Assembly (NCBI RefSeq): GCF_002261335.1
Contig: NZ_NEVL01000001.1
Coordinates: 186,001-250,000, forward strand
Source of the DNA: Bordetella genomosp. 1
Lineage (GTDB): Bacteria; Pseudomonadota; Gammaproteobacteria; Burkholderiales; Burkholderiaceae_B
Direction of reading: 5' to 3'
Length of the DNA stretch: 64,000 nt
Positions 1-64,000 of this stretch are shown one piece after another. Position 1 is the first letter of the stretch. Every line of letters starts with the position of its first letter. Below the pieces are notes generated by a model. It was not told the DNA's origin. It made no database searches and was given only the letters and a program-made list of their open reading frames with translations. A program made the position numbers and the translations under genes.

Positions 1-734
1 GCCACGACGGCGAGGCTGCGCCAGGGCGAGACATCCGAGACGGAGAAGAAGCCGTAGCGGAAGCCGTCGATCGTGTAGAAGATCGGGTTGTAGTGCGACA
101 CCGCCTGCCAGAACGGCGGCAGCGTGTGGATCGAGTAGAACACGCCCGACAGGAAGGTCGCGGGCATGATGAGGAAGTTCTGGAAGGCGGCGAGCTGGTC
201 GAACTTCTCCGACCACAGGCCCGCGATCACGCCCAGCACGCCCATGATGCCGCAGGCCATCACGCCGAACACCAGCACCCAGAGCGGGTGCTGCGGCACC
301 AGCGCGGCGAAGTTCAGCGCCACCAGCCAGACACAGACGCCCACGGCCAGGCCGCGCACGATCGCGGCCAGCACGTACGCGGCGAAGATGTCGCGATGCG
401 AGAGGGGCGGCAGCAGCATGAACACCAGGTTGCCCGTGATGCGGCTCTGGATCAGCGACGACGAGGGGTTGGCGAAGGCGTTCTGCAGCATGCTCATCAT
501 CATGAGCCCGGGGATCAGGAACGCCGTGTAGGGCACGGTGTCGTAGACCGTGACCCGGCCTTCGAGCACGTGCGCGAAGACCAGCAGGTAGAGCAGCGCG
601 GTGATGACGGGCGCGGCGATGGTCTGGAAGCTGACCTTCCAGAAGCGCAGCAGCTCCTTGCGCAGCAGGGTCGGGAACCCCGAGCCCGCATCCAGGCGCG
701 GCTGCACGCGTTGTTCGGCGACGGGGGCGGTCAC
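1..734 (-). CDS. ABC-2 type transporter permease (YadH-like), partial at left edge
   Basis: Inner-membrane subunit of an ABC-2 exporter, partner of the ATPase encoded just upstream. Translation from a GTG at 732-734 gives a short cytosolic N-terminus (VTAPVAEQRVQPRLDAG) and then a KELLRFWK amphipathic stretch. Several hydrophobic segments follow, including an IPGLMMMSMLQNAF segment and the family hallmark region MPATFLSGVFYSI with a following Pro-Pro-Phe-Trp. The GTG overlaps the ATPase stop by four bases (GTGA), which indicates translational coupling. About 244 residues are seen; relatives are about 255 residues, so only the extreme C-terminus is missing. The substrate is unknown. Its place after the mla genes suggests an envelope role, but that is inference. 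Confidence 0.9.
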   Translation of the reverse strand, partial: MTAPVAEQRVQPRLDAGSGFPTLLRKELLRFWKVSFQTIAAPVITALLYLLVFAHVLEGRVTVYDTVPYTAFLIPGLMMMSMLQNAFANPSSSLIQSRITGNLVFMLLPPLSHRDIFAAYVLAAIVRGLAVGVCVWLVALNFAALVPQHPLWVLVFGVMACGIMGVLGVIAGLWSEKFDQLAAFQNFLIMPATFLSGVFYSIHTLPPFWQAVSHYNPIFYTIDGFRYGFFSVSDVSPWRSLAVV

Positions 735-1543
735 GAGCGCTCCTCCTCGGCGGTGAGCTCGGCGACCTTGGGGTCGTCCTGGTGCATGATGCGCACGAAC
801 GCGTCTTCGAGGTCGACGCCGCCCACCCGCGCGAGCAGCGCCTGGGTGGTGTCGAGCGCCACGACGCGGCCGCCCTTGAGCATGGCGATGCGATTACAGA
901 GCGCCTCGGCCTCTTCGAGATAGTGCGTGGTGAGCATGATGGTGTGCCCCGCGCGGTTCAGGCGCGAGATGAATTCCCAGAGCGTGCGGCGCAGGTCCAC
1001 GTCGACCCCGGCGGTGGGCTCGTCGAGCACGATCACCGGCGGGCGGTGCACCAGCGCCTGGGCGACCAGCACGCGCCGCTTCATGCCGCCGGACAGCGCG
1101 CGCATGTTGTTCTCGGCCTTGTCGGACAGCCCGAGATTGAACAGGATCTCGTCGATCCAGTCGTCGTTCTTGCGCAGGCCGAAATAGCCCGACTGGATGC
1201 GCAGGGTCTCGCGCACCGTGAAAAAGGGGTCGTATACCAGCTCCTGCGGCACCACGCCCAGCGAACGCCGGGCCTCCTTGTATTGCGTGACCACGTCGTA
1301 GCCGCACACGCTGGCGCTGCCGCCGCTGGCGCGGGCCAGCCCGGCCAGGATGGAGATGAGGGTGGTCTTGCCGGCGCCGTTCGGGCCCAGCAGGCCGAAG
1401 AACTCGCCGTGGCCGATCTCCAGGCTCACGTCGTTGAGCGCCTGGAAGCCGGGCGTGCCGGCGCGGCCGAACAGCCCGCGCCACCCGGCGCTGCGGGGCG
1501 GATAGGTCTTGGAGATGTGCTGGAGACTGACGGCGGCTGACAT
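731..1543 (-). CDS. ABC transporter ATP-binding protein (YadG-like)
   Basis: Cytosolic ATPase of an ABC-2 exporter, 270 residues. Walker A GPNGAGKT is at about residues 53-60, the Q-loop glutamine near 100, signature LSGGM near 150, Walker B VIVLDEP near 170-176 and the H-loop TTHY near 205-208. I chose the ATG at 1541-1543 (MSAAVSLQHISK) because the homologous domain begins there. An upstream ATG at 1591 would add 16 residues lacking family resemblance, and the sequence around it reads TATAAT on the minus strand, which is better explained as a -10 element. The gene lies 130 bp downstream of mlaC and overlaps the permease gene by four bases. It resembles E. coli YadG and the NodI group. Confidence 0.92.
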   Translation of the reverse strand: MSAAVSLQHISKTYPPRSAGWRGLFGRAGTPGFQALNDVSLEIGHGEFFGLLGPNGAGKTTLISILAGLARASGGSASVCGYDVVTQYKEARRSLGVVPQELVYDPFFTVRETLRIQSGYFGLRKNDDWIDEILFNLGLSDKAENNMRALSGGMKRRVLVAQALVHRPPVIVLDEPTAGVDVDLRRTLWEFISRLNRAGHTIMLTTHYLEEAEALCNRIAMLKGGRVVALDTTQALLARVGGVDLEDAFVRIMHQDDPKVAELTAEEERS

Positions 1544-1673
1544 AGATGGGGCGCGGACGGCGCGGCGCCCGCAGGGCGCCGAATCGACCATTATATAAGG
1601 CGCACCCTTGCAGCCGCCTCAAAGCCCCGCCGGTCGGCAGGGGTGGCGGCCCGCGGGCGGGCCGCCGGGGGAA

Positions 1674-2303
1674 TCAGCGGTTGCGCTGGTTCAGGGCGGC
1701 GATCAGCCCGTCGATGCCGTTCTGGTTGATCTGCTGGGCGAACTGGTTGCGGTAGTTCTCGATCAGCCAGATGCCTTCGACGTTCATGTCGTAGATGCGC
1801 CAGCCTTCGGGCGTTTTCTCGAGGCGGTAGTCGACGCCGACCGGCTGGCTGTTGCCTTGGCTGATCAGGGTGCGCACGACCACGTCGTTGGCGTTGGGAT
1901 CGCCGCGCTGCGGCTGCAGCGAGACCTTGGTGTTGGCGTCGACCTTGGCGAGCGCGCCGCTGTAGGTGCGGATCAGCGTGCCGCGGAAGGCTTCGGCCAG
2001 CGCCTGCTTCTGCGCATCCGAGGCCTGGCGCCAGTAGCGGCCGGCGGCCAGGCGGGTGGTCTTGGTGAAATTGACGTACGGCAGGATGTGCTTGTCGACG
2101 ACCTCGTTGATGCGCGAGAGGTTGCCGGCGCGCACGGCGCCGTCGGACTTGATGACGTCGAGCGCCTCGTTGGCCGCCTGCAGGACGAACTCGCCCGGCG
2201 CCGCCTTGGGGTCGGGCTTGGCCACGGCGATGCCGCTGGCGCCCGCCAGCAGGGCGCTGGCCAGGGCAACGCGGGACAGCAGGGCAGAAACAGAAAACCG
2301 CAT
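1674..2303 (-). CDS. mlaC: MlaC periplasmic phospholipid-binding protein
   Basis: Periplasmic shuttle that carries phospholipid between the outer-membrane MlaA complex and the inner-membrane MlaFED complex, helping to keep lipid asymmetry. It has 209 residues with an N-terminal signal peptide ending near GIAVA-KP (about residue 28). The MlaC/Ttg2D core follows: HILPYVNFTKTTRLAAGRYW, then the EAFRGTLIRTYSGAL helix and the C-terminal GWRIYDMNVEGIWLIENYR signature. It follows mlaA by about 35 bp in the same direction. No MlaB (STAS) gene fits in the 130 bp between it and the next gene, although many betaproteobacterial mla operons carry one there. Confidence 0.95.
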   Translation of the reverse strand: MRFSVSALLSRVALASALLAGASGIAVAKPDPKAAPGEFVLQAANEALDVIKSDGAVRAGNLSRINEVVDKHILPYVNFTKTTRLAAGRYWRQASDAQKQALAEAFRGTLIRTYSGALAKVDANTKVSLQPQRGDPNANDVVVRTLISQGNSQPVGVDYRLEKTPEGWRIYDMNVEGIWLIENYRNQFAQQINQNGIDGLIAALNQRNR

Positions 2304-2338
2304 GAAAACTCCTTCTTGCTACGGCGATCCGCGCCGTC

Positions 2339-3127
2339 TTACTTGGCGGGCGGGGTCGCCTTGTCGGCGGCCGGTGCCGTGGTGTCGGCCTCGTCGTCCT
2401 CGTAGTTCGGCAGCGAACCCTCGGCATCGACGCGGTCGCCGCGCACCATGGCGGCCCGGCGTTGCAGATAGGCATCGCGCACGAAGCTGTACGGATCCAG
2501 CGCCACGCGATCGACCGTGTCGGTCACGTCCAGCAGGCTGGCACGCGTGTCGACCACTTGCAGACCCCAGAGGGAGTTGCGCAGACGGATGTTGTCGATC
2601 GCGCCCACCGAGACGAACTGGCTTGCCTGCCAGTCGCCGGCCAGGCCGACGCCGTCGCGGATGGTGCTCGAACCGTAGATCGGCAGCACCAGGTACGGAC
2701 CCGAGCCGATGCCCCACACGCCCAGCGTAACACCGAAGTCGTTAGGAATCTTTCGCGCTCCGTTAGCAGAAGCAACGTCGAAACAGCCGCCCACGCCCAT
2801 GGTCGTGTTGAACAGGAAACGGCCCAGCGTGTTGATGAAATCATGGCCGCGGCCCTGCAGCATGCTGTTGGTGCCGGCCCAGATGTCGTTCACGTTGCTG
2901 AACATGTTGTGCACGCAATCGCGCACGGGCTGGGGCGTGACGTAGGTGTAGGCCTGGGCCACCGGCTTGAACAGCGCACGGTCGACCGTGTCGTTGAACT
3001 TGTAGACGCCGCGGTTGAAGCCTTCCCAGGGATCGCGCGGGTCCGGGTTCTGCGGCGCGGCGCAGCCCGCCAGGAGCGCGGTGGCCGCCGCGACGGTGGC
3101 GAATCGGGAAAGGGCTTGCTTGGTCAT
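2339..3127 (-). CDS. mlaA: MlaA (VacJ) outer-membrane lipoprotein
   Basis: Outer-membrane lipoprotein that removes mislocalised phospholipid from the outer leaflet and passes it to MlaC. The start at 3127 (MTKQALSRF) gives 262 residues with a lipobox Leu-Leu-Ala-Gly-Cys whose lipidated cysteine is Cys22. The VacJ signature follows: DPWEGFNRGVYKFNDTVD, then the NDFGVTLGVWGIGSGPYLVLP block and YGSSTIRDGVG. An upstream start at 3178 would put 17 charged residues before the signal peptide and is unlikely. The C-terminal tail is acidic and Ala/Pro-rich. Here mlaA sits inside the mla operon between mlaD and mlaC, unlike E. coli, where it is a separate locus. Confidence 0.95.
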   Translation of the reverse strand: MTKQALSRFATVAAATALLAGCAAPQNPDPRDPWEGFNRGVYKFNDTVDRALFKPVAQAYTYVTPQPVRDCVHNMFSNVNDIWAGTNSMLQGRGHDFINTLGRFLFNTTMGVGGCFDVASANGARKIPNDFGVTLGVWGIGSGPYLVLPIYGSSTIRDGVGLAGDWQASQFVSVGAIDNIRLRNSLWGLQVVDTRASLLDVTDTVDRVALDPYSFVRDAYLQRRAAMVRGDRVDAEGSLPNYEDDEADTTAPAADKATPPAK

Positions 3128-3223
3128 GGTGTCAGGCCTTCGCTTGAATACGGATCTTTTTGTGAATATCGGATGCATGCGAGAGGGCCCCTCCCTCCCC
3201 GCATGATGGCCGCGCTGCGACGC

Positions 3224-3769
3224 TTATTGCGCAGGGGCCGGTGCAGGCGTCTGGGCCGGCGCGGCTGCGGGCGCCGGCGCGGCAGGGGCATTCTGCGTGT
3301 CGGCGGCGCTGCCCTGCTTCTCGGCCGAGCCGTACAGGAACTTGCTGATCAGCTGCTCCAGCACGACGGCGCTTTGTGTATAGCGGATTTTGGCACCGTC
3401 GGCAAAATTTTCTTCCTCGGCGCCCGCGGTCAGGCCGACGTATTGCTCGCCCAGCAGACCCGAGGTGAGGATCGCGGCGGACGTGTCGGTCGGGAAGTGG
3501 TAGGCGTTTTCCATGTTGAGCGTGACGACCGCCTGGAAATTCTGGTCGTCGAACGCGATGTTGGACACGCGGCCCACGACCACGCCGGCGCTCTTGACCG
3601 CGGCGCGCGGCTTGAGGCCGCCGATGTTGTCGAAGTTCGCCGTCAGGGTGTAGGTGGGCGCAAACGAGAAGCTGCTGAGGTTGCCGGCGCGCAGCGCCAG
3701 GAACACCAGCGCCACCGCGCCCAGCAGCACGAACAGTCCAACCCAGAAATCGGTTTTTTCACGAGACAT
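3224..3769 (-). CDS. mlaD: MlaD, MCE-domain substrate-binding subunit
   Basis: Inner-membrane-anchored MCE protein. The family forms a hexameric ring on MlaFE and receives or delivers phospholipid in the periplasm. It has 181 residues: a cytosolic MSREKTDF start, one transmembrane helix at about residues 9-27, an MCE domain at about 36-115 (FDNIGGLKPRAAVKSAGVVV and the SGLLGEQYVGL motif), a helix with hydrophobic VVLEQLISKFLYG, and a tail of about 30 residues made almost only of Ala, Pro and Gln. That low-complexity tail is longer than in E. coli MlaD. It lies 12 bp downstream of mlaE. Confidence 0.95.
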   Translation of the reverse strand: MSREKTDFWVGLFVLLGAVALVFLALRAGNLSSFSFAPTYTLTANFDNIGGLKPRAAVKSAGVVVGRVSNIAFDDQNFQAVVTLNMENAYHFPTDTSAAILTSGLLGEQYVGLTAGAEEENFADGAKIRYTQSAVVLEQLISKFLYGSAEKQGSAADTQNAPAAPAPAAAPAQTPAPAPAQ

Positions 3770-3781
3770 GATGAATCCGTA

Positions 3782-4570
3782 TCAATTGCCAAACATCAGG
3801 GCGGTGAGCAGGAAGTCCAGGCCCAGCACGGCGAGCGAGCCCACCACCACCGTGCGTGTCGTGGCGCGCGCCACGCCTTCCGGCGTGGGCCGCGCCTGCC
3901 AGCCTTCGTAGAGCGCGACGAGCGTGACGGTGATGCCGAACACCACGCTCTTGATGACGCCGTTGGCCACGTCTTTCCAGACGTCCACGCCGCCTTGCAT
4001 CTGCGACCAGAACGCGCCGGCATCGACGCCGATCATCACGACGCCGACCACCCAGCCGCCCAGGATGCCGACCATCGAGAAGACGGTGGCCAGGATCGGC
4101 ATGGCGATCACGCCGCCCCAGAAGCGCGGCACCAGCACGCGCCGCATCGGGTCCACGGCCATCACTTCCATGGCCGAGAGCTGTTCTCCCGCCTTCATCA
4201 GGCCGATCTCGGCGGTGAGCGAGGTGCCGGCGCGGCCGGCGAACAGCAGCGCCGTGACCACGGGGCCGAGCTCGCGCACCAGCGACAGCGCCACCAGCAG
4301 GCCGAGCGCCTCTTCGGAGCCGTAGCGGTTGAGCGTGTAGTAGCCCTGCAGGCCCAGCACGAAACCGACGAACATCCCCGAAACTGCGATGATCAGCAGC
4401 GAATAGTTGCCAATGAAATGGATCTGTTGCGAGACCAGCCGGGGGCGTTGGAACGCCACGCCACTGCGGGCCAGCAGGCCGCCGAAGAAGCGGGTGAAGT
4501 AGCCGACCTCGCCGACCAGGCCGCGCAGCCAGCCGCCCGCCCGGGTGATGGGATTGGAGGTCGCGCTCAT
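3782..4570 (-). CDS. mlaE: MlaE, inner-membrane permease of the Mla lipid transporter
   Basis: Integral permease of the MlaFEDB-type ABC complex that moves phospholipids across the inner-membrane interface. It has 262 residues with five or six hydrophobic segments. The MlaE signature runs from [20 protein letters not shown] through [18 protein letters not shown], and includes the EQ motif that contacts the ATPase. The ATG at 4568-4570 overlaps the mlaF TGA by four bases (ATGA), which fixes this start over an upstream in-frame one at 4600. It is translationally coupled to mlaF and followed by mlaD. Confidence 0.95.
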
Positions 4571-5403
4571 GGCTTGCGTCCTTCGTGTTTGGCCAGCCAC
4601 GCGCGGAAGGCCGGCGTTTCGGGGTATTGGAAGGCCACCGGGCCGTCGGGTGCGCCGTCGAGGAACTGGCGCACGTAGGGATCCTGCGACGCCGACAGCT
4701 CGGCCGGCGTGCCGGCCATGGCCAGCTCGCCGCGGCCCACCAGATATACCTGGTCGGCGATGGCGAACGACTCCTGCACGTCGTGGGTGATCAGCACCGA
4801 GGCGCAGCCCAGCCGGTCGGAGAGGTGGCGGATCAGGCGCGCGGTGATGCCCAGCGAGATCGGGTCCAGGCCCGCGAACGGCTCGTCGTAGAGGATCAGC
4901 TCGGGCTCCAGCACGACGGCGCGCGCGAGCGCGACGCGGCGCGCCATGCCGCCCGAGATCTCGGCCACGCGCAGATGCGCGGCGGCGCGCAGGCCCACGG
5001 CGTCGAGCTTGTCGAGCACGCGGGCGGTCAGGGTGGCTTCGTCGTCGTTGGTGTGTTCGCGCAGCGGGAACGCCACGTTTTCGAAGACGTTGAGATCGGT
5101 GAACAGCGCGCCCTGCTGGAACAGCACGCCCATGCGCTTGCGCAGCGCCTGCAGGCCTTCGCGGTCGGTCTGGCGCAGGTCCTGCCCGAACACGCGCACG
5201 ACGCCGCCCTTGGCGGCCAGCTGGCCGGTGGCCGCGCGCAGCAGCGTGGTCTTGCCGGAGCCGGAGCCGCCCATGACGGCCACGACCTGGCCGGCCTTGA
5301 CCTGCATGGAAATGCCACGCAGCACCGTAAAGTCGCCGTAACCCAGGGAGACGTTCTCCAGGGATAGGGCAAGTTCCGAGCTGTTGCGGGTGGATGCAGG
5401 CAT
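4567..5403 (-). CDS. mlaF: MlaF, ATPase of the Mla lipid transporter
   Basis: Cytosolic ATPase that drives the MlaE permease; first gene of the mla operon. It has 278 residues with Walker A GGSGSGKT at 45-52, signature ISGGMARR, Walker [15 protein letters not shown] and H-loop LITHD. The FAGLDPIS form after Walker B is typical of MlaF/Ttg2A. The start is the only ATG before the conserved [16 protein letters not shown]. The C-terminal extension after the H-loop, ending in [11 protein letters not shown], matches the MlaF extension that contacts the neighbouring subunit in known complexes. Confidence 0.95.
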
Positions 5404-5526
5404 AGGCGGCGGCAGGTGCGCGCGCCCCGCTATATATAGGGGACGCTGTTACGGCGAGCGGCCATTGTAGCCCGGCGCGCAGGCGGCGCCACTATGGGCG
5501 GCGCCATGGGACAGTGTGTTCGCCCC

Positions 5527-5603
5527 GGCCGGAAAATCCGGCCCCGCCCCGGGGCGGATGCGCCGGGCCGGGGCGGGCGCGCGCGGCGCCCCGCCCGGCC
5601 CGG
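5527..5603 (-). terminator. GC-rich inverted repeats after the TTT receptor gene
   Basis: Two inverted repeats lie just past the stop codon of the gene ending at 5608. One is a near-perfect 17-bp pair (5563-5579 with 5587-5603, seven-base loop). The other is a 7-bp hairpin (5527-5533 with 5537-5543). On the minus strand they could stop transcription before it reaches the mla region, but no run of T follows, so a standard intrinsic terminator is not assured. The stretch 5404-5526 holds no gene that I can see. Confidence 0.45.
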
Positions 5604-5607
5604 GGTT

Positions 5608-6591
5608 TTACTGCAGCGTGATGTTGCCGGCCTTGATGACCTGGGCCCACTTCGCCTTCTCGCTCTTGATGAAGTCGGCGAACGCCTGGGCGCTGCCGCC
5701 GCCGGCCTGGCTGCCGGTGTCGGCGATGGCCTTGACCACCTCGGGATCCTTGAGGATCTTGTTGAATTCGGCATTGAGCCGGTCGATGATGGGTTGCGGC
5801 GTGGCGGCCGGGGCGATGATGCCCTGCCAGTTGTACGACTCGAAGCCCGGCAGGCCCGATTCGGCCAGGGTCGGCACGTCGGGCAGCACGTCGAGCCGGC
5901 GCGCCGAGGTCACGGCGATCGGGTGGATCTTCTTGCCCTGGATGGCCGGCAGCGCCGAGTAGCCCATCTCGAACATCATCGAGATGTGGCCGCCCATCAG
6001 GTCGGTGGCGGCCAGGCTGCCGCCCTTGTAGGGCACGTGCACGATATCGATGTGGGCCTGCTCGCGGAACATCTCGCCCGACAGGTGATGCGCGCCGCCG
6101 ACGCCCGACGAACCGAAGGTCAGCTTGCCCGGCTCCTTCTTGGCCAGCGCGATCAGCTCCTGAAGATTCTTCACCGGCAGCGTGTTGTTCACGCTCAGCA
6201 CCAGCGGGCTGTTCTCGATCAGCACGACGGGCGCCAGGTCCTTGAGCGGATCGTAGGGCATGTCGGGCATCAGCGAGGGATTCACGGCCATCGGGGCCAG
6301 GTTGCCGGTGCCGATGGTGTAGCCGTCGGGGGCGGCCTTGGCCACGAGGTTGGTGCCGATCACGCCACCCGCGCCCGCCTTGTTCTCGACCACGATGGTC
6401 TGCTTCAGGTTGTCGCTGAGCTTGCGCGCCAGCAGGCGCACGCGGGTATCGGCAAAGCCGCCCGGCGCATACGGCACGATCAGGGTGATGGGCTTGCTCG
6501 GCCAGTTGTCGGCGCCTTGGGCGCGGGCCGTGCCGGTCAGGACGCAGGCGGCGGCAAGCACGCCCGCCATCAGGGGGATCAGGGGTTTCAT
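5608..6591 (-). CDS. Bug-family tripartite tricarboxylate (TTT) solute-binding protein
   Basis: Periplasmic solute receptor of the Bug (TctC-like) family, 327 residues. It has a signal peptide with likely cleavage after Thr-Ala-Arg-Ala (residue 24), then the family opening WPSKPITLIVPYAPGGFAD. Other hallmarks are VVENKAGAGGVIGT, DGYTIGTGN, HVPYKGG and TLAESGLPGFE. Such proteins bind carboxylates or related small anions; the ligand cannot be told from sequence. No TctA/TctB membrane genes are adjacent, so this is an orphan receptor, as is very common in Bordetella-type genomes. The ATG at 6589-6591 precedes a clear signal peptide. Confidence 0.93.
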   Translation of the reverse strand: MKPLIPLMAGVLAAACVLTGTARAQGADNWPSKPITLIVPYAPGGFADTRVRLLARKLSDNLKQTIVVENKAGAGGVIGTNLVAKAAPDGYTIGTGNLAPMAVNPSLMPDMPYDPLKDLAPVVLIENSPLVLSVNNTLPVKNLQELIALAKKEPGKLTFGSSGVGGAHHLSGEMFREQAHIDIVHVPYKGGSLAATDLMGGHISMMFEMGYSALPAIQGKKIHPIAVTSARRLDVLPDVPTLAESGLPGFESYNWQGIIAPAATPQPIIDRLNAEFNKILKDPEVVKAIADTGSQAGGGSAQAFADFIKSEKAKWAQVIKAGNITLQ

Positions 6592-6677
6592 GCGCGGACT
6601 CCTCTATACGTATTGTGTTGCGCGGCAAGACAGGCATTATGCCTCGCCGCGCACGGGAATCCGCGCCGTGCGCTCGC

Positions 6678-7322
6678 TCAGAAGCGGTAGCCCACCGCCA
6701 CCGTCGCGACCCAGGGGTCGATGCGCGCGGTGCCGATGCGCTGGCCGTCGAGCTTCACCTTCGACGAGATGTCGATGTAGCGCAGGTCGGCGTTCATGAA
6801 CCAGCGTTCGCTCAGCTTCACGTCCACGCCGAGCTGGCCGGCCAGGCCCCAGGAGTCCGACATCTTGATGTCGGAGCCCGACAGTGCGCCGTGCGTCTTG
6901 GTGTCGAAGAAGTGGGTGTAGTTCAGGCCGATGCCGACGTACGGCTGCACCGTGCTGTCGGGCAGGAAGTGGTATTGCAGGCTCAGCGTGGGCGGCAGCT
7001 GCTTGGCGCTGGCGATCTTGCCCAGGCCGTTGTTGCCGCGCACCTCGTGCTCGAAGGGCCAGGCGCCCAGCAGCTCGATGCCGATGTTGCGCGTCGCCAT
7101 GTAGGTGACGGTGAACGAGGGGCGCACGTTGTTGTTGACGTCCAGCTTCACGGTGCCGTCGAGCACGCTGCCATTGTTGGACTTGGGCCGCACCTGGGTC
7201 GCGCCGACCTTCAGCAGCCAGTCGCCTTCTTCGTGGGCGACGGCGGGGGCGGCGGCCATCAGGGTGGCGCCGCAGGCAGCGGCCAGGGCCAGGGCGCGGG
7301 CGCGCCGGTACATCGCGAACAT
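6678..7322 (-). CDS. ompW: OmpW family outer-membrane protein
   Basis: Small eight-stranded outer-membrane beta barrel, 214 residues. It has a signal peptide ending near APAVA-HE (about residue 29). The OmpW pattern follows: GDWLLKVGATQVRP, PSFTVTYMATRNIGIELL, PPTLSLQYHFLP, VQPYVGIGLNYTHFF and WFMNADLRYIDI, ending in VAVGYRF with the C-terminal aromatic residue needed for barrel assembly. A GGAG sequence about 8 bases before the ATG at 7322 supports that start. OmpW proteins form narrow hydrophobic channels; the physiological substrate is uncertain. It is transcribed in the same direction as the LysR gene but separated by about 120 bp. Confidence 0.92.
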   Translation of the reverse strand: MFAMYRRARALALAAACGATLMAAAPAVAHEEGDWLLKVGATQVRPKSNNGSVLDGTVKLDVNNNVRPSFTVTYMATRNIGIELLGAWPFEHEVRGNNGLGKIASAKQLPPTLSLQYHFLPDSTVQPYVGIGLNYTHFFDTKTHGALSGSDIKMSDSWGLAGQLGVDVKLSERWFMNADLRYIDISSKVKLDGQRIGTARIDPWVATVAVGYRF

Positions 7323-7442
7323 ATCTTCTTCTCCGTGTTGCGTGACGATAGGAAGTCAGGTTCGCAGAGGCGGGAAAAGCGGGTCTTGACCTGCATCAAG
7401 CGGGGCGGGCCGGCGTGGCCGCGGCGCCACAGTGGCGCGCGT

Positions 7443-8360
7443 CTAGCGCAACGTGTCGGTGCCGCGCGGCACGGCGTAGGCGTGGCGGAAGTAGTCGCGC
7501 ACCGCGCGCATGGGGCCGGTGATCTCGGCGCCCTTGCGCCATGCCAGGCCCACGTTCATGGGCGGGATCGGATCCTTGAGCTGGATGGTCTCGATGCGCC
7601 GGCCTTCGAGCGACCAGGGCCGGTAGACCATGTCCGACAGCACCGCCACGCCGCTGCCGTTGGCGACCATGCTGCGCACCGCCTCCACCGACGAGGTGCG
7701 CAGCCGCACGTCGGGCCGGAACGGGGTTTCGCTCCAGTAGCGCAGCGCCGTGTGCGCGGCCTCGTCGACGGTCAGCATGATGAAGGGCTCGCCCGCCACG
7801 TCTTCGAGCGTCACGGTGTCGCGCGCGAGCAGGGGATGGCGCGCGGGCACCCAGAGCCGGCGCGGCGAGCCGAAGAAGTGTTCGACCGCGAGCTCCGGAT
7901 TCACGACATTGGAGGTGAGCAGCACGGCCATGTCGTAGCGATGCGCGATCAGGCCTTCCTCGATGGCGTTGCGGTTGAGCTCGTGCAGCTGGATGTCGAG
8001 GTTGGGATAGAGCTGCGACAGGCGCTGCAGGTGATAGGGCAGGAAATAGCCGATGACCGTGTACGAGGCGGCGAGCAGCAGCCGGCCGCTTTCGCGCGCC
8101 GCCGCGCCCGGCATGCGCAGCGCCTCGTCCACCGACGACAGGATGTTGTAGGCGTGATTGAGAAAGCCGCGGCCGGTTTCCGTGAGCGCCACGCCGCTCG
8201 CGCTGCGCACGAACAGCGGCGAGCCCACGATGTCCTCGAGCTCGCGGATGGCGGTCGTGACGGCCGATTGGGAGATGGCGAGCTGGATCGCCGCCTGGGA
8301 TATCTGCCCGAGTTCGGCGGCCGCGACGAAGTATTTGAGCTGGCGGAGGGTCAGGGACAT
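7443..8360 (-). CDS. LysR-type transcriptional regulator
   Basis: DNA-binding regulator of 305 residues. The N-terminal winged helix is at about residues 1-60 (LRQLKYFVAAAELGQISQAA and SQSAVTTAIRELED), followed by a two-lobed effector-binding domain. It is divergent from the LamB/YcsF-biotin carboxylase operon that starts at 8618, the classic layout for a LysR protein and its target. Two related 17-bp dyads with LysR-style T-N11-A spacing lie in the shared 257-bp intergenic region. The effector is probably the operon's substrate or a product of it (inference). Confidence 0.93.
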   Translation of the reverse strand: MSLTLRQLKYFVAAAELGQISQAAIQLAISQSAVTTAIRELEDIVGSPLFVRSASGVALTETGRGFLNHAYNILSSVDEALRMPGAAARESGRLLLAASYTVIGYFLPYHLQRLSQLYPNLDIQLHELNRNAIEEGLIAHRYDMAVLLTSNVVNPELAVEHFFGSPRRLWVPARHPLLARDTVTLEDVAGEPFIMLTVDEAAHTALRYWSETPFRPDVRLRTSSVEAVRSMVANGSGVAVLSDMVYRPWSLEGRRIETIQLKDPIPPMNVGLAWRKGAEITGPMRAVRDYFRHAYAVPRGTDTLR

Positions 8361-8368
8361 GCGCTGCG

Positions 8369-8385
8369 TATCTGATTAATAGATA
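8369..8385. promoter_or_regulatory. Probable LysR-site half dyad next to the regulator start
   Basis: TATCTGATTAATAGATA, eight bases upstream of the LysR start codon, has TATCT/AGATA arms and the T-N11-A spacing of LysR operators. It closely resembles the longer dyad at 8501-8517. Its position fits autoregulation. Confidence 0.5.
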
Positions 8386-8500
8386 GTTTGACCACAGGAT
8401 ATCTGTTTGTCCGCACCACGCGCGCGCATGGCGTTTGAGGGAAATCCCTGAACCCTCATAGAAATGGCGCGCGTGCGCCAAGTCGGTGCATCGGCATCTG

Positions 8501-8517
8501 TATCTGAATTTCAGATA
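8501..8517. promoter_or_regulatory. Probable LysR operator for the LamB/YcsF operon
   Basis: TATCTGAATTTCAGATA is a perfect 8-bp inverted repeat around one central base, 100 bp upstream of the first gene of the operon. A related sequence lies at 8369-8385. The arrangement suggests LysR-mediated activation of the plus-strand operon. Confidence 0.6.
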
Positions 8518-8617
8518 TCACCCGATCCAAAAAAAGAACTTTTTATCCCTCTGCGCCCTCGCTACTGTGCAGGCATCGAGCAGGTCATCGGCCTGCCAGC
8601 AGAGGAGACCCCGTTAC

Positions 8618-9388
8618 ATGACCCAGGCCACGATAGACCTCAACTCCGACATGGGCGAAGCCTTCGGCCCGTGGAAGATCGGCGACGACGTCGACGGCGA
8701 CATCATGCCGCTCATCAGCTCGGCCAACATCGCCACCGGCTTCCATGCCGGCGATCCCAACATCATGAACCGCAGCGTGATGCTGGCGCGCGAGCACGGC
8801 ATCGGCATCGGCGCCCATCCCGGCTTTCGCGACCTGGTCGGGTTCGGCCGCCGCGACCTGAACGAAAGCGCCGAGGGCCTGGTCAACGACATCGTGTATC
8901 AGCTCGGCGCGCTGCGCGAGTTCGCCCGCCGCCACGGCGTGCGCCTGCAGCACGTCAAGCCGCACGGCGCGCTCTACATGCGCGCCGCCCGCGACGAAAC
9001 CCTCTCGCGCCGGCTGGTGCAGACGCTGCGCGAACTGGAGCCCACGCTGCTGCTCTACTGCATGGAAAGCTCCATCACCTGCCAGGTCGCGCGCGAGCTG
9101 GGCCAGCCCGTGGTGCGCGAGTTCTACGCCGACCGTGACTACGACGCGAGCGGTTCCATCGTGTTCACGCGCTACACCCAGGCGCTCGACCCGCAGCAGG
9201 TCGCCGACAAGGTGCTGCGTGCCTGCACCGAGGGCAAGGTGCGCACGGTGGAGGGCCGCGACATCGCCATCGGCTTCGATTCGGTCTGCATCCACAGCGA
9301 CACCCCCGGCGCGCTGGCGCTGGTCCGGGCAACGCGCGCCCGGCTCGAGGGCGAGGGCATCCGGATCGCCCCGCCCCAGCTGTTCTGA
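8618..9388 (+). CDS. pxpA: LamB/YcsF family protein (5-oxoprolinase subunit A-like)
   Basis: Member of the LamB/YcsF family (PxpA), 256 residues, cytosolic. The N-terminal signature [14 protein letters not shown] is present, followed by [11 protein letters not shown] and [15 protein letters not shown], which supply the metal and substrate residues of the family, and [12 protein letters not shown]. PxpA works with PxpBC in ATP-dependent ring opening of 5-oxoproline. The ATG at 8618 follows a GAGGAG ribosome site; an upstream in-frame start at 8486 lies inside the promoter and operator region and is rejected. First gene of a five- or six-gene operon that also has biotin-enzyme subunits, so the substrate may differ from 5-oxoproline. 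Confidence 0.88.
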
Positions 9389-9425
9389 ACCCCCGCGAGT
9401 CCCATACCATTCCAAGGAGAAAATC

Positions 9426-9668
9426 ATGTCGCAGCAAGAGATCCGGAGCCCCCTGCCCGGCACCTTCTATCGGCGCCCGAGCCCCGACGCCGCTCCCTTC
9501 GTCGAGGTCGGCGGCAGCGTGAAGCCGGGCGATGTGGTCGGCATCGTCGAGGTGATGAAGCAATTCAACCAGGTCGAGGCGGACGTGGGCGGCGTGGTGA
9601 CCGACATCCTCGTGACCGACGGCGAGCCGGTGGATCCGGGCCAGGTCCTGATGCGGCTCGAGGGCTGA
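9426..9668 (+). CDS. Biotin carboxyl carrier protein-like subunit (AccB-type), short form
   Basis: Stand-alone biotinyl domain of 80 residues. The biotin-acceptor hairpin reads IVEVMKQFNQVEAD with lysine 45 as the predicted biotinylation site. The N-terminal SPLPGTFYRRPSP strand and the C-terminal VDPGQVLMRLEG strand complete the domain. It lacks the long Ala/Pro linker and N-terminal region of true AccB (about 150 residues), so it probably serves the operon's own carboxylase rather than acetyl-CoA carboxylase. A GGAGAAAATC ribosome site precedes the ATG. It ends three bases before the biotin carboxylase start. Confidence 0.88.
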   Translation: MSQQEIRSPLPGTFYRRPSPDAAPFVEVGGSVKPGDVVGIVEVMKQFNQVEADVGGVVTDILVTDGEPVDPGQVLMRLEG

Positions 9669-9671
9669 GGC

Positions 9672-11060
9672 ATGCGCGTGACGCCCTACTATCAGCCCCG
9701 CAGGATCCGCACCCTGCTCGTGGCCAATCGCGGCGAGATCGCCGTGCGCATCATCCGCGCTGCGCGCGAGCTCGGCATGCGCACGGTGGCCGTATACAGC
9801 GACGCCGACCGCGATGCCCTCGCCGTGCAGCTGGCCGACAGCGCCGTGCACATCGGCCCCGCGCACGCCACGCGCAGCTATCTCGACATCGGCGCGGTGC
9901 TTGCCGCGGCACGCGACAGCGGCGCCGACGCGATCCATCCGGGGTATGGCTTTCTGGCCGAGAACGCCGGCTTTGCCCAGGCGGTCGCCGATGCCGGCCT
10001 GATCTTCGTCGGCCCCGACGCGCAGACCATCCGCAGCATGGGCGACAAGGCGGCGGCGCGCGCCAGCGCCCAGGCCGCCGGCCTGCCCACCGTGCCCGGC
10101 AGCGAAGGCGTGGTGGCCTCGCTCGACGAGGCGCTGAGCCATGCCGCGCAGATCGGCTATCCGCTGATGATCAAGGCGGCGGCCGGGGGCGGCGGGCGCG
10201 GCATCCGCGTGGCCGTCGACGAGGCCCAGCTGCGCGAGGCGATCCCGCTGGCGCAGGCCGAGGCCCGCGCCGCATTCGGCGATGACGGCGTCTATCTCGA
10301 ACGCTACCTGCCCCGCGCGCGCCACATCGAGGTACAGGTGCTCGGCGACGGCGAGCGTGCGGTGCATCTGTTCGAGCGCGAATGCTCGCTGCAACGGCGG
10401 CGCCAGAAGATCTTCGAGGAAGCGCCGTCGCCCGCGCTCAGTCCCGCGCGGCGCCAGGCCCTGTGCGAGTCGGCGCTGCGCCTGACCGAATCGGTGGGCT
10501 ACCGCGGCGCCGGCACGCTGGAGTACCTCTACGACGAGGCCAACGAGGCGTTCTACTTCATCGAGATGAACACGCGGATCCAGGTCGAGCACCCGATCAC
10601 CGAGGCGATCACCGGCATCGACCTGGTGCGCGAGATGCTGCGCATCGCCGACGGCGAGCCGCTGCGGCTGCGCCAGGCCGACATCGTGATGCGCGGCGCG
10701 GCGATCGAGTGCCGTCTCAATGCCGAGGATCCGGCGCGCAAGTTCGCGCCCGGCCCCGGCACGGTCGCGCACGTGCGCTGGCCCGCGGGCCCGGGCGTGC
10801 GCATCGACTCGATGGTGTACGCCGGCAGCGTGGTGCCGCCCTACTACGATTCCTTGCTGGCCAAGCTGATCGTGTGGGACGAGGACCGGGCCGGCGCGCT
10901 GGCGCGGCTGGCCCGCGCGCTCGACGAGACCCGCTTCGAAGGCGTGCCTTCGACGCTGGCGCTGCACCGTGCGCTGGTGGCCGACCCCGGCGTCGCCGCG
11001 GGCGACTACCACACCAACTATCTCGAAACCTGGATGCAGCAGCGGGAGGCAGACCTATGA
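9672..11060 (+). CDS. Biotin carboxylase (AccC-like) of a LamB/YcsF operon
   Basis: ATP-grasp enzyme that carboxylates biotin with bicarbonate and ATP, 462 residues. It shows the AccC landmarks: LLVANRGEIAVRIIRAARE, AIHPGYGFLAEN, the glycine-rich ATP loop KAAAGGGGRGIRV, HIEVQVLGDG, ECSLQRRRQKIFEEAPS, GAGTLEYLYDE, IEMNTRIQVEHPITE and ECRLNAEDP. Given the operon, it probably charges the small carrier encoded just upstream. Its stop overlaps the next start (ATGA at 11057-11060). A second, housekeeping accC would be expected elsewhere in the genome. Confidence 0.92.
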   Translation: MRVTPYYQPRRIRTLLVANRGEIAVRIIRAARELGMRTVAVYSDADRDALAVQLADSAVHIGPAHATRSYLDIGAVLAAARDSGADAIHPGYGFLAENAGFAQAVADAGLIFVGPDAQTIRSMGDKAAARASAQAAGLPTVPGSEGVVASLDEALSHAAQIGYPLMIKAAAGGGGRGIRVAVDEAQLREAIPLAQAEARAAFGDDGVYLERYLPRARHIEVQVLGDGERAVHLFERECSLQRRRQKIFEEAPSPALSPARRQALCESALRLTESVGYRGAGTLEYLYDEANEAFYFIEMNTRIQVEHPITEAITGIDLVREMLRIADGEPLRLRQADIVMRGAAIECRLNAEDPARKFAPGPGTVAHVRWPAGPGVRIDSMVYAGSVVPPYYDSLLAKLIVWDEDRAGALARLARALDETRFEGVPSTLALHRALVADPGVAAGDYHTNYLETWMQQREADL

Positions 11061-11932
11061 GCGTGCGCTACACCTACGGCGGCGACGAGTTCATCTTTGC
11101 CGAGATCAGCGAGTCGATGTCGCTCGCGGCCTTCTTCAAGGGCATGGCGATCACGCGGGCGCTGCGCGAGCGGGCCGTGCCGGGCGTGTCGGAGATCTGC
11201 CCGGCCAATGCCTCCTACCAGATCCGCTACGACCCGGAGCAGGTGGCGCCCGAGGCCATGCTGGCGATCCTGCGCGAACTCGAGGCGGCCATCGACCTCG
11301 ACAACCTCACGCTCGATACCCGCATCATCGAGGTGCCGGTGCTCTACAACGATCCCTGGACCCACGAGACCCTGATGCGCTTTCGCGAGCGGCACCAGGA
11401 TCCGGCGTCCACCGACCTGGAGTACGCGGCGCGCCTCAACGGCTATGCCGGCATCGACGAGTTCATCGGCGCGCATTCGGGCGCGCCCTGGTTCGTGTCG
11501 ATGGTCGGCTTCGTGGCGGGCCTGCCGTTCATGTTCCAGATGGTGGAGCGCGAACGCCAGCTCGAGGTGCCGAAGTATCTGCGCCCGCGCACCGACACCC
11601 CCAAGCACACCGTCGGCCACGGCGGCTGCTTCGCCTGCATCTATTCCGTGCGCGGGGCCGGCGGCTATCAGATGTTCGGCGTGACGCCGGCGCCGATCTT
11701 CGAGCCGGCGCAGCGCCAGGCGCACCTGCGCGACTCGATGGTGTTCTTCCGGCCCGGCGACATCGTCAAGTTCAAGCCGATCACGCGCGCCGAGTACGAC
11801 ACGGCGGTGGCCGAGGTGGAGGCGGGCACGTTCCAGCTGCGCATCCGGCCGGTGTCGTTCTCGCTGTCCGAATTCCTCGCGGCGCCCTCGCAGTACAACG
11901 CCCGCCTTCTGGAGACGCTCCATGTCGCATGA
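11057..11932 (+). CDS. Carboxyltransferase domain protein (KipI/PxpB-like)
   Basis: Protein of 291 residues of the KipI/PxpB (AHS1) family, equivalent to the first half of the carboxyltransferase domain of urea carboxylase. Recognisable parts are VPVLYNDPWTHETLMRF, the GFVAGLPFMFQM block where KipI proteins have a Gly-Phe-x-x-Gly-Phe-Pro motif, and GGYQMFGVTPAPIFEP. It is longer than E. coli PxpB (218 residues) and diverges in the central Gly-rich motif (THTVGHGGCFACIYS is not typical), so it belongs to a separate subfamily. Start and stop both overlap neighbours (ATGA with accC; 11 bases with the next gene), implying co-translation. Confidence 0.82.
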   Translation: MSVRYTYGGDEFIFAEISESMSLAAFFKGMAITRALRERAVPGVSEICPANASYQIRYDPEQVAPEAMLAILRELEAAIDLDNLTLDTRIIEVPVLYNDPWTHETLMRFRERHQDPASTDLEYAARLNGYAGIDEFIGAHSGAPWFVSMVGFVAGLPFMFQMVERERQLEVPKYLRPRTDTPKHTVGHGGCFACIYSVRGAGGYQMFGVTPAPIFEPAQRQAHLRDSMVFFRPGDIVKFKPITRAEYDTAVAEVEAGTFQLRIRPVSFSLSEFLAAPSQYNARLLETLHVA

Positions 11933-12909
11933 CGCACCGCTCATCGAAGTGATCAAGCCCGGGCTCGCCACCTCGGTCCAGGACCGCGGCCGCCAGGGCC
12001 ACTACCACCTGGGCATTCCGCCCTCGGGCGCTCTCGACCAGTTCGCGCTGGCCGCGGCCAATCTGCTGGTGGGCAATGCCGAGGATGCCGCCGTGCTCGA
12101 ATGCACGCTGCTCGGCCCCACCCTGCGCTTCGAGCGCGGCGCTGATCGCCGTGACCGGCGCGACCATGGTGCCCAAGATCGATGGCCAGGCGCAGGCCTG
12201 CAACACGGCGCTGGCCGTGCCCGCGGGCGCCACGCTGTCGTTCGACTTCGTGCAGGCCGGCGCGCGCGCCTGCCTGGCGATCGCCGGGGGCATCGACGTG
12301 CCCGAGGTGCTGGGCAGCCGTTCCACCTACACCCTGGGCGCGATCGGCGGCCTCGAGGGCCGCAGGCTGCAGGCGGGCGACCGCCTTCGCGTAGGCCCGC
12401 CCCGGCGGCCGGTGCGTGCGGGCCTGGCGCTGGCGGGCGAGCTCGCCGCGCCGTGCCCGAAGGAGCAGGTGCTGCGCGTGCTGCCCGGCCTGTACGACCA
12501 TCGCCTCGCGCCGGAATCGGCGGCCTCTTTCTATGAAGACAGCTGGACCGTCACGTCCGAGGCCGACCGCATCGGCTATCGCTACAAGAAGGGCCGGCCG
12601 CTGCGGTTCCAGCCGCGCGAGCAGCCGTTCGGCGCCGGCGCCGATCCGTCGAACATCGTGGACGCCTGCTACCCGATCGGCTCGATCCAGGTGCCCGCCG
12701 GCGTCGAGCCCATCATCCTGCACCGCGACGCCGTGTCGGGGGGCGGCTACGCGATGATCGGCACCGTGATCAGCGCCGACCTCGACAAGGTCGGCCAGAT
12801 GCAGCCCAACCAGCAGGCCCGTTTCGAGCGGGTCTCGATGGAGACGGCGCTGCAGGCCCGTAAGGATTACCGCGCCCGGCTCGAGCGCCTGCGCGCCGCG
12901 CTGGGCTAG
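11922..12909 (+). pseudogene. KipA/PxpC-like carboxyltransferase subunit, interrupted by a frameshift
   Basis: AHS2 (KipA/PxpC) family protein, pairing with the preceding gene to form a carboxyltransferase-type unit. The first 72 residues (IEVIKPGLATSVQDRGRQGH, PPSGALDQFALAAANLLVGN, ending LRFER) read in the frame of the ATG at 11922. The rest (ALIAVTGATMVPKIDG, CLAIAGGIDVPEVLGS, GAIGGLEG and the C-terminus at 12909) reads one frame over. The break is at about 12134-12142. Restoring two bases at CGCG/GCGCTG would give the expected ERDALIAVTGA, matching the spacing in E. coli PxpC; removing one base would leave it one residue short. It may be a true inactivating mutation, a recoded site or a sequencing error. 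Confidence 0.85.
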
Positions 12910-13063
12910 CCCCACCCCTTCCCTTCGATCCGCCGTTGTTCTGCCTCCCGCCCGATGCCGCAGGCGGGGCGGGCGCCCCTGCGCCCGTGCCTTACGCGAT
13001 GTACCCGCATTACGCCGTACTCGTCCGCACTTCGCGGTTCTTCAGCACGTCAGGAGAGCCTCC

Positions 13064-14401
13064 ATGGCCAACCTCACCCGCAACGACTCCTCTTCCGATC
13101 GGGATACTTCCCTGAGCACCGTGGCCGATGCCGACCGCATGGGCCGCTTTCCGCTCACCATGGCCTGGTGGGCCGTCTGCAGCGCCATCTTCTACATCGT
13201 GGTGGGCGCCACGCTCGCGCTCAACTACGGCGCCCGCAACGCCATCATCGGCATGGTGCTGTCGGTGATCTCCTATGGCCTCGTCAACAGCGTGATCTCG
13301 CGCTACGCCATTCGCACCGGCCAGTCGGTGGCGCTGTTCTCGCGCCGCGTCTTCGGCACCTCGGGGGCGGCGCTCGCCACGCTGATCTTCTTCGCCACCG
13401 CGATCTACTACGCGGTATTCGAGGGCTCGGTGATGGCGGTCGCCGCGCACCACATGTTCCCGGCCGTGCCCTACTGGGCCTTCGCGCTGCTGGTGGTGAT
13501 CTACAGCGTGCTGCTGATCTTCGGCAGCGTGCAGCGCTGGCTCGACAAGTTCAACGGCGTGCTGCTGCCCTTCTACCTCGGCGGGCTGCTGCTCGCGGTG
13601 GTGCTGGCCACGCGCGAGTACGGCTACAGCGACGCCTGGCTCGCATTCGGGCCGGCAAGCGGGCCGGTGGCGGGCGGCTGGTGGGACGCCTACGTGTACT
13701 ACATGGGCGTCTGGATCCTGATGATGTTCACGTTCGACTACGCCCGCTTCGGCCGCCCCGAGGATGCGCGCTATCACGGCCGCTACAACTTCGGCATGCC
13801 GTTCTACCTCGTCACCTTCCTGCTCAACGGCGTGGCCGGCATCTATCTGGTGAGCGTCATCCCGGGCGACGGAGCGTTGAGCGAGGTGTCGGTGGTGCTG
13901 GCCCTGCTCAAGCTGATGGGGCTGGGCGGGCTGTTCTTCGTCTGGGTCACGCAGACCCGCATCAACACCGCCAACTACTACCTCGCCACGATCAACATGC
14001 AGGCCTTCTTCGCGCGCTTCGGCCAGACGCGCTGGCCCAAGGCCGCGTGGGCGGTGATCGTGGGGCTGGTGTCGTATGCGCTGATGCTGTTCGACGTGTT
14101 CGCCTACCTGCTCCAGGCGCTGGCCTACCAGGGCATCTTCGTGGTTGCGTGGGTCGCCGTGGCGCTGGTGCACATGCTGGCGGTTGGGGAGGGTCCCGAG
14201 ACGCAAGGGCCGGTGAGCGCCTACAACCGCAGCGGCCTGAGCGCCTGGTTCGCCGGCGCGATCAGCGGCCTGGTGCTGATGCAGGTCGAGGGCGTGGCGG
14301 CCACGTTCGCGGCGCCGGCCAGCTTCGTGGTCGCGGCGCTGGTGTACTGGGCCGGCCAAGCCGCGATATCCGGTCCGCGCATGGAGGGCGACGGCGCCTG
14401 A
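13064..14401 (+). CDS. NCS1-family permease (cytosine/purine/hydantoin type)
   Basis: Inner-membrane transporter of 445 residues with about twelve hydrophobic segments. NCS1 features are an early MAWWAVCSAIFYIVVGATLA helix, NYGARNAIIGMVLS, a pair of helices rich in small residues (FGTSGAALATLIFFATAIYY) and FDYARFGRPEDARYHGRYN in the middle of the protein. NCS1 carriers import nucleobases, allantoin, hydantoins or related cyclic amides with Na+ or H+. A ribosome site CAGGAGAGCC precedes the ATG. It lies about 150 bp after the carboxyltransferase genes on the same strand and plausibly brings in the operon's substrate. Confidence 0.88.
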   Translation: MANLTRNDSSSDRDTSLSTVADADRMGRFPLTMAWWAVCSAIFYIVVGATLALNYGARNAIIGMVLSVISYGLVNSVISRYAIRTGQSVALFSRRVFGTSGAALATLIFFATAIYYAVFEGSVMAVAAHHMFPAVPYWAFALLVVIYSVLLIFGSVQRWLDKFNGVLLPFYLGGLLLAVVLATREYGYSDAWLAFGPASGPVAGGWWDAYVYYMGVWILMMFTFDYARFGRPEDARYHGRYNFGMPFYLVTFLLNGVAGIYLVSVIPGDGALSEVSVVLALLKLMGLGGLFFVWVTQTRINTANYYLATINMQAFFARFGQTRWPKAAWAVIVGLVSYALMLFDVFAYLLQALAYQGIFVVAWVAVALVHMLAVGEGPETQGPVSAYNRSGLSAWFAGAISGLVLMQVEGVAATFAAPASFVVAALVYWAGQAAISGPRMEGDGA

Positions 14402-14404
14402 ACG

Positions 14405-14438
14405 AAAAAACGGCCGGCCCCTCGCGGGTGCCGGCCGT
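14405..14438 (-). terminator. Intrinsic terminator of gltBD
   Basis: On the minus strand an 8-bp GC stem (CGGCCGGC paired with GCCGGCCG) with a 12-base loop is followed by a run of six T. It lies 22 bp after the gltD stop, between the convergent permease gene and gltD. Confidence 0.85.
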
Positions 14439-14459
14439 GCTTGCCGAACGCTGCGCGGA

Positions 14460-15926
14460 TCAGCGCGGCAGTTCGGAGCTGCCCATCAGGAACTCATCCA
14501 CGGCGCGGGCGCACTGGCGGCCTTCGCGGATGGCCCAGACCACCAGCGATTGACCGCGGCGCATGTCGCCGGCGGCGAACACCTTGTCGACGTTGGTGCG
14601 GTAGTCGTCGGTGTTGGCGCGGGCATTGCCGCGACCGTCGCGATCCACGCCGAAGGCGTCGAGCACGGTCTGCACCGGCGACACGAAGCCCATGGCGAGC
14701 AGCACCAGGTCGGCCTTGATCTCGAACTCGGAACCTTCGACGTCGCGCATCTTCATCTGGCCGGTGGCTTCGTCCTTGAACCACTCGACGCGGGCGCCGA
14801 CCAGCTTCTCGACCTTGCCATTGCTGCCCTTGAAGGCCTTGGTGGTGACGGCCCAGTCGCGCTGGCAGCCTTCGTCGTGCGACGAGGAGGTGCGCAGCTT
14901 CAGCGGCCAGTACGGCCACACCATCGGCTTGTTCTCGCTTTCGGGCGGCTGCGGCAGCAGCTCGAATTGCGTGACCGAGGCGGCGCCGTGGCGGTTGCTG
15001 GTGCCGACGCAGTCGGAGCCGGTGTCGCCACCGCCGATCACCACCACGTGCTTGCCCTTGGCCAGGGTCTGGTCGACCAGGCGGTCACCGGCCACGGCCT
15101 TGTTCTGCTGGCGCAGGAAGTCCATGGCGTAGTAGACGCCCGACAGCTCGCGGCCCGGCACGGGCAGGTCGCGCGGGGTCTCCGAGCCGCCGCTCATCAC
15201 GATGGCGTCGAAGTCGGCCTGCAGCGACTGCGGCGTGCGCACGGTCAGGCCGTCGGCGGCCGCGTCGCCCGGGTTGCCGATGTAGGTCGACGGCTGGAAC
15301 TCCACGCCCTCGGCTTCCATCTGCGCCACGCGGCGGTCGATCTGGGCCTTTTCGAGCTTGAAGTCGGGGATGCCGTAACGCAGCAGGCCGCCGATGCGAT
15401 CGCTCTTCTCGAACAGGGTCACGCTGTGGCCGGCGCGGGCCAGCTGCTGCGCGGCGGCCATGCCGGCCGGGCCGGAGCCCACCACGGCGACCTTCTTGCC
15501 GGTCTTGCGTGCCGGCAGTTGCGGCACCACCCAGCCTTCGGCCCAACCCTTGTCGATGATCGCGTGTTCGATCGACTTGATACCGACAGCGTCGCTGTTG
15601 ATGTTCAAGGTACAGGCGGCTTCACACGGCGCCGGGCAGATGCGGCCGGTGAATTCCGGGAAGTTGTTGGTGGAGTGCAGCACGTCGAGCGCGGCACGCC
15701 AGTCCTGGCGATACACCAGGTCGTTCCAGTCCGGAATGATGTTGTTGACCGGGCAGCCGTTGTTGCAGAACGGGATGCCGCAGTCCATGCAACGCGCGGC
15801 CTGCTGCTTGGCCTGGTCGTCGCTCAGGTGCAGCACGAATTCGCGCCAGTGCTTCAGGCGCTTCGCGGGGGCTTCAGACGCCTCTTGCAGGCGCTGATAT
15901 TCCATAAAGCCAGTGATCTTTCCCAT
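14460..15926 (-). CDS. gltD: Glutamate synthase, small (beta) subunit
   Basis: NADPH-dependent beta subunit of glutamate synthase, 488 residues. It passes electrons from NADPH to the alpha subunit for conversion of glutamine plus 2-oxoglutarate to two glutamates. The N-terminal iron-sulfur cysteines are in [14 protein letters not shown] and [12 protein letters not shown]. The FAD-binding motif is [19 protein letters not shown] and the NADPH-binding motif [14 protein letters not shown]. The start [13 protein letters not shown] at 15926 is the conserved GltD N-terminus. It lies 8 bp downstream of gltB and ends at a strong terminator. Confidence 0.97.
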
Positions 15927-15934
15927 GTCTTTCC

Positions 15935-20674
<4,740 letters not shown>

Positions 20675-20772
20675 AACGCGCTCCGCAGTGGCCTGCGTCG
20701 TGAATGTTGCAGTGCAGGAGGCGACATTACTGCGCGCAGGGTCATCGCGCAACAGGAATTTAGGGGGTATGT

Positions 20773-20815
20773 CCCCAAATAATCAAATGAGAAGAATTCT
20801 TGATTAATATTGGGG
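20773..20815. repeat. AT-rich imperfect inverted repeat upstream of gltB
   Basis: CCCCAAATAATCAA (20773-20786) pairs, with two unpaired bases, with TTGATTAATATTGGGG (20800-20815) around a palindromic AGAATTCT. It sits about 100-140 bp before the gltB start in a GC-rich genome and could be an operator or attenuator. The rest of the 345-bp gap (20675-21019) is AT-rich promoter-like sequence plus the terminator of the gene that precedes gltB on the minus strand. Confidence 0.5.
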
Positions 20816-20975
20816 CCATAGACAAATGGCTTATAAATCAGGATATTGAGATTTCACGAATTTGAACTTCATGTTGCTTTGGCGGTGAAAGTGCCATAAT
20901 CCGGTTTATATGTCCCCGTTTTATGGGGCCTTATTTCTGGCCCCGGCGGTGTAAAAAACAACGCAGCAATGACAA

Positions 20976-20995
20976 AACCCGGCCGAGGCCGGGTT
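20976..20995 (-). terminator. Intrinsic terminator of the RAYT-like gene
   Basis: On the minus strand AACCCGGCC pairs with GGCCGGGTT across a two-base loop, followed by TTGTC; the stem therefore leads into a short T run. It lies about 25 bp after the stop of the gene ending at 21020 and separates it from the gltB promoter. Confidence 0.75.
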
Positions 20996-21019
20996 CGAGG
21001 GGGACGCGCGAGAAGGAGC

Positions 21020-21850
21020 TCAGCGGGAGGCGCCGCCGCTGCCGTGAGGTCCGGCACCGCCGTCGGTGGGGGCCACCGGCGGCTCCGCGCCCGGCCGGTC
21101 GAGATCGCGCGCCGGGTCGGCGGCGGCGGCGTGTTCCGGTGCGGTGTCGGCCGGGGACGCCGGCTTCTTGCGCGGCCGGCCGCGCTGACCCGGCGCCACG
21201 CGTCGGCTGGCGGTGTGGGCCAGGCTGGCGATGAAGTCGGGACCGCCCAAGGCCCATTGGCCGGACACGGCCTGCTCGATGCGCTGCGACTGGTCGCGCG
21301 AGAGGCCGTCCTGCAGGCGCTTGCGGTAATTCGCCTGGCGATCGAACGGCGTGTTGCCGCAGGCCCAGTAATCGGCATGATCGGACTGCCATTGCACCGG
21401 CGGCACCGAGGTGTTGCCGGTGTGGCTGGCGGCCGACGACCAGGGCCAGGAATCGGGATCCACCGAGGCGCCGCTGCGCACCGGGTATGTTTCGAGCCAG
21501 ACCAGCGACGGCAGCACCCACACGCCCGGCTCGAGCAGCGCCGAGCGGTAGCGGCCGGCGAATACGCGGCCGCCACGCAGGCGGGCCGCGAGGTTGCGAC
21601 CCAGCGTCTGCATCAGGCGCGGCAGGCCTTCCTCGTCGGCCGGCGTCGCCAGCAACAGGATGCGATCATTGGCCAGGACCCAGCCATGGACCGCGACTTT
21701 GTGGCGCTGCGCCGACTCACCAAGCCAGCCGGCCAGTTGATTCAGGATGTCGCCGGGCGCCGGTTGGGACGGCGCGGCCAGCGACTGCACGAAGTTGGCC
21801 TGCACCAGTTGGGGCAGCCCAGGGGCATACAAGCGGGGCAGTCGGGCCAT
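21020..21850 (-). CDS. Degenerate REP-associated tyrosine transposase (RAYT/Y1)-like protein, likely domesticated
   Basis: 276 residues. The Y1/RAYT fold is recognisable from the opening MARLPRLYAPGLPQLVQ, the strand VAVHGWVLANDRILLLATP, FAGRYRSALLE and DPDSWPWSSAASH. The two catalytic histidines, normally in Asn-His-Val-His after that strand, are replaced by Asn-Asp-Arg-Ile (61-64). The helix that should carry the nucleophilic tyrosine (GRNLAARLRGG) has none. The enzyme cannot act as a normal transposase, yet the frame is intact, so it may have been kept as a DNA-binding protein. The basic then Ala/Pro/Asp-rich tail (from about residue 215) is a non-family extension. It has its own promoter and terminator and lies just upstream of gltB. 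Confidence 0.75.
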   Translation of the reverse strand: MARLPRLYAPGLPQLVQANFVQSLAAPSQPAPGDILNQLAGWLGESAQRHKVAVHGWVLANDRILLLATPADEEGLPRLMQTLGRNLAARLRGGRVFAGRYRSALLEPGVWVLPSLVWLETYPVRSGASVDPDSWPWSSAASHTGNTSVPPVQWQSDHADYWACGNTPFDRQANYRKRLQDGLSRDQSQRIEQAVSGQWALGGPDFIASLAHTASRRVAPGQRGRPRKKPASPADTAPEHAAAADPARDLDRPGAEPPVAPTDGGAGPHGSGGASR

Positions 21851-21897
21851 AGTCGGGTCTTGCGGGACGCAAGCTCATGTAGATTGCACACACACTA

Positions 21898-21926
21898 TAA
21901 ATAGTGCCGGCGTGGTCGGCGGTCAA
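21898..21926 (-). promoter_or_regulatory. Sigma-70 promoter of the RAYT-like gene
   Basis: Read on the minus strand, TTGACC is followed after 17 bases by TATTTA (overlapping TATAGT), about 48 bp before the start codon at 21850. A small dyad CACTAT/ATAGTG overlaps the -10 and could be an operator. In the rest of 21927-22255 I see only an inverted repeat AAATCGGT (21952-21959) / ACCGATTT (21987-21994), with no gene. Confidence 0.6.
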
Positions 21927-22255
21927 GCCCGGCAGACCCGAATCAAGGGTCAAATCGGTAACCGTCCTGGCAGGTTAACATCGGGAACCGATTTTCAGTA
22001 CCCGCACATACACTAGGATTTCCCCGAGCCGCAGCGCTGGCGCGCCCCAGGCGCCCGTCACGGGCCGCAGCCGCGATCCGCGCCGGCCCCCCATGGGGAG
22101 GCGTTTTCCGCGTCAGGGCCCGGCAGCATCGCTTGCGTGACATTGCGTGCGCGGCGGCCCGCGGCCGGCGCGCGCGCTTTGGGGACATGTCCGGTAACAC
22201 ACCTGTCGCCGCGCAGGCCTGCCGGCGGTGCCGCGGGTCCCAGGAGCCAAGCAAG

Positions 22256-23107
22256 ATGTCCGCACTCGAATTGCTGTCCCAGCACCGCGCCTTTGGCGGC
22301 TGGCAACGTTTCTACCGCCACGATTCCACCGAGATCGGCCTGCCGATGCGGTTCTCGGCCTACGTGCCGCCGCAGGCCGAGCACGGCCCCGTGCCCGTGC
22401 TGTTTTTCCTGGCCGGCCTGACCTGCACCGAAGAGACCTTCATGATCAAGGCGGGCGCGCAGCGCCTGGCCGCGGAGCTCGGGCTGATGCTGGTCACGCC
22501 CGACACCAGCCCGCGCGGCGCCAACGTGCCCGGCGAAGACGAGGACTGGGACTTCGGCACCGGCGCCGGCTTCTATCTCGATGCCACGCAGGCGCCGTGG
22601 GCCAGTCACTACCGCATGGAAAGCTACGTGGCGCGCGAGCTCTACGAGCTGGTGGGCCGCGAGCTGCCCGCCGACCTCGAGCGCGCGGGCCTGTTCGGCC
22701 ATTCGATGGGCGGGCATGGCGCGCTGGTGCTGGCGCAACGGCATCCGGGCCGCTGGCGCAGCGTCTCGGCCTTCGCGCCGATCGCCGCGCCCACGCAATG
22801 CCCGTGGGGCCACAAGGCATTCGCGGGCTATCTCGGCGACGACCGCGCCGCCTGGGCCGCGCACGACGCCACCGAACTGATGCGCAAGCAGCGCGCGGCG
22901 CCCTATCCGGCCGGCATCCTGATCGACCAGGGCCTGGCCGACAACTTCCTGCCGACGCAGCTCAACCCCGAGCTGTTCGAGGCGGCATGCCGCGAGGTGG
23001 GGCAGGCGCTCACGCTGCGCCGCCACGAAGGCTACGACCACGGCTATTACTTCATCTCGACCTTCATCGCCGACCACCTCGCCTTCCACGCGGAACGCCT
23101 GAAGTAA
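22256..23107 (+). CDS. fghA: S-formylglutathione hydrolase (esterase D family)
   Basis: Serine hydrolase that converts S-formylglutathione to formate and glutathione in formaldehyde detoxification; cytosolic, 283 residues. The nucleophile is Ser150 in FGHSMGGHGALV, and the other triad residues are probably Asp229 (QGLADNFLP) and His262 (GYDHGYYF). The oxyanion-hole motif FFLAGLTCTEETF is also intact. The ATG at 22256 follows CAGGAG at a good distance; the open frame extends further upstream but without family similarity. No adjacent adhC-type formaldehyde dehydrogenase is present here. Confidence 0.93.
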   Translation: MSALELLSQHRAFGGWQRFYRHDSTEIGLPMRFSAYVPPQAEHGPVPVLFFLAGLTCTEETFMIKAGAQRLAAELGLMLVTPDTSPRGANVPGEDEDWDFGTGAGFYLDATQAPWASHYRMESYVARELYELVGRELPADLERAGLFGHSMGGHGALVLAQRHPGRWRSVSAFAPIAAPTQCPWGHKAFAGYLGDDRAAWAAHDATELMRKQRAAPYPAGILIDQGLADNFLPTQLNPELFEAACREVGQALTLRRHEGYDHGYYFISTFIADHLAFHAERLK

Positions 23108-23131
23108 GGTTGCGCGCGCAACAAAATCGCA

Positions 23132-23155
23132 GGCCCGGCATTGCCGGGCCTTTTT
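23132..23155 (+). terminator. Intrinsic terminator after fghA
   Basis: GGCCCGGCA pairs with TGCCGGGCC around a minimal loop and is followed by five T. It separates fghA from the convergent azoreductase gene, and it may also slow transcription from the other side, where the T run is weaker. Confidence 0.9.
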
Positions 23156-23169
23156 CATGGCTTGCGCGC

Positions 23170-23778
23170 TCAGGCGTTGAAGTGCGCCCGCAGCTGGTCC
23201 TGGCCGTGCGTTCTGGCGGCCTCCAGCAGCTCGGGGCCGCGGGCCGTGCCTTCGACGCTGAACACCTGCACCTGCATGAGCCCCATGGTGGCGAGCGCGT
23301 GGCGCAGATAGGGGGTGAGGAAATCGGGCTGGCGCGCGAGCGGGCCCGAGAACAGGCCGCCCGACGACACCGCCACATAGACCGGGCGGTCCGCGAGCGT
23401 GCCGATCTTGCCTTGCGGCTCGATGCGGAAGGTATGGCGTACGCGCAGCACGTGGTCGATCCAGGACTTGAGCGCCGACGGCACGGTGAAGTTGTGCATC
23501 GGCGTGGCGATCACCAGCACGTCGGCGGCGCGCAGTGCCGCGATCAGCCGGTCCGACACCGCCAGTGCGCCCGCGGCCGTGCCGTCGGGATCGGCGGGCG
23601 CGGCCAGCGCGCGCGCGTAGCCGCCATCCACGTGCAGCAGCGTGTTCGTGTCGAAGTCGGTCACCGTGATCGGTGTGCCGGCGTGGCGGCGCGACAGGTG
23701 CTCGAGGAGCTGGTCGGAGAGGCGGTGGCTTTCGGAGTCGGCGCCGCGGGCGCTGCACAGCAGTCGGAGAATGTTCAT
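23170..23778 (-). CDS. azoR: FMN-dependent NADH-azoreductase / quinone reductase
   Basis: Flavodoxin-fold oxidoreductase of the AzoR family, 202 residues, expected to be a cytosolic FMN dimer that reduces quinones and azo compounds with NAD(P)H. Diagnostic segments are ILRLLCSARGADSESHRLSD (FMN phosphate loop), ATPMHNFTVPSALKSWIDHV and VYVAVSSGGLFSG. The start at 23778 (MNILRLL) begins the first beta strand; upstream in-frame sequence overlaps the GNAT gene. It lies 13 bp after the acetyltransferase gene, in what is probably a two-gene operon controlled by the divergent MocR regulator. Confidence 0.92.
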   Translation of the reverse strand: MNILRLLCSARGADSESHRLSDQLLEHLSRRHAGTPITVTDFDTNTLLHVDGGYARALAAPADPDGTAAGALAVSDRLIAALRAADVLVIATPMHNFTVPSALKSWIDHVLRVRHTFRIEPQGKIGTLADRPVYVAVSSGGLFSGPLARQPDFLTPYLRHALATMGLMQVQVFSVEGTARGPELLEAARTHGQDQLRAHFNA

Positions 23779-23791
23779 GGCGATGTCCGGG

Positions 23792-24226
23792 TCAAAGATC
23801 CTGGCCGAAGCGGATGGCGCTGGTGAGCAGGCCCTGGCGGAAGTAAAAGCGCTGGGCGAGGCTGTTCGACAGGCCGGTGTCGAGCACCAGCCGGGCGCAG
23901 GCATATTCGCGCGCGATGCGGGCCACCACGTCGAGCAGCTTCGCGCCCCAGCCGGCGCCGCGCTGGGGCGCGCTCACGACCAGATCGTCGACGTAGACGA
24001 ACCGGCCATAGATCATGTTTTCCTGGAAACGATAGCCGGCCAGCGCCAGCGGCGCGCCGTCTTCCCACACCGCCAACAGGTGCCAGTCCTGCGCCTGCTG
24101 GCGGCGGCAACGCGCCAGGAACGCATCGGCGTCGTCGAGGTGGGGGCGCAGTTCGCGCATCAGGCCATGGCAGGCCAGCAGGTCGTTGTCGGTCGTCGCA
24201 TGGACGTAGCGGGGATCGGTGGGCAT
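23792..24226 (-). CDS. GNAT family N-acetyltransferase
   Basis: Single-domain acetyltransferase of 144 residues. The core shows DWHLLAVWEDGAPLALAGYR, then the beta-4 strand FVYVDDLVVSAPQRGAGWG, where the acetyl-CoA pyrophosphate loop is Gln-Arg-Gly-Ala-Gly-Trp-Gly, and LVLDTGLSNSLAQRFYFRQG near the end, typical of the C-terminal GNAT strands. The acceptor substrate is not predictable. It is the first gene of the pair with azoR, transcribed divergently from the MocR gene across a 157-bp gap. Confidence 0.9.
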   Translation of the reverse strand: MPTDPRYVHATTDNDLLACHGLMRELRPHLDDADAFLARCRRQQAQDWHLLAVWEDGAPLALAGYRFQENMIYGRFVYVDDLVVSAPQRGAGWGAKLLDVVARIAREYACARLVLDTGLSNSLAQRFYFRQGLLTSAIRFGQDL

Positions 24227-24322
24227 GTTGCTCCCAGGGGCTCAGGGGATCGGGGCGGCCGCGGGGCCATCGGCGCCGCGGGGAACAGTCGTCATGCTAC
24301 GGAGCGCATGACATAATCCAAA

Positions 24323-24358
24323 GGACCATATTCGGTGTTTTTGAGTGGGACATGATTC
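24323..24358. promoter_or_regulatory. Probable MocR operator (direct repeats)
   Basis: GGACCATATTC (24323-24333) and GGACATGATTC (24348-24358) form a direct repeat with starts 25 bp apart, in the divergent gap between the GNAT gene and the MocR gene. The 24 bases 24334-24357 recur with only three differences at 26474-26497, upstream of the AhpD-like gene. MocR proteins typically bind such repeated elements in divergent promoters. Confidence 0.6.
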
Positions 24359-24383
24359 CCGCGCTCCTGCTGATTCCCCGCCC

Positions 24384-25838
24384 ATGACCCTCGACACTCC
24401 CGCCGGCGCAGACGCCGAAGCGCCGCTGTATCGGCAGATCTACTGGCAGGTGCGGCGCGGCATCGAAGCCGGCACCCTCAAGCCGGGCGACCGCGTGCCC
24501 TCGGTGCGCGCCCTGGCCAAGGAGCTGGGCATCGCGCGCGGCACCGTCGAAACCGCGTATGCCGTGCTCAACGGCGAAGGCTGGATTCAGTCACGCGGCC
24601 AGGCCGGCACGGTGGTGTCGCCCAATCTGGCGCCCCGTCCCGCGCCCGCCCCGGTGGCCGAGTCCGCCGAGGTGGTGGCCGAGTTCGGCACCGCGCCGCC
24701 CGCCACGCCCGATGGGCCGCTGTGGATGCGGCCCAAGGTACCCATGCCGCTGCAGATGGGGCTGCCGGCGCTCGACGCGGTGCCGCGCAAGCTGTGGGCG
24801 CGGCTGGGTGCGCGCTGCCTGCGCAGCATGCGCCTGCCCGACCTGGCCTACCCGGCGCCCGCCGGCCTGGACGCGCTGCGCGAGGCCACCGCGGCCTATC
24901 TGCAGGTCTCGCGCGGGCTGCATTGCACGGCGGCACAGGTGTTCATCACCGGGGGCTATCACCAATCGATCCAGGTCGCGACCGCGACGGTGCTGGCGCC
25001 GGGCGATACGGTATGGGTCGAGGATCCGGGATACCCGCCCACGCGCGCCCTGCTGACGCAGTTCGGCATGGCATGGCAGCCGGTGCCGGTCGATGACCAG
25101 GGCATCGACGTGGACGCCGGCATCGCGCTGGCGCCGGGCGCGCGCGCCGCCGTGGTCACGCCGGCGCATCAGAGCCCGCTGTCGCTCACGCTGTCGCCGG
25201 CACGGCGGCAGGCGCTGCTGGCCTGGGCCGCCGGGCGCGAGGCCTGGCTCATCGAAGACGACTACGACGGCGAGTACCGCTACGTCAGCCGGCCGCTGCC
25301 GGCCCTGGCGAGCCGCGATACCGCCGGCCGCGTGCTCTATGCCGGCACTTTCTCGAAGGTATTGTTTCCCGGCATGCGCCTGTCTTATCTGGTGGTGCCG
25401 CCCGCGCTCGTGGGTCGCGCCGAGCGCTTGCACGCGCTGGTCGGCGCCGGGGCGCCGTGGCTGACGCAGGCGACCCTGGCGCTGTTCATGAACGAAGGGC
25501 ATTTCGCGCGGCACATCCAGCGGATGCGCCGCCTGTACGCCGAGCGCCGCCTGTACCTGGCGGCGGCGCTGGACGCGGCGCTCGGGTCCACGCTGCGGGT
25601 CGAGCCGCAGCCCGGCGGCATGCACCTGGTGCTGCGCCTGCCGGCCGGCTACGACGATCGCGCGCTGGCCTCGCGGCTGCGCGAGGACGGCCTCTACATG
25701 CAGCCGCTGTCGGGCTGGTCGAGCCGGCCCGATGCGGCGCCGGGCCTGTTGATGAGCTTCACCAATGTGGCCGATCAGGAGCAGGCCGATGCGCTGGCGG
25801 CCCGCATCCGGCGCGTGTTGCGGCCAGAGGTGGTCTGA
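24384..25838 (+). CDS. MocR-type GntR regulator with PLP-dependent aminotransferase-like domain
   Basis: Transcription regulator of 484 residues. The GntR winged helix is at about 10-80 (LYRQIYWQVRRGIEAGTLKP, VPSVRALAKELGIARGTVE). A linker and an aminotransferase fold type I domain follow. The PLP lysine is Lys325 in AGTFSKVLFPGMRLSY, with the conserved WLIEDDYDGEYRY motif before it. Start chosen at 24384 (MTLDTPAGAD). It is divergent from GNAT-azoR and probably controls them; a closely matching site in front of the AhpD-like gene suggests that gene as another target. The effector is likely a PLP-reactive amine or amino acid (family knowledge). Confidence 0.92.
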   Translation: MTLDTPAGADAEAPLYRQIYWQVRRGIEAGTLKPGDRVPSVRALAKELGIARGTVETAYAVLNGEGWIQSRGQAGTVVSPNLAPRPAPAPVAESAEVVAEFGTAPPATPDGPLWMRPKVPMPLQMGLPALDAVPRKLWARLGARCLRSMRLPDLAYPAPAGLDALREATAAYLQVSRGLHCTAAQVFITGGYHQSIQVATATVLAPGDTVWVEDPGYPPTRALLTQFGMAWQPVPVDDQGIDVDAGIALAPGARAAVVTPAHQSPLSLTLSPARRQALLAWAAGREAWLIEDDYDGEYRYVSRPLPALASRDTAGRVLYAGTFSKVLFPGMRLSYLVVPPALVGRAERLHALVGAGAPWLTQATLALFMNEGHFARHIQRMRRLYAERRLYLAAALDAALGSTLRVEPQPGGMHLVLRLPAGYDDRALASRLREDGLYMQPLSGWSSRPDAAPGLLMSFTNVADQEQADALAARIRRVLRPEVV

Positions 25839-25896
25839 ATCGGCGGGCGATGCCCGGCCGGGCGTGGTCCGAATCCGCGCCCGCCCGCGGCCGGCC

Positions 25897-26373
25897 TCAG
25901 GACAGGTTGGCCTTGTCCAGGCCGTACTCGGCGTCGAGCGAGCCGGGCACCGGCAGGAAGGCCACGCTGAGGCGGTTCCAGCCGTTGATGGCCACGATGG
26001 CGAACGACAGCGCGCTGAGTTCGGCTTCGGAGAAGTGCTCGCGGGCAGCGGCGTAGTCGGCATCCGAGACGCCGTGGGCCGGCAGGCGGGTCAGCAGCTC
26101 GGTCCAGGCCAGCGCCGCACGTTCGCGCGGCGAGAACAGCGGCGATTCGCGCCAGATCACGACGTGGTGCAGGCGCAGTTCGCGCTCGCCATGCAGCTTG
26201 GCCTCCTTCACGTGCATGTCCACGCAGAACGCGCAGCCGTTGATCTGCGAGGCGCGCAGCGTGACCAGCACGCCGAGTTCGCGGGCGATCGGATCCTTGT
26301 TCAGGGCCATCTGGAAGTCGCGGAACTTCTTCGCGAGTTCGGGGGCGTTTTGGTAGTAATTGACGCGGGACAT
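25897..26373 (-). CDS. AhpD-like carboxymuconolactone decarboxylase family protein
   Basis: Small all-helical protein of 158 residues from the AhpD/CMD group. The redox motif is INGCAFCVDMHVKEA, with Cys47, Cys50 and His54 in the CxxCxxxH arrangement typical of alkylhydroperoxidase-like members. The core helices RERAALAWTELLTRLP and LSFAIVAINGWNRLSVAF match the family. Likely role is peroxide or thiol redox defence, possibly tied to the azoreductase nearby. The upstream region shares a 24-bp element with the MocR promoter. Confidence 0.9.
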   Translation of the reverse strand: MSRVNYYQNAPELAKKFRDFQMALNKDPIARELGVLVTLRASQINGCAFCVDMHVKEAKLHGERELRLHHVVIWRESPLFSPRERAALAWTELLTRLPAHGVSDADYAAAREHFSEAELSALSFAIVAINGWNRLSVAFLPVPGSLDAEYGLDKANLS

Positions 26374-26441
26374 GAGGCTTCCTTGTGGTGTCGGGGGCCG
26401 CGCCGGGGAGCTTGCGCGCGGTCTGTGGCAGGAATGATGCG

Positions 26442-26498
26442 GGAATGTGTCCTAGCCAGATAGCGGCAAGAATGGTGTTTGCGGGTGGGACATGATTT
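26442..26498. promoter_or_regulatory. Putative MocR-type sites upstream of the AhpD-like gene
   Basis: On the minus strand GGACACATTCC (26442-26452) and on the plus strand GGACATGATTT (26488-26498) resemble the repeats at 24323-24358. The segment 26474-26497 matches 24334-24357 at 21 of 24 positions, including an identical run of GTGGGACATGATT. This suggests shared control by the MocR regulator. Confidence 0.5.
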
Positions 26499-26580
26499 AC
26501 TTCCGCGCAAGCGGTGGCGCCGGAACACATCCGGTTTCCTCCGGAATAGACGGCTTAACGTCCCGTCCCCTGCACCCTTC

Positions 26581-26586
26581 TATACT
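26581..26586 (+). promoter_or_regulatory. Possible -10 element of the membrane-protein gene
   Basis: TATACT lies 39 bp before the start codon at 26625; no good -35 is visible at the usual spacing (a TTAACG is 20 bp away). Confidence 0.3.
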
Positions 26587-26624
26587 GCGGCTGACCCGCC
26601 AGCCTCGAAGGAGCGTCGTCCCCG

Positions 26625-27311
26625 ATGGATGCGTTTGCCCCGTTTCTCTGGATCGCCCTGGGGGCGATCGTGGTTCTCTTGATCGGCCTGCCCCTGTTGC
26701 TCGGGCGCGGCGGCCCGCGCGACGAGATGGGCCGCAAGGTGTTCCGGCTGCGGCCGGTGCGCCGCCTGTTCGGCCTGATGCTGGTGGCGCTCGCCTGCGT
26801 GACGGGCCTGCTGTCGCTGTCGCTCGTGCAGTTCTTCCGCCTGACCGACGACGTGCCGATCGCCTCGGTGCAGGTGCGCAAGCTCGCCGAAGGCCAGTTC
26901 GACGTCGTGGCGCAGGCGCCCGGCCTCGCCGGCAAGACCTACACCCTGTTCGGCGACCAGTGGCAGATCGATGCCAAGGTGGTGCGCTGGCGCCTGCCGG
27001 CCTTGCTGGCCGGCGCGCCGCCGCTCTACCGGCTGGAGCGCCTGTCGGGCCGCTATGCCGACGCCGCCCGCGAGCAGACCGCCCAGCGCTCGGTGCACGT
27101 GCTGGACGACTGGCCCGCGCCCGACATCGGCGAGGTCAAGCGCCTGATTCCCAACTGGCTGCCCTTCGTCGACGTGCAGTTCGGCAGCGCCGCCTACATG
27201 CCGCTCATCGACGGCGCGCGCTACGAGGTGCTATTCGACCGGCGCGGCGCGCTCTTCATCCGCCCGGCCGACGACGCCACCCGCGAGGGCCTCAAGCAGG
27301 CGGGCTGGTAG
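26625..27311 (+). CDS. Conserved membrane protein of unknown function
   Basis: 228 residues. A hydrophobic helix at about residues 5-28 is followed by a basic stretch (GRGGPRDEMGRKVFRLRPVRR) and a second helix at about 49-70, then a soluble domain of about 150 residues. That domain includes LAGKTYTLFGDQWQIDAKVV and ends in LFIRPADDATREGLKQAGW. The topology predicts the large domain on the same side as the N-terminus. I recall similar proteins being annotated loosely as cation/multidrug efflux pump, but two helices and a beta-rich domain do not support a pump. A GAAGGAG ribosome site precedes the ATG. It lies upstream of rpoH on the same strand. Confidence 0.8.
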   Translation: MDAFAPFLWIALGAIVVLLIGLPLLLGRGGPRDEMGRKVFRLRPVRRLFGLMLVALACVTGLLSLSLVQFFRLTDDVPIASVQVRKLAEGQFDVVAQAPGLAGKTYTLFGDQWQIDAKVVRWRLPALLAGAPPLYRLERLSGRYADAAREQTAQRSVHVLDDWPAPDIGEVKRLIPNWLPFVDVQFGSAAYMPLIDGARYEVLFDRRGALFIRPADDATREGLKQAGW

Positions 27312-27377
27312 GGGGAGCGCCCTCTGGAAACAAAAGGGTGACGCATCCATATCCTCGTATGACCCAGGGCGATACCG

Positions 27378-27405
27378 GGAACTCTGTGGCGGTGCAGCAG
27401 TCGAA
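27378..27405 (+). promoter_or_regulatory. Sigma-E-like promoter of rpoH
   Basis: GGAACTC (27378-27384), 15 bases, then GTCGAA (27400-27405). This closely matches the extracytoplasmic sigma-E consensus (GGAACTT, about 15-16 bases, GTCnAA). Transcription would start inside the adjacent CIRCE element. In E. coli one rpoH promoter also uses sigma-E. Confidence 0.65.
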
Positions 27406-27432
27406 TTAGCACTCTCCTTGTTGGAGTGCTAA
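27406..27432. promoter_or_regulatory. CIRCE element (HrcA operator) in front of rpoH
   Basis: TTAGCACTC (27406-27414), nine bases, GAGTGCTAA (27424-27432). This is an exact match to the CIRCE inverted repeat bound by the heat-shock repressor HrcA. A possible sigma-70 -10 box TAAGAT (27430-27435) overlaps its right end, with TTAGCA 18 bp upstream as -35, so HrcA binding would block both this promoter and the sigma-E-like one. Confidence 0.93.
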
Positions 27433-27474
27433 GATCAACGCATGTCTGTTCCCCGTACCCTGGAGGTCGCCCAT

Positions 27475-28362
27475 ATGATGCAAGCCAGTTCGTCTGCCCT
27501 TTCCGGCAATGCGTTGGCCCTGGCAGTGGCCAACCCCGGTGCGCTGGGCACCATCGACGCCTATATTTCGACGGTCAATCGGCTGCCGGTGCTTACCGCC
27601 GAGCAGGAATCCGCATTGGGCCGCCGTCTGCGCGACAACGACGACCTCGAAGCCGCGCGGGAACTGGTGCTGTCGCACCTGCGCCTGGTGGTTTCCGTGG
27701 CGCGCCAATACCTGGGCTATGGTCTGCCGCACGCAGACCTGATCCAGGAAGGCAATGTCGGCCTGATGAAGGCCGTCAAGCGATTCGATCCCGAGCGCGG
27801 CGTGCGCCTGGTGTCGTTCGCCGTGCACTGGATCAAAGCCGAGATCCACGAATACGTCATCCGCAACTGGCGCATGGTCAAGGTCGCCACGACCAAGGCC
27901 CAGCGCAAGCTGTTCTTCAATCTGCGCAGCATGCGTCCTGACGGCCATTCGCTGGATCCGTCGCAGGTCGATCACATCGCCGAGCAGCTCAACGTGCGCC
28001 GCGAAGACGTGAGCGAGATGGAAGTGCGCCTGTCCGGCCGCGACCTCGCGCTCGAAAACCAGGACGAAGACGACGACGCCTACGCGCCGATCGCCTACCT
28101 GTCGGACGAAGGCCGCGAAGAACCCACGCGCGTGCTGGCCCGCAAGGCCCATGATGCGTTGCAGAGCGAAGGCCTGAACGGCGCCCTCGAAGCGCTCGAT
28201 GCGCGTTCGCGCCGCATCGTCGAGGCCCGCTGGCTGCAGGACGACGGCGGTTCCACGCTGCATGAGCTGGCCCAGGAGTTCGGCGTGTCCGCCGAGCGCA
28301 TTCGCCAGATCGAAGCGGCCGCGTTGAAGAAGATGCGCGGTTCGCTGGCCGCGGCCGCCTGA
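27475..28362 (+). CDS. rpoH: RNA polymerase heat-shock sigma factor (sigma-32)
   Basis: Sigma factor directing RNA polymerase to heat-shock promoters, 295 residues. Region 2 is clear (ELVLSHLRLVVSVARQYLGY, GNVGLMKAVKRFDPERGVRL, FAVHWIKAEIHEYVIRNWRM). The sigma-32-specific RpoH box is QRKLFFNLR. Region 4.2 ends the protein (LHELAQEFGVSAERIRQIEA). TGGAGG eight bases before the ATG at 27475 favours that start; a start at 27442 lacks a ribosome site. Upstream control elements combine a sigma-E-like promoter with a perfect CIRCE box. A strong terminator follows. Confidence 0.96.
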   Translation: MMQASSSALSGNALALAVANPGALGTIDAYISTVNRLPVLTAEQESALGRRLRDNDDLEAARELVLSHLRLVVSVARQYLGYGLPHADLIQEGNVGLMKAVKRFDPERGVRLVSFAVHWIKAEIHEYVIRNWRMVKVATTKAQRKLFFNLRSMRPDGHSLDPSQVDHIAEQLNVRREDVSEMEVRLSGRDLALENQDEDDDAYAPIAYLSDEGREEPTRVLARKAHDALQSEGLNGALEALDARSRRIVEARWLQDDGGSTLHELAQEFGVSAERIRQIEAAALKKMRGSLAAAA

Positions 28363-28382
28363 GTCCGGCCGATGTCTCTCCA

Positions 28383-28410
28383 AAACGCGCCGCTTATGCG
28401 GCGCGTTTTT
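28383..28410 (+). terminator. Intrinsic terminator of rpoH
   Basis: AACGCGCCGC pairs with GCGGCGCGTT around TTAT, preceded by A residues and followed by a T run. It lies 20 bp after the rpoH stop. Confidence 0.93.
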
Positions 28411-28530
28411 CTTTGTGCGCCGGGCGGCCGGGGCGGCCGTCATGAATTAATACAAATTTGTGGCAAACGCGCCCGGATTTTCCGAAACTTCAGCCGCGCC
28501 TGCCTGACTAAACATACGTAGACCGCAACT

Positions 28531-28639
28531 TTGGTTCTTCCAGGTCGCTGTCTTGACGTCCGTCTCGGCTTCTCCTCTTTCCCCTCCCCTATGAGACGGA
28601 CGCTTACGGGGCATCTCGCATATCGATGCCCCGTTTTTT
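28531..28639 (+). ncRNA. Candidate small RNA with a CU-rich loop and intrinsic terminator
   Basis: Between the rpoH terminator and the next gene lie two perfect hairpins in tandem. The first has a 10-bp stem CGTCCGTCTC (28557-28566) / GAGACGGACG (28593-28602) with a 26-base loop that is almost all C and U and contains TCTCCTC and CCCCTCCCC, complementary to Shine-Dalgarno sequences. The second is a 10-bp stem ACGGGGCATC (28606-28615) / GATGCCCCGT (28625-28634) ending in six T, a classic Hfq-compatible terminator. No convincing coding frame is present. The 5' end is uncertain (a promoter somewhere in 28450-28525 is expected). The shape resembles anti-SD-loop sRNAs known in other proteobacteria, and possibly the betaproteobacterial toxic small RNA family; that link is recollection only. 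Confidence 0.72.
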
Positions 28640-28675
28640 ATTCTCACGCGTTGCGCCGCCTGCGCAGCGTGTACC

Positions 28676-28719
28676 AAGCCAGCGGGCCCGGTGATGCTTC
28701 ACCGGGCCCGCTGGCTTTT
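28676..28719 (+). terminator. Perfect 19-bp hairpin between the sRNA and cpdA
   Basis: AAGCCAGCGGGCCCGGTGA (28676-28694) and its exact complement (28699-28717) enclose a four-base loop, with TTTT at the plus-strand end. It can terminate plus-strand readthrough past the sRNA and probably also the minus-strand cpdA transcript. Between it and the cpdA stop (28720-28784) I see only GC-rich sequence. Confidence 0.75.
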
Positions 28720-28784
28720 GTGCGTGGATGGGGCGCCTGCGCCGCCGCGCCGACGCAGCCCGCGGGCGGGGGAGCCGCGCGCGC

Positions 28785-29702
28785 TCAGGCCGCGCGGGCG
28801 TCGGTCCGGGGCTGGCACACGGCCTGCCAGGCCGATGCGTCGAGGCGGCGCACGCCGCTGGCGAACGAGCCGTCGCCGTAGAGCTTGATCCAGCGATAGC
28901 CGGCCGGCTGCGGATCGATCGCGTGGCGGCCGTCGCGGATGGTGAACTGGAAGCAGGTGGACGGCGTGGCCAGCATGCGCAGGTTGTGGCGGCGGCAGTC
29001 GAACTCCTGGTGCACGTGGCCCCACAGCACCAGCCGCACGTGCGGCGAGCGCTCGACCCGGCGGAACAGGGCCAGGGGGTTGTCCACCATCATCGGATCG
29101 TGCCAGTTGGCATCGATCTGGACCAGGTTGTGATGCAGCGCCACCAGCACATGGCGGCCCTCGGCCTGGGCCGACTCGACCGCCTCGCTCAGCAGGTCGA
29201 GCTGCGTGTCGTCGAGATGGCCGCCGTCGGCGCCCGCTATCGTGGAATCCAGCGTGACGACGCGCCAGTTGGCGATGTCGGTGATGGGCGAGGTCCAGTC
29301 GCCGAGCGACTGGCGCAGCACCTCGGGGGCGTCGTGATTGCCCGGCAGGCAGCGCACCGGCCAGCCGGTGGCGGACAGATGCGCGCGCAACCGTTCATAC
29401 GAGGCCGCGCTGCCGTCCTGCGACAGGTCGCCCGTGGCGAGCAGCAGGTCGGGCGTTTCGGGCTCGGCGCCGATCTGCGCCAGCACTGCGCGCAGACTGG
29501 CGTCGGTGTTGACGCCGAGCATCACGGCGGCGGGATCGTCGTACAGGTGCGCGTCGGTGAGTTGGACGAGCCGGACCGGCGCGTCGGCGGCGCGCGGCGC
29601 ATGCAGCGGCAGCGTGGTGCTTCGCAGGGACGGCAAGGATCGGCTCCAGAGATCAGATGGCTGTACGTCACAGTAGCGAACAATGATGGCACACGCGCGC
29701 AT
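28785..29702 (-). CDS. cpdA: 3',5'-cyclic-AMP phosphodiesterase CpdA-type metallophosphoesterase
   Basis: Calcineurin-fold phosphodiesterase, up to 305 residues. It has all metal motifs: LVQLTDAHL, LLLATGDLSQDGS, PGNHD, LVALHHN and LWGHVHQE. It also carries the LLGVNT-like VMLGVNTDASLRAVL and the MLATPSTCFQF segment seen in E. coli CpdA, which makes cAMP hydrolysis more likely than another phosphoesterase role. Start is uncertain. The ATG at 29702 adds 22 residues without similarity, whereas a TTG at 29636 with GGAG eight bases upstream gives an N-terminus that lines up with E. coli CpdA. It is divergent from an antiporter with a cyclic-nucleotide-binding-like domain. Confidence 0.88.
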   Translation of the reverse strand: MRACAIIVRYCDVQPSDLWSRSLPSLRSTTLPLHAPRAADAPVRLVQLTDAHLYDDPAAVMLGVNTDASLRAVLAQIGAEPETPDLLLATGDLSQDGSAASYERLRAHLSATGWPVRCLPGNHDAPEVLRQSLGDWTSPITDIANWRVVTLDSTIAGADGGHLDDTQLDLLSEAVESAQAEGRHVLVALHHNLVQIDANWHDPMMVDNPLALFRRVERSPHVRLVLWGHVHQEFDCRRHNLRMLATPSTCFQFTIRDGRHAIDPQPAGYRWIKLYGDGSFASGVRRLDASAWQAVCQPRTDARAA

Positions 29703-29809
29703 GCCTTCCTAGCCATGCGTAACCAAGTGTGCGGCCATTCAGGCGGCGCGCGGGTAAAAGACGCTATTCTTTGCCTCTTTCCCGCACTGGCTCTGCCCCT
29801 CGCTGTCCC

Positions 29810-32521
29810 ATGGATATTGGTTTGATCGTCTTCGGCCTGGCCGGGCTGCTCACGCTGGTCTGTTTCATGCCGCCGCTCGCCGGCCGCCTGAAGCTGCCCT
29901 ATTCCGTGCTGCTGGCCATCGTGGGGTGTCTGCTCGGCATCGCCATCCACCTGCACGGCTGGGCGCCGCCGGTGCTGGGCGATCTGCTCGACACCATCGA
30001 GCGGTTCGAGATCTCATCCGAGACCTTCCTGATGGTGTTCCTGCCGGTCCTGCTGTTCGAGACGGCGCTGTCGATGAACGTGCGCCGCCTCATGAACGAC
30101 GGCGGTCCCATCCTGATGATGGCCATCGTGGCGGTGGTGGTGTGCACCGCGGTGGTGGGCCTCACGGTCAATGCCGTGTCGCACTACGGCCTGATCGTCT
30201 GCCTGCTGCTGGGCGCCATCGTGGCCACCACCGATCCCGCGGCCGTGATCGGCATCTTCCGCGACGTGGGCGCGCCCAAGCGCCTGACCACGCTGGTCGA
30301 AGGCGAGAGCCTGTTCAACGACGCGGCCTCGATCGCCCTGTATTCGGTGCTGCTCGCCGCGCTGGGCGGCAGCGGCGAGCTGTCGTTCTCGGCGGTGTTC
30401 AACGACTTCATCGTGCACTTCATCGGGGGCGGCATCGCCGGCTACCTGATGGGCCGGCTGGCCTGCTCGCTATTCATGTGGCTGCGCGGCTTTCCCGCCG
30501 CCGAGATCACGCTCACGCTCACGCTGGCCTATCTGTCGTTCTTCATTTCCGAGCACTACCTCGGCGTGTCCGGCGTGGTGGCCACGGTGGTGGCGGGGCT
30601 GGTGGTGGGCTCGACCGGGCGCACCCGCATGTCGCCCACCACCTTCGAATACCTGTCGAGCTCGTGGGGCCAGTTCGGCTTCTGGGCCAACTCGCTGATC
30701 TTCCTGTTTGCCGCCATGCTGATCCCGCGGCTCATGGAGGCGGCCGACTGGCAGGAGCTGCTGCTGGTCGTGGTGGTGTTCTTCGCCACGCTGTTTGCGC
30801 GCGCAATCGTGGTGTTCGGCCTGTTGCCGCTGCTGCGTGTCTTCAACATCGGTGCCGAGGTCAGCAACCCCTACAAGACCGTGATGCTGTGGGGCGGGCT
30901 GCGCGGCGCCGTGTCGCTGGCGCTGGCCCTGGCCGTGACCGAGCAGACGGCGGTGCCGGAAGAGGCGCGCCAGTTCATCGCGGTGGCCACCACCGGCTTC
31001 GTGCTGGCCACGCTGTTCATCAACGGCATCACGCTGCGGCCGCTGATCCGGGTGCTGGGCCTGAACGAGCTCTCGCCGGTCGAGCGCACCATCCGCAACC
31101 AGGCGCTCGCGGTGGCGCTCGAGAGCCTGCAGGGCAAGACCGACGAGATCGCCAACGAAGACCGCGTGGCCAGCGAGGCGCGCGACCGCATCCACGCGGT
31201 GTTCGACGCCAGCATGGCGAGCGTGCACGACAGCCAGGTCGGCCGCATGAGCGTGGAGCAGCGCACCGCGGTGGGCCTGGCGATCGTGGCGCGGCGCGAA
31301 GAGGAAATGTTCTTCGACATCCTCAAGGCGCAGATCGTCGACTGGCGCATGGCCGAGGCCCTGCTGGCGCGCTCCGAGCGCCTCGAGGAAGCCATCCGCC
31401 AGGGCGGCATCGAGGGTTTCGAGCGCGGCATCGTGGCCGACGTGCGCTATTCCCGCGCGTTCCGCCTTGCGCTGCGCATGCACTACACCTTCGGCTTCCA
31501 GAGCTGGCTGGCGCGCGAGCTGTCGCAGCGTTTCGCCAATCTGCAGACCAAGCGTTCGGTGGCGCAGCGCCTGATGCAGTTCGCCAGCGACCAGATCGGC
31601 CCGCTGCTGGGCGATGACGCGGCCGAGCGCATCGTGGTGGCCCACCGGCGCCGTCTCGACCTGATCGACAGCGCGCTGCAGGCGCTCAACCTGCAATACC
31701 CCTCCTATGCGCTGTGGCTGCAGGAAAGCTATCTCGGCCGCGTCGCGCGCGAGCTGGAGCGCAATCGCTACCGCGACATGCTGGACCAGTCGCTCATCAG
31801 CGGCGAGGTCTATGCCGACCTGCTGCAGCAACTCAAGCAGCGCTGGGCCCACATCGACCGGCACCCGCCGCTCGACATCGAGCTGGGCGCGGCCGAGCTG
31901 ATCAAGCGCGTGCCGCTGTTCGAGGGCCTGAGCCCCGATTCGCTGCGCGCCATCTGCAAGCTGCTCAAGCCCCGCCTGGCACTGCCCGAGCAGCCCATCC
32001 TGGGTGCCGGCCGGCATGGCGAAGAGATGTGCTTCGTCGCTTCGGGCGCCGTGACCGTGCATCTGCCCGACAGCACCACCATCGAGCTGGGCAGCGGCGA
32101 ATTCTTCGGCGAGCTGGCGTTGCTGGGCGAGTCGCAGCTGACGCCGGACGTGACCTCGCTGGGCTACAGCAAGCTGTTGATGCTGTCGTCGCGCGATTTC
32201 CATGCCCTGCTGGCGCGCGATCCCGACCTGCGCGAACGCATCGAGGCGGTGGCGCGCCAGCGCCTGCGCGCCATCGAGGTGTGGAAGCAGTTTTCCGAGA
32301 CCGGCGAGGTCTACCCGCCGCGCAACGGCCCGGCCGCGCCCCTGCCGCCGGCACCCGGCGTCGTGATGCCAGGCGCTGCCGCGCCGGGCGTCGCCACGCA
32401 GGGCAACGTCGCGCCGGGCGGCACCACGCCGGGCGTCGCCACGCCCGCCGCCGACGCTGCGCAGGAGAAGGACAGGCCCGGTCCGGCGGGCACGCCCGCG
32501 CCGGGCGACGTCGGCATCTGA
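29810..32521 (+). CDS. Na+/H+ antiporter (CPA1) with C-terminal cyclic nucleotide-binding-like domain
   Basis: Inner-membrane cation/proton antiporter, 903 residues. About twelve helices occupy residues 1-420, with the CPA1 hallmarks GAIVATTDPAAVIGIFRDVG and EGESLFNDAASIALYS. A helical cytosolic region (about 430-690) follows, then a cNMP-binding-like domain at about 695-825 (LIKRVPLFEGLSPDSLRAIC, CFVASGAVTVHLPD, GEFFGELALLGE). The arginine that usually holds the cyclic phosphate after that last motif seems absent (ESQLTPDVTS). Residues 845-903 are a Pro/Ala/Gly-rich tail with repeated APGVAT-type units. The layout recalls plant SOS1. It is divergent from cpdA. Start at 29810 (MDIGLIVFGLAGLL) opens the first helix. 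Confidence 0.88.
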   Translation: MDIGLIVFGLAGLLTLVCFMPPLAGRLKLPYSVLLAIVGCLLGIAIHLHGWAPPVLGDLLDTIERFEISSETFLMVFLPVLLFETALSMNVRRLMNDGGPILMMAIVAVVVCTAVVGLTVNAVSHYGLIVCLLLGAIVATTDPAAVIGIFRDVGAPKRLTTLVEGESLFNDAASIALYSVLLAALGGSGELSFSAVFNDFIVHFIGGGIAGYLMGRLACSLFMWLRGFPAAEITLTLTLAYLSFFISEHYLGVSGVVATVVAGLVVGSTGRTRMSPTTFEYLSSSWGQFGFWANSLIFLFAAMLIPRLMEAADWQELLLVVVVFFATLFARAIVVFGLLPLLRVFNIGAEVSNPYKTVMLWGGLRGAVSLALALAVTEQTAVPEEARQFIAVATTGFVLATLFINGITLRPLIRVLGLNELSPVERTIRNQALAVALESLQGKTDEIANEDRVASEARDRIHAVFDASMASVHDSQVGRMSVEQRTAVGLAIVARREEEMFFDILKAQIVDWRMAEALLARSERLEEAIRQGGIEGFERGIVADVRYSRAFRLALRMHYTFGFQSWLARELSQRFANLQTKRSVAQRLMQFASDQIGPLLGDDAAERIVVAHRRRLDLIDSALQALNLQYPSYALWLQESYLGRVARELERNRYRDMLDQSLISGEVYADLLQQLKQRWAHIDRHPPLDIELGAAELIKRVPLFEGLSPDSLRAICKLLKPRLALPEQPILGAGRHGEEMCFVASGAVTVHLPDSTTIELGSGEFFGELALLGESQLTPDVTSLGYSKLLMLSSRDFHALLARDPDLRERIEAVARQRLRAIEVWKQFSETGEVYPPRNGPAAPLPPAPGVVMPGAAAPGVATQGNVAPGGTTPGVATPAADAAQEKDRPGPAGTPAPGDVGI

Positions 32522-32546
32522 GGCCGCATCGCACGCACGAACATCC

Positions 32547-32580
32547 AGGCCCCGGGCGCGACGCACCCGGGGCCTTGTCT
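32547..32580 (+). terminator. Intrinsic terminator of the antiporter gene
   Basis: AGGCCCCGGG pairs with CCCGGGGCCT around a nine-base loop and is followed by TGTCTTTT. It separates the antiporter from the convergent LacI-type regulator. Confidence 0.8.
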
Positions 32581-32591
32581 TTTGTGAGGCC

Positions 32592-33620
32592 TCAGGAGGT
32601 CTGGCGCCGCACCAGCGTGAACCCCAGGTCGATGTGCGGAGACACGATGGCCGTGCCGGCCAGGTGGCGCGTCAGCAGCGTGGCGGCGGTCTTGCCGATC
32701 TCGTAGCGCGGCGTGGCGATGGTGGACAGGGGCGGCGTGGTCCAGGCGCTGCCGGCCAGGTCGTGAAAGCCCACCAGGCCGAGCTTGGCGGGCACCCGCA
32801 CGCCCAGGCGCGCGCTCTGGAACACGGCGCCCTGCGCCAGGTCGTCGTTGCAGAAGAACAGGGCGTCGCAGTCGGGATGGCGGGTGAGTTGCTGCGCCAG
32901 CAGGTCCGCGCCCAGCGCGATCGAGGACTTCTGCGGCGTCATGATCTCCAGCGCCGGATCGTAGAGACCGGCCTCGCGCAGGGCCTGGCGGCAGCCCTCG
33001 CAGCGGCGCAGCGAGCGCGGATCGAGCTGCGCGCCGATGATGCCGATGCGGCGGTAGCCGCGTTCGATCAGGTGGCGCCCGGCCGCATGGCCCGAGTCGA
33101 ATTGCGAAAACCCCACGCTCATGCCCGGCTCGCCGTCGGGCAGCGTCTCGATCGTGTGCACCGCCGGGATGGCGCGGCTCGCGAGCAGCTCCCACACGCC
33201 GGGGTTGTGGTCGACCCCGGTGAGGATCACGCCGTCGGGCGCGTGGCGCAGGTAGGTGCGCAGCAGCGTCTCCTCGGCATCCTGCGAATAGCCGGTCACG
33301 CCCACGAGCAGGTGGTAGTTGTGCGCGTCGAGCTGCTCCTTGATGCCCGCGATGATGTCCACGAACACCACGTTGGACAGCGACGGGATCAGCGCCACGA
33401 TGATGCGTGAGCGCGCCGAGGCCAGCGCGCTGGCCGCGTGGTGCACGACGTAACCCATCTCCTTGCACAGGGCCTCGATGCGCTCGCGCAAGGCCGGCGC
33501 GACCTTGTCGGGATCGCGCAACGCGCGCGAAACCGTGATGGCGGACACGCCCGCGCGGCGGGCCACATCCTGCATGGTGACGCGGCCGTGGGGCGCGCTG
33601 CGGGGTTTGCGTGACGACAT
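32592..33620 (-). CDS. LacI-family transcriptional repressor (GntR/gluconate type)
   Basis: Repressor of 342 residues. The N-terminal helix-turn-helix and hinge read VTMQDVARRAGVSAITVSRA and LRERIEALCKEMGYVVHHAA, followed by a periplasmic-binding-protein-like effector domain (VFVDIIAGIKEQLDAHNYHL, GYRRIGIIGAQLDPRS, PDCDALFFCNDDLAQGAVFQ). It resembles gluconate-type GntR repressors. The start at 33620 (MSSRKPRS) is the usual LacI-family distance from the helix-turn-helix, though its ribosome site is weak. It is divergent from TRAP transporter genes across a 158-bp gap containing a perfect 16-bp palindrome. The inducer is probably a sugar acid. Confidence 0.92.
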   Translation of the reverse strand: MSSRKPRSAPHGRVTMQDVARRAGVSAITVSRALRDPDKVAPALRERIEALCKEMGYVVHHAASALASARSRIIVALIPSLSNVVFVDIIAGIKEQLDAHNYHLLVGVTGYSQDAEETLLRTYLRHAPDGVILTGVDHNPGVWELLASRAIPAVHTIETLPDGEPGMSVGFSQFDSGHAAGRHLIERGYRRIGIIGAQLDPRSLRRCEGCRQALREAGLYDPALEIMTPQKSSIALGADLLAQQLTRHPDCDALFFCNDDLAQGAVFQSARLGVRVPAKLGLVGFHDLAGSAWTTPPLSTIATPRYEIGKTAATLLTRHLAGTAIVSPHIDLGFTLVRRQTS

Positions 33621-33726
33621 GAAAGAAAAAAGCGAAACCGGCAAAGGGGCAAGTCTGCAACAAATCGGCGCCGGATGGGATGACGCGGCGCCAACCTAGG
33701 GGCTTTACTAGGTTTACAGACGAAAA

Positions 33727-33742
33727 ATGTTAGCGCTAACAT
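33727..33742. promoter_or_regulatory. LacI/GntR-type operator
   Basis: ATGTTAGCGCTAACAT is a perfect 16-bp palindrome with the central CG typical of LacI-family operators, and it closely resembles gluconate-repressor sites. It lies between the regulator and the TRAP operon, 36 bp before the dctQ start. Confidence 0.88.
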
Positions 33743-33778
33743 CGCACGACTTCACAAAAAGATCAATCGGAGAGAGAC

Positions 33779-34330
33779 ATGCGGCCAGATTCATCCGCGC
33801 GTACACGGGCGCCCTGGCGGGAAGCCCTGGCGCGCGCCGCCCAATGGAGTTTCACCCTGCAGACCTGGCTGATGGTGGCCTGTCTGGTCGTGATGATGGT
33901 GCTGCTGTTCGGCAACGTCACCCTGCGCTACGTCTTCAACTCCGGCATCAACGTTTCCGACGAACTGTCGCGGCTGGCGTTCGTGTGGCTGATCTTCATC
34001 GGCGCCGTGCTGGCGCTGCGCGAGCACCAGCACCTGGGCGTGACCATGCTGGTGCAGCGCTTCGGGCCGGCGGCGCGCCGCGTCACCCACCTGGCCTGTC
34101 AGGCCCTGGTGCTGTGGGTGCTGTGGCTGATGGCCGATGGCGGCTGGCGCCAGACCGTGATCGGCATGAGCACCGACCTGCCCGTCACCGGCCTGCCCAT
34201 CGCCGTGTTCAACGCCGCCGTGCTGTATGCGGCGGTGGTGATGATGGTGCTCACCGTGCTCGACATCCTCAGCGTGCTCACCGGCGGCCCCGTGCCGCTC
34301 GACGCGCAACAGGACGATCCGCTCGCCTGA
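33779..34330 (+). CDS. TRAP transporter small permease (DctQ-type)
   Basis: Four-helix membrane subunit of a tripartite ATP-independent periplasmic transporter, 183 residues. The first helix follows WSFTLQTWLMVACLVVMMVL. The DctQ motif GNVTLRYVFNSGINVSDELS precedes RLAFVWLIFIGAVLALREHQ and HLGVTML. A strong GGAGAGAG ribosome site supports the ATG at 33779. First gene of the operon controlled by the palindrome upstream; it is followed 24 bp later by the large permease. Confidence 0.93.
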   Translation: MRPDSSARTRAPWREALARAAQWSFTLQTWLMVACLVVMMVLLFGNVTLRYVFNSGINVSDELSRLAFVWLIFIGAVLALREHQHLGVTMLVQRFGPAARRVTHLACQALVLWVLWLMADGGWRQTVIGMSTDLPVTGLPIAVFNAAVLYAAVVMMVLTVLDILSVLTGGPVPLDAQQDDPLA

Positions 34331-34354
34331 GCGCCACCCCACACGCCGCAAACC

Positions 34355-35635
34355 ATGACGCTCACTATCTTCCTGGTGGTAATGCTCGGCCTGATCGCCC
34401 TGGGCATGCCGATCGCCTTCGCCCTGATTCTTTCGGCGGTGGCGTTGATGTTCCAGCTCAACTTCTACGACGCGCAGATCCTGGCGCAGAACATGCTGTC
34501 GGGCGCAAACAGTTTCACGCTGATGGCCGTGCCGCTCTTCATGCTGGCCGGCGAGCTGATGAACGCCGGCGGCATCTCGCGCCGCATCGTCAATCTCGCC
34601 ACCATGTTCGTGGGCCACATCCGTGGTGGCCTGGGCTACGTGGCGATCTTCGCCAGCGTGCTGCTGGCGGCGCTGTCCGGCTCGGCGGTGGCCGATGCCG
34701 CCGCGCTCGGCGCGCTGCTGATTCCCATGCTGCGGCGCAAGGGCTACGACGCCGCCTCGGCCTCGGGCCTGATCGCGGCGGGCGGCATCATCGCGCCCAT
34801 CATCCCGCCCTCCATCGCCTTCATCATCTACGGCGTGGCCACCAATGTGTCGATCACCAAGCTGTTCTTCGCGGGCATTGCGCCGGGCCTGATGATGGGC
34901 CTCACGCTGATGGCGGTGTGGGCCTGGACGGCGCGCCGCCAGGGGCCGGCCGAGCCCGACGAGCGCCAGCCCTGGAGCGCCCGTCTGCGCGCGCTGCGGG
35001 AATCGTTCTGGGCCCTGATGCTGCCCGTCATCATCATCGGCGGCCTGCGCGGCGGCATCTTCACGCCGACCGAGGCCGCCGTCGTGGCGGCCGTCTACGC
35101 CATGGTGGTCAGCCTGCTCGTGTATCGCGAAATCAAGGTGCGCGACCTCTACAAGCTGTTCGTCAGCGCCGCCCGCACCACCGCTGTGGTGATGTTTCTG
35201 GTGGCCGCGGCGATGGTGTCGTCGTACATGATCACGCTGGCCGACGTGCCGCAGGACCTCATCGCCCTGCTCGAGCCGGTGCTGGATTCGCCCAAGCTGC
35301 TGATGTTTGCGCTGCTGATCCTGCTCACGCTGGTCGGCACCGTGATGGACCTCACGCCAACCATCCTGATCCTGGCGCCGGTGCTGATGCCGGTGGTCAC
35401 CAAGGCCGGCATCGATCCCATCTACTTCGGCGTGATGTTCGTCATGGTGGGCTGCGTGGGCCTGTTGACGCCGCCGGTGGGGACCGTCCTCAACGTGGTG
35501 TGCGGTGTGGCCCGCATCAACATGGAAACGATATGCCGCGGGGTGTGGCGCTACGTGGTGGCGTACACCCTGTTGCTGGTGCTGCTGGTGATTTTCCCGG
35601 AGCTGATCACGGTTCCGGCGCGCTGGTTGCATTGA
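34355..35635 (+). CDS. TRAP transporter large permease (DctM-type)
   Basis: Main membrane subunit of the TRAP transporter, 426 residues with about twelve helices. DctM features are GMPIAFALILSAVALMFQLN, AGELMNAGGISRRIVNLATM, SGSAVADAAALGALLIPMLR, AAGGIIAPIIPPSIAFIIYG, GGIFTPTEAAVVAAVYAM and the late LTPPVGTVLNVVCGVARI. It moves the solute delivered by the periplasmic receptor using the Na+ gradient. It lies between the small permease and the receptor genes. Confidence 0.95.
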   Translation: MTLTIFLVVMLGLIALGMPIAFALILSAVALMFQLNFYDAQILAQNMLSGANSFTLMAVPLFMLAGELMNAGGISRRIVNLATMFVGHIRGGLGYVAIFASVLLAALSGSAVADAAALGALLIPMLRRKGYDAASASGLIAAGGIIAPIIPPSIAFIIYGVATNVSITKLFFAGIAPGLMMGLTLMAVWAWTARRQGPAEPDERQPWSARLRALRESFWALMLPVIIIGGLRGGIFTPTEAAVVAAVYAMVVSLLVYREIKVRDLYKLFVSAARTTAVVMFLVAAAMVSSYMITLADVPQDLIALLEPVLDSPKLLMFALLILLTLVGTVMDLTPTILILAPVLMPVVTKAGIDPIYFGVMFVMVGCVGLLTPPVGTVLNVVCGVARINMETICRGVWRYVVAYTLLLVLLVIFPELITVPARWLH

Positions 35636-35684
35636 AGCAGCATCTTACCCAATGCCACGATCACAACATTCCAAGGAGACAGAC

Positions 35685-36701
35685 ATGTTCAAGCAATTCA
35701 AGACCAGCGTGCTGGTCGTGGCCGCCTTCACGGCCTGCACCCTGACCGGCGCCGCCTGGGCGCAGGACATCAAGCCGCGGCTCATCCGTTTCGGCTACGG
35801 CCTGAACGACGACAGCGTGCAGGGCCGGGCCGCGCGCCACCTGGCGCAGGAGGTCGAGAAGCTGTCGGGCGGCAAGATGAAGATGAAGACCTTCGGCTCG
35901 GCCAGCCTGGGCTCCGACGAGCAGATGCAGGGCGCGCTCGTGGGCGGCGCGCAGGAAATGATGGTGGGCTCCACCGCGCCGCTGGCCGGCATGGTGAAGG
36001 ACTTCGGCATCTTCGACCTGCCCTTCCTGTTCGAGAGCGAGAAGGAGGCCGACGCGGTGCTCGACGGCCAGCTCGGCACGCGCCTGCTGGGCAAGCTCGA
36101 GCCCAAGGGTCTGGTCGGCCTGGTGTACTGGGAGAACGGTTTCCGCAACATGACCAACTCCAAGAAGCCCATCGTGCGCGCCGAAGACATGCAGGGCATC
36201 AAGCTGCGCGTGATGCAGAACCAGATCGCGCTCGGCGTGTTCAACCAGCTCGGCGCCAACGCCGTGCCGATGCCCTTCTCCGAGCTCTTCACCGCGCTCG
36301 AAACGCGCACGGTCGACGGCCAGGAGAACCCGGTCACCACGATTCAGAGCAGCAAGTTCTACGAGGTGCAGCCCTACCTCACCCTCACGCGCCACGTCTA
36401 CACGCCGTGGGTGGTGATGGCCTCGAAGAAATGGTGGGACACGCTCACGCCCGATGAGCAGAAGGTGATCCGCCAGGCCGCCGCCAACTCGCGCGACTTC
36501 GAACGCAAGGACAGCCGCGCCGACTCCACCAAGGCGATGGGCGTGCTCGAGAAAGAGGGCATGAAGATCAACACGCCGAGCGCCGAAGAGATCGCGCGCA
36601 TGCGCGAGAAGGTCAAGCCCGTGGTCGACAAGTACACGCAGGAGCTCGGTCCCGATCTCGTGCGCGAACTCAACGACGAAATCAAGAAAGCGCGCGGCTG
36701 A
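35685..36701 (+). CDS. TRAP transporter solute-binding protein (DctP-type)
   Basis: Periplasmic receptor, 338 residues. It has a signal peptide ending near GAAWA-QD (about residue 25). Family features include LSGGKMKMKTFGSASLGSDE, GSTAPLAGMVKDFGIFDLPF and ENGFRNMTNSKKPI. The carboxylate-binding arginine is expected in GIKLRVMQNQIALGVFNQLG, and the family helix FSELFTALETRTVDGQENPV follows. The ATG at 35685 follows AAGGAGAC; an earlier in-frame start lacks a signal sequence. With the dehydratase downstream, the ligand is probably a sugar acid such as an aldonate (inference). Confidence 0.94.
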   Translation: MFKQFKTSVLVVAAFTACTLTGAAWAQDIKPRLIRFGYGLNDDSVQGRAARHLAQEVEKLSGGKMKMKTFGSASLGSDEQMQGALVGGAQEMMVGSTAPLAGMVKDFGIFDLPFLFESEKEADAVLDGQLGTRLLGKLEPKGLVGLVYWENGFRNMTNSKKPIVRAEDMQGIKLRVMQNQIALGVFNQLGANAVPMPFSELFTALETRTVDGQENPVTTIQSSKFYEVQPYLTLTRHVYTPWVVMASKKWWDTLTPDEQKVIRQAAANSRDFERKDSRADSTKAMGVLEKEGMKINTPSAEEIARMREKVKPVVDKYTQELGPDLVRELNDEIKKARG

Positions 36702-36772
36702 GCGCGTATCACCCCCACCGGGCGCGCCACTTGCTGCGCGCCCGTCTTTGCCCCCGCACCGGAAGCCGCATC

Positions 36773-38560
36773 ATGTCCGACACGCCCACCCCCAAGCGCC
36801 TGCGCAGCCAGAAATGGTTCGACGATCCTTCGCACGCCGACATGACGGCGATCTATGTGGAGCGACTGCTCAACTACGGCCTCACGCGCGCCGAGCTGCA
36901 ATCGGGCCGCCCCATCATCGGCATCGCCCAGACCGGCAGCGACCTCACGCCCTGCAACCGCCATCACATCGAGCTGGCCAAGCGGGTGCGCGAGGGCATC
37001 CGCGACGCGGGCGGCATCCCGATGGAGTTTCCGGTCCACCCGCTGGCCGAGCAGGGCCGGCGCCCCACCGCGGCGCTCGACCGCAACCTCGCCTATCTGG
37101 GCCTGGTGGAGATCCTGCACGGCTACCCGCTCGACGGCGTGGTGCTCACCACCGGCTGCGACAAGACCACGCCCGCCTGCCTGATGGCGGCGGCCACGCT
37201 CGACATGCCCGCCATCGTGCTCTCGGGCGGCCCCATGCTCGACGGCTGGCACGAGGGCGAGCGCGTGGGCTCGGGCACCGTGATCTGGCACGCGCGCAAC
37301 CTGATGGCGGCCGGCAAGCTCGATTACAACGGCTTCATGGAGCTGGCCACGGCGTCGTCGCCCTCGGTCGGCCACTGCAACACCATGGGCACCGCGCTGT
37401 CGATGAACAGCCTGGCCGAGGCGCTCGGCATGTCGCTGCCCACCTGCGCCAGCATCCCGGCGCCGTATCGCGAGCGCGCCCAGATGGCCTACGAGACCGG
37501 CCGGCGCGCCTGTGAGCTGGTGCGCCAGGATATCCGGCCCTCGCACATCATGACGCGCGAGGCCTTCGAGAATGCGATCGTGGTGGCCTCGGCGCTGGGC
37601 GCCTCGAGCAACTGCCCGCCGCATCTGATCGCGATCGCGCGCCACATGGGCATCTCGCTGGGCCTGGAAGACTGGCAGCGCCTGGGCGAAGACGTGCCGC
37701 TGCTGGTGAACTGCATCCCGGCCGGCGAATACCTGGGCGAGGGCTTTCACCGCGCCGGCGGCGTGCCGGCGGTGCAGCACGAGCTGCATCGGGCCGGCCT
37801 GCTGCACGGCGCGGCCCGCAACGTCGGCGGCAAGACCATCGGCGAGATCGCCGAGGCCTCGCCCACGCATGACGCCAAGGTCATCAAGCCGGTGAGCGCG
37901 CCGCTCAAGGAGCGCGCCGGGTTCATCGTGCTGTCGGGCAACTTCTTCGACAGCGCGGTGATGAAGATGTCGGTGGTGGGCGAGGCGTTCCGCCGCACCT
38001 ATCTCTCCACGCCCGGCGACGAGAACGCGTTCGAGGCGCGCGCCGTGGTGTTCGACGGTCCCGAGGATTACCACGCCCGCATCGAAGACCCGGCGCTCGA
38101 GATCGACGAGCACTGCCTGCTGGTGATCCGCGGCGCGGGCACGGTGGGCTATCCCGGCAGCGCCGAGGTGGTCAACATGGCGCCGCCCTCGCACCTGATC
38201 AAGCGCGGCATCGATTCACTGCCCTGCATGGGCGACGGTCGCCAGAGCGGTACCTCGGCCAGCCCCTCGATCCTGAACATGTCGCCCGAGGCGGCCGTGG
38301 GCGGCGGGCTGGCGCTGCTGCGCACCGGCGACCGCATCCGGGTCGACCTGAACCAGCGCAGCGTGACGGTGCAGCTCGACGAGGCCGAACTGGCGCGTCG
38401 GCGCGAGACCATGCACGTGGACATTCCGCCGGCGCAGACGCCGTGGCAGGAGCTCTACCGCCAGACGGTCGGGCAGCTGTCCACCGGCGGCTGCCTGGAG
38501 CCCGCCACGCTCTATCTCAAGGTGATCGAGACGCGCGGCGATCCGCGCCATTCGCACTGA
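36773..38560 (+). CDS. IlvD/Edd family dehydratase, probably sugar-acid (aldonate) type
   Basis: Iron-sulfur dehydratase of 595 residues that removes water from an aldonic or dihydroxy acid. Three cysteines that fit cluster ligands lie in GSDLTPCNRHH, TTGCDKTTPAC and SVGHCNTMGTALSMNSLAEA. Other family blocks are VLSGGPMLDGWHEG, AVMKMSVVGEAFRR-type FDSAVMKMSVVGEAF and GMGDGR-like CMGDGRQSGTSASPSILNMS. The close CDKTTP and SGGPMLDG wording fits xylonate/arabonate-type dehydratases rather than biosynthetic IlvD, and the TRAP/LacI context supports a catabolic role. Which aldonate is used cannot be told. Start at 36773 (MSDTPTPKRLRSQKWF). Confidence 0.9.
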   Translation: MSDTPTPKRLRSQKWFDDPSHADMTAIYVERLLNYGLTRAELQSGRPIIGIAQTGSDLTPCNRHHIELAKRVREGIRDAGGIPMEFPVHPLAEQGRRPTAALDRNLAYLGLVEILHGYPLDGVVLTTGCDKTTPACLMAAATLDMPAIVLSGGPMLDGWHEGERVGSGTVIWHARNLMAAGKLDYNGFMELATASSPSVGHCNTMGTALSMNSLAEALGMSLPTCASIPAPYRERAQMAYETGRRACELVRQDIRPSHIMTREAFENAIVVASALGASSNCPPHLIAIARHMGISLGLEDWQRLGEDVPLLVNCIPAGEYLGEGFHRAGGVPAVQHELHRAGLLHGAARNVGGKTIGEIAEASPTHDAKVIKPVSAPLKERAGFIVLSGNFFDSAVMKMSVVGEAFRRTYLSTPGDENAFEARAVVFDGPEDYHARIEDPALEIDEHCLLVIRGAGTVGYPGSAEVVNMAPPSHLIKRGIDSLPCMGDGRQSGTSASPSILNMSPEAAVGGGLALLRTGDRIRVDLNQRSVTVQLDEAELARRRETMHVDIPPAQTPWQELYRQTVGQLSTGGCLEPATLYLKVIETRGDPRHSH

Positions 38561-38593
38561 GCGATGCGGCGCGCCGGATCCCGGCGGGGCGCG

Positions 38594-39424
38594 TCAGGCC
38601 AGGCCGTGCGCGCGCCGGTGCAGGATGTCTTCGACGATCACCAGCGCGGCTTCCAGCGTGATCTCGCTGTCTTCGATCAGCTGCACCGCGCGGCCTTCCG
38701 GCACGGCGTCGATCTCCATCACCTCGCCGTCGCGGTTGGCCGGCGCCGTGTCGGCATCGAGCACGCAGCTGCTGAGCAGCAGGTCCTCGACCTGATAGCC
38801 TTCCGGCAGGCGGCGATGCATGCGCAGCACCGTGCGCATCGGGCCGCGCGCGGTGAGCTGGTGCGGGTCCAGGCCGGCCTCTTCGCCGCATTCGCGCACC
38901 AGCGCCACGTCGAGCGGCTCGCCGCTGCCCACCAGGCCGCCCACCAGCGTGTCCCACATGCCGGGGTCGGTCGACTTGCTGAGCGAGCGGCGCGCGATCC
39001 AGAGCCTGCCGTCGGGCGTCCAGGCATTGAGATGCACGGCGCGCGTGAGCAGCCCCAGCGGCCGCATCGCGGCGCGCTCGATTACGCCCAGATGATGCTC
39101 GCCCGCGCTGACGTCGAGCAGCTCGTCGCGCCAGCCGCGCAGGCAGCGCGCGTCGCGCAGCACCTGGGCCACCTGGGCCAGGGCCGCATCGAGCTCTGGG
39201 CCGGGGGCCACGCCCGGGGCGATGCGCAGCCCGTCCGCGTCCAGATGCGCCAGGCCGGTGGGCCGCAGGGCATCACAGGCGGCCAGCGTGGCCCAACCGC
39301 AGCAGTGACCTGCGATATACAGCGGGCGGGCCAGCTCGGGCGGCTGTTGCTGGGCGAGGTCCTGCAGACGGGTATAAAGTGCCTGGAGACGCGCCAATGA
39401 AACGGAGTCTTGTGCTTCTGACAT
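38594..39424 (-). CDS. Nudix hydrolase with N-terminal DUF4743-like domain
   Basis: 276 residues. The first half (about 1-120, including GLAHLDADGLRIAPGV) resembles the DUF4743 domain found before the Nudix fold in thiamine-pyrophosphokinase-related Nudix proteins. The second half carries a complete Nudix box, GLVGSGEPLDVALVRE followed by Cys-Gly-Glu-Glu-Ala-Gly-Leu, fitting the Gx5Ex7RExxEExG pattern, after LNAWTPDGRLWIARRS. The substrate is unknown; yeast relatives act on damaged thiamine diphosphate forms. It stands alone, convergent with the dehydratase gene and divergent from the cytochrome oxidase cluster. Confidence 0.88.
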   Translation of the reverse strand: MSEAQDSVSLARLQALYTRLQDLAQQQPPELARPLYIAGHCCGWATLAACDALRPTGLAHLDADGLRIAPGVAPGPELDAALAQVAQVLRDARCLRGWRDELLDVSAGEHHLGVIERAAMRPLGLLTRAVHLNAWTPDGRLWIARRSLSKSTDPGMWDTLVGGLVGSGEPLDVALVRECGEEAGLDPHQLTARGPMRTVLRMHRRLPEGYQVEDLLLSSCVLDADTAPANRDGEVMEIDAVPEGRAVQLIEDSEITLEAALVIVEDILHRRAHGLA

Positions 39425-39541
39425 GGGCGGATTTTAGTGCAGCGCCGCACGGCCCTGCCTCAAAAAATAATCAGACAATACTAGGGGAGACGACACGCGT
39501 TAACTGGCAATCATCATAAAGACCATCAGGATTGTGTTAGT

Positions 39542-39547
39542 TATAAT
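39542..39547 (+). promoter_or_regulatory. Possible -10 element of the cytochrome oxidase operon
   Basis: An exact TATAAT lies 157 bp before coxB in a notably AT-rich stretch; the preceding TTGTGTTAG does not give a standard -35 at 17 bp. The remainder of the 279-bp gap (39425-39703) shows no gene. Confidence 0.45.
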
Positions 39548-39703
39548 TCTGCGGTTTACGCGTTGTGAATATGTGTGGGAGCGACAGGGTCGTCTTTCCC
39601 CTGTTTCGTGACTACCGTCTAATAATTGCGCGTTCCCAGCCTCCATGCGGCCCCCCGGGTCTGCGGTGGCATTGGGCCATCTGCGCCATGTTTCGAGGTA
39701 AGC

Positions 39704-40861
39704 ATGAAGAAGTGGAGAGGGTTGCTGGGAGCTTGTGCATTACTGGTTGGCAACGTGGCGTTCGCCCAGGTCCAAGACATGCCTGGGGGCCCGCGCGTCA
39801 ATCAGCTCAACCTGCATGAAGGCGTCACGCAGATCGCGCGCGATGTCGTCTGGCTGCACTGGATGATGCTCACGATCTGTATCGTGATCTTCGTCGGCGT
39901 CTTCGGGGTGATGTTCTACTCCATGTGGGCGCACCGCAAATCGCGCGGGCACAAGCCCGCCACGTTCCACGAGCATCTGGGCGTCGAAGTCGCCTGGACC
40001 GTCGTGCCGTTCCTGATCGTGATCGCCATGGCGCTGCCGGCCACCAAGACCGTGGTCGCCATGAAAGACACGTCCAGCCCCGACCTCACCATCAAGGTCA
40101 CCGGCTATCAATGGAAGTGGGGCTACGAATACCTCGACGGCGAGGCCGCCGGCCTCAAGTACCTGTCCACGCTCTCCACCCCGCGCGCGCAGATCGAGAA
40201 TCGCGAGCCCAAGGGCGAGTTCTACCTGATGGAAGTCGACAAGCCGATGGTGGTGCCGGTCGGCAAGAAGGTGCGCGTGGTGCTCACCGCGGGCGACGTG
40301 ATCCACAGCTGGATGGTGCCCGAGCTGGGCGTCAAGCAGGACGCCATCCCCGGCTTCCTGCGCGACACCTGGTTCAACGCCGACAAGGTCGGCACCTACC
40401 GGGGCCAGTGCGCCGAGCTCTGTGGCAAGGATCACGCCTTCATGCCCATCGTGGTCGACGTCCTGAGCCAGGCCGACTTCGACAAGTGGGCCGGCGAGCA
40501 GAAGAAGCTGCTGGCCGCCGAAGCCGATGATCCCAACAAGGAATGGACCGGTCCCGACCTGATCGCCCGTGGCGAAAAGGTGTTTGCCGCCAACTGCGTG
40601 GCCTGTCACCAGGCCAACGGCAAGGGCATCCCGGGCTCGTTCCCGCCGCTCGATGGCGACAAGGTGGTGCTCGGGCCCAAGGCCGGGCAGATCAACACGG
40701 TGCTCAAGGGCAAGCCCGGCACGGCCATGGCCGCGTTCGGCGGGCAGCTCAACGACACCGAGATCGCCGCCGTGATCACCTACACCCGCAACGCCTGGAG
40801 CAACGAGGGCAAGGGCGAGGATCCCGTGGTGCAACCCAAGGATGTGGCGGCCGCGCGCTAG
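39704..40861 (+). CDS. coxB: Cytochrome c oxidase subunit II with fused cytochrome c domain
   Basis: Subunit II of the aa3/caa3-type terminal oxidase, 385 residues. Signal sequence ends near residue 22, and two transmembrane helices lie at about 50-72 and 92-112. The CuA domain has VIHSWMVPELGVKQDAIPG and QCAELCGKDHAFMPIVV, giving the two cysteines, two histidines and the methionine ligand. A C-terminal cytochrome c domain follows, with heme motif Cys298-x-x-Cys301-His302 (NCVACHQANGKG) and a likely axial Met in GTAMAAFGG. The fusion indicates a caa3-like oxidase. First gene of the cluster; the ATG at 39704 opens the signal peptide. Confidence 0.96.
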   Translation: MKKWRGLLGACALLVGNVAFAQVQDMPGGPRVNQLNLHEGVTQIARDVVWLHWMMLTICIVIFVGVFGVMFYSMWAHRKSRGHKPATFHEHLGVEVAWTVVPFLIVIAMALPATKTVVAMKDTSSPDLTIKVTGYQWKWGYEYLDGEAAGLKYLSTLSTPRAQIENREPKGEFYLMEVDKPMVVPVGKKVRVVLTAGDVIHSWMVPELGVKQDAIPGFLRDTWFNADKVGTYRGQCAELCGKDHAFMPIVVDVLSQADFDKWAGEQKKLLAAEADDPNKEWTGPDLIARGEKVFAANCVACHQANGKGIPGSFPPLDGDKVVLGPKAGQINTVLKGKPGTAMAAFGGQLNDTEIAAVITYTRNAWSNEGKGEDPVVQPKDVAAAR

Positions 40862-40957
40862 TCGCGCGCTGTTTGCGAAGCTGTTTCCGTACCAAAAGAT
40901 ACGCCGTCGGCGCCGCGCAGAGCGCGCACCGGCGGCTTCAGCAGGAAGGAGTCGATC

Positions 40958-42565
40958 ATGAGCAGCGTCACTGTAGACCACGTGTCGCCGGGCCAGGGGC
41001 ACGGTCACGATGACCATCACCACGGCATGCCCACCGGCTGGCGCCGTTGGCTGTTTGCCACCAATCACAAAGACATCGGGACGATGTATCTCATCTTCTC
41101 GTTCGTCATGCTGCTGGAAGGGGGCACGCTGGCCCTGTTGCTGCGCACCGAGCTGTTCGAGCCCGGGCTGCAGTTCTTCCGTCCCGAGCTGTTCAACCAG
41201 TTCACCACGATGCACGGCCTGATCATGGTGTTCGGCGCGATCATGCCGGCCTTCGTCGGCTTCGCCAACTGGATGATCCCGCTGCAGATCGGCGCCTCCG
41301 ACATGGCGTTCGCGCGGATGAACAACTTCAGCTTCTGGCTGCTGCCGGTGGCGGGCATCATGCTCACCACCTCGTTCTTCGTTCCGGGCGGCGCCACCGC
41401 CGCCGGCTGGACCCTCTACGCGCCGCTGTCGGCGCAGATGGGCCCCGGCATGGACCTCGCCATCTTCGCCATGCACATCATGGGCGCCTCGTCGATCATG
41501 GGCGCGATCAACGTGATCGTGACCATCCTCAACATGCGCGCGCCCGGCCTGACGCTGATGAAGATGCCGCTGTTCTGCTGGACCTGGCTGATCACGGCCT
41601 TCCTGCTGATCGCGGTGATGCCGGTGCTGGCCGCCGCCATCACGATGGTGCTCACCGACCGTCATTTCGGCACCGGCTTCTTCAACGCCGCCGCCGGCGG
41701 CGACCCGGTGCTGTACCAGCACGTGTTCTGGTTCTTCGGCCACCCCGAGGTCTACATCATGATCCTGCCCGCGTTCGGGATCGTGTCGGCCATCGTGCCC
41801 GCCTTCGCCCGCAAGCGGCTGTTCGGCTACGCCTCGATGGTGTACGCCACGGCCTCGATCGCGGTGCTGTCGTTCATCGTGTGGGCCCACCACATGTTCA
41901 CCACCGGGATGCCGGTCACGGGTCAGCTCTACTTCATGTACGCGACCATGCTGATCTCGATCCCGACCGGCGTGAAGGTGTTCAACTGGGTCGCCACGAT
42001 GTGGCGCGGCTCCATGACCTTCGAGACGCCGATGCTGTTCTCGATCGGCTTCATCTTCGTGTTCACGATGGGCGGCTTCACCGGCCTGATCCTGTCGGTG
42101 GCGCCGATCGACATCCAGGTGCACGACACCTACTACGTGGTGGCGCACTTCCACTACGTGCTGGTGGCGGGCTCGCTGTTCGCGCTGTTCGCCGGCACCT
42201 ACTACTGGCTGCCCAAATGGACCGGCCGCATGTACAGCGAACGCCTCGGCAAGCTGCACTTCTGGTCGTCGATGCTGTCGTTCAACCTGACCTTCTTCCC
42301 GATGCACTTCATGGGCCTGGCCGGCATGCCGCGCCGCTATGTCGACTACGCGGCCCAGTTCACGACCTTCCACCAGATCGCCACCATCGGCGCGTTCTGG
42401 TTCGGCCTGTCGCAGCTGATCCTGCTGTACGCGGTGCTGCGCTGCTACATGGGCAAGGGCGAGCCCGCGCCCGCCAAGCCGTGGGAAGGCGCCGAGGGGC
42501 TCGAATGGACCGTGCCGTCGCCGGCGCCGTTCCACACCTTCGAAACGCCGCCCGAGGTGAAGTGA
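40958..42565 (+). CDS. coxA: Cytochrome c oxidase subunit I
   Basis: Catalytic subunit of the terminal oxidase, 535 residues, twelve helices. It holds heme a and the heme a3-CuB centre. Diagnostic motifs are [38 protein letters not shown] (with the His-Tyr pair and the D-channel glutamate), [12 protein letters not shown] (CuB histidines) and [20 protein letters not shown] (heme ligands). A GGAAGGAG ribosome site precedes the ATG. Two very small genes and then subunit III follow. Confidence 0.97.
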
Positions 42566-42569
42566 CGCC

Positions 42570-42710
42570 ATGCCCAAGACCGACATGACGCCCGAGCAAC
42601 GCCGCCGCAACCGCATCGCAGGGCTGATCCTGCTGGTGTTCGTGCTGGCGGTGTTCGGCTGGACCTTCCTGCGCGGCGGGCCGATGCTCTCCGGCATGAT
42701 GGGCAAATGA
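42570..42710 (+). CDS. Small single-helix protein of the cytochrome oxidase locus
   Basis: 46 residues: a charged N-terminus MPKTDMTPEQRRRNRIAG, one transmembrane helix LILLVFVLAVFGWTFL, and a short Met/Gly-rich tail. Similar tiny proteins between coxA and coxC in Burkholderiales are annotated as cytochrome oxidase small assembly protein. It begins 4 bp after coxA and ends 1 bp before the next gene, which supports a real, co-translated gene. The CuB chaperone gene ctaG (cox11), often found right here, is absent. The methionines in the tail might bind copper, but that is speculation. Confidence 0.75.
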   Translation: MPKTDMTPEQRRRNRIAGLILLVFVLAVFGWTFLRGGPMLSGMMGK

Positions 42711-42711
42711 C

Positions 42712-42936
42712 ATGAGCGACGACCTGCACCGGCTCGCACAGCGCAAGCTGAGCTTCTTCCAGACGGTGCGGGCCGTGTTGTGGGCGTTCTTCGGCGTGCG
42801 CAAGGGCAAGGGCTACCAGGAAGACATCGCGCGGCTGAACCCCGTGCACCTCATCATCGCCGGGGTGCTGGCCGCCGCGGCGTTCGTGATCGTGCTGGTG
42901 ATCATCGTGCGCCTGGTGGTGGCCGGCCTGTCCTGA
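42712..42936 (+). CDS. DUF2970 family membrane protein
   Basis: 74 residues with an amphipathic N-terminus (LSFFQTVRAVLWAFFGVRKG, GYQEDIARLNPVHLII) and a C-terminal transmembrane helix AGVLAAAAFVIVLVIIVRLV. This is the DUF2970 pattern, a family that occurs next to cytochrome oxidase subunit III in betaproteobacteria. Its exact job is unknown; a role in oxidase assembly is inferred from position. It starts right after the 46-residue gene's stop. Confidence 0.88.
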   Translation: MSDDLHRLAQRKLSFFQTVRAVLWAFFGVRKGKGYQEDIARLNPVHLIIAGVLAAAAFVIVLVIIVRLVVAGLS

Positions 42937-42988
42937 ATTCTTCGATTTCCCAACGCGCTTTCCATCATCGGCATCAGGGAGAAACATC

Positions 42989-43864
42989 ATGAGTGCAAGT
43001 CACTCGGTACAACACAAAGAGGCGCCGTACTACTACGTGCCCGCCATGTCGGGCCATCCGGTGCGCATGGCGCTGGCGCTGCTCGCCACCGGCGTGGGCG
43101 CGGCCGGCTGGGTCAACGGCGTGCCGCACGCCATGTGGCTCACGCTGGTCGGCCTGCTCTGTGGCGTGGTGGTGCTGTATTTCTGGTTCGGCGACGCGAT
43201 CGCCGAATCCGAGAGCGGGCTCAACAGCCGGCGCATCGACGCGTCGTATCGCTGGGGCATGAGCTGGTTCATCTTCTCGGAGGTGATGTTCTTCGCCGGC
43301 TTCTTCGGCGCGCTCTGGTACGTGCGCACCATCACCACGCCCTGGCTCGGTGACCTCGATCACCGCCTGCTGCTGTGGCCGGATTTCCAGGCCACCTGGC
43401 CCAACTTCGGGCCGGCCGGCGTGGTGGAATCGTTCCAGACCGTGGGGCCGTTCTGGCTGCCCACCATCAACACCGCGCTGCTGCTGACCTCGGGCGTCAC
43501 GCTCACGATCTCGCACCACGCGCTGCGCGAAAACCACCGCGGCAAGGCCATCTTCTGGCTCGCCGCGACCGTGGCGCTGGGCTTTCTGTTCGTGGCCTGC
43601 CAGGCCTACGAATACATCCACGCCTATACCGAGCTGAACCTGAAGTTCAACTCGGGCGCGTACGGGTCGCTGTTTTACATGCTCACGGGCTTTCACGGCT
43701 TCCACGTGATCATGGGCGCGACCATGCTCAGCGTGATCCTGGTGCGCCTGATCCGCGGCCACTTCACCGCCGACCATCACTTCGGCTTCGAAGGCGCCGC
43801 CTGGTACTGGCACTTCGTCGACGTCGTGTGGCTGGGCCTGTATCTCTTCGTGTATTGGTTCTGA
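42989..43864 (+). CDS. coxC: Cytochrome c oxidase subunit III
   Basis: Seven-helix subunit III, 291 residues. Family motifs are YYYVPAMSGHPVRMALALLA, RWGMSWFIFSEVMFFAGFFG with the conserved glutamate, SGVTLTISHHALRENHRGKA, QAYEYIHA, MLTGFHGFHVIMGATML and the closing WHFVDVVWLGLYLFVYWF. It supports proton uptake and stability of subunit I. A GGGAGAAACATC ribosome site precedes the ATG. It is convergent with a small minus-strand gene. Confidence 0.97.
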   Translation: MSASHSVQHKEAPYYYVPAMSGHPVRMALALLATGVGAAGWVNGVPHAMWLTLVGLLCGVVVLYFWFGDAIAESESGLNSRRIDASYRWGMSWFIFSEVMFFAGFFGALWYVRTITTPWLGDLDHRLLLWPDFQATWPNFGPAGVVESFQTVGPFWLPTINTALLLTSGVTLTISHHALRENHRGKAIFWLAATVALGFLFVACQAYEYIHAYTELNLKFNSGAYGSLFYMLTGFHGFHVIMGATMLSVILVRLIRGHFTADHHFGFEGAAWYWHFVDVVWLGLYLFVYWF

Positions 43865-43876
43865 AGCGCGCCGGCC

Positions 43877-44077
43877 TCAACGCAGGCCGGTGCTTTCGAT
43901 CCAGCCCAGGTGGTGGGCGAGCAGCACGAACAGAAACAGCGCAACCGACAGACCGATCCGCACGGTCAAGGCATTGACGGTGCGATTGGTCGAACCCTTG
44001 TCTCTCATGAGGTAGATCAGCGCCGAGCCCAGGCTGGCCAAGATCCCGATGAAAGCGACCACCACGATGATGCGCAT
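43877..44077 (-). CDS. DUF2909 family twin-transmembrane protein
   Basis: 66 residues with two helices, MRIIVVVAFIGILASLGSAL and VRIGLSVALFLFVLLAHHLG, joined by a basic loop (YLMRDKGSTNRTVNALT). This is the DUF2909 (twin transmembrane protein) pattern commonly found between coxC and the SURF1 gene on the opposite strand. The start at 44077 has GGAGG five to six bases upstream; longer in-frame readings run into the SURF1 gene. Function unknown, probably tied to oxidase biogenesis. Confidence 0.85.
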   Translation of the reverse strand: MRIIVVVAFIGILASLGSALIYLMRDKGSTNRTVNALTVRIGLSVALFLFVLLAHHLGWIESTGLR

Positions 44078-44111
44078 ACCGGCCTCCGGGTAAAACGAAA
44101 TTATTGCAGAC

Positions 44112-44888
44112 ATGGCCTCTTCGCAGTCGCGACGCAAGACGATATTGGCGTTGATGTTGCTTGCCGTCGTCATCGCCGTCACGGTGTCGATGGGGCGCTG
44201 GCAGCTGCGCCGCGCCGACGAGCGGCGCGCCATCGCGGCCGCGATCGAGGCCGGGCGCAAGCAGGCGCCGCTGGCGCTCTCGGGCGGGCAGGACCCGGCC
44301 GTCTACGTGCCATGGCGCGCGGCCAGCGCGTCCGGGGTCTGGCGGCCCGGCATGAGCGTGTGGCTCGAAAACCGCAATCACCAGGGCCGCCCCGGCTACT
44401 GGCTCGCCACGCCGCTGGTGCTGGCCGACGGCGCGCACGCCTTGCTGGTGCTGCGCGGCTGGGTCGCGCGGCGGCCCGGTTCGCAGGAGGCGCCCGCCGT
44501 GCCGCCCGAGACGGGCCCGGCCACCGTGCAGGGCGAGCTCGCGGCCCGCGTGCCGCGGCTGTTCGAGCTGTGGTCGCTGGGCGGCGCGGGCGCCGGCCGG
44601 TTGCCGGCGCAGATGGGCGCGGGCCCGGCGCCGGTGCTGCAGAATCTCGATCTCGGCGATTATGCGAAGGCCACGGGGCTCGCGCTGCTGCCCGTGGTGT
44701 TGATGCAGACCGCGCCGCAGGATGAGGCCTTCGTGCGCGACTGGCCCCAGCCGTCGATCGATTACAACCAGAATCAGGGCTACGCGCTGCAGTGGTTCGG
44801 CTTCGCCGCCATCGCCGCCCTCGGCGGGCTGGTGGTGGCGTGGCGGGCGTGGTCGCGCGCGCGGCGCCGTCCCAACGCCCAGCCCTGA
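44112..44888 (+). CDS. SURF1 family cytochrome oxidase assembly protein
   Basis: 258 residues with a transmembrane helix near each end (about 10-28 and 228-246) and a periplasmic domain between. SURF1 hallmarks are MGRWQLRRADERRAIAAAIE near the start, GRPGYWLATPLVLADG and LLVLRGWVARR in the middle and QPSIDYNQNQGYALQWFGFA before the last helix. SURF1 helps to deliver heme a to subunit I. It starts 34 bp from the divergent DUF2909 gene. Confidence 0.93.
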   Translation: MASSQSRRKTILALMLLAVVIAVTVSMGRWQLRRADERRAIAAAIEAGRKQAPLALSGGQDPAVYVPWRAASASGVWRPGMSVWLENRNHQGRPGYWLATPLVLADGAHALLVLRGWVARRPGSQEAPAVPPETGPATVQGELAARVPRLFELWSLGGAGAGRLPAQMGAGPAPVLQNLDLGDYAKATGLALLPVVLMQTAPQDEAFVRDWPQPSIDYNQNQGYALQWFGFAAIAALGGLVVAWRAWSRARRRPNAQP

Positions 44889-45050
44889 TGCGCGGCGCGT
44901 GGGCAGCGGCCCGGCTGCCGCCCGCCTTGCCTGCGTCGCCCTTGTCGTATCGTGCACTGTCTTTGCGCTTTTCCGGCCCGGCTCGCGTCACCGCGGCACC
45001 GGCCCGACCCGCGACCCACTCTACGGACTCACACCTTGGCTGCCACCACC

Positions 45051-45662
45051 ATGTCCACTCCTCCCAAGCGCTCGATCACGCCGCTCGTGCTGGTGTTTCT
45101 GTGCGCGCTGGCGCCCATCGTGGCGGCCTTCGTCGTGTACTTCAATCCGCAGTGGTGGCCGCAGGACGCGAAGAACTACGGCGCCCTGGTCGAGCCGCAG
45201 CGGCCGGTGCCGGAGGCGGCCGCGCTCGGCCTCACCACGCTCGACGGCAAGCCCTTCGACCTGCGCAGCCTGAACGGCAAGTGGGTGCTGCTCTCGGTGG
45301 ACCAGGGCGCATGCCCGGAATCATGTGCGCGTAAACTCTTCGTCGCGCGCAATTCCCACGCGGCCCAGGGCAAGAATGTCGACCGGGTCGCGCGGGTGTG
45401 GATCATCACCGACGACGCGCCGGTGCCCGACAAGGTGCTGAACGCCTACCAAGGCACGGTGATGGTGCGGGCACGCCCCGACGCATTGCGGCCTTTCCTG
45501 CTCGGCACGGAGGCCGCGGGCGGCGACGCGTCCGCGCTGCTGGGCCCGATCTGGGTGGTTGACCCGCTGGGCAACCTGATGCTGCGATTCCCCGACAACG
45601 CCGATGGCGTGTCGGTGCGCAAGGACATCAGCCGGCTTTTGTACAACTCGCGTATTGGCTGA
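45051..45662 (+). CDS. Sco1-like thioredoxin-fold membrane protein lacking the copper-ligand histidine
   Basis: 203 residues: an N-terminal membrane anchor (ITPLVLVFLCALAPIVAAFV) and a periplasmic thioredoxin-like domain. It has a CPESC motif (Cys88, Cys92; Sco-type CxxxC). The histidine that completes the Sco copper site seems missing: the corresponding region reads LLGPIWVVDPLGNLMLRFPD where true Sco proteins have Asp-His-Ser before the strand. It may be a thiol-disulfide partner for CuA assembly rather than a copper carrier (inference). It lies between SURF1 and ctaA, three bases before the latter. Confidence 0.82.
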   Translation: MSTPPKRSITPLVLVFLCALAPIVAAFVVYFNPQWWPQDAKNYGALVEPQRPVPEAAALGLTTLDGKPFDLRSLNGKWVLLSVDQGACPESCARKLFVARNSHAAQGKNVDRVARVWIITDDAPVPDKVLNAYQGTVMVRARPDALRPFLLGTEAAGGDASALLGPIWVVDPLGNLMLRFPDNADGVSVRKDISRLLYNSRIG

Positions 45663-45665
45663 TTC

Positions 45666-46694
45666 ATGGATCGCATCAAAGAGCGTTATCGCAAGCTCGT
45701 TTTCTTCACCTGGTTCCTGACGCTGGATCTCATCATGTTCGGCGCCTTCGTGCGCCTGACCGACTCGGGCCTGGGCTGTCCGGACTGGCCCGGCTGCTAC
45801 GGCAGCGTGACGCCGATCGGCGCCATGGGCGACATCCACCAGGCCTCGCAGGCCATGCCGTTCGGCCCCGTGACCCTGTCAAAGGCCTGGATCGAGATGA
45901 TCCACCGCTACGTGGGCGCGTTCCTGGGCATGCTCATCATCGCCATCGTGTTCATGGCGTGGCGCCACCGCCGGGTGCTCGGCCGCACCCCCACCCTGGC
46001 CACCGTCAGCCTGGTGGCCGTCTGCATCCAGGGCGCCTTCGGCGCCTGGACCGTGACCCACAAGCTGATGCCCGCCGTGGTGACCGCCCACCTGGTGCTC
46101 GGCCTGTCGCTGCTGGCGCTGATGACCTGGCTGGCCGCGCGCGAGCGGCCGCACCTGCCCGTGCCGGCCCAGGGCATCCGCTTCCTGGCGCCCCTGGCCT
46201 TCGGGCTCGGGATCCTGGCGATCCAGGTCACCCTGGGCGGCTGGGTCAGCACCAACTACGCGGCCCTGGCCTGCATGGACTTCCCCACCTGCCATGGCGA
46301 ATGGGTGCCCGACATGGACTTCCATGGCGGCTTTTCGGTGATCCGGGGCCTGGGCGAGCTGCCGTCCGGCGAGATGATCTCCCAGCACGCGCTCACGGCG
46401 ATCCACTGGGTGCACCGCAATTTCGCCGCCGTGGTGCTGGTGTATCTGGGGATCCTGGCCTGGAAAATGCAGAAGGTCGACGGGGTGCGCGGCCCGGCCC
46501 GGCTGATCCTGGCGCTGCTGGCTGCGCAGCTTCTGACCGGCCTGACCACCATTTTCTTCCAGTGGCCGCTGCTGATCGCGGTGCTGCACAACGGCGGCGC
46601 GGCGGGGCTGGTGCTGGCCTGCGTGGTGGCCCTGGTGCGGCTGGCCACGGCCGGCGGCCCGCCGGTGCGACAATTTGCCCCGGCAAGTCATTGA
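45666..46694 (+). CDS. ctaA: Heme A synthase (COX15/CtaA)
   Basis: Eight-helix membrane enzyme that oxidises the C8 methyl of heme O to form heme A, 342 residues. Conserved features are [20 protein letters not shown], the heme histidine region [55 protein letters not shown] and the second heme pair near [14 protein letters not shown] and [12 protein letters not shown]. Cysteine pairs in the periplasmic loops are present. It is followed by ctaB on the same strand; their coding regions do not overlap. Confidence 0.95.
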
Positions 46695-46719
46695 CTTGGT
46701 TGGTAAAATAGCCCGCATC

Positions 46720-47616
46720 ATGTCCACAATCGCTGCTCCCCAACAGGGTCTGCTGCGTCAATACCTCGTGCTGACCAAGCCGCGGGTGACGCAGCTTGCC
46801 GTCTTTTGCGCCGTCATCGGCATGTTTCTCGCGGTCCCCGGTGTGCCCGACCTCAACAAGGTCGTGTTCGGCACGCTCGGGATCTGGCTGCTGGCGGCCG
46901 CGGCCTTTGCGATCAATTGCCTGATCGAGCAGGAAGTCGACGCGCGCATGGCGCGCACCGCGCGCCGCGCCACGGCGCAGGGCACGATCTCCTCGACCCA
47001 GGTGCTGGGCCTGTCGGGCCTGCTCGGCGGCGCCGGCATGCTGGTGCTCTACCACCTGGTCAATCCGCTCACGATGTGGCTCACGTTCGCCACCTTCGTG
47101 GGCTATGCCGTCATCTACACCGTCATCCTCAAGCCGCGCACGCCGCAGAACATCGTGATCGGCGGCCTGTCGGGCGCGATGCCGCCGGCGCTGGGCTGGG
47201 CCGCGGTGGCCAATGCCGTGCCGGCCGAGGCCTGGGCGCTGGTGCTGATCATCTTCATCTGGACCCCGCCGCACTTCTGGGCGCTGGCCCTGTACCGCTG
47301 CAAGGACTACGAGCAGTCGGGCCTGCCCATGCTGCCGGTCACGCACGGCAGCAAGTACACGCGCCTGCAGATCCTGCTCTACAGCTGTGCGCTGCTGGCC
47401 GTCACGCTGATTCCCTACGTGATCCGCATGAGCGGCCTGCTGTACCTGGCCGTGGCCGTGGTGCTCGGCACGATCTTCGTGGCGCACGCCTGGGGTCTCT
47501 ACCGCTACTACACCGACGAACGTTCGCGCCGGTTGTTCCGTTTCTCGATCCTCTACCTGGCCGTGCTGTTTGCCGCGCTGCTGGCGGATCACTGGGTCTC
47601 GGCGCTGCTGGTCTGA
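46720..47616 (+). CDS. ctaB: Protoheme IX farnesyltransferase (heme O synthase)
   Basis: UbiA-type prenyltransferase that adds a farnesyl group to heme B to make heme O, 298 residues with about nine helices. The signature is [20 protein letters not shown], then the prenyl-diphosphate-binding Asp-rich loop [20 protein letters not shown], a [20 protein letters not shown] segment and [20 protein letters not shown]. The start at 46720 ([10 protein letters not shown]) is the usual N-terminus; the open frame upstream lies in the ctaA end. Also called cyoE. Confidence 0.95.
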
Positions 47617-47643
47617 TCCCCCGTCCTCCGGAGGTTTTGCCCG

Positions 47644-48255
47644 ATGTCCCTGTTGTCCCCTGTCCGCCGCCGCATCCTGTGCGCCGCGGCTGCCGCCACC
47701 GTCGCCCTGACCCTGGCCGCCTGCGGCGAAACCAAGCTGCCGTTCAAGGGCAGCGACATCACCGGCACGCAGCTGGGCAAGGGCCTGGACCTGGTCGACC
47801 ATAACGGCACGCCGCGCAAGCTGGCCGACTTCTCCGGCAAGGCGCTGGTGGTGTTCTTCGGTTTCACCCAGTGCCCCGACGTCTGCCCGACCGCGCTGGC
47901 CGAACTGTCGCAGGTCATGCAGAAGCTCGGCCCGGACGCCGACCGCGTGCAGGTGCTGCTGGTGTCGGTCGATCCCGAGCGCGATACGCCCGAGATCCTG
48001 AAGCAGTATGTAACCACGTTCGATCCGCGCTTCCTGGGCCTCACCGGCACCGAAGAGCAGGTGCGCAAGACCGCGGCCTCGTTCAAGGCCTATTACGCCA
48101 AGGTGCCCAGCAAGGATGGCTCCACCTACACCATGGATCACTCGGCGGGTTTCTACCTGTTCGATCCGAAGGGCGAGTCGCGCGTGCTGGCCAACAGCAC
48201 CATCGGCGTGGATGCCGTGGCCCACGATCTCAAGCTGCTGATCGACGAAAAGTAA
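47644..48255 (+). CDS. SCO1/SenC family copper chaperone lipoprotein
   Basis: 203 residues. A lipobox Leu-Ala-Ala-Cys with Cys27 predicts a membrane-anchored lipoprotein. The thioredoxin-like copper domain has FFGFTQCPDVCPTALAELSQ with Cys77 and Cys81, and the third ligand His166 in YTMDHSAGFYLFDPKG. VLLVSVDPERDTPEILKQYV is also typical. It inserts copper into the CuA site of subunit II or reduces its cysteines. Last gene of the oxidase cluster, with a terminator 50 bp later. Unlike the Sco-like protein at 45051, all copper ligands are present. Confidence 0.94.
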   Translation: MSLLSPVRRRILCAAAAATVALTLAACGETKLPFKGSDITGTQLGKGLDLVDHNGTPRKLADFSGKALVVFFGFTQCPDVCPTALAELSQVMQKLGPDADRVQVLLVSVDPERDTPEILKQYVTTFDPRFLGLTGTEEQVRKTAASFKAYYAKVPSKDGSTYTMDHSAGFYLFDPKGESRVLANSTIGVDAVAHDLKLLIDEK

Positions 48256-48301
48256 GGCGCGGCCCGGCGGCTGCGCAGCGCCCGGACGGGCCGAAACGAT
48301 G

Positions 48302-48330
48302 CAGGCGCCCCGTAGGGCGCCTGTTTCTTT
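48302..48330 (+). terminator. Intrinsic terminator of the cytochrome oxidase cluster
   Basis: CAGGCGCCC pairs with GGGCGCCTG around CGTA, followed by TTTCTTTT. It lies about 50 bp after the SCO gene and before the convergent DUF3717 gene. Confidence 0.9.
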
Positions 48331-48371
48331 TGTGCGCTTTGGTGAACCGGGCGAGGGCCGGGCGGACCGGG

Positions 48372-48608
48372 TCAGGCCCCCTTGAGCGCGCCTTCCCATT
48401 GTTGGAAAGCCGCCCGGGCGGCCTCGGACAGCGCGGCGCGCGGCAGCTCGTGCGCGTGGGCCATGATCATGTCGGCATACGGCACCGCCAGCGCGGCGGC
48501 CTCGGCGCACAGGCGGGCGTCTTCGCCCTGGGCGGGCAGACGGTTGCGCCAGTAATTGATGGCTTGCTCCAGGGCGGGCAGGGTGATGGGCGATTCGGGG
48601 TTTTGCAT
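48372..48608 (-). CDS. DUF3717 family small protein
   Basis: 78 residues, soluble and helical. The core PALEQAINYWRNRLPAQGED and AAALAVPYADMIMAHAHELP matches the DUF3717 family of betaproteobacteria. Function is unknown. The start at 48608 (MQNPESPITL) is chosen because the family begins shortly before ITL; upstream in-frame sequence runs through the promoter region of the divergent gene. It is convergent with the SCO gene and divergent from the glycine-zipper gene. Confidence 0.82.
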   Translation of the reverse strand: MQNPESPITLPALEQAINYWRNRLPAQGEDARLCAEAAALAVPYADMIMAHAHELPRAALSEAARAAFQQWEGALKGA

Positions 48609-48765
48609 CCGTTCATTGTCCCAGAATGGGCCGGGCTGTCCACCCGGACCGGGACATGGACCGAAAGCGGATTTGCAAAGGGTCACCAACGCAATACGCC
48701 GAAACCGCAGCGGCGCGGCGGGGGTGCTATACAACGGGCCGTTACCGTTACGAATGGAGCGCACC

Positions 48766-49461
48766 ATGACCAATCCGTCCATGGGATCAGCCGGACCGGG
48801 TCCGCGCCGCACCCTGCACCCGCTCTTTGCCGCCGCCGCCATCTCCGTGATCCTGCTGTGCACGGTGGCCGTCGCCGCGATCATGGGCTGGCTGCCCAAC
48901 ATCGGCGCGCAGCAGCGCCCGGGCGATCCCTTGCCGCAGAGCGCCGAGCAGGCCGTGCTGGCGGGCCCCGAGGCCGCGAACATGGCGCCGGCCGCGCCCA
49001 ACGCCGCGGCCGGCCCGCGCGCCCAGAATGGCCTGCCCTCGCACGTGGCGCAGGCGCCGCGCACGGCCCAGGCCGCCCCGGCACCCCAGGCCGCGCCGCA
49101 GGCCGTGGCGTGCCCGAGCTGCGGCACCGTCGCCTCGATCCGCACGGTCCAGGTGGCCAAGCGCGATGACAGCAATCACATCGTCGGCACGGTGGCCGGC
49201 GGCGTCGTGGGCGGCGTGGTCGGCAACCAGTTCGGCGGCGGCCACGGCAAGGATGCGCTCACCGTGCTCGGCGCGGTGGGGGGCGCTTTGGCAGGCCGCG
49301 AAGTCGAGCGTAATATTAGGCAGCAACAGACGGTGACGCATTACGAGGCGATCGTGCGCATGGAGGATGGCAGCCAGCGCACCTTCCGTAGCGCCCAGCC
49401 GTTCGCCTTCGCCACCGGCGCGCCGGTGCGCGTCGAAAACGACCAGCTGTTGCCGCGCTGA
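48766..49461 (+). CDS. Glycine-zipper 2TM-domain envelope protein
   Basis: 231 residues. One N-terminal transmembrane helix (about 22-43, FAAAAISVILLCTVAVAAIM) is followed by an Ala/Pro/Gln-rich linker of about 80 residues. A CPSCG motif then leads into the glycine-zipper segment IVGTVAGGVVGGVVGNQFGG and LTVLGAVGGALAGREVERNI, with a beta-rich end (THYEAIVRMEDGSQRTFRSA). This is the Rick_17kDa/SlyB-like fold seen in cell-envelope proteins. The CxxC before the zipper is unusual and might form a disulfide. The ATG at 48766 has GGAG upstream; an in-frame ATG at 48754 is possible. Confidence 0.85.
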   Translation: MTNPSMGSAGPGPRRTLHPLFAAAAISVILLCTVAVAAIMGWLPNIGAQQRPGDPLPQSAEQAVLAGPEAANMAPAAPNAAAGPRAQNGLPSHVAQAPRTAQAAPAPQAAPQAVACPSCGTVASIRTVQVAKRDDSNHIVGTVAGGVVGGVVGNQFGGGHGKDALTVLGAVGGALAGREVERNIRQQQTVTHYEAIVRMEDGSQRTFRSAQPFAFATGAPVRVENDQLLPR

Positions 49462-49513
49462 GCCCCGCCACCCGAGCCCGCCCCGGCCATAGCGACACTG
49501 CACAGGAGACCCA

Positions 49514-50356
49514 ATGAGCGATCCGAACACCAACCCGTTCGTGCTGCCCGGCATGGGCCAGGATTCCGACTTGTCGGGCAATCCGCTGCTCGCCAGCATG
49601 GAAATGATGCGCCAGGCCTGGGCCGGCCTGGCAGGCCCGGGCGGCCTGTCCCAGGCGCTGCCCATGACGCCGCCGCTCAACCTCGAAGACCTGGAGCGCC
49701 GCATTGCCGAACTGCGCACGGTGGAGGGCTGGCTGCGGCTCAACCTGCAGATGCTGTCCTCTACCATCCAGGGCATGGAGGTGCAGCGCGCCACCATCTC
49801 GACGCTGCGTTCGTTCGTGGGCAGCGTGTCCAGCATGCAGACGGGCGCCACGCCCGCGCCCGGCGATCCGTCGCCGCTCGAAGTGGCGCTGGGCCTGAAG
49901 CCCGCCCGCGGCCAGGCGCCGCAGGATGCGCCCGCGGCCAACGCCGCCGGCGAGCCGCCCGAGGCCGATGCCGCGGCCGAGTCGGCGTTCCAGCAGTCCG
50001 AGCGCGTGAACGCCGCCGCCACCGAGGCCTCGCAGGCCTGGTGGGGCCTGCTGCAGCAGCAGTTCAACCAGATCGCCGCGGCCACCGCCGCCACCCTGCC
50101 CCAGATGATGGGCGAGGCGGGCGGCATGCCCGGCTTCGGCACGCCCGGCACGCCCGATGCCGTCGCGGCCGCCAAGCCGCCCGCGAAGGAAGGCGCGGCC
50201 GCCAAGCCCGCGGCCAAGGCCCCCGCCAAGCCGCGCAAGCCGGCGGCCAAGAAGGCCGGCACCCGCGCCGCGCCCAAGGCCGCCAAGCCCGATGCCAAGC
50301 CCGCCGCGCGCGGCGTGGCCAAGACCTCCGTCAAACCCGCGCGCCGTTCCGCCTGA
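49514..50356 (+). CDS. phaM: PhaM-family polyhydroxyalkanoate granule regulatory protein
   Basis: 280 residues. The N-terminal part resembles PhaM: NPFVLPGMGQ, then PPLNLEDLERRIAELRTVEG, and WLRLNLQMLSSTIQGMEVQR. PhaM activates PHA synthase and ties PHA granules to the nucleoid so that they are shared at division. A linker and a second helical segment (ATEASQAWWGLLQQQFNQIA) come next. From about residue 215 the protein is a histone H1-like tail of Ala, Pro and Lys with PAKKA-type repeats ending KPARRSA, suited to DNA binding. No phaC is in view. Confidence 0.88.
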   Translation: MSDPNTNPFVLPGMGQDSDLSGNPLLASMEMMRQAWAGLAGPGGLSQALPMTPPLNLEDLERRIAELRTVEGWLRLNLQMLSSTIQGMEVQRATISTLRSFVGSVSSMQTGATPAPGDPSPLEVALGLKPARGQAPQDAPAANAAGEPPEADAAAESAFQQSERVNAAATEASQAWWGLLQQQFNQIAAATAATLPQMMGEAGGMPGFGTPGTPDAVAAAKPPAKEGAAAKPAAKAPAKPRKPAAKKAGTRAAPKAAKPDAKPAARGVAKTSVKPARRSA

Positions 50357-50423
50357 GGGCGGCGCACTTCCCCATTGAATCCCGCGGACGCCAGCGGCGT
50401 CCGCCCTCTCACTTGTTGGTTCT

Positions 50424-51794
50424 ATGCTCAATGTAGTCATTCTCGCCGCCGGACTGGGCAAGCGCATGCAGTCCGATCTCCCCAAGGTGTTGCACACGCT
50501 GGCCGGCAAGCCCATGCTCAGCCACGTGCTCGGCAGCGCGCGCCAGCTCGATCCCGCCCGCGTGATCGTGGTGGTGGGCCACGGCGCCGAGCGCGTCCAG
50601 AGCGCCTATGCCGGCCAGGAGCTGGCCTTCGCGCTGCAACAGCCGCAGCACGGGACCGGCCACGCGGTGCAGCAGGCCGTGCCGCAACTGCTCGAGGGCG
50701 ATGGCGCCGATGACGTCACCCTGGTGCTCTACGGCGACGTGCCGCTGGTGCAGCCCGAGACGCTGCGCAAGCTGCTCGAGGCGCGCGGCCAGGGCGTGGC
50801 CGTGCTCACCGAAGTGCTCGAAGACTCCACCGGCTATGGCCGCATCGTGCGCAACGACGCCGGCCAGGTGGTGGGCATCGTCGAACACAAGGACGCCAAC
50901 GAAGACCAGCGCGCGATCAAGGAAGTGAACACCGGCATCCTGTGCGCGCCGACGGCGAAGCTGAAAGACTGGCTCACGCGCATCGACAACAACAACGCCC
51001 AGGGCGAGTACTACCTCACCGACATCATCAGCCTGGCCGTGGCCGACGGCGTGCCGGTCAGCGCCGCGCAACCGGGCGCCAGCTGGGAAACGCTGGGCGT
51101 GAACAGCCGCGTCCAGCAGGCCCAGCTCGAGCGCCGCTGGCAGGACGAGCAGGCGCGCCGCCAGCTCGAGGCCGGCGTGACGCTGGCCGACCCGCAGCGC
51201 TTCGATCTGCGCGGCACGCTCACCTGCGGCCGCGACGTGTTCATCGACGTGGGCTGCGTGTTCGAAGGCAATGTGGTGCTGGGCAATGGCGTGCGCGTGG
51301 GCCCGCACTGCGTGCTGCGCGACGTCACCATCGAGGCCGGCGCGCAGATCGAGGCCTTCAGCCACCTGCAGCAGGCCAAGGTGGGCGCCGATGCCCGCAT
51401 CGGCCCGTATGCACGGCTGCGTCCCGGCGCCGACCTCGGTCCGCGCACCCACGTGGGCAACTTCGTCGAGATCAAGAACAGCATCGTCGCCGAAGACAGC
51501 AAGGCCAATCACCTGGCCTACATCGGCGACACCGACATCGGCGCGCGCGTGAACGTGGGCGCGGGCACCATCACCTGCAACTACGACGGCGTGAACAAGC
51601 ACCGCACCGTGATCGAAGACGACGCCTTCATCGGCTCCGACACGCAGCTGGTGGCCCCCGTGCGCGTGGGCCGCGGCGCCACCCTGGCCGCCGGCACGAC
51701 CCTCACCCGCGACGCGCCGGCCGACAAGCTCACGGTTTCCCGTGCCCGGCAGACCACGGTCGAAGGCTGGAAACGCCCGACCAAGAAGTCGTGA
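50424..51794 (+). CDS. glmU: Bifunctional UDP-GlcNAc pyrophosphorylase / GlcN-1-P acetyltransferase
   Basis: Makes UDP-N-acetylglucosamine for peptidoglycan and LPS in two steps, 456 residues. The N-terminal uridylyltransferase domain has [20 protein letters not shown], then PQHGTGHAV and LYGDVPLV. The C-terminal left-handed beta helix of hexapeptide repeats (from about residue 250) includes the active-site region [20 protein letters not shown] and [17 protein letters not shown]. The stop overlaps the MFS start by four bases. GlmS, which supplies the pathway, is encoded about 5 kb downstream. Confidence 0.97.
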
Positions 51795-53173
51795 CCACGG
51801 CGGGCGCGCCCAGCGGCGCACCGCCCGACGGCCTGCCCACGCCGCGGCGCTACTACGCCGCGGCGACGGTGATGGTCGGCATGAGCCTCTCGGTGCTCGA
51901 TGCCACCATCGCCAACGTCGCCCTGCCCACCATCGCCACCGACCTGCACGCGCAGCCGTCGCAGGCCGTGTGGGTCATCAACGCCTACAACCTGGCGGTG
52001 GTGATGATGCTGCTGCCGATGTCGGCGCTCGCCGAGCGCATCGGCTTTCGCCGCATGTTCACGTTCGGCCTGGCCCTCTTCACGCTGGCCTCGCTGGCCT
52101 GTGCGCTGTCGCAATCGCTCTGGCAGCTCAGCATGGCGCGGGTGTTCCAGGGCGTGGGGGCGGCCACGCTGATGTGCATGTTCGGCGGGCTGGTGCGCAA
52201 CATCTATCCGCTGCGCCTGCTCGGGCGCGGCATCAGCATCAACGCCACCACCGTGGCGGTGATGTCGGTGCTCGGGCCCACCATCGGCTCCTTCATCCTG
52301 ACCGTGGCGCCGTGGCGCTGGATCTTCGCGGTCAACCTGCCGTTCTGCATCCTCGCCATGTTCGGCCTGCGCTTCCTGCCGGAAGTGCCGCGCAGCAAGT
52401 CGCGGCTCGACTGGGTGGCGGCGCTGTTGTGCATGGCGACCCTCGGCGTGTTCATCTCCGGCGTCGACATGCTGGGCCAGGATCCCCTGCGGGGCATCGG
52501 CCTGATCGCGATCGCCGCGGTCACCGGCTTCGTGCTGGTGCGGCGCGCCCGCGGCCAGACCGCGCCGCTGGTGCCGGTGGACCTGCTGCGGATCCGGCCG
52601 GTGGCCTTCGCGGTGGCGGCCTCTGCCTGCACCTTCGCGGCGCAGATGGCCTCCTACGTGGCGCTGCCGTTCTACTTCCAGCAGGTGCTGGGGCGGCCGC
52701 ATCTCGAGGTGGGGCTGCTGATGGCGGCCTGGCCCGTGGGCACCGCGCTGGTGGCGCCCTTCGCCGGCCGGCTGTCGGACCGCTATTCGGCGGCCTCGCT
52801 CAGCGGCGTGGGCGCCGCCGCGATGGTGGTCGGCATGCTGTGGCTGACCATCCTGCCGCACAGCGCCGGCAATGCCTGGATCATGGCCGGCATGTTCATC
52901 GCCGGCTGCGGCTTCGGCTTCTTCCAGACGCCCAACAACCGCGCCATGCTGTCCTCGGCGCCGCGCGAGCGCAGCGGCGCCTCGGGCGGGCTGCAGGCCA
53001 CCACCCGCGTGTTCGGCCAGAGCTTCGGCACCGCCCTGGTGGCGATCGCGTTCAGCCTGCCCACAACGCACGGCCCGACCGTGGCCCTGCTGCTGGGCAC
53101 CGTCTGCGCCGGGCTGGCGGTGGTGGTGAACACCGTGCGGCGGGCCAAGAAGATCGGTCTGCCCACGGTTTGA
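51791..53173 (+). CDS. MFS transporter, DHA2/EmrB-QacA type drug exporter
   Basis: Inner-membrane proton-linked exporter of 460 residues with about fourteen hydrophobic segments. DHA2 motifs are [40 protein letters not shown], the loop-2 region [20 protein letters not shown] and [20 protein letters not shown]. The start is a GTG at 51791 overlapping the glmU stop (GTGA), which also yields the full first helix. The export substrate is unknown. Coupling to glmU is probably a matter of operon position only. Confidence 0.9.
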
Positions 53174-53222
53174 GCGGGGGCGTGGCGGGGCCGCGTGCAG
53201 CGGCCTGTCATGCGCCCGCCTC

Positions 53223-53228
53223 TATAAT
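53223..53228 (+). promoter_or_regulatory. Possible -10 box of ugd
   Basis: Exact TATAAT 50 bp before the ugd start codon; the -35 is not clear (CTGTCA is too close, at 12 bp). Confidence 0.45.
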
Positions 53229-53278
53229 GCGGCCTAGCGTGGCGGCGCTTTGCCGCAGATCCACAGAGGCAATAACGC

Positions 53279-54601
53279 ATGAAAATCACGGTCGTCGGAA
53301 CCGGCTACGTAGGACTGGTGTCGGGCGCTTGCATGGCCGACATGGGCAACGACGTCATGTGCCTGGACGTCGACGCGGCCAAGGTGGCGATGCTCAAGGC
53401 CGGCGAGATCCCGATCTATGAGCCCGGGCTCGACGAGCTGGTCAAGCGCAACGTGGCCGGCGGCCGCCTGCAGTTCACCGACGACGTCGCCGCCAGCGTG
53501 GCGTTCGGCGACATCCAGTTCATCGCCGTGGGCACGCCGCCCGGCGAAGACGGCTCGGCCGACCTGCAATACGTGCTGGCCGCCGCGCGCAACATCGCGC
53601 GCCACATGGACGGCCGCAAGGTGGTGGTCGACAAGTCCACCGTGCCCGTCGGCACCGCCGACCGCGTGCGCGCCGCGATGGCCGAGGTGCTGGCCGAGCG
53701 CGGCGTCGAGCTGCCGTTCACCGTCGCGTCCAATCCCGAATTCCTCAAGGAAGGCGCGGCCATCGCCGACTTCATGAGCCCCGACCGCATCGTGGTCGGC
53801 GCCGACGACCCCTACACGGTCGACGTGATGCGGCGCCTGTACGCGCCGTTCCAGCGCACCCACGAGCGCCTGATGGTGATGGACGTGCGCTCGGCCGAGC
53901 TCACCAAATACGCCGCCAACGCGATGCTGGCCACGCGCATTTCGTTCATGAACGAAATGGCCAACCTGGCCGAGAAGCTGGGCGCAGACATCGAGCAGGT
54001 GCGGCGCGGCATCGGCGCCGATCCGCGCATCGGCTATCAATTCCTCTACCCCGGCGTGGGCTATGGCGGCTCCTGCTTCCCCAAGGACGTGCAGGCGCTG
54101 TTGCGCACCGGCACCGAAGAGGGCGTGCCGATGCGGGTGATCGAGGCGGTCGAGGCCGCCAACGACGCGCAGAAGCTGCGCCTGGCCGAGAAAGTCGTCG
54201 CGCGCTTCGGCGACGATCTCTCCGGCCGCACCTTCGCCGTGTGGGGCTTGGCCTTCAAACCCAACACCGACGACATGCGCGAGGCGCCCAGCCTGTCGCT
54301 GATCGCCGAGCTCACGCGGCGCGGCGCCCGCATCAAGGCCTACGACCCGGTCGCCATGCCGCAGGCGGCCAGGTCGCTCGCCGGCAACGGCGCGGTGGCG
54401 ATGGCCGCCGACATGTACGAGGCGCTGGCCGGCGCCGATGCGCTGCTGATCGTGACCGAGTGGAAGGTGTTCCGCGCGCCCGACATGGCGCGCGTGCGCA
54501 GCCTGCTGGCGCGTCCGCTCATCATCGACGGCCGCAACCTGTGGGTCCCCGCCGAGGTGCACGCGCAGGGCTTCGAATACGAAGGGATCGGCCGCCAATG
54601 A
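53279..54601 (+). CDS. ugd: UDP-glucose 6-dehydrogenase
   Basis: Oxidises UDP-glucose to UDP-glucuronate with two NAD+, 440 residues; cytosolic. The N-terminal Rossmann motif is [20 protein letters not shown]. Other landmarks are [50 protein letters not shown] and the catalytic Cys266 in [12 protein letters not shown], followed by the second NAD-like domain [23 protein letters not shown]-glucuronate feeds LPS, capsule or exopolysaccharide. The stop overlaps the glycosyltransferase start (ATGA), so the two are co-translated. Confidence 0.97.
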
Positions 54602-55668
54602 GAATCCTGCAGCTCAATTTCGAGAAGGGCTGGCGCGGCGGCGAGCGCCAGACGCTGTATTGCATGCGCGCGTTCCGCAAGGCCGGCCACGAGGTCGAGC
54701 TGCTGTGCCGCGCGGGCGGCCCGCTGGCGCAGCGCGCCGCCGAAGAGGGCTTCACGGTGCATGGCGTGCGCAACGTGCCGGCGCAGCTGGGCTTCCTGGC
54801 GCGCCACGGCGCGGGCTACGACATCCTGCACAGCCAGACGGCCAACACCAACACCTGGCTGGTGCTGACCAAGCCGCTGCATCGCCGTCCGGTGGTGTTC
54901 TCGCGCCGCACCTCGTTCGTGGTCGAGCCCAACGAGCAGTGGAAGACCGGCTTCAAGTGGCGCCACGTCGATCTGATGGTGGCGATCAGCGAGATGGCCG
55001 CGAGCGAGCCGCGTCGCCTCGGCATCGAGCCCGTGATCATCCGCAGCGCGGTCGAGCCGCACGCGATCAACCAGGCCAACGTGGCCGCGCTGGTCGAGGA
55101 ATTCAAGCTCGCCGGCCGCAAGGTGCTGGCCAACACGGCCGCGCTGGTGTTCGACAAAGACCCGCTCACGCAGGTGCGCGCGGTGGGCGAACTGGCGCGC
55201 ACGCGTTCCGATTTCGTGTTCGTGCACTTCGGCGCGGGCGGCGACCAGGAAGCGGCGGCGCGGGCCGAGGTGCAGCGCCTGGGCATCGAAGACGTCTATC
55301 GCTTCGCCGGCTTCCGCAAGGGCGTCGAAGACTTCTACAGCGTGATGGACGTGTTCGTGATGAGCTCGCTCGAGGAGGCCCTGGGCAGCAGCGTGCTCGA
55401 CGCGTTCCTGCAGCGGGTGCCGGTGGTGTCCACCGACGCCGGCGGCCTCAAGGAAAGCCTGGCCGATGGCCGCGGCGTGCTGGTCAAGGTGGGCGACTAC
55501 CAGGCCATGGCGGCCGGCATGGCGCGCTGCCTCGATGACGCGGCGTTCCGCGAGGAGGTCGTCGAGCGCGCCTATGCCTACGTCAAGACCGAGCACGACG
55601 TCACCGAAATGGGCCGGCGCTATCTGGCGCAGTTCGAGCGCCTGCTGGCGGACAATCCGCGCCGCTGA
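54598..55668 (+). CDS. Glycosyltransferase family 4 protein
   Basis: GT-B fold glycosyltransferase of 356 residues. The acceptor-side domain starts [20 protein letters not shown], with the glycine-rich loop typical of GT4. The nucleotide-sugar side includes [40 protein letters not shown] and the E-x7-E motif in [20 protein letters not shown], then [11 protein letters not shown]. It is co-translated with ugd, so it may use UDP-glucuronate or another hexose for a surface polysaccharide, most likely LPS core. The specific linkage is unknown. A terminator follows. Confidence 0.9.
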
Positions 55669-55692
55669 GTGCCGCGCGGCGTGCGTGCGACG

Positions 55693-55716
55693 GGGCGGCC
55701 TGCGGGCCGCCCTTTT
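55693..55716 (+). terminator. Intrinsic terminator after the glycosyltransferase gene
   Basis: GGGCGGCC pairs with GGCCGCCC around TGCG and runs into TTTT, between the convergent glycosyltransferase and Lrp genes. Confidence 0.88.
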
Positions 55717-55726
55717 CGTTGCCGCT

Positions 55727-56248
55727 TCAGGCCGCGGGCGGGGCCGGCGGCAGCGCGATGCGCGTCTCGAACTTGGCCCGGTGCACCGAGAAGAAGGTGC
55801 GCACGTTGCGCACGTTGGCGTGTGCCGTGAAGGCGCGGTGCGCCAGCGCGTGATAGGCCGGCATGTCGCGCACCTGCACGATCACGACGAAGTCCGGACC
55901 CGGCGAAACCCGGTAGCATTGGAGTACCGCGGGCTCGGCCATCAGGGCCGCCTCGAACTCGTCGAGGCGTTCGGCGGCCTGCACGTCGAGCGTGATCTCG
56001 ACGATGGCGGTGAGCGTGCTGCCCAGCGCGGCCGGCGCCAGGATGGCCACCTGCTTCTCGATCACGCCGGTCTCGACCAGGCGCCGCACCCGGCGCAGGC
56101 AGGTGGGCGGCGAGGCGTGCACCCGCTCGGCCAGGTCCTGGTTGGTCAGCGAGCTGTCCTGTTGCAGTTGTTCCAGAATGCGGCGGTCCAGGTCGTCCAG
56201 AGCGACCGCGGCGGGCCCGGAATCGGGAGAATTCGGTTCGTTTTGCAT
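55727..56248 (-). CDS. Lrp/AsnC family transcriptional regulator
   Basis: 173 residues. The N-terminal helix-turn-helix reads LDDLDRRILEQLQQDSSLTN and SPPTCLRRVRRLVETGVIEK, joined to an RAM (ligand-binding) domain with YRVSPGPDFVVIVQVRDMPA. A 15-residue acidic head and a Pro/Ala tail frame the core. It is divergent from glmS across a 150-bp AT-rich gap with several AT-tract motifs. Likely ligand is an amino acid; glmS or itself may be a target. Confidence 0.92.
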   Translation of the reverse strand: MQNEPNSPDSGPAAVALDDLDRRILEQLQQDSSLTNQDLAERVHASPPTCLRRVRRLVETGVIEKQVAILAPAALGSTLTAIVEITLDVQAAERLDEFEAALMAEPAVLQCYRVSPGPDFVVIVQVRDMPAYHALAHRAFTAHANVRNVRTFFSVHRAKFETRIALPPAPPAA

Positions 56249-56398
56249 GATTCGTTCATAAATCAGGCTGTAGAGAAATTATATTTAATCACGTTCCTGT
56301 AAGAAATTAATCTTTCAGATCGGGCTAAATATAGAAATCTAATTTCTTGATCGGGGATGCACAATGCGTCCACTTTCTCTTTCTCAGGAGCACTGCAC

Positions 56399-58231
56399 AT
56401 GTGCGGCATCGTAGGCGCCGTCGCCCAGCGCGACATCACCCCGATCTTGGTCGAAGGCCTGAAGCGGCTCGAATACCGCGGCTATGACTCCTGCGGCGTG
56501 GCCCTCCACACCGACGGCCATCTGCGCCGTACCCGCAGCACCCAACGCGTGGCCGAGCTTGCCGACCAGGTGGCCGAGGAAGGCCTGCAAGGCTTCACCG
56601 GCATCGCTCACACCCGCTGGGCCACCCATGGCGCCCCGGCCACGTACAACGCCCACCCGCACTTCTCGGCCATCGGCAAGGACGAGCCGCGCATCGCGCT
56701 GGTGCACAACGGCATCATCGAAAACTACGCCGAGCTGCGCACCGAGCTGCAGCAGGCCGGTTTCGTGTTCGAGAGCCAGACCGACACCGAAGTGATCGCG
56801 CACCTGGTGAACCATCTCTACAACGGCGACCTGTTCGAAGCCGTGCAGCAGGCCGTGCGTCGCCTGCATGGCGCCTATGCCATCGCCGTGTTCTGCCGCG
56901 ACGAACCGCACCGCGTGGTCGGCGCCCGCCAGGGCTCGCCGCTGGTGGTGGGCCTGGGCAAGAACGAAAACTTCCTCGCCTCCGACGCGCTGGCGCTCGC
57001 CGGCACGACCGACCAGATCATCTATCTGGAAGACGGTGACGTGGTGGACCTGCAACTGCAGAAGGTCTGGATCGTGGACGCCGACGGCAAGCCGGTGGAC
57101 CGCAAGACCAACACCGTGCACGTGCACACCGGTGCGGCCGAGCTCGGCCCCTACCGCCACTTCATGCAGAAGGAGATCTTCGAGCAGCCGCGCGCCGTGG
57201 GCGACACGCTGCAGGACATCGACGCCATCACGCCCGAGCTGTTCGGCGACCAGGCGTTCAAGATCTTCAAGGACATCGACCGCATCCTGATCCTGGCCTG
57301 CGGCACCAGCTACTACGCCGGCATGACCGCGAAGTACTGGATCGAATCGATGGCGCAGATTCCCGTGGCGGTCGAGATCGCCAGCGAATACCGCTATCGC
57401 GACAGCGTGCCGAACCCCAAGACCCTGGTGATCACGATCTCGCAATCGGGCGAGACCGCCGACACCCTGGCCGCGCTCAAGCACGCGCGCTCGCTCGGCA
57501 TGAACCACACGCTCACGATCTGCAACGTGGCCACCAGCGCCATGGTGCGCGAGTGCGTGCTGTCGTACATCACGCGCGCCGGCGTCGAGATCGGCGTGGC
57601 CTCCACCAAGGCCTTCACGACGCAGCTCACCGGCCTGTATCTGCTCACGCTCACGCTGGCCCAGACGCGCGGCCTGCTGACCCCGGAGCAGGAAGCCGAA
57701 TGCCTCAAGGCGCTGCGCCACCTGCCCGCCGCCATCGGCTCGGTGCTGGCGCTGGAGCCGCAGATCATCGCCTGGGCCGATCGCTTCGCGACCAAGGAAA
57801 ACGCCCTGTTCCTGGGCCGCGGCATGCACTACCCGATCGCGCTCGAAGGCGCGCTCAAGCTCAAGGAAATCAGCTACATCCACGCCGAAGCCTACCCGGC
57901 CGGCGAACTCAAGCACGGCCCGCTGGCCCTGGTCACCGACCAGATGCCCGTGGTCACCATCGCGCCCAAGGACGCGCTGCTCGAGAAGCTGAAGTCCAAC
58001 ATGCAGGAAGTGCGCGCCCGCGGCGGCGAACTCTACGTGTTCGCCGATGCCGACAGCAAGATCAACAACGAGGAAGGCATGCACGTGATCCGCATGCCCG
58101 AGCACTACGGCATGCTCTCCCCGATCCTGCACACCGTGCCCCTGCAACTGCTGGCGTACCACACCGCCTGCGTGCGCGGCACCGACGTCGACAAGCCCCG
58201 CAACCTGGCCAAGTCGGTCACGGTGGAGTGA
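56399..58231 (+). CDS. glmS: Glutamine-fructose-6-phosphate aminotransferase (isomerizing)
   Basis: First enzyme of UDP-GlcNAc synthesis; makes glucosamine-6-phosphate from fructose-6-phosphate and glutamine, 610 residues. Cys2 ([12 protein letters not shown]) becomes the N-terminal nucleophile of the glutaminase domain, followed by [22 protein letters not shown]-like [10 protein letters not shown] and HNGIIENY. Two SIS domains follow, with [33 protein letters not shown] and the invariant end [13 protein letters not shown]. The ribosome site CAGGAG lies before the ATG at 56399. No glmS ribozyme-like leader is apparent. Confidence 0.97.
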
Positions 58232-58350
58232 GGCTGGGGAGGTCGGTTCTGGCGTTGAGAACGAGAAATAAAGTCGGTCGCGCCTCGGACGCACCATACC
58301 GCAGCCGATTGAGTGGCTGAGGCGGGCTCGTGGATGCTCAGAGTGTGGGA

Positions 58351-58377
58351 GAGGGCCGCAAAGCGGCCCTCTTTTTT
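58351..58377 (+). terminator. Intrinsic terminator of glmS
   Basis: GAGGGCCGC pairs with GCGGCCCTC around AAA and is followed by six T, 120 bp after the glmS stop. The 119 bases in between hold no recognisable gene. Confidence 0.92.
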
Positions 58378-58610
58378 GTGCGCACGGTCAGCGCTGAGCG
58401 CGCGGTGCGCTGTCCCGGCGGTGTCAGGGATCGGGCGTCTCAGTGAACGAGGGGCTAGCGGACGTCGAAGACTGGCCGCCTTCGACCCATTTCAGACATT
58501 TGCTTCACGCAAGGGGGGCTCTGTCGCATCGGGCGGATCGACGCGCCGCTTGTTCTTCACTCTGATGCAGGCTGGCCGGCCGGTGCGACAACTTCGGCCG
58601 CTCCCGTAGA
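58378..58610. other. Gene-free interval between glmS and the TonB receptor
   Basis: About 230 bases with no credible coding region, promoter or repeat that I can identify. An open frame covers part of it on the plus strand but starts before the terminator and has no family resemblance. It may mark the edge of the acquired iron-uptake set. Confidence 0.5.
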
Positions 58611-61091
58611 TCAAAAGTCGTAGCGTAGCGTCACGGCAGCATACCGTGGCGATCCGTAGTGGCCATAGCTGCCGCCAATGCCCTGGTAGTAGGTCTTGTC
58701 GAACAAGTTGTTGATGTTCAATGTTGCCGTCAGCTTCTTATTGAACTGGTAGCGCGCCATCAGGTTCACCACCGTGTACGCATCTTGCCGGACCGTGCTG
58801 TCATAGCGGCTGAAGTACAACGAGGTCTTCGACGTCCAGTCGACGCCTCCGCCTACCGTCAGCCCGTTCCAGGCGCCGCCCAGCCGGTACGTTGTCCACA
58901 GGCGCAGCGTGTTGACCGGCAATTGGGTCAGCAGCTGCGAACCTTGTGCGTCTTCGCTCTTGGCATGGCTGAAGCCCGCATGCATGTTCCAGCCCGGCAG
59001 GATTTCACCGGCCACTTCCAGATCGATGCCCGTGGTCCTGGCGCCTTTGGCCGCCCGATAGGCCGAGTTGTCCGTTCCCGGCACAGTGTAGCCCGCGTCC
59101 AGTTCCGCGACATTGTCCTTCTGCGACCGGTATATGGCCACACTGGTGTTCAGCCGGCTGTTCAGGAATTCCCCCTTCCAGCCCACTTCGTAGTTCTTGC
59201 CCACAATCGGATCGAGGACGTTGCCGTTGCGATCCTGGGACGATTGCGGCTGGAAGATGTCGGTGTAGCTCGCATAGACCGATTGTTCGGGCGTCAGGTC
59301 ATAGACGATGCCGGCGTAGGGGGTGATTTCGCCGCGCGCACGCATCTTGTAGGTTTGCAGGAAATTGTCGGTTGGGCTCTCGTAGTAGTAGTCGTAGTTG
59401 TAATCGGACCGCCGCGCACCAAGAATCAGATGCACGTCGTTGATGGGGTTAAGACGAAATGCCGCGTAGCTGCCGCTCTGGCGCGATTTCACGTTAAAGA
59501 TCTCGCCGACTGTGCCGGTGTCGCCTGGCCGGGCCATGTTGTTGCCCCAGGTGTAGAAGTTGACCGTGGACACGCCCACGTCCCAGCCTTTGTGCTTGTT
59601 CTCGTAGTCCTGGAAGTTGAAGCCCGCGATGAATTCATGCGTTCGTCCACCCAGCTCAAAGGGACCTTGGATCGTAACGTCCACACCCGTTTGGGTTTGC
59701 GTCGCACCTGCCCGGTAGGCCAGCATGCCAGCGTTGCCCGTGGCCTGGTCCAGAAAGGATCGTCCGGAACCCACACGATACGAACCGTTCAGATTGGAAC
59801 GGTCCACGTCCATGTAGTTGGCTGCGACCTTGAACTGCCAGTCATGTGCCAGCGCCTGTTCGAAATTCACCGTGTAATTGGTGGTCTTGAATTCGTCGTA
59901 CATCCAGCGGGCGCCGGAGCTGGTCGAGCGCGTGAAGTGCGTCTGCTGGCCGTTGGTGAAAATCAGCGGAACACCCGGTGCACCCATCGCCTTGTACTGC
60001 TGGTGGTCAATGCCAAAGCGCAGCATCGTCGAATCGGTCAGGTCGGCTTCCACGACGCCATACAGCACGTCCTTGTCTTGCGTATATGCATCCATGAATG
60101 TGTGATTGTCCTGCTTGGCGGCCACGAGCCGGCCACGCAGCTTGCCGTTGCTGACCAGCGGTCCCGATATATCGGCTTCAGCGCGATACATGTCCCACGA
60201 GCCCACGCCCACCTGCGCGTACGCCTGAAACTCATGGGTGGGCCGCTTGCGGATCAGGTTGACGGTGCCGCTCGGGCTGCCCGCGCCCGTCATCAGACCG
60301 GTGGCGCCGCGCACCACTTCCACGCGGTCATAGAGCGCCATATCGAGCAACGTGCTGGGCATGGTGCGTGACTGGTTCACCTGCGTGGTCGTCACGCCAT
60401 CCAGCTGGTAAGTGTCCATGGCGCTGCCGCGCGAATAGATGTTGAAGCGCTCGCCGCCGTCCTGGGACATGGTGATGCCCGGCGTCTGGTTCAGCACATC
60501 GGTCATGCTGTTGAGCTGCTGATCCTCGATCTGTTGCCGGGTGATGATGCTGATCGATTGCGGCGTTTCCTTGATCGACAGATTCATCTTCGTCGCGGTG
60601 TTGCTGACCGGTACGGTATAGCGGCCCGTGCCTTCGCTGACGTGCGCGTCGAAGTTTCCGAATACGGAGACTGGCTCCAGAATCGTCGCCGCGCTCGCGT
60701 CCGTGCTCTCCGCGCGCAAGGTGTACGCCCCATCTGCCTGCCGCACGGCTTGCAGGCCGGAACCCGTGAGCAGCGTCTGAAAGGCGGCCTGCACGGTGTA
60801 ACGCCCTTGTAAACCGGGCGTGGCCTTGCCTTGGGTCAGTGTGCCGGGCGCGGTCAGAAACACGCCGGCGTCCGCGGCCAGTTGATTGAGTGCGGCGGTC
60901 AAGGGACCCGCCGGGATGGCGTAGTCGCGGACGTCGGCGGGCTGTGCGTGCGCCAAAGGCGCCCAGACCGTCGTGCCGCCGATCAAGCCGGTAGCAGCCA
61001 TGTGCAGGGCGAGCGCCATGGGCCGGATCGCAAAACGCGGGGCGGGAATGAATGTGCGGTCGGTGCAGAGGTGGGTACGGCGGCGAAGCAT
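58611..61091 (-). CDS. TonB-dependent siderophore receptor with signalling (STN) domain
   Basis: Outer-membrane ferric-siderophore receptor, 826 residues from the ATG at 61091. After a long signal region comes an STN domain (PAGPLTAALNQLAADAGVFL, GLQGRYTVQAAFQTLLTGSG) that talks to the FecR regulator. A TonB box-like stretch and plug follow (KETPQSISIITRQQIEDQQL, RVEVVRGATGLMTGAGSPSG), then a 22-strand barrel ending in VTLRYDF. It resembles FpvA/FoxA-type hydroxamate or mixed siderophore receptors. The ligand is unknown. It lies 133 bp after fecR in a FecI-FecR-receptor set. The sequence before 61091 allows only a TTG start. Confidence 0.93.
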   Translation of the reverse strand: MLRRRTHLCTDRTFIPAPRFAIRPMALALHMAATGLIGGTTVWAPLAHAQPADVRDYAIPAGPLTAALNQLAADAGVFLTAPGTLTQGKATPGLQGRYTVQAAFQTLLTGSGLQAVRQADGAYTLRAESTDASAATILEPVSVFGNFDAHVSEGTGRYTVPVSNTATKMNLSIKETPQSISIITRQQIEDQQLNSMTDVLNQTPGITMSQDGGERFNIYSRGSAMDTYQLDGVTTTQVNQSRTMPSTLLDMALYDRVEVVRGATGLMTGAGSPSGTVNLIRKRPTHEFQAYAQVGVGSWDMYRAEADISGPLVSNGKLRGRLVAAKQDNHTFMDAYTQDKDVLYGVVEADLTDSTMLRFGIDHQQYKAMGAPGVPLIFTNGQQTHFTRSTSSGARWMYDEFKTTNYTVNFEQALAHDWQFKVAANYMDVDRSNLNGSYRVGSGRSFLDQATGNAGMLAYRAGATQTQTGVDVTIQGPFELGGRTHEFIAGFNFQDYENKHKGWDVGVSTVNFYTWGNNMARPGDTGTVGEIFNVKSRQSGSYAAFRLNPINDVHLILGARRSDYNYDYYYESPTDNFLQTYKMRARGEITPYAGIVYDLTPEQSVYASYTDIFQPQSSQDRNGNVLDPIVGKNYEVGWKGEFLNSRLNTSVAIYRSQKDNVAELDAGYTVPGTDNSAYRAAKGARTTGIDLEVAGEILPGWNMHAGFSHAKSEDAQGSQLLTQLPVNTLRLWTTYRLGGAWNGLTVGGGVDWTSKTSLYFSRYDSTVRQDAYTVVNLMARYQFNKKLTATLNINNLFDKTYYQGIGGSYGHYGSPRYAAVTLRYDF

Positions 61092-61224
61092 AAGACGGAA
61101 ATCCCTCAAAGCGTGGTGGTGAACAGCGAGAGGGAGGCCATCGACGTGTCGATCTGATCTTCTCTCATTCCGTAAATCGGATGAGATTCAAAAACCCGAA
61201 CTGCTATTTGGAAGAAATTGGTGG

Positions 61225-62253
61225 TCAGCGCGCGACGATCGACGTCCACCATGGCAGCGGCCGCTGCACGCGCACGGGCAGATTGCGTTCCAGCATGGCC
61301 AGGGCGCGGTCGGAGTCGTCGGCAGGGAACACGCCCATAACGAGCATGTCGGCGATTTCTGGCGCCACGTCCAGATAGCCCTTGCGGTATCGGCCCAGTT
61401 CATCGATGAGCGCTTTCAAGGGCAGGTTGTCAGCCAGCACGACGCCCCGGCTCCACGCTTCGCGGGCGGGGTCGGCTTGCTCGGTGGACAGAATCGCTTC
61501 GGCATTGAATCGGGCCTGGCCGCCCGCAACCACATTCACCGACGCGCCGGCAGGGTTGCGTACCGCCACTTCGCCTTCATAGACGTCCAACTGGACCTGG
61601 CTTTCCGTCAGGCACACGTTGAAGCGCGTGCCCAATGCCTGCATTCGTCCAAAGCGCGACTCGACATAGAACGGCCGGTGCGCAAGGTCGGGCGCTGTTT
61701 CGATCAGGATCTCTCCTGCCCACAGCGTCAAGCGGCGCGCGGCGCCGCGGTAGTCCACATCCAGGGCACTGCGCGCGTTGAGCCAGATTCTTGATCCGTC
61801 TGCCAGCAGCAGGTCGTGCCGTTCACCGGTACCCGTGGAATAGTCGGCGGCGAACGTCAACGCCAGGCCAGGCAACGTCGTGTGACGCCAGCCCAGCCAG
61901 CCCAACACGCTCGTGCCCAATACGATGGCGCCCGTGCTTAGCAGTTGGCGCCGCTTGAGCGCAGCCTTGCGCGCCGAGGCGGCGCCCGCGAGCGCCGCCT
62001 CGGTCCCCCCTTGGCGCAGCGGCTCGAACCGCTGGCTGACAGCTTCGATGTGATGCCACGCGGTCGCGTGTTCGGCCCGTTCGTGCAGCCAGGTTCGCCA
62101 CGCGGTCCTGTCCCCCTCGGTCACGCCATCTGCACGCAACAACGCGAACCAGTCGGCGGCCTGTTGCAAGCTGTCGAAATCGGCTTTCATTGCACCGACC
62201 GCCGGGGGCGGGGCCAAAATGTCGGAAGGCGAATTATGCGAGGGCGGCGCCAT
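61225..62253 (-). CDS. FecR family anti-sigma/signal-transducing protein
   Basis: 342 residues, single-pass inner-membrane regulator. The cytosolic N-terminal FecR domain includes AADWFALLRADGVTEGDRTA and AWRTWLHERAEHATAWHHIE, which bind the sigma factor. A transmembrane helix (STGAIVLGTSVLGWLGWRHT) leads to the periplasmic FecR domain (DLLLADGSRIWLNARSALDV, GEILIETAPDLAHRPFYVES, GTRFNV, VYEGEVAV) and a C-terminal secretin/STN-like module that meets the receptor. It starts four bases after the sigma gene, so the two are co-translated. Confidence 0.93.
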   Translation of the reverse strand: MAPPSHNSPSDILAPPPAVGAMKADFDSLQQAADWFALLRADGVTEGDRTAWRTWLHERAEHATAWHHIEAVSQRFEPLRQGGTEAALAGAASARKAALKRRQLLSTGAIVLGTSVLGWLGWRHTTLPGLALTFAADYSTGTGERHDLLLADGSRIWLNARSALDVDYRGAARRLTLWAGEILIETAPDLAHRPFYVESRFGRMQALGTRFNVCLTESQVQLDVYEGEVAVRNPAGASVNVVAGGQARFNAEAILSTEQADPAREAWSRGVVLADNLPLKALIDELGRYRKGYLDVAPEIADMLVMGVFPADDSDRALAMLERNLPVRVQRPLPWWTSIVAR

Positions 62254-62257
62254 CCGT

Positions 62258-62785
62258 TCACCTGCTTACCCCGGCTTCGATCAGGGCGCATTGCAACATG
62301 CACCGGGCGACGTATTTTTGAACCATGCGCTCTGACACCTGCAGGGTTTGGGCGATGTCGCGGTAGGGCACGCCGTCCACCTGCGCCATGATGAAGGCCG
62401 TGGCGGCCTTCTGCGGTAAGCGGCTCAGCATCGTGCCAATTTCCATCAGCGTTTCGATGATCAATGCACGTTGCTCGGGAGACGGTTCGAAAGCGTCGGG
62501 GCGCGCGGCCAGGGCGTCCAGCCAGGCTTGTTCGACTTCACGCCGCCGCCAGAAGTCCGCACACAGGCCGTTGCCCATGGCTCGTAAATAGGCGCGTGCT
62601 TCCGGAAAACTCTTGAATCCTTGAGAGGCCGGCTTGCTGAGCAAGCGAAGGAAGGCGTCATGAGCCAGGTCGGCGGCGTCCGCCGCGTTGCCCAGGCGGC
62701 GGCGGAGCCATCCTTGGAGCCATTCGTGGTGATCGCAATAGATCACTGCCATGGACGGTGCCGCACCGTATCCTTCAGCCTTCAT
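62258..62785 (-). CDS. FecI-type extracytoplasmic-function sigma factor
   Basis: 175 residues. Region 2 covers LQGWLRRRLGNAADAADLAH and DAFLRLLSKP; region 4 is LSRLPQKAATAFIMAQVDGV with the helix-turn-helix VPYRDIAQTLQVSERMVQKY. In FecI-like systems it is released by FecR when the receptor binds its siderophore and then transcribes the receptor gene. Start at 62785 (MKAEGYGAAPSM) is favoured; an in-frame ATG at 62752 is a shorter option and the only longer one is a TTG. Confidence 0.9.
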   Translation of the reverse strand: MKAEGYGAAPSMAVIYCDHHEWLQGWLRRRLGNAADAADLAHDAFLRLLSKPASQGFKSFPEARAYLRAMGNGLCADFWRRREVEQAWLDALAARPDAFEPSPEQRALIIETLMEIGTMLSRLPQKAATAFIMAQVDGVPYRDIAQTLQVSERMVQKYVARCMLQCALIEAGVSR

Positions 62786-62863
62786 GTTCTTTTCGGCCCG
62801 CGGCGGTGGGGCCTCTCCGTCCAAGTTTTGTAAACGAAACTAATTCGTATTTCAAAATCTGAG

Positions 62864-62882
62864 GCGAATGATAACGCATTGG
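62864..62882 (-). promoter_or_regulatory. Possible Fur-regulated promoter region of the sigma gene
   Basis: The stretch upstream of the sigma gene is strongly AT-rich in a GC-rich setting and contains GAATGATAACGCATTG, with half-site similarity to the Fur box (AATGATAA). The match is partial, so Fur control is tentative. The rest of 62786-62942 shows no gene. Confidence 0.35.
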
Positions 62883-62942
62883 GAAATGCATGGTGTACGG
62901 CGGCAAGCGCGGGCGGGCTGTCGACCTATGGCGTGCAGGCCC

Positions 62943-64000
62943 TCATGCCGAGGGGTACTGCCGCCGCAGCCGCTCGATCGCCGCGCGCAGCGCGCGCTTG
63001 ATGGCGAGCGCCTCCGCGTCATCGTCGGCGGGCGTGGCCTCGCGGACGTGGCGCTCGCGCACGGGTGCGGTCAGCGCTTCGAGCCGCAGGGAGACCGGTG
63101 CGTCGGGCGCGGGCTGCGTGGCGCTCACGCGCACGTCGACCGAATGGGCGATCTGCCGCACCAGTTCCCGCGCTGCGCCCGCGCGTTCTTCGTAGCTCGC
63201 CTCGTCCGCCGGACCACCGCCGAACCGCGCCGCCAGTCGTGCGGGTCCGGCGCCGCGCAGCCGCGCCGCCAGGTCTTCCAATGCCTGCGCCAACTCTTCG
63301 GCGAATCCTGCATAGACCGCGTCGATCTGCGCGCGCGAGCGCAGCAGACCCTGCGCATCCTCGATCCCGCTGAGATCGAGCGCGAGCCGCGCATGGCCGC
63401 GTGCGTCGCGGCGCAGCCGGGCGGGCGTGACGAGTTCGTCGAGCAAATGCGTGGGCGGATGAAAACGATAGCTGCGGCCGTGACGCGACATGATGCGGGC
63501 TCGATCGGGGTTGGCGTCATCGGTGGCCAGCAGGTCGATGCGAGGCGCCTCGGTCAGGCACACATCGCCGCCCGCAGCGATCAGGCACGCGGCGTCGAGG
63601 CGGCCGCGCACCAGGATGCGGCAACGGTAGTCGCGCGCCAGCAGCGTGTGCACGGCAAGGCCCGAGGTGAACGCGTGCTTGCCGGCAGGCAGCAACAGCA
63701 ACGCGAGGTCGCAGGGGCCGTCCACGATCAGCCATGGGCCGCCCGCCTCGTCATGCGACGCCTCATCGTGCAGCTGCGCCGCATCGCCCACGCTGACGCG
63801 CCGCGCCTGCAGGCCGGCGCGGAAGATCCAGCCCGCCACGCGCAGCCGCGGATGGTCCGGCAGCGAGTCGGGCAGGTCCAGCGTGGCGGCGCGCACGGGC
63901 CCATTGGCGGCCAGAAACACCCACTGGCGCGTGTCGTCGAGGGGAAAGCGCGCCTGGGCAGCCTCGTCCATCAATGCATATGCCGCCGCGTTGTCGGTGT
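62943..64000 (-). CDS. Unrecognised protein, 5' end beyond the window
   Basis: At least 352 residues are open on the minus strand to the window edge (reading ...TDNAAAYALMDEAAQARFP). An ATG at 63969-63971 could be the start, but the frame upstream looks coding, so the gene is probably cut. The middle has short beta-like repeats: GPWLIVDGPCDLALLLLPAG, HTLLARDYRCRILVRGRLDA, ACLIAAGGDVCLTEAPRIDL. These resemble parallel beta-helix rungs of bactofilin-like or polymer-forming proteins. The C-terminal third is helical and Ala/Arg/Glu-rich (LAQALEDLAARLRGAGPARL) and ends IKRALRAAIERLRRQYPSA. No signal peptide or membrane helix is visible. Function not known. Confidence 0.65.
   Translation of the reverse strand, partial: TDNAAAYALMDEAAQARFPLDDTRQWVFLAANGPVRAATLDLPDSLPDHPRLRVAGWIFRAGLQARRVSVGDAAQLHDEASHDEAGGPWLIVDGPCDLALLLLPAGKHAFTSGLAVHTLLARDYRCRILVRGRLDAACLIAAGGDVCLTEAPRIDLLATDDANPDRARIMSRHGRSYRFHPPTHLLDELVTPARLRRDARGHARLALDLSGIEDAQGLLRSRAQIDAVYAGFAEELAQALEDLAARLRGAGPARLAARFGGGPADEASYEERAGAARELVRQIAHSVDVRVSATQPAPDAPVSLRLEALTAPVRERHVREATPADDDAEALAIKRALRAAIERLRRQYPSA

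Follow-up and report, generated by a model that had tools for sequence, protein, structure and literature searches.

The window, that is, the whole stretch of 64,000 nucleotides that was analysed, carries rpoH, encoding sigma-32, on its plus strand (27442..28362; TIGR02392, 405.4 bits, over the cut-off; the position of the start codon is tentative). The consensus scan placed a terminator of rpoH at 28382..28409 (plus strand), the only terminator-like site listed between the genes, with 0.9 expected in shuffles. A phosphodiesterase-like gene follows on the minus strand (28785..29702; PF00149, 58.9 bits; PRK11148, 203.3 bits, under the cut-off of 225) and is convergent with a small RNA (sRNA) of about 120 nt. 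The sRNA was assigned to 28518..28639 on the plus strand from its promoter position and terminator, the published size of the sRNA CT_521 and the fold (z -5.64); its 5′ end is an estimate with an uncertainty of about 2 nt. Between the sRNA terminator and the phosphodiesterase gene lies a perfect 19-bp inverted repeat with a 4-nt loop (28676-28717), which is perhaps a terminator.

Upstream of rpoH, a sigma-E-like promoter, GGAACTC-N17-CGAA, was found at 27378..27405 (plus strand), with the same spacing as the promoter of the sRNA. Directly after it, at 27406-27432, stands the perfect inverted repeat TTAGCACTC-N9-GAGTGCTAA, which we take to be CIRCE-like. Such a repeat precedes rpoH in 40 of 42 loci, which suggests HrcA control of rpoH. 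The sigma-E-like promoter pattern was found upstream of rpoH in only 16 of the 42 loci, so that rpoH may be controlled differently in the other 26. In B. bronchiseptica, SigE is reported to transcribe in vitro from the rpoH (fam) promoter region (PMC3490749).

In the seed hairpin of the sRNA (28557..28602, plus strand), positions 28557-28566 (CGTCCGTCTC) pair perfectly over 10 bp with 28593-28602 (GAGACGGACG), as read from the letters and rechecked by script. This first stem encloses a loop of 26 nt (28567-28592) with C or T at 23 of the 26 positions, containing the motifs TCTCCTC and CCCCTCCCC. The second stem is formed by 28606-28615 (ACGGGGCATC) and 28625-28634 (GATGCCCCGT), again with perfect 10-bp pairing, and a run of six T (28634-28639) closes the hairpin, giving a Rho-independent terminator at 28606..28639 (plus strand). 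The consensus terminator scan did not list it because its loop has 9 nt and the limit of the scan is 3-8 nt. Both assignments are supported by covariation as well as by sequence, and that of the seed hairpin also by a nearly invariant loop. The T tail of the terminator would likely also bind Hfq.

A preliminary description of this DNA had reported both 10-bp hairpins, the 26-nt C/U loop and the six-T terminator, and all were found where it had placed them. Its 5′ boundary was 28531; judged from the promoter position, transcription would most likely start at about 28517-28520, some 13 nt further upstream, and an RNA running from 28518 to the final T of the terminator would have 122 nt. A 5′ hairpin (28520..28553, plus strand) that the preliminary description did not mention is supported by the fold and by its conservation in homologs. 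Among the homologs that have the promoter pattern, all 63 were predicted to form a hairpin joining both ends of this segment, whereas shuffles gave 40.9 of 63; a stricter form of it was likewise found in the 63 homologs, against 33.3 in shuffles, and the mean energy was -12.3 kcal/mol in the homologs and -8.0 kcal/mol in the shuffles. The predicted fold of 28508-28640 had an energy of -47.2 kcal/mol, compared with -28.95 (sd 3.26) for 200 dinucleotide shuffles, none of which was as stable (z -5.6). In this fold the first stem comprises 11 pairs, one of them an additional G-U pair.

Searching the whole window with Rfam release 15 gave nothing at or above the gathering threshold, and the Rfam check suggested in the preliminary description found no family at the sRNA. 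A relaxed search of 28380-28700 yielded 11 hits, all sub-threshold; the sole one over the sRNA on the same strand was GadY (15 bits, threshold 45), and neither MicA nor RybB was hit in the Rfam scan. The description of the element as unannotated thus holds for Rfam. It does not hold for the literature, where the sRNA has very probably been described as CT_521 in the sister species B. pertussis.

Covarying stems and promoter

The element is a conserved RNA gene in which both stems covary. Thirty cores (L002-L031, the duplicate L001 being left out), corresponding to 27 distinct sequences, were aligned. Over both helices, 97.7% of the cells in the 27 distinct sequences were paired and 14 of 18 pairs had changed on both sides. 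Helix 1 was paired in 100% of the cells, with eight of its ten pairs changed on both sides and two invariant; for helix 2 the values were 94.9% of the cells and six of eight pairs. The loop GCTTCTCCTC...CCCCTCCC was nearly invariant across the aligned cores. Compensatory changes together with a conserved C/U loop had been named beforehand as the observation that would support the preliminary description, and this is what the alignment contains. Four of five covariation measures were reached by 0 of 500 shuffles, and the fifth, further pair types, by 5 of 500. The signal was lost when the partner was shifted by 1-3 columns; the structure used here was derived from one aligned sequence. Loop length differs by one or two bases among relatives, which argues against a coding sequence. 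Within the 3 kb retrieved, rpoH stands upstream of the sRNA in 28 of the 30 loci, L020 and L027 being the exceptions.

Upstream of the sRNA, a -35 element GAAACTT of the ECF/sigma-E type (28484..28490) and the -10 element GACTAA of the same promoter (28506..28511), both on the plus strand, follow a pattern that is conserved in the homologous loci. Of 66 distinct loci, 63 have the pattern AAC[TC][TA]-N17-CTAA in the 110 nt that precede the loop; the chance level per set was 0.17 by mononucleotide shuffle and 0.19 by a first-order Markov model. The loci are related, some of them closely, so that 63 of 66 does not stand for 63 independent events. Two copies of the window (L001, L036), other genes (L032-L034), loci without the loop motif and duplicates were left out of this count. 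The remaining three loci showed the same spacing in AACTT-N17-CGAA (L028), AACTT-N17-CCAA (L041) and AACCG-N17-CTAA (L083). Conservation extends to positions outside the pattern: in front of AAC stand G (48 of 63 loci) and then A or G (all 63), and in front of CTAA stand G (57 of 63) and then A or C (all 63). We take the arrangement GAAACTT-N17-CTAA to be of the ECF/sigma-E promoter type; a GGAACTT-type -35 element and a CTAA/CGAA-type -10 element at fixed spacing, as in sigma-E (ECF02)-dependent genes, were both found. The exact form GAAACTTN{15,19}CTAA occurs only twice in the 5.6-Mb genome, at the sRNA promoter and inside the rpoE coding region, compared with once for the reversed pattern. 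RpoE is encoded in the same genome (TIGR02939, 312.6 bits, over the cut-off) and is one of 13 matches to the RpoE model there. The promoter scan listed no sigma-70-type site in 28363-28784. Judging from these promoter elements, the sRNA would be under sigma-E control, and the earlier suggestion that it is possibly stress-linked gains support from the conserved promoter.

About 60-70 nt before the sRNA start there is an AT-rich element (28447-28456), TTAATACAAA here and TTGATACAAA-like in relatives, with [GA]ATACA at its position in 41 of 63 loci; it is possibly an activator site or an UP element. The separate rpoH terminator of the preliminary description is present in the window at 28382-28409. 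It is not a universal trait: between rpoH and the sRNA promoter a terminator was found by script in 36 of 64 rpoH-linked loci and was not found by it in the other 28.

Distribution of the sRNA and of similar rpoH-linked hairpins

The DNA was searched against its own genome and 120 relatives; 81 of these 121 genomes had matches at E <= 1, and all matches at E <= 0.01 fall in the window's own family (f1), which from the named loci appears to be the Alcaligenaceae. The covariance model R1, built from the alignment of 30 cores, was run on 250 genomes of the family and matched 163 of them, representing 35 of the 43 genera. Of 399 genomes sampled across the order it matched 12, and 11 of these belong to the family. 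R1 was also applied to 80 named rpoH loci, which are among the matches listed, had been picked by protein similarity alone and include none named B. pertussis. It produced 16 hits below E 1e-5. Thirteen of them place the sRNA after rpoH in the 15 Alcaligenaceae loci of this set, which were assigned to the family from the titles of their records and, in the case of six names, from the taxonomy; an Alcaligenaceae metagenome (L077) and Taylorella asinigenitalis (L140) gave no R1 hit below E 1e-5. The remaining three are metagenome records labelled Burkholderiaceae (L103), Pseudomonadota (L109) and Burkholderiales (L120), with E of about 1e-7 to 1e-6. Weak hits on the minus strand in L125, L123 and L150 (E 0.037, 0.37 and 3.2) were not counted. 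One metagenome record labelled Bordetella parapertussis (L128) has an RpoH 68% identical to that of the window and no sRNA hit; it is probably mislabelled and was set aside from the Alcaligenaceae count.

In five loci a C/U-loop hairpin and a terminator lie at most about 60 nt behind the rpoH stop codon, namely L103 (2460-2537), L109 (2404-2480), L120 (2410-2484), L046 (1500-1579, minus strand) and L218; L046 and L218 come from a different family within the order (f19). No sigma-E-type promoter was found at these five loci. In four of the five rpoH 3′ UTRs, GGTTGGTTG-like repeats precede the hairpin. A second, broader model, R2, had L046 (genome G341) in its training set and is mostly a sequence model, since the stems of the two groups are not in register in its alignment. 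At E <= 0.01 it had matches in 34 of the 399 genomes sampled from the order. Outside the family, four matches fell below E 1e-5 (L213, L214, L215 and L218), each of them shortly after rpoH; L213 repeats the training locus L046, two others share its genus, and L218 is the independent one. Among 16 retrieved R2 loci outside the family with E > 1e-5, none had rpoH beside the match (three of the loci are incomplete, and five further weak rows stand outside this count); L227, a weak R2 locus, has only a 27% identical sigma factor nearby. These weak matches, without adjoining rpoH, were treated as chance or as other C/U-rich RNAs and rejected as relatives. Scanning 450 nt after rpoH for hairpins revealed no such hairpin in the loci of Burkholderia, Paraburkholderia, Cupriavidus and Massilia. 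The scan after rpoH gave weaker candidates in L089, L105 and L136, which R1 did not match.

Probable orthology with CT_521, predicted targets and proposed mode of action

The sRNA is very probably the ortholog of B. pertussis CT_521, an assignment that rests on its place, its size, the C/T-rich region by the terminator and the promoter geometry, compared by the published description. CT_521 is reported as an RNA of about 120 nt between bp3747 and rpoH (PMC12235514). Both RNAs thus lie between rpoH and the neighbouring gene, share this size and have a C/T-rich seed just upstream of the terminator; in both, conservation outside the closest species is concentrated in the 3′ part and the -10 region, with the 5′ end placed near 28518 here, lies 13-2 nt before the 5′ end. 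CT_521 was detected on Northern blots in Bordetella species, was lower in an hfq mutant and higher in both endonuclease mutants, and had 22 S-chimeric RIL-seq partners (PMC12235514). A Shine-Dalgarno-like motif is common to its targets and complementary to the C/T-rich seed, on which most of the reads fall (PMC12235514). Two sRNAs, of which CT_521 is one, are reported to participate between them in more than 73% of B. pertussis sRNA-mRNA chimeras. These reports on the probable ortholog support the proposal of the preliminary description that an anti-Shine-Dalgarno, Hfq-dependent sRNA is encoded here.

The functional data on CT_521 come from deletion of its -10 region (-13 to -2), after which targets changed in both directions (PMC12235514). 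Expression of tcfA and secretion of TcfA went down and bp0572 and bp0913 went up, whereas ptxA and fhaB transcripts apparently increased with their proteins unchanged (PMC12235514). If the 5′ end lies near 28518, as we infer, the published deletion would hit GACTAA, which fits the window. The earlier statement that the sRNA represses many mRNAs calls for qualification: repression in this genome is a prediction, and the effects of the promoter deletion in B. pertussis were mixed. CT_521 was captured during exponential growth, and bacteria inside macrophages showed no induction of it (PMC12235514), which indicates that it is not strictly stress-induced. In the accessible part of PMC12235514, deletion of rseA was tested on CT_532 only, without effect; CT_532, the proposed MicA homolog of B. 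pertussis, is reported as a different RNA from CT_521.

The published conservation of CT_521 covers bordetellae and related bacteria; the present analysis widens this to 35 of the 43 genera sampled from the family and adds the covariation, the sigma-E-type promoter and the group with a similar hairpin in the rpoH 3′ UTR. The accessible part of PMC12235514 assigns no sigma factor to the CT_521 promoter, and the conserved sigma-E-type promoter offers a specific, testable answer. No link between CT_521 and sigma-E appeared in the literature found, which comprised titles and beginnings of abstracts with most subscription journals outside its scope; the accessible part of an earlier paper on B. pertussis sRNAs (PMC3110155) does not contain the word rpoH.

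Candidate targets in this genome were sought as places where the complement of the first seed stands ahead of a start codon, GAGGAGAAN{2,9}ATG; nine distinct ones (ten rows) were found genome-wide, compared with one for the reversed pattern. A porin and an OmpA-family gene, so named from the appearance of their sequences, are among the nine; at two of the sites the reading frame has no more than 22 and 35 codons, and these are probably not genes. Of the 24 family genomes that gave a match, 23 have GAGGAGAA at the ompA site; the 23 include G008, G013 and G018, which had no sRNA hit, and comparable sites were seen in L200 and L201, two genomes from outside the family. As the ompA leader is conserved over much of its length, the site is not specific evidence. 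At the porin site, 7-12 nt of complementarity are kept in 11 of 13 loci, which could be explained by Shine-Dalgarno function alone. The idea of outer-membrane targets was accordingly not adopted on the ground of conservation, which does not discriminate it from ordinary Shine-Dalgarno function. The 5′ leader of the OmpA-family gene may contain a regulatory RNA element: in many of 23 loci (L177-L199) it hardly varies over some 30 nt ahead of the ATG, a stretch that reaches past the Shine-Dalgarno sequence. The targets of the sRNA in this genome, and the direction of its effect on them, are at present predictions from base complementarity.

We consider it quite probable that the locus encodes an independent, trans-acting, Hfq-dependent sRNA of about 120 nt, orthologous to CT_521, which has its own sigma-E-type promoter and represses translation by an anti-Shine-Dalgarno mechanism. 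The sRNA would be transcribed by sigma-E RNA polymerase from its own promoter and end at its own terminator. It would fold into three hairpins, of which the 5′ one may protect the RNA and the middle one would keep the almost invariant C/U loop open, to serve as an anti-Shine-Dalgarno seed. While Hfq occupies the terminator tail, the loop would pair with purine-rich ribosome-binding regions (GAGGAGAAG-, GGGAGGGG-like), and this pairing would mostly block translation. Given the promoter of the same type at the neighbouring rpoH in the window, envelope stress would induce rpoH and the sRNA together.

The alternative that deserves most weight, although we think it rather unlikely, is that the same sRNA is transcribed by the housekeeping or another ECF sigma factor and that its conserved promoter is not part of the envelope-stress response. 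The capture of CT_521 in unstressed exponential cells and the lack of induction inside macrophages (PMC12235514) would agree with this, as would the sigma-A promoter of the sister sRNA S17 (PMC11722255) and the 13 matches to the RpoE model, RpoE included, which indicate that other ECF-type factors exist. It is opposed by the lack of any listed sigma-70-type site in the rpoH-sRNA intergenic region, by the conserved G-R-AACTT and G-M-CTAA at constant spacing, which is the geometry of the window's rpoH promoter, and by the in vitro transcription of the B. bronchiseptica rpoH promoter region by SigE (PMC3490749).

A small RNA that is merely a processed or read-through by-product of an element serving mainly as rpoH 3′ UTR and terminator appears improbable. 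Such an origin would fit the 28 of 64 rpoH-linked loci in which the script found no terminator before the sRNA promoter, and L046, L103, L109, L120 and L218, in which hairpin and terminator directly follow rpoH with no such promoter found. It fits poorly with the terminator that rpoH has of its own in the window, with an sRNA promoter kept in 63 of 66 loci and with the presence of CT_521 in TEX-treated libraries, with a stated 5′ end and target levels altered by promoter deletion (PMC12235514). That the locus is a double-stranded DNA feature, or a pair of chance hairpins without RNA function, we regard as almost negligible: intergenic inverted repeats are common and no Rfam family reached threshold, but the stem covariation score was reached by 0 of 500 shuffles, the nearly invariant loop is asymmetric and on one strand with a promoter upstream whose distance is nearly constant, and published Northern blots show a transcript of CT_521, the probable ortholog (PMC12235514).

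On a wider reading of the independent sRNA gene we are evenly divided. The sRNA may be the non-coding arm of the Alcaligenaceae sigma-E response, in which one sigma factor would direct both rpoH and an adjoining broad anti-Shine-Dalgarno repressor, so that chaperones are made while many mRNAs, possibly those of porin and OmpA, with ribosome-binding sites that fit the seed, are throttled; the hairpins in rpoH 3′ UTRs elsewhere in the order would then suggest an old rpoH-linked sRNA that gained or lost a promoter.

Comparison with other regulatory RNAs

S17/CT_433 of betaproteobacteria depends on Hfq and carries single-stranded seeds that are complementary to ribosome-binding regions, as is proposed for the present sRNA; it differs in having a sigma-A promoter and in its RNase E processing (PMC11722255). 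An S17/CT_433-like sRNA is also encoded in the own genome (L034 1084-1004, minus strand), beside coq7 and with the TTGCAT/TACTAT promoter reported for S17. R1 matched it weakly (20.3 bits, E 0.0035 in 74.5 kb), with most of stem 1 missing, and in view of this weak match common descent with S17 was not taken as established. Cuckoo/CcsR-type sRNAs also have C/U-rich anti-Shine-Dalgarno loops, and some of them are linked to RpoH or stress; with no Rfam family at gathering score here, the likeness is one of analogy only. RybB and MicL are sigma-E-dependent sRNAs of enterobacteria. MicA is likewise reported to be under sigma-E control (PMC12235514). The proposed logic, namely an envelope-stress sigma factor, Hfq and the repression of many mRNAs, would be common to MicA, RybB, MicL and the present sRNA, whereas the present sRNA has its seed in a large internal C/U loop and its gene stands beside rpoH. 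If the proposed model is true, the sRNA would be a betaproteobacterial counterpart to the enterobacterial sigma-E sRNAs, one that uses a different RNA and is physically linked to rpoH.
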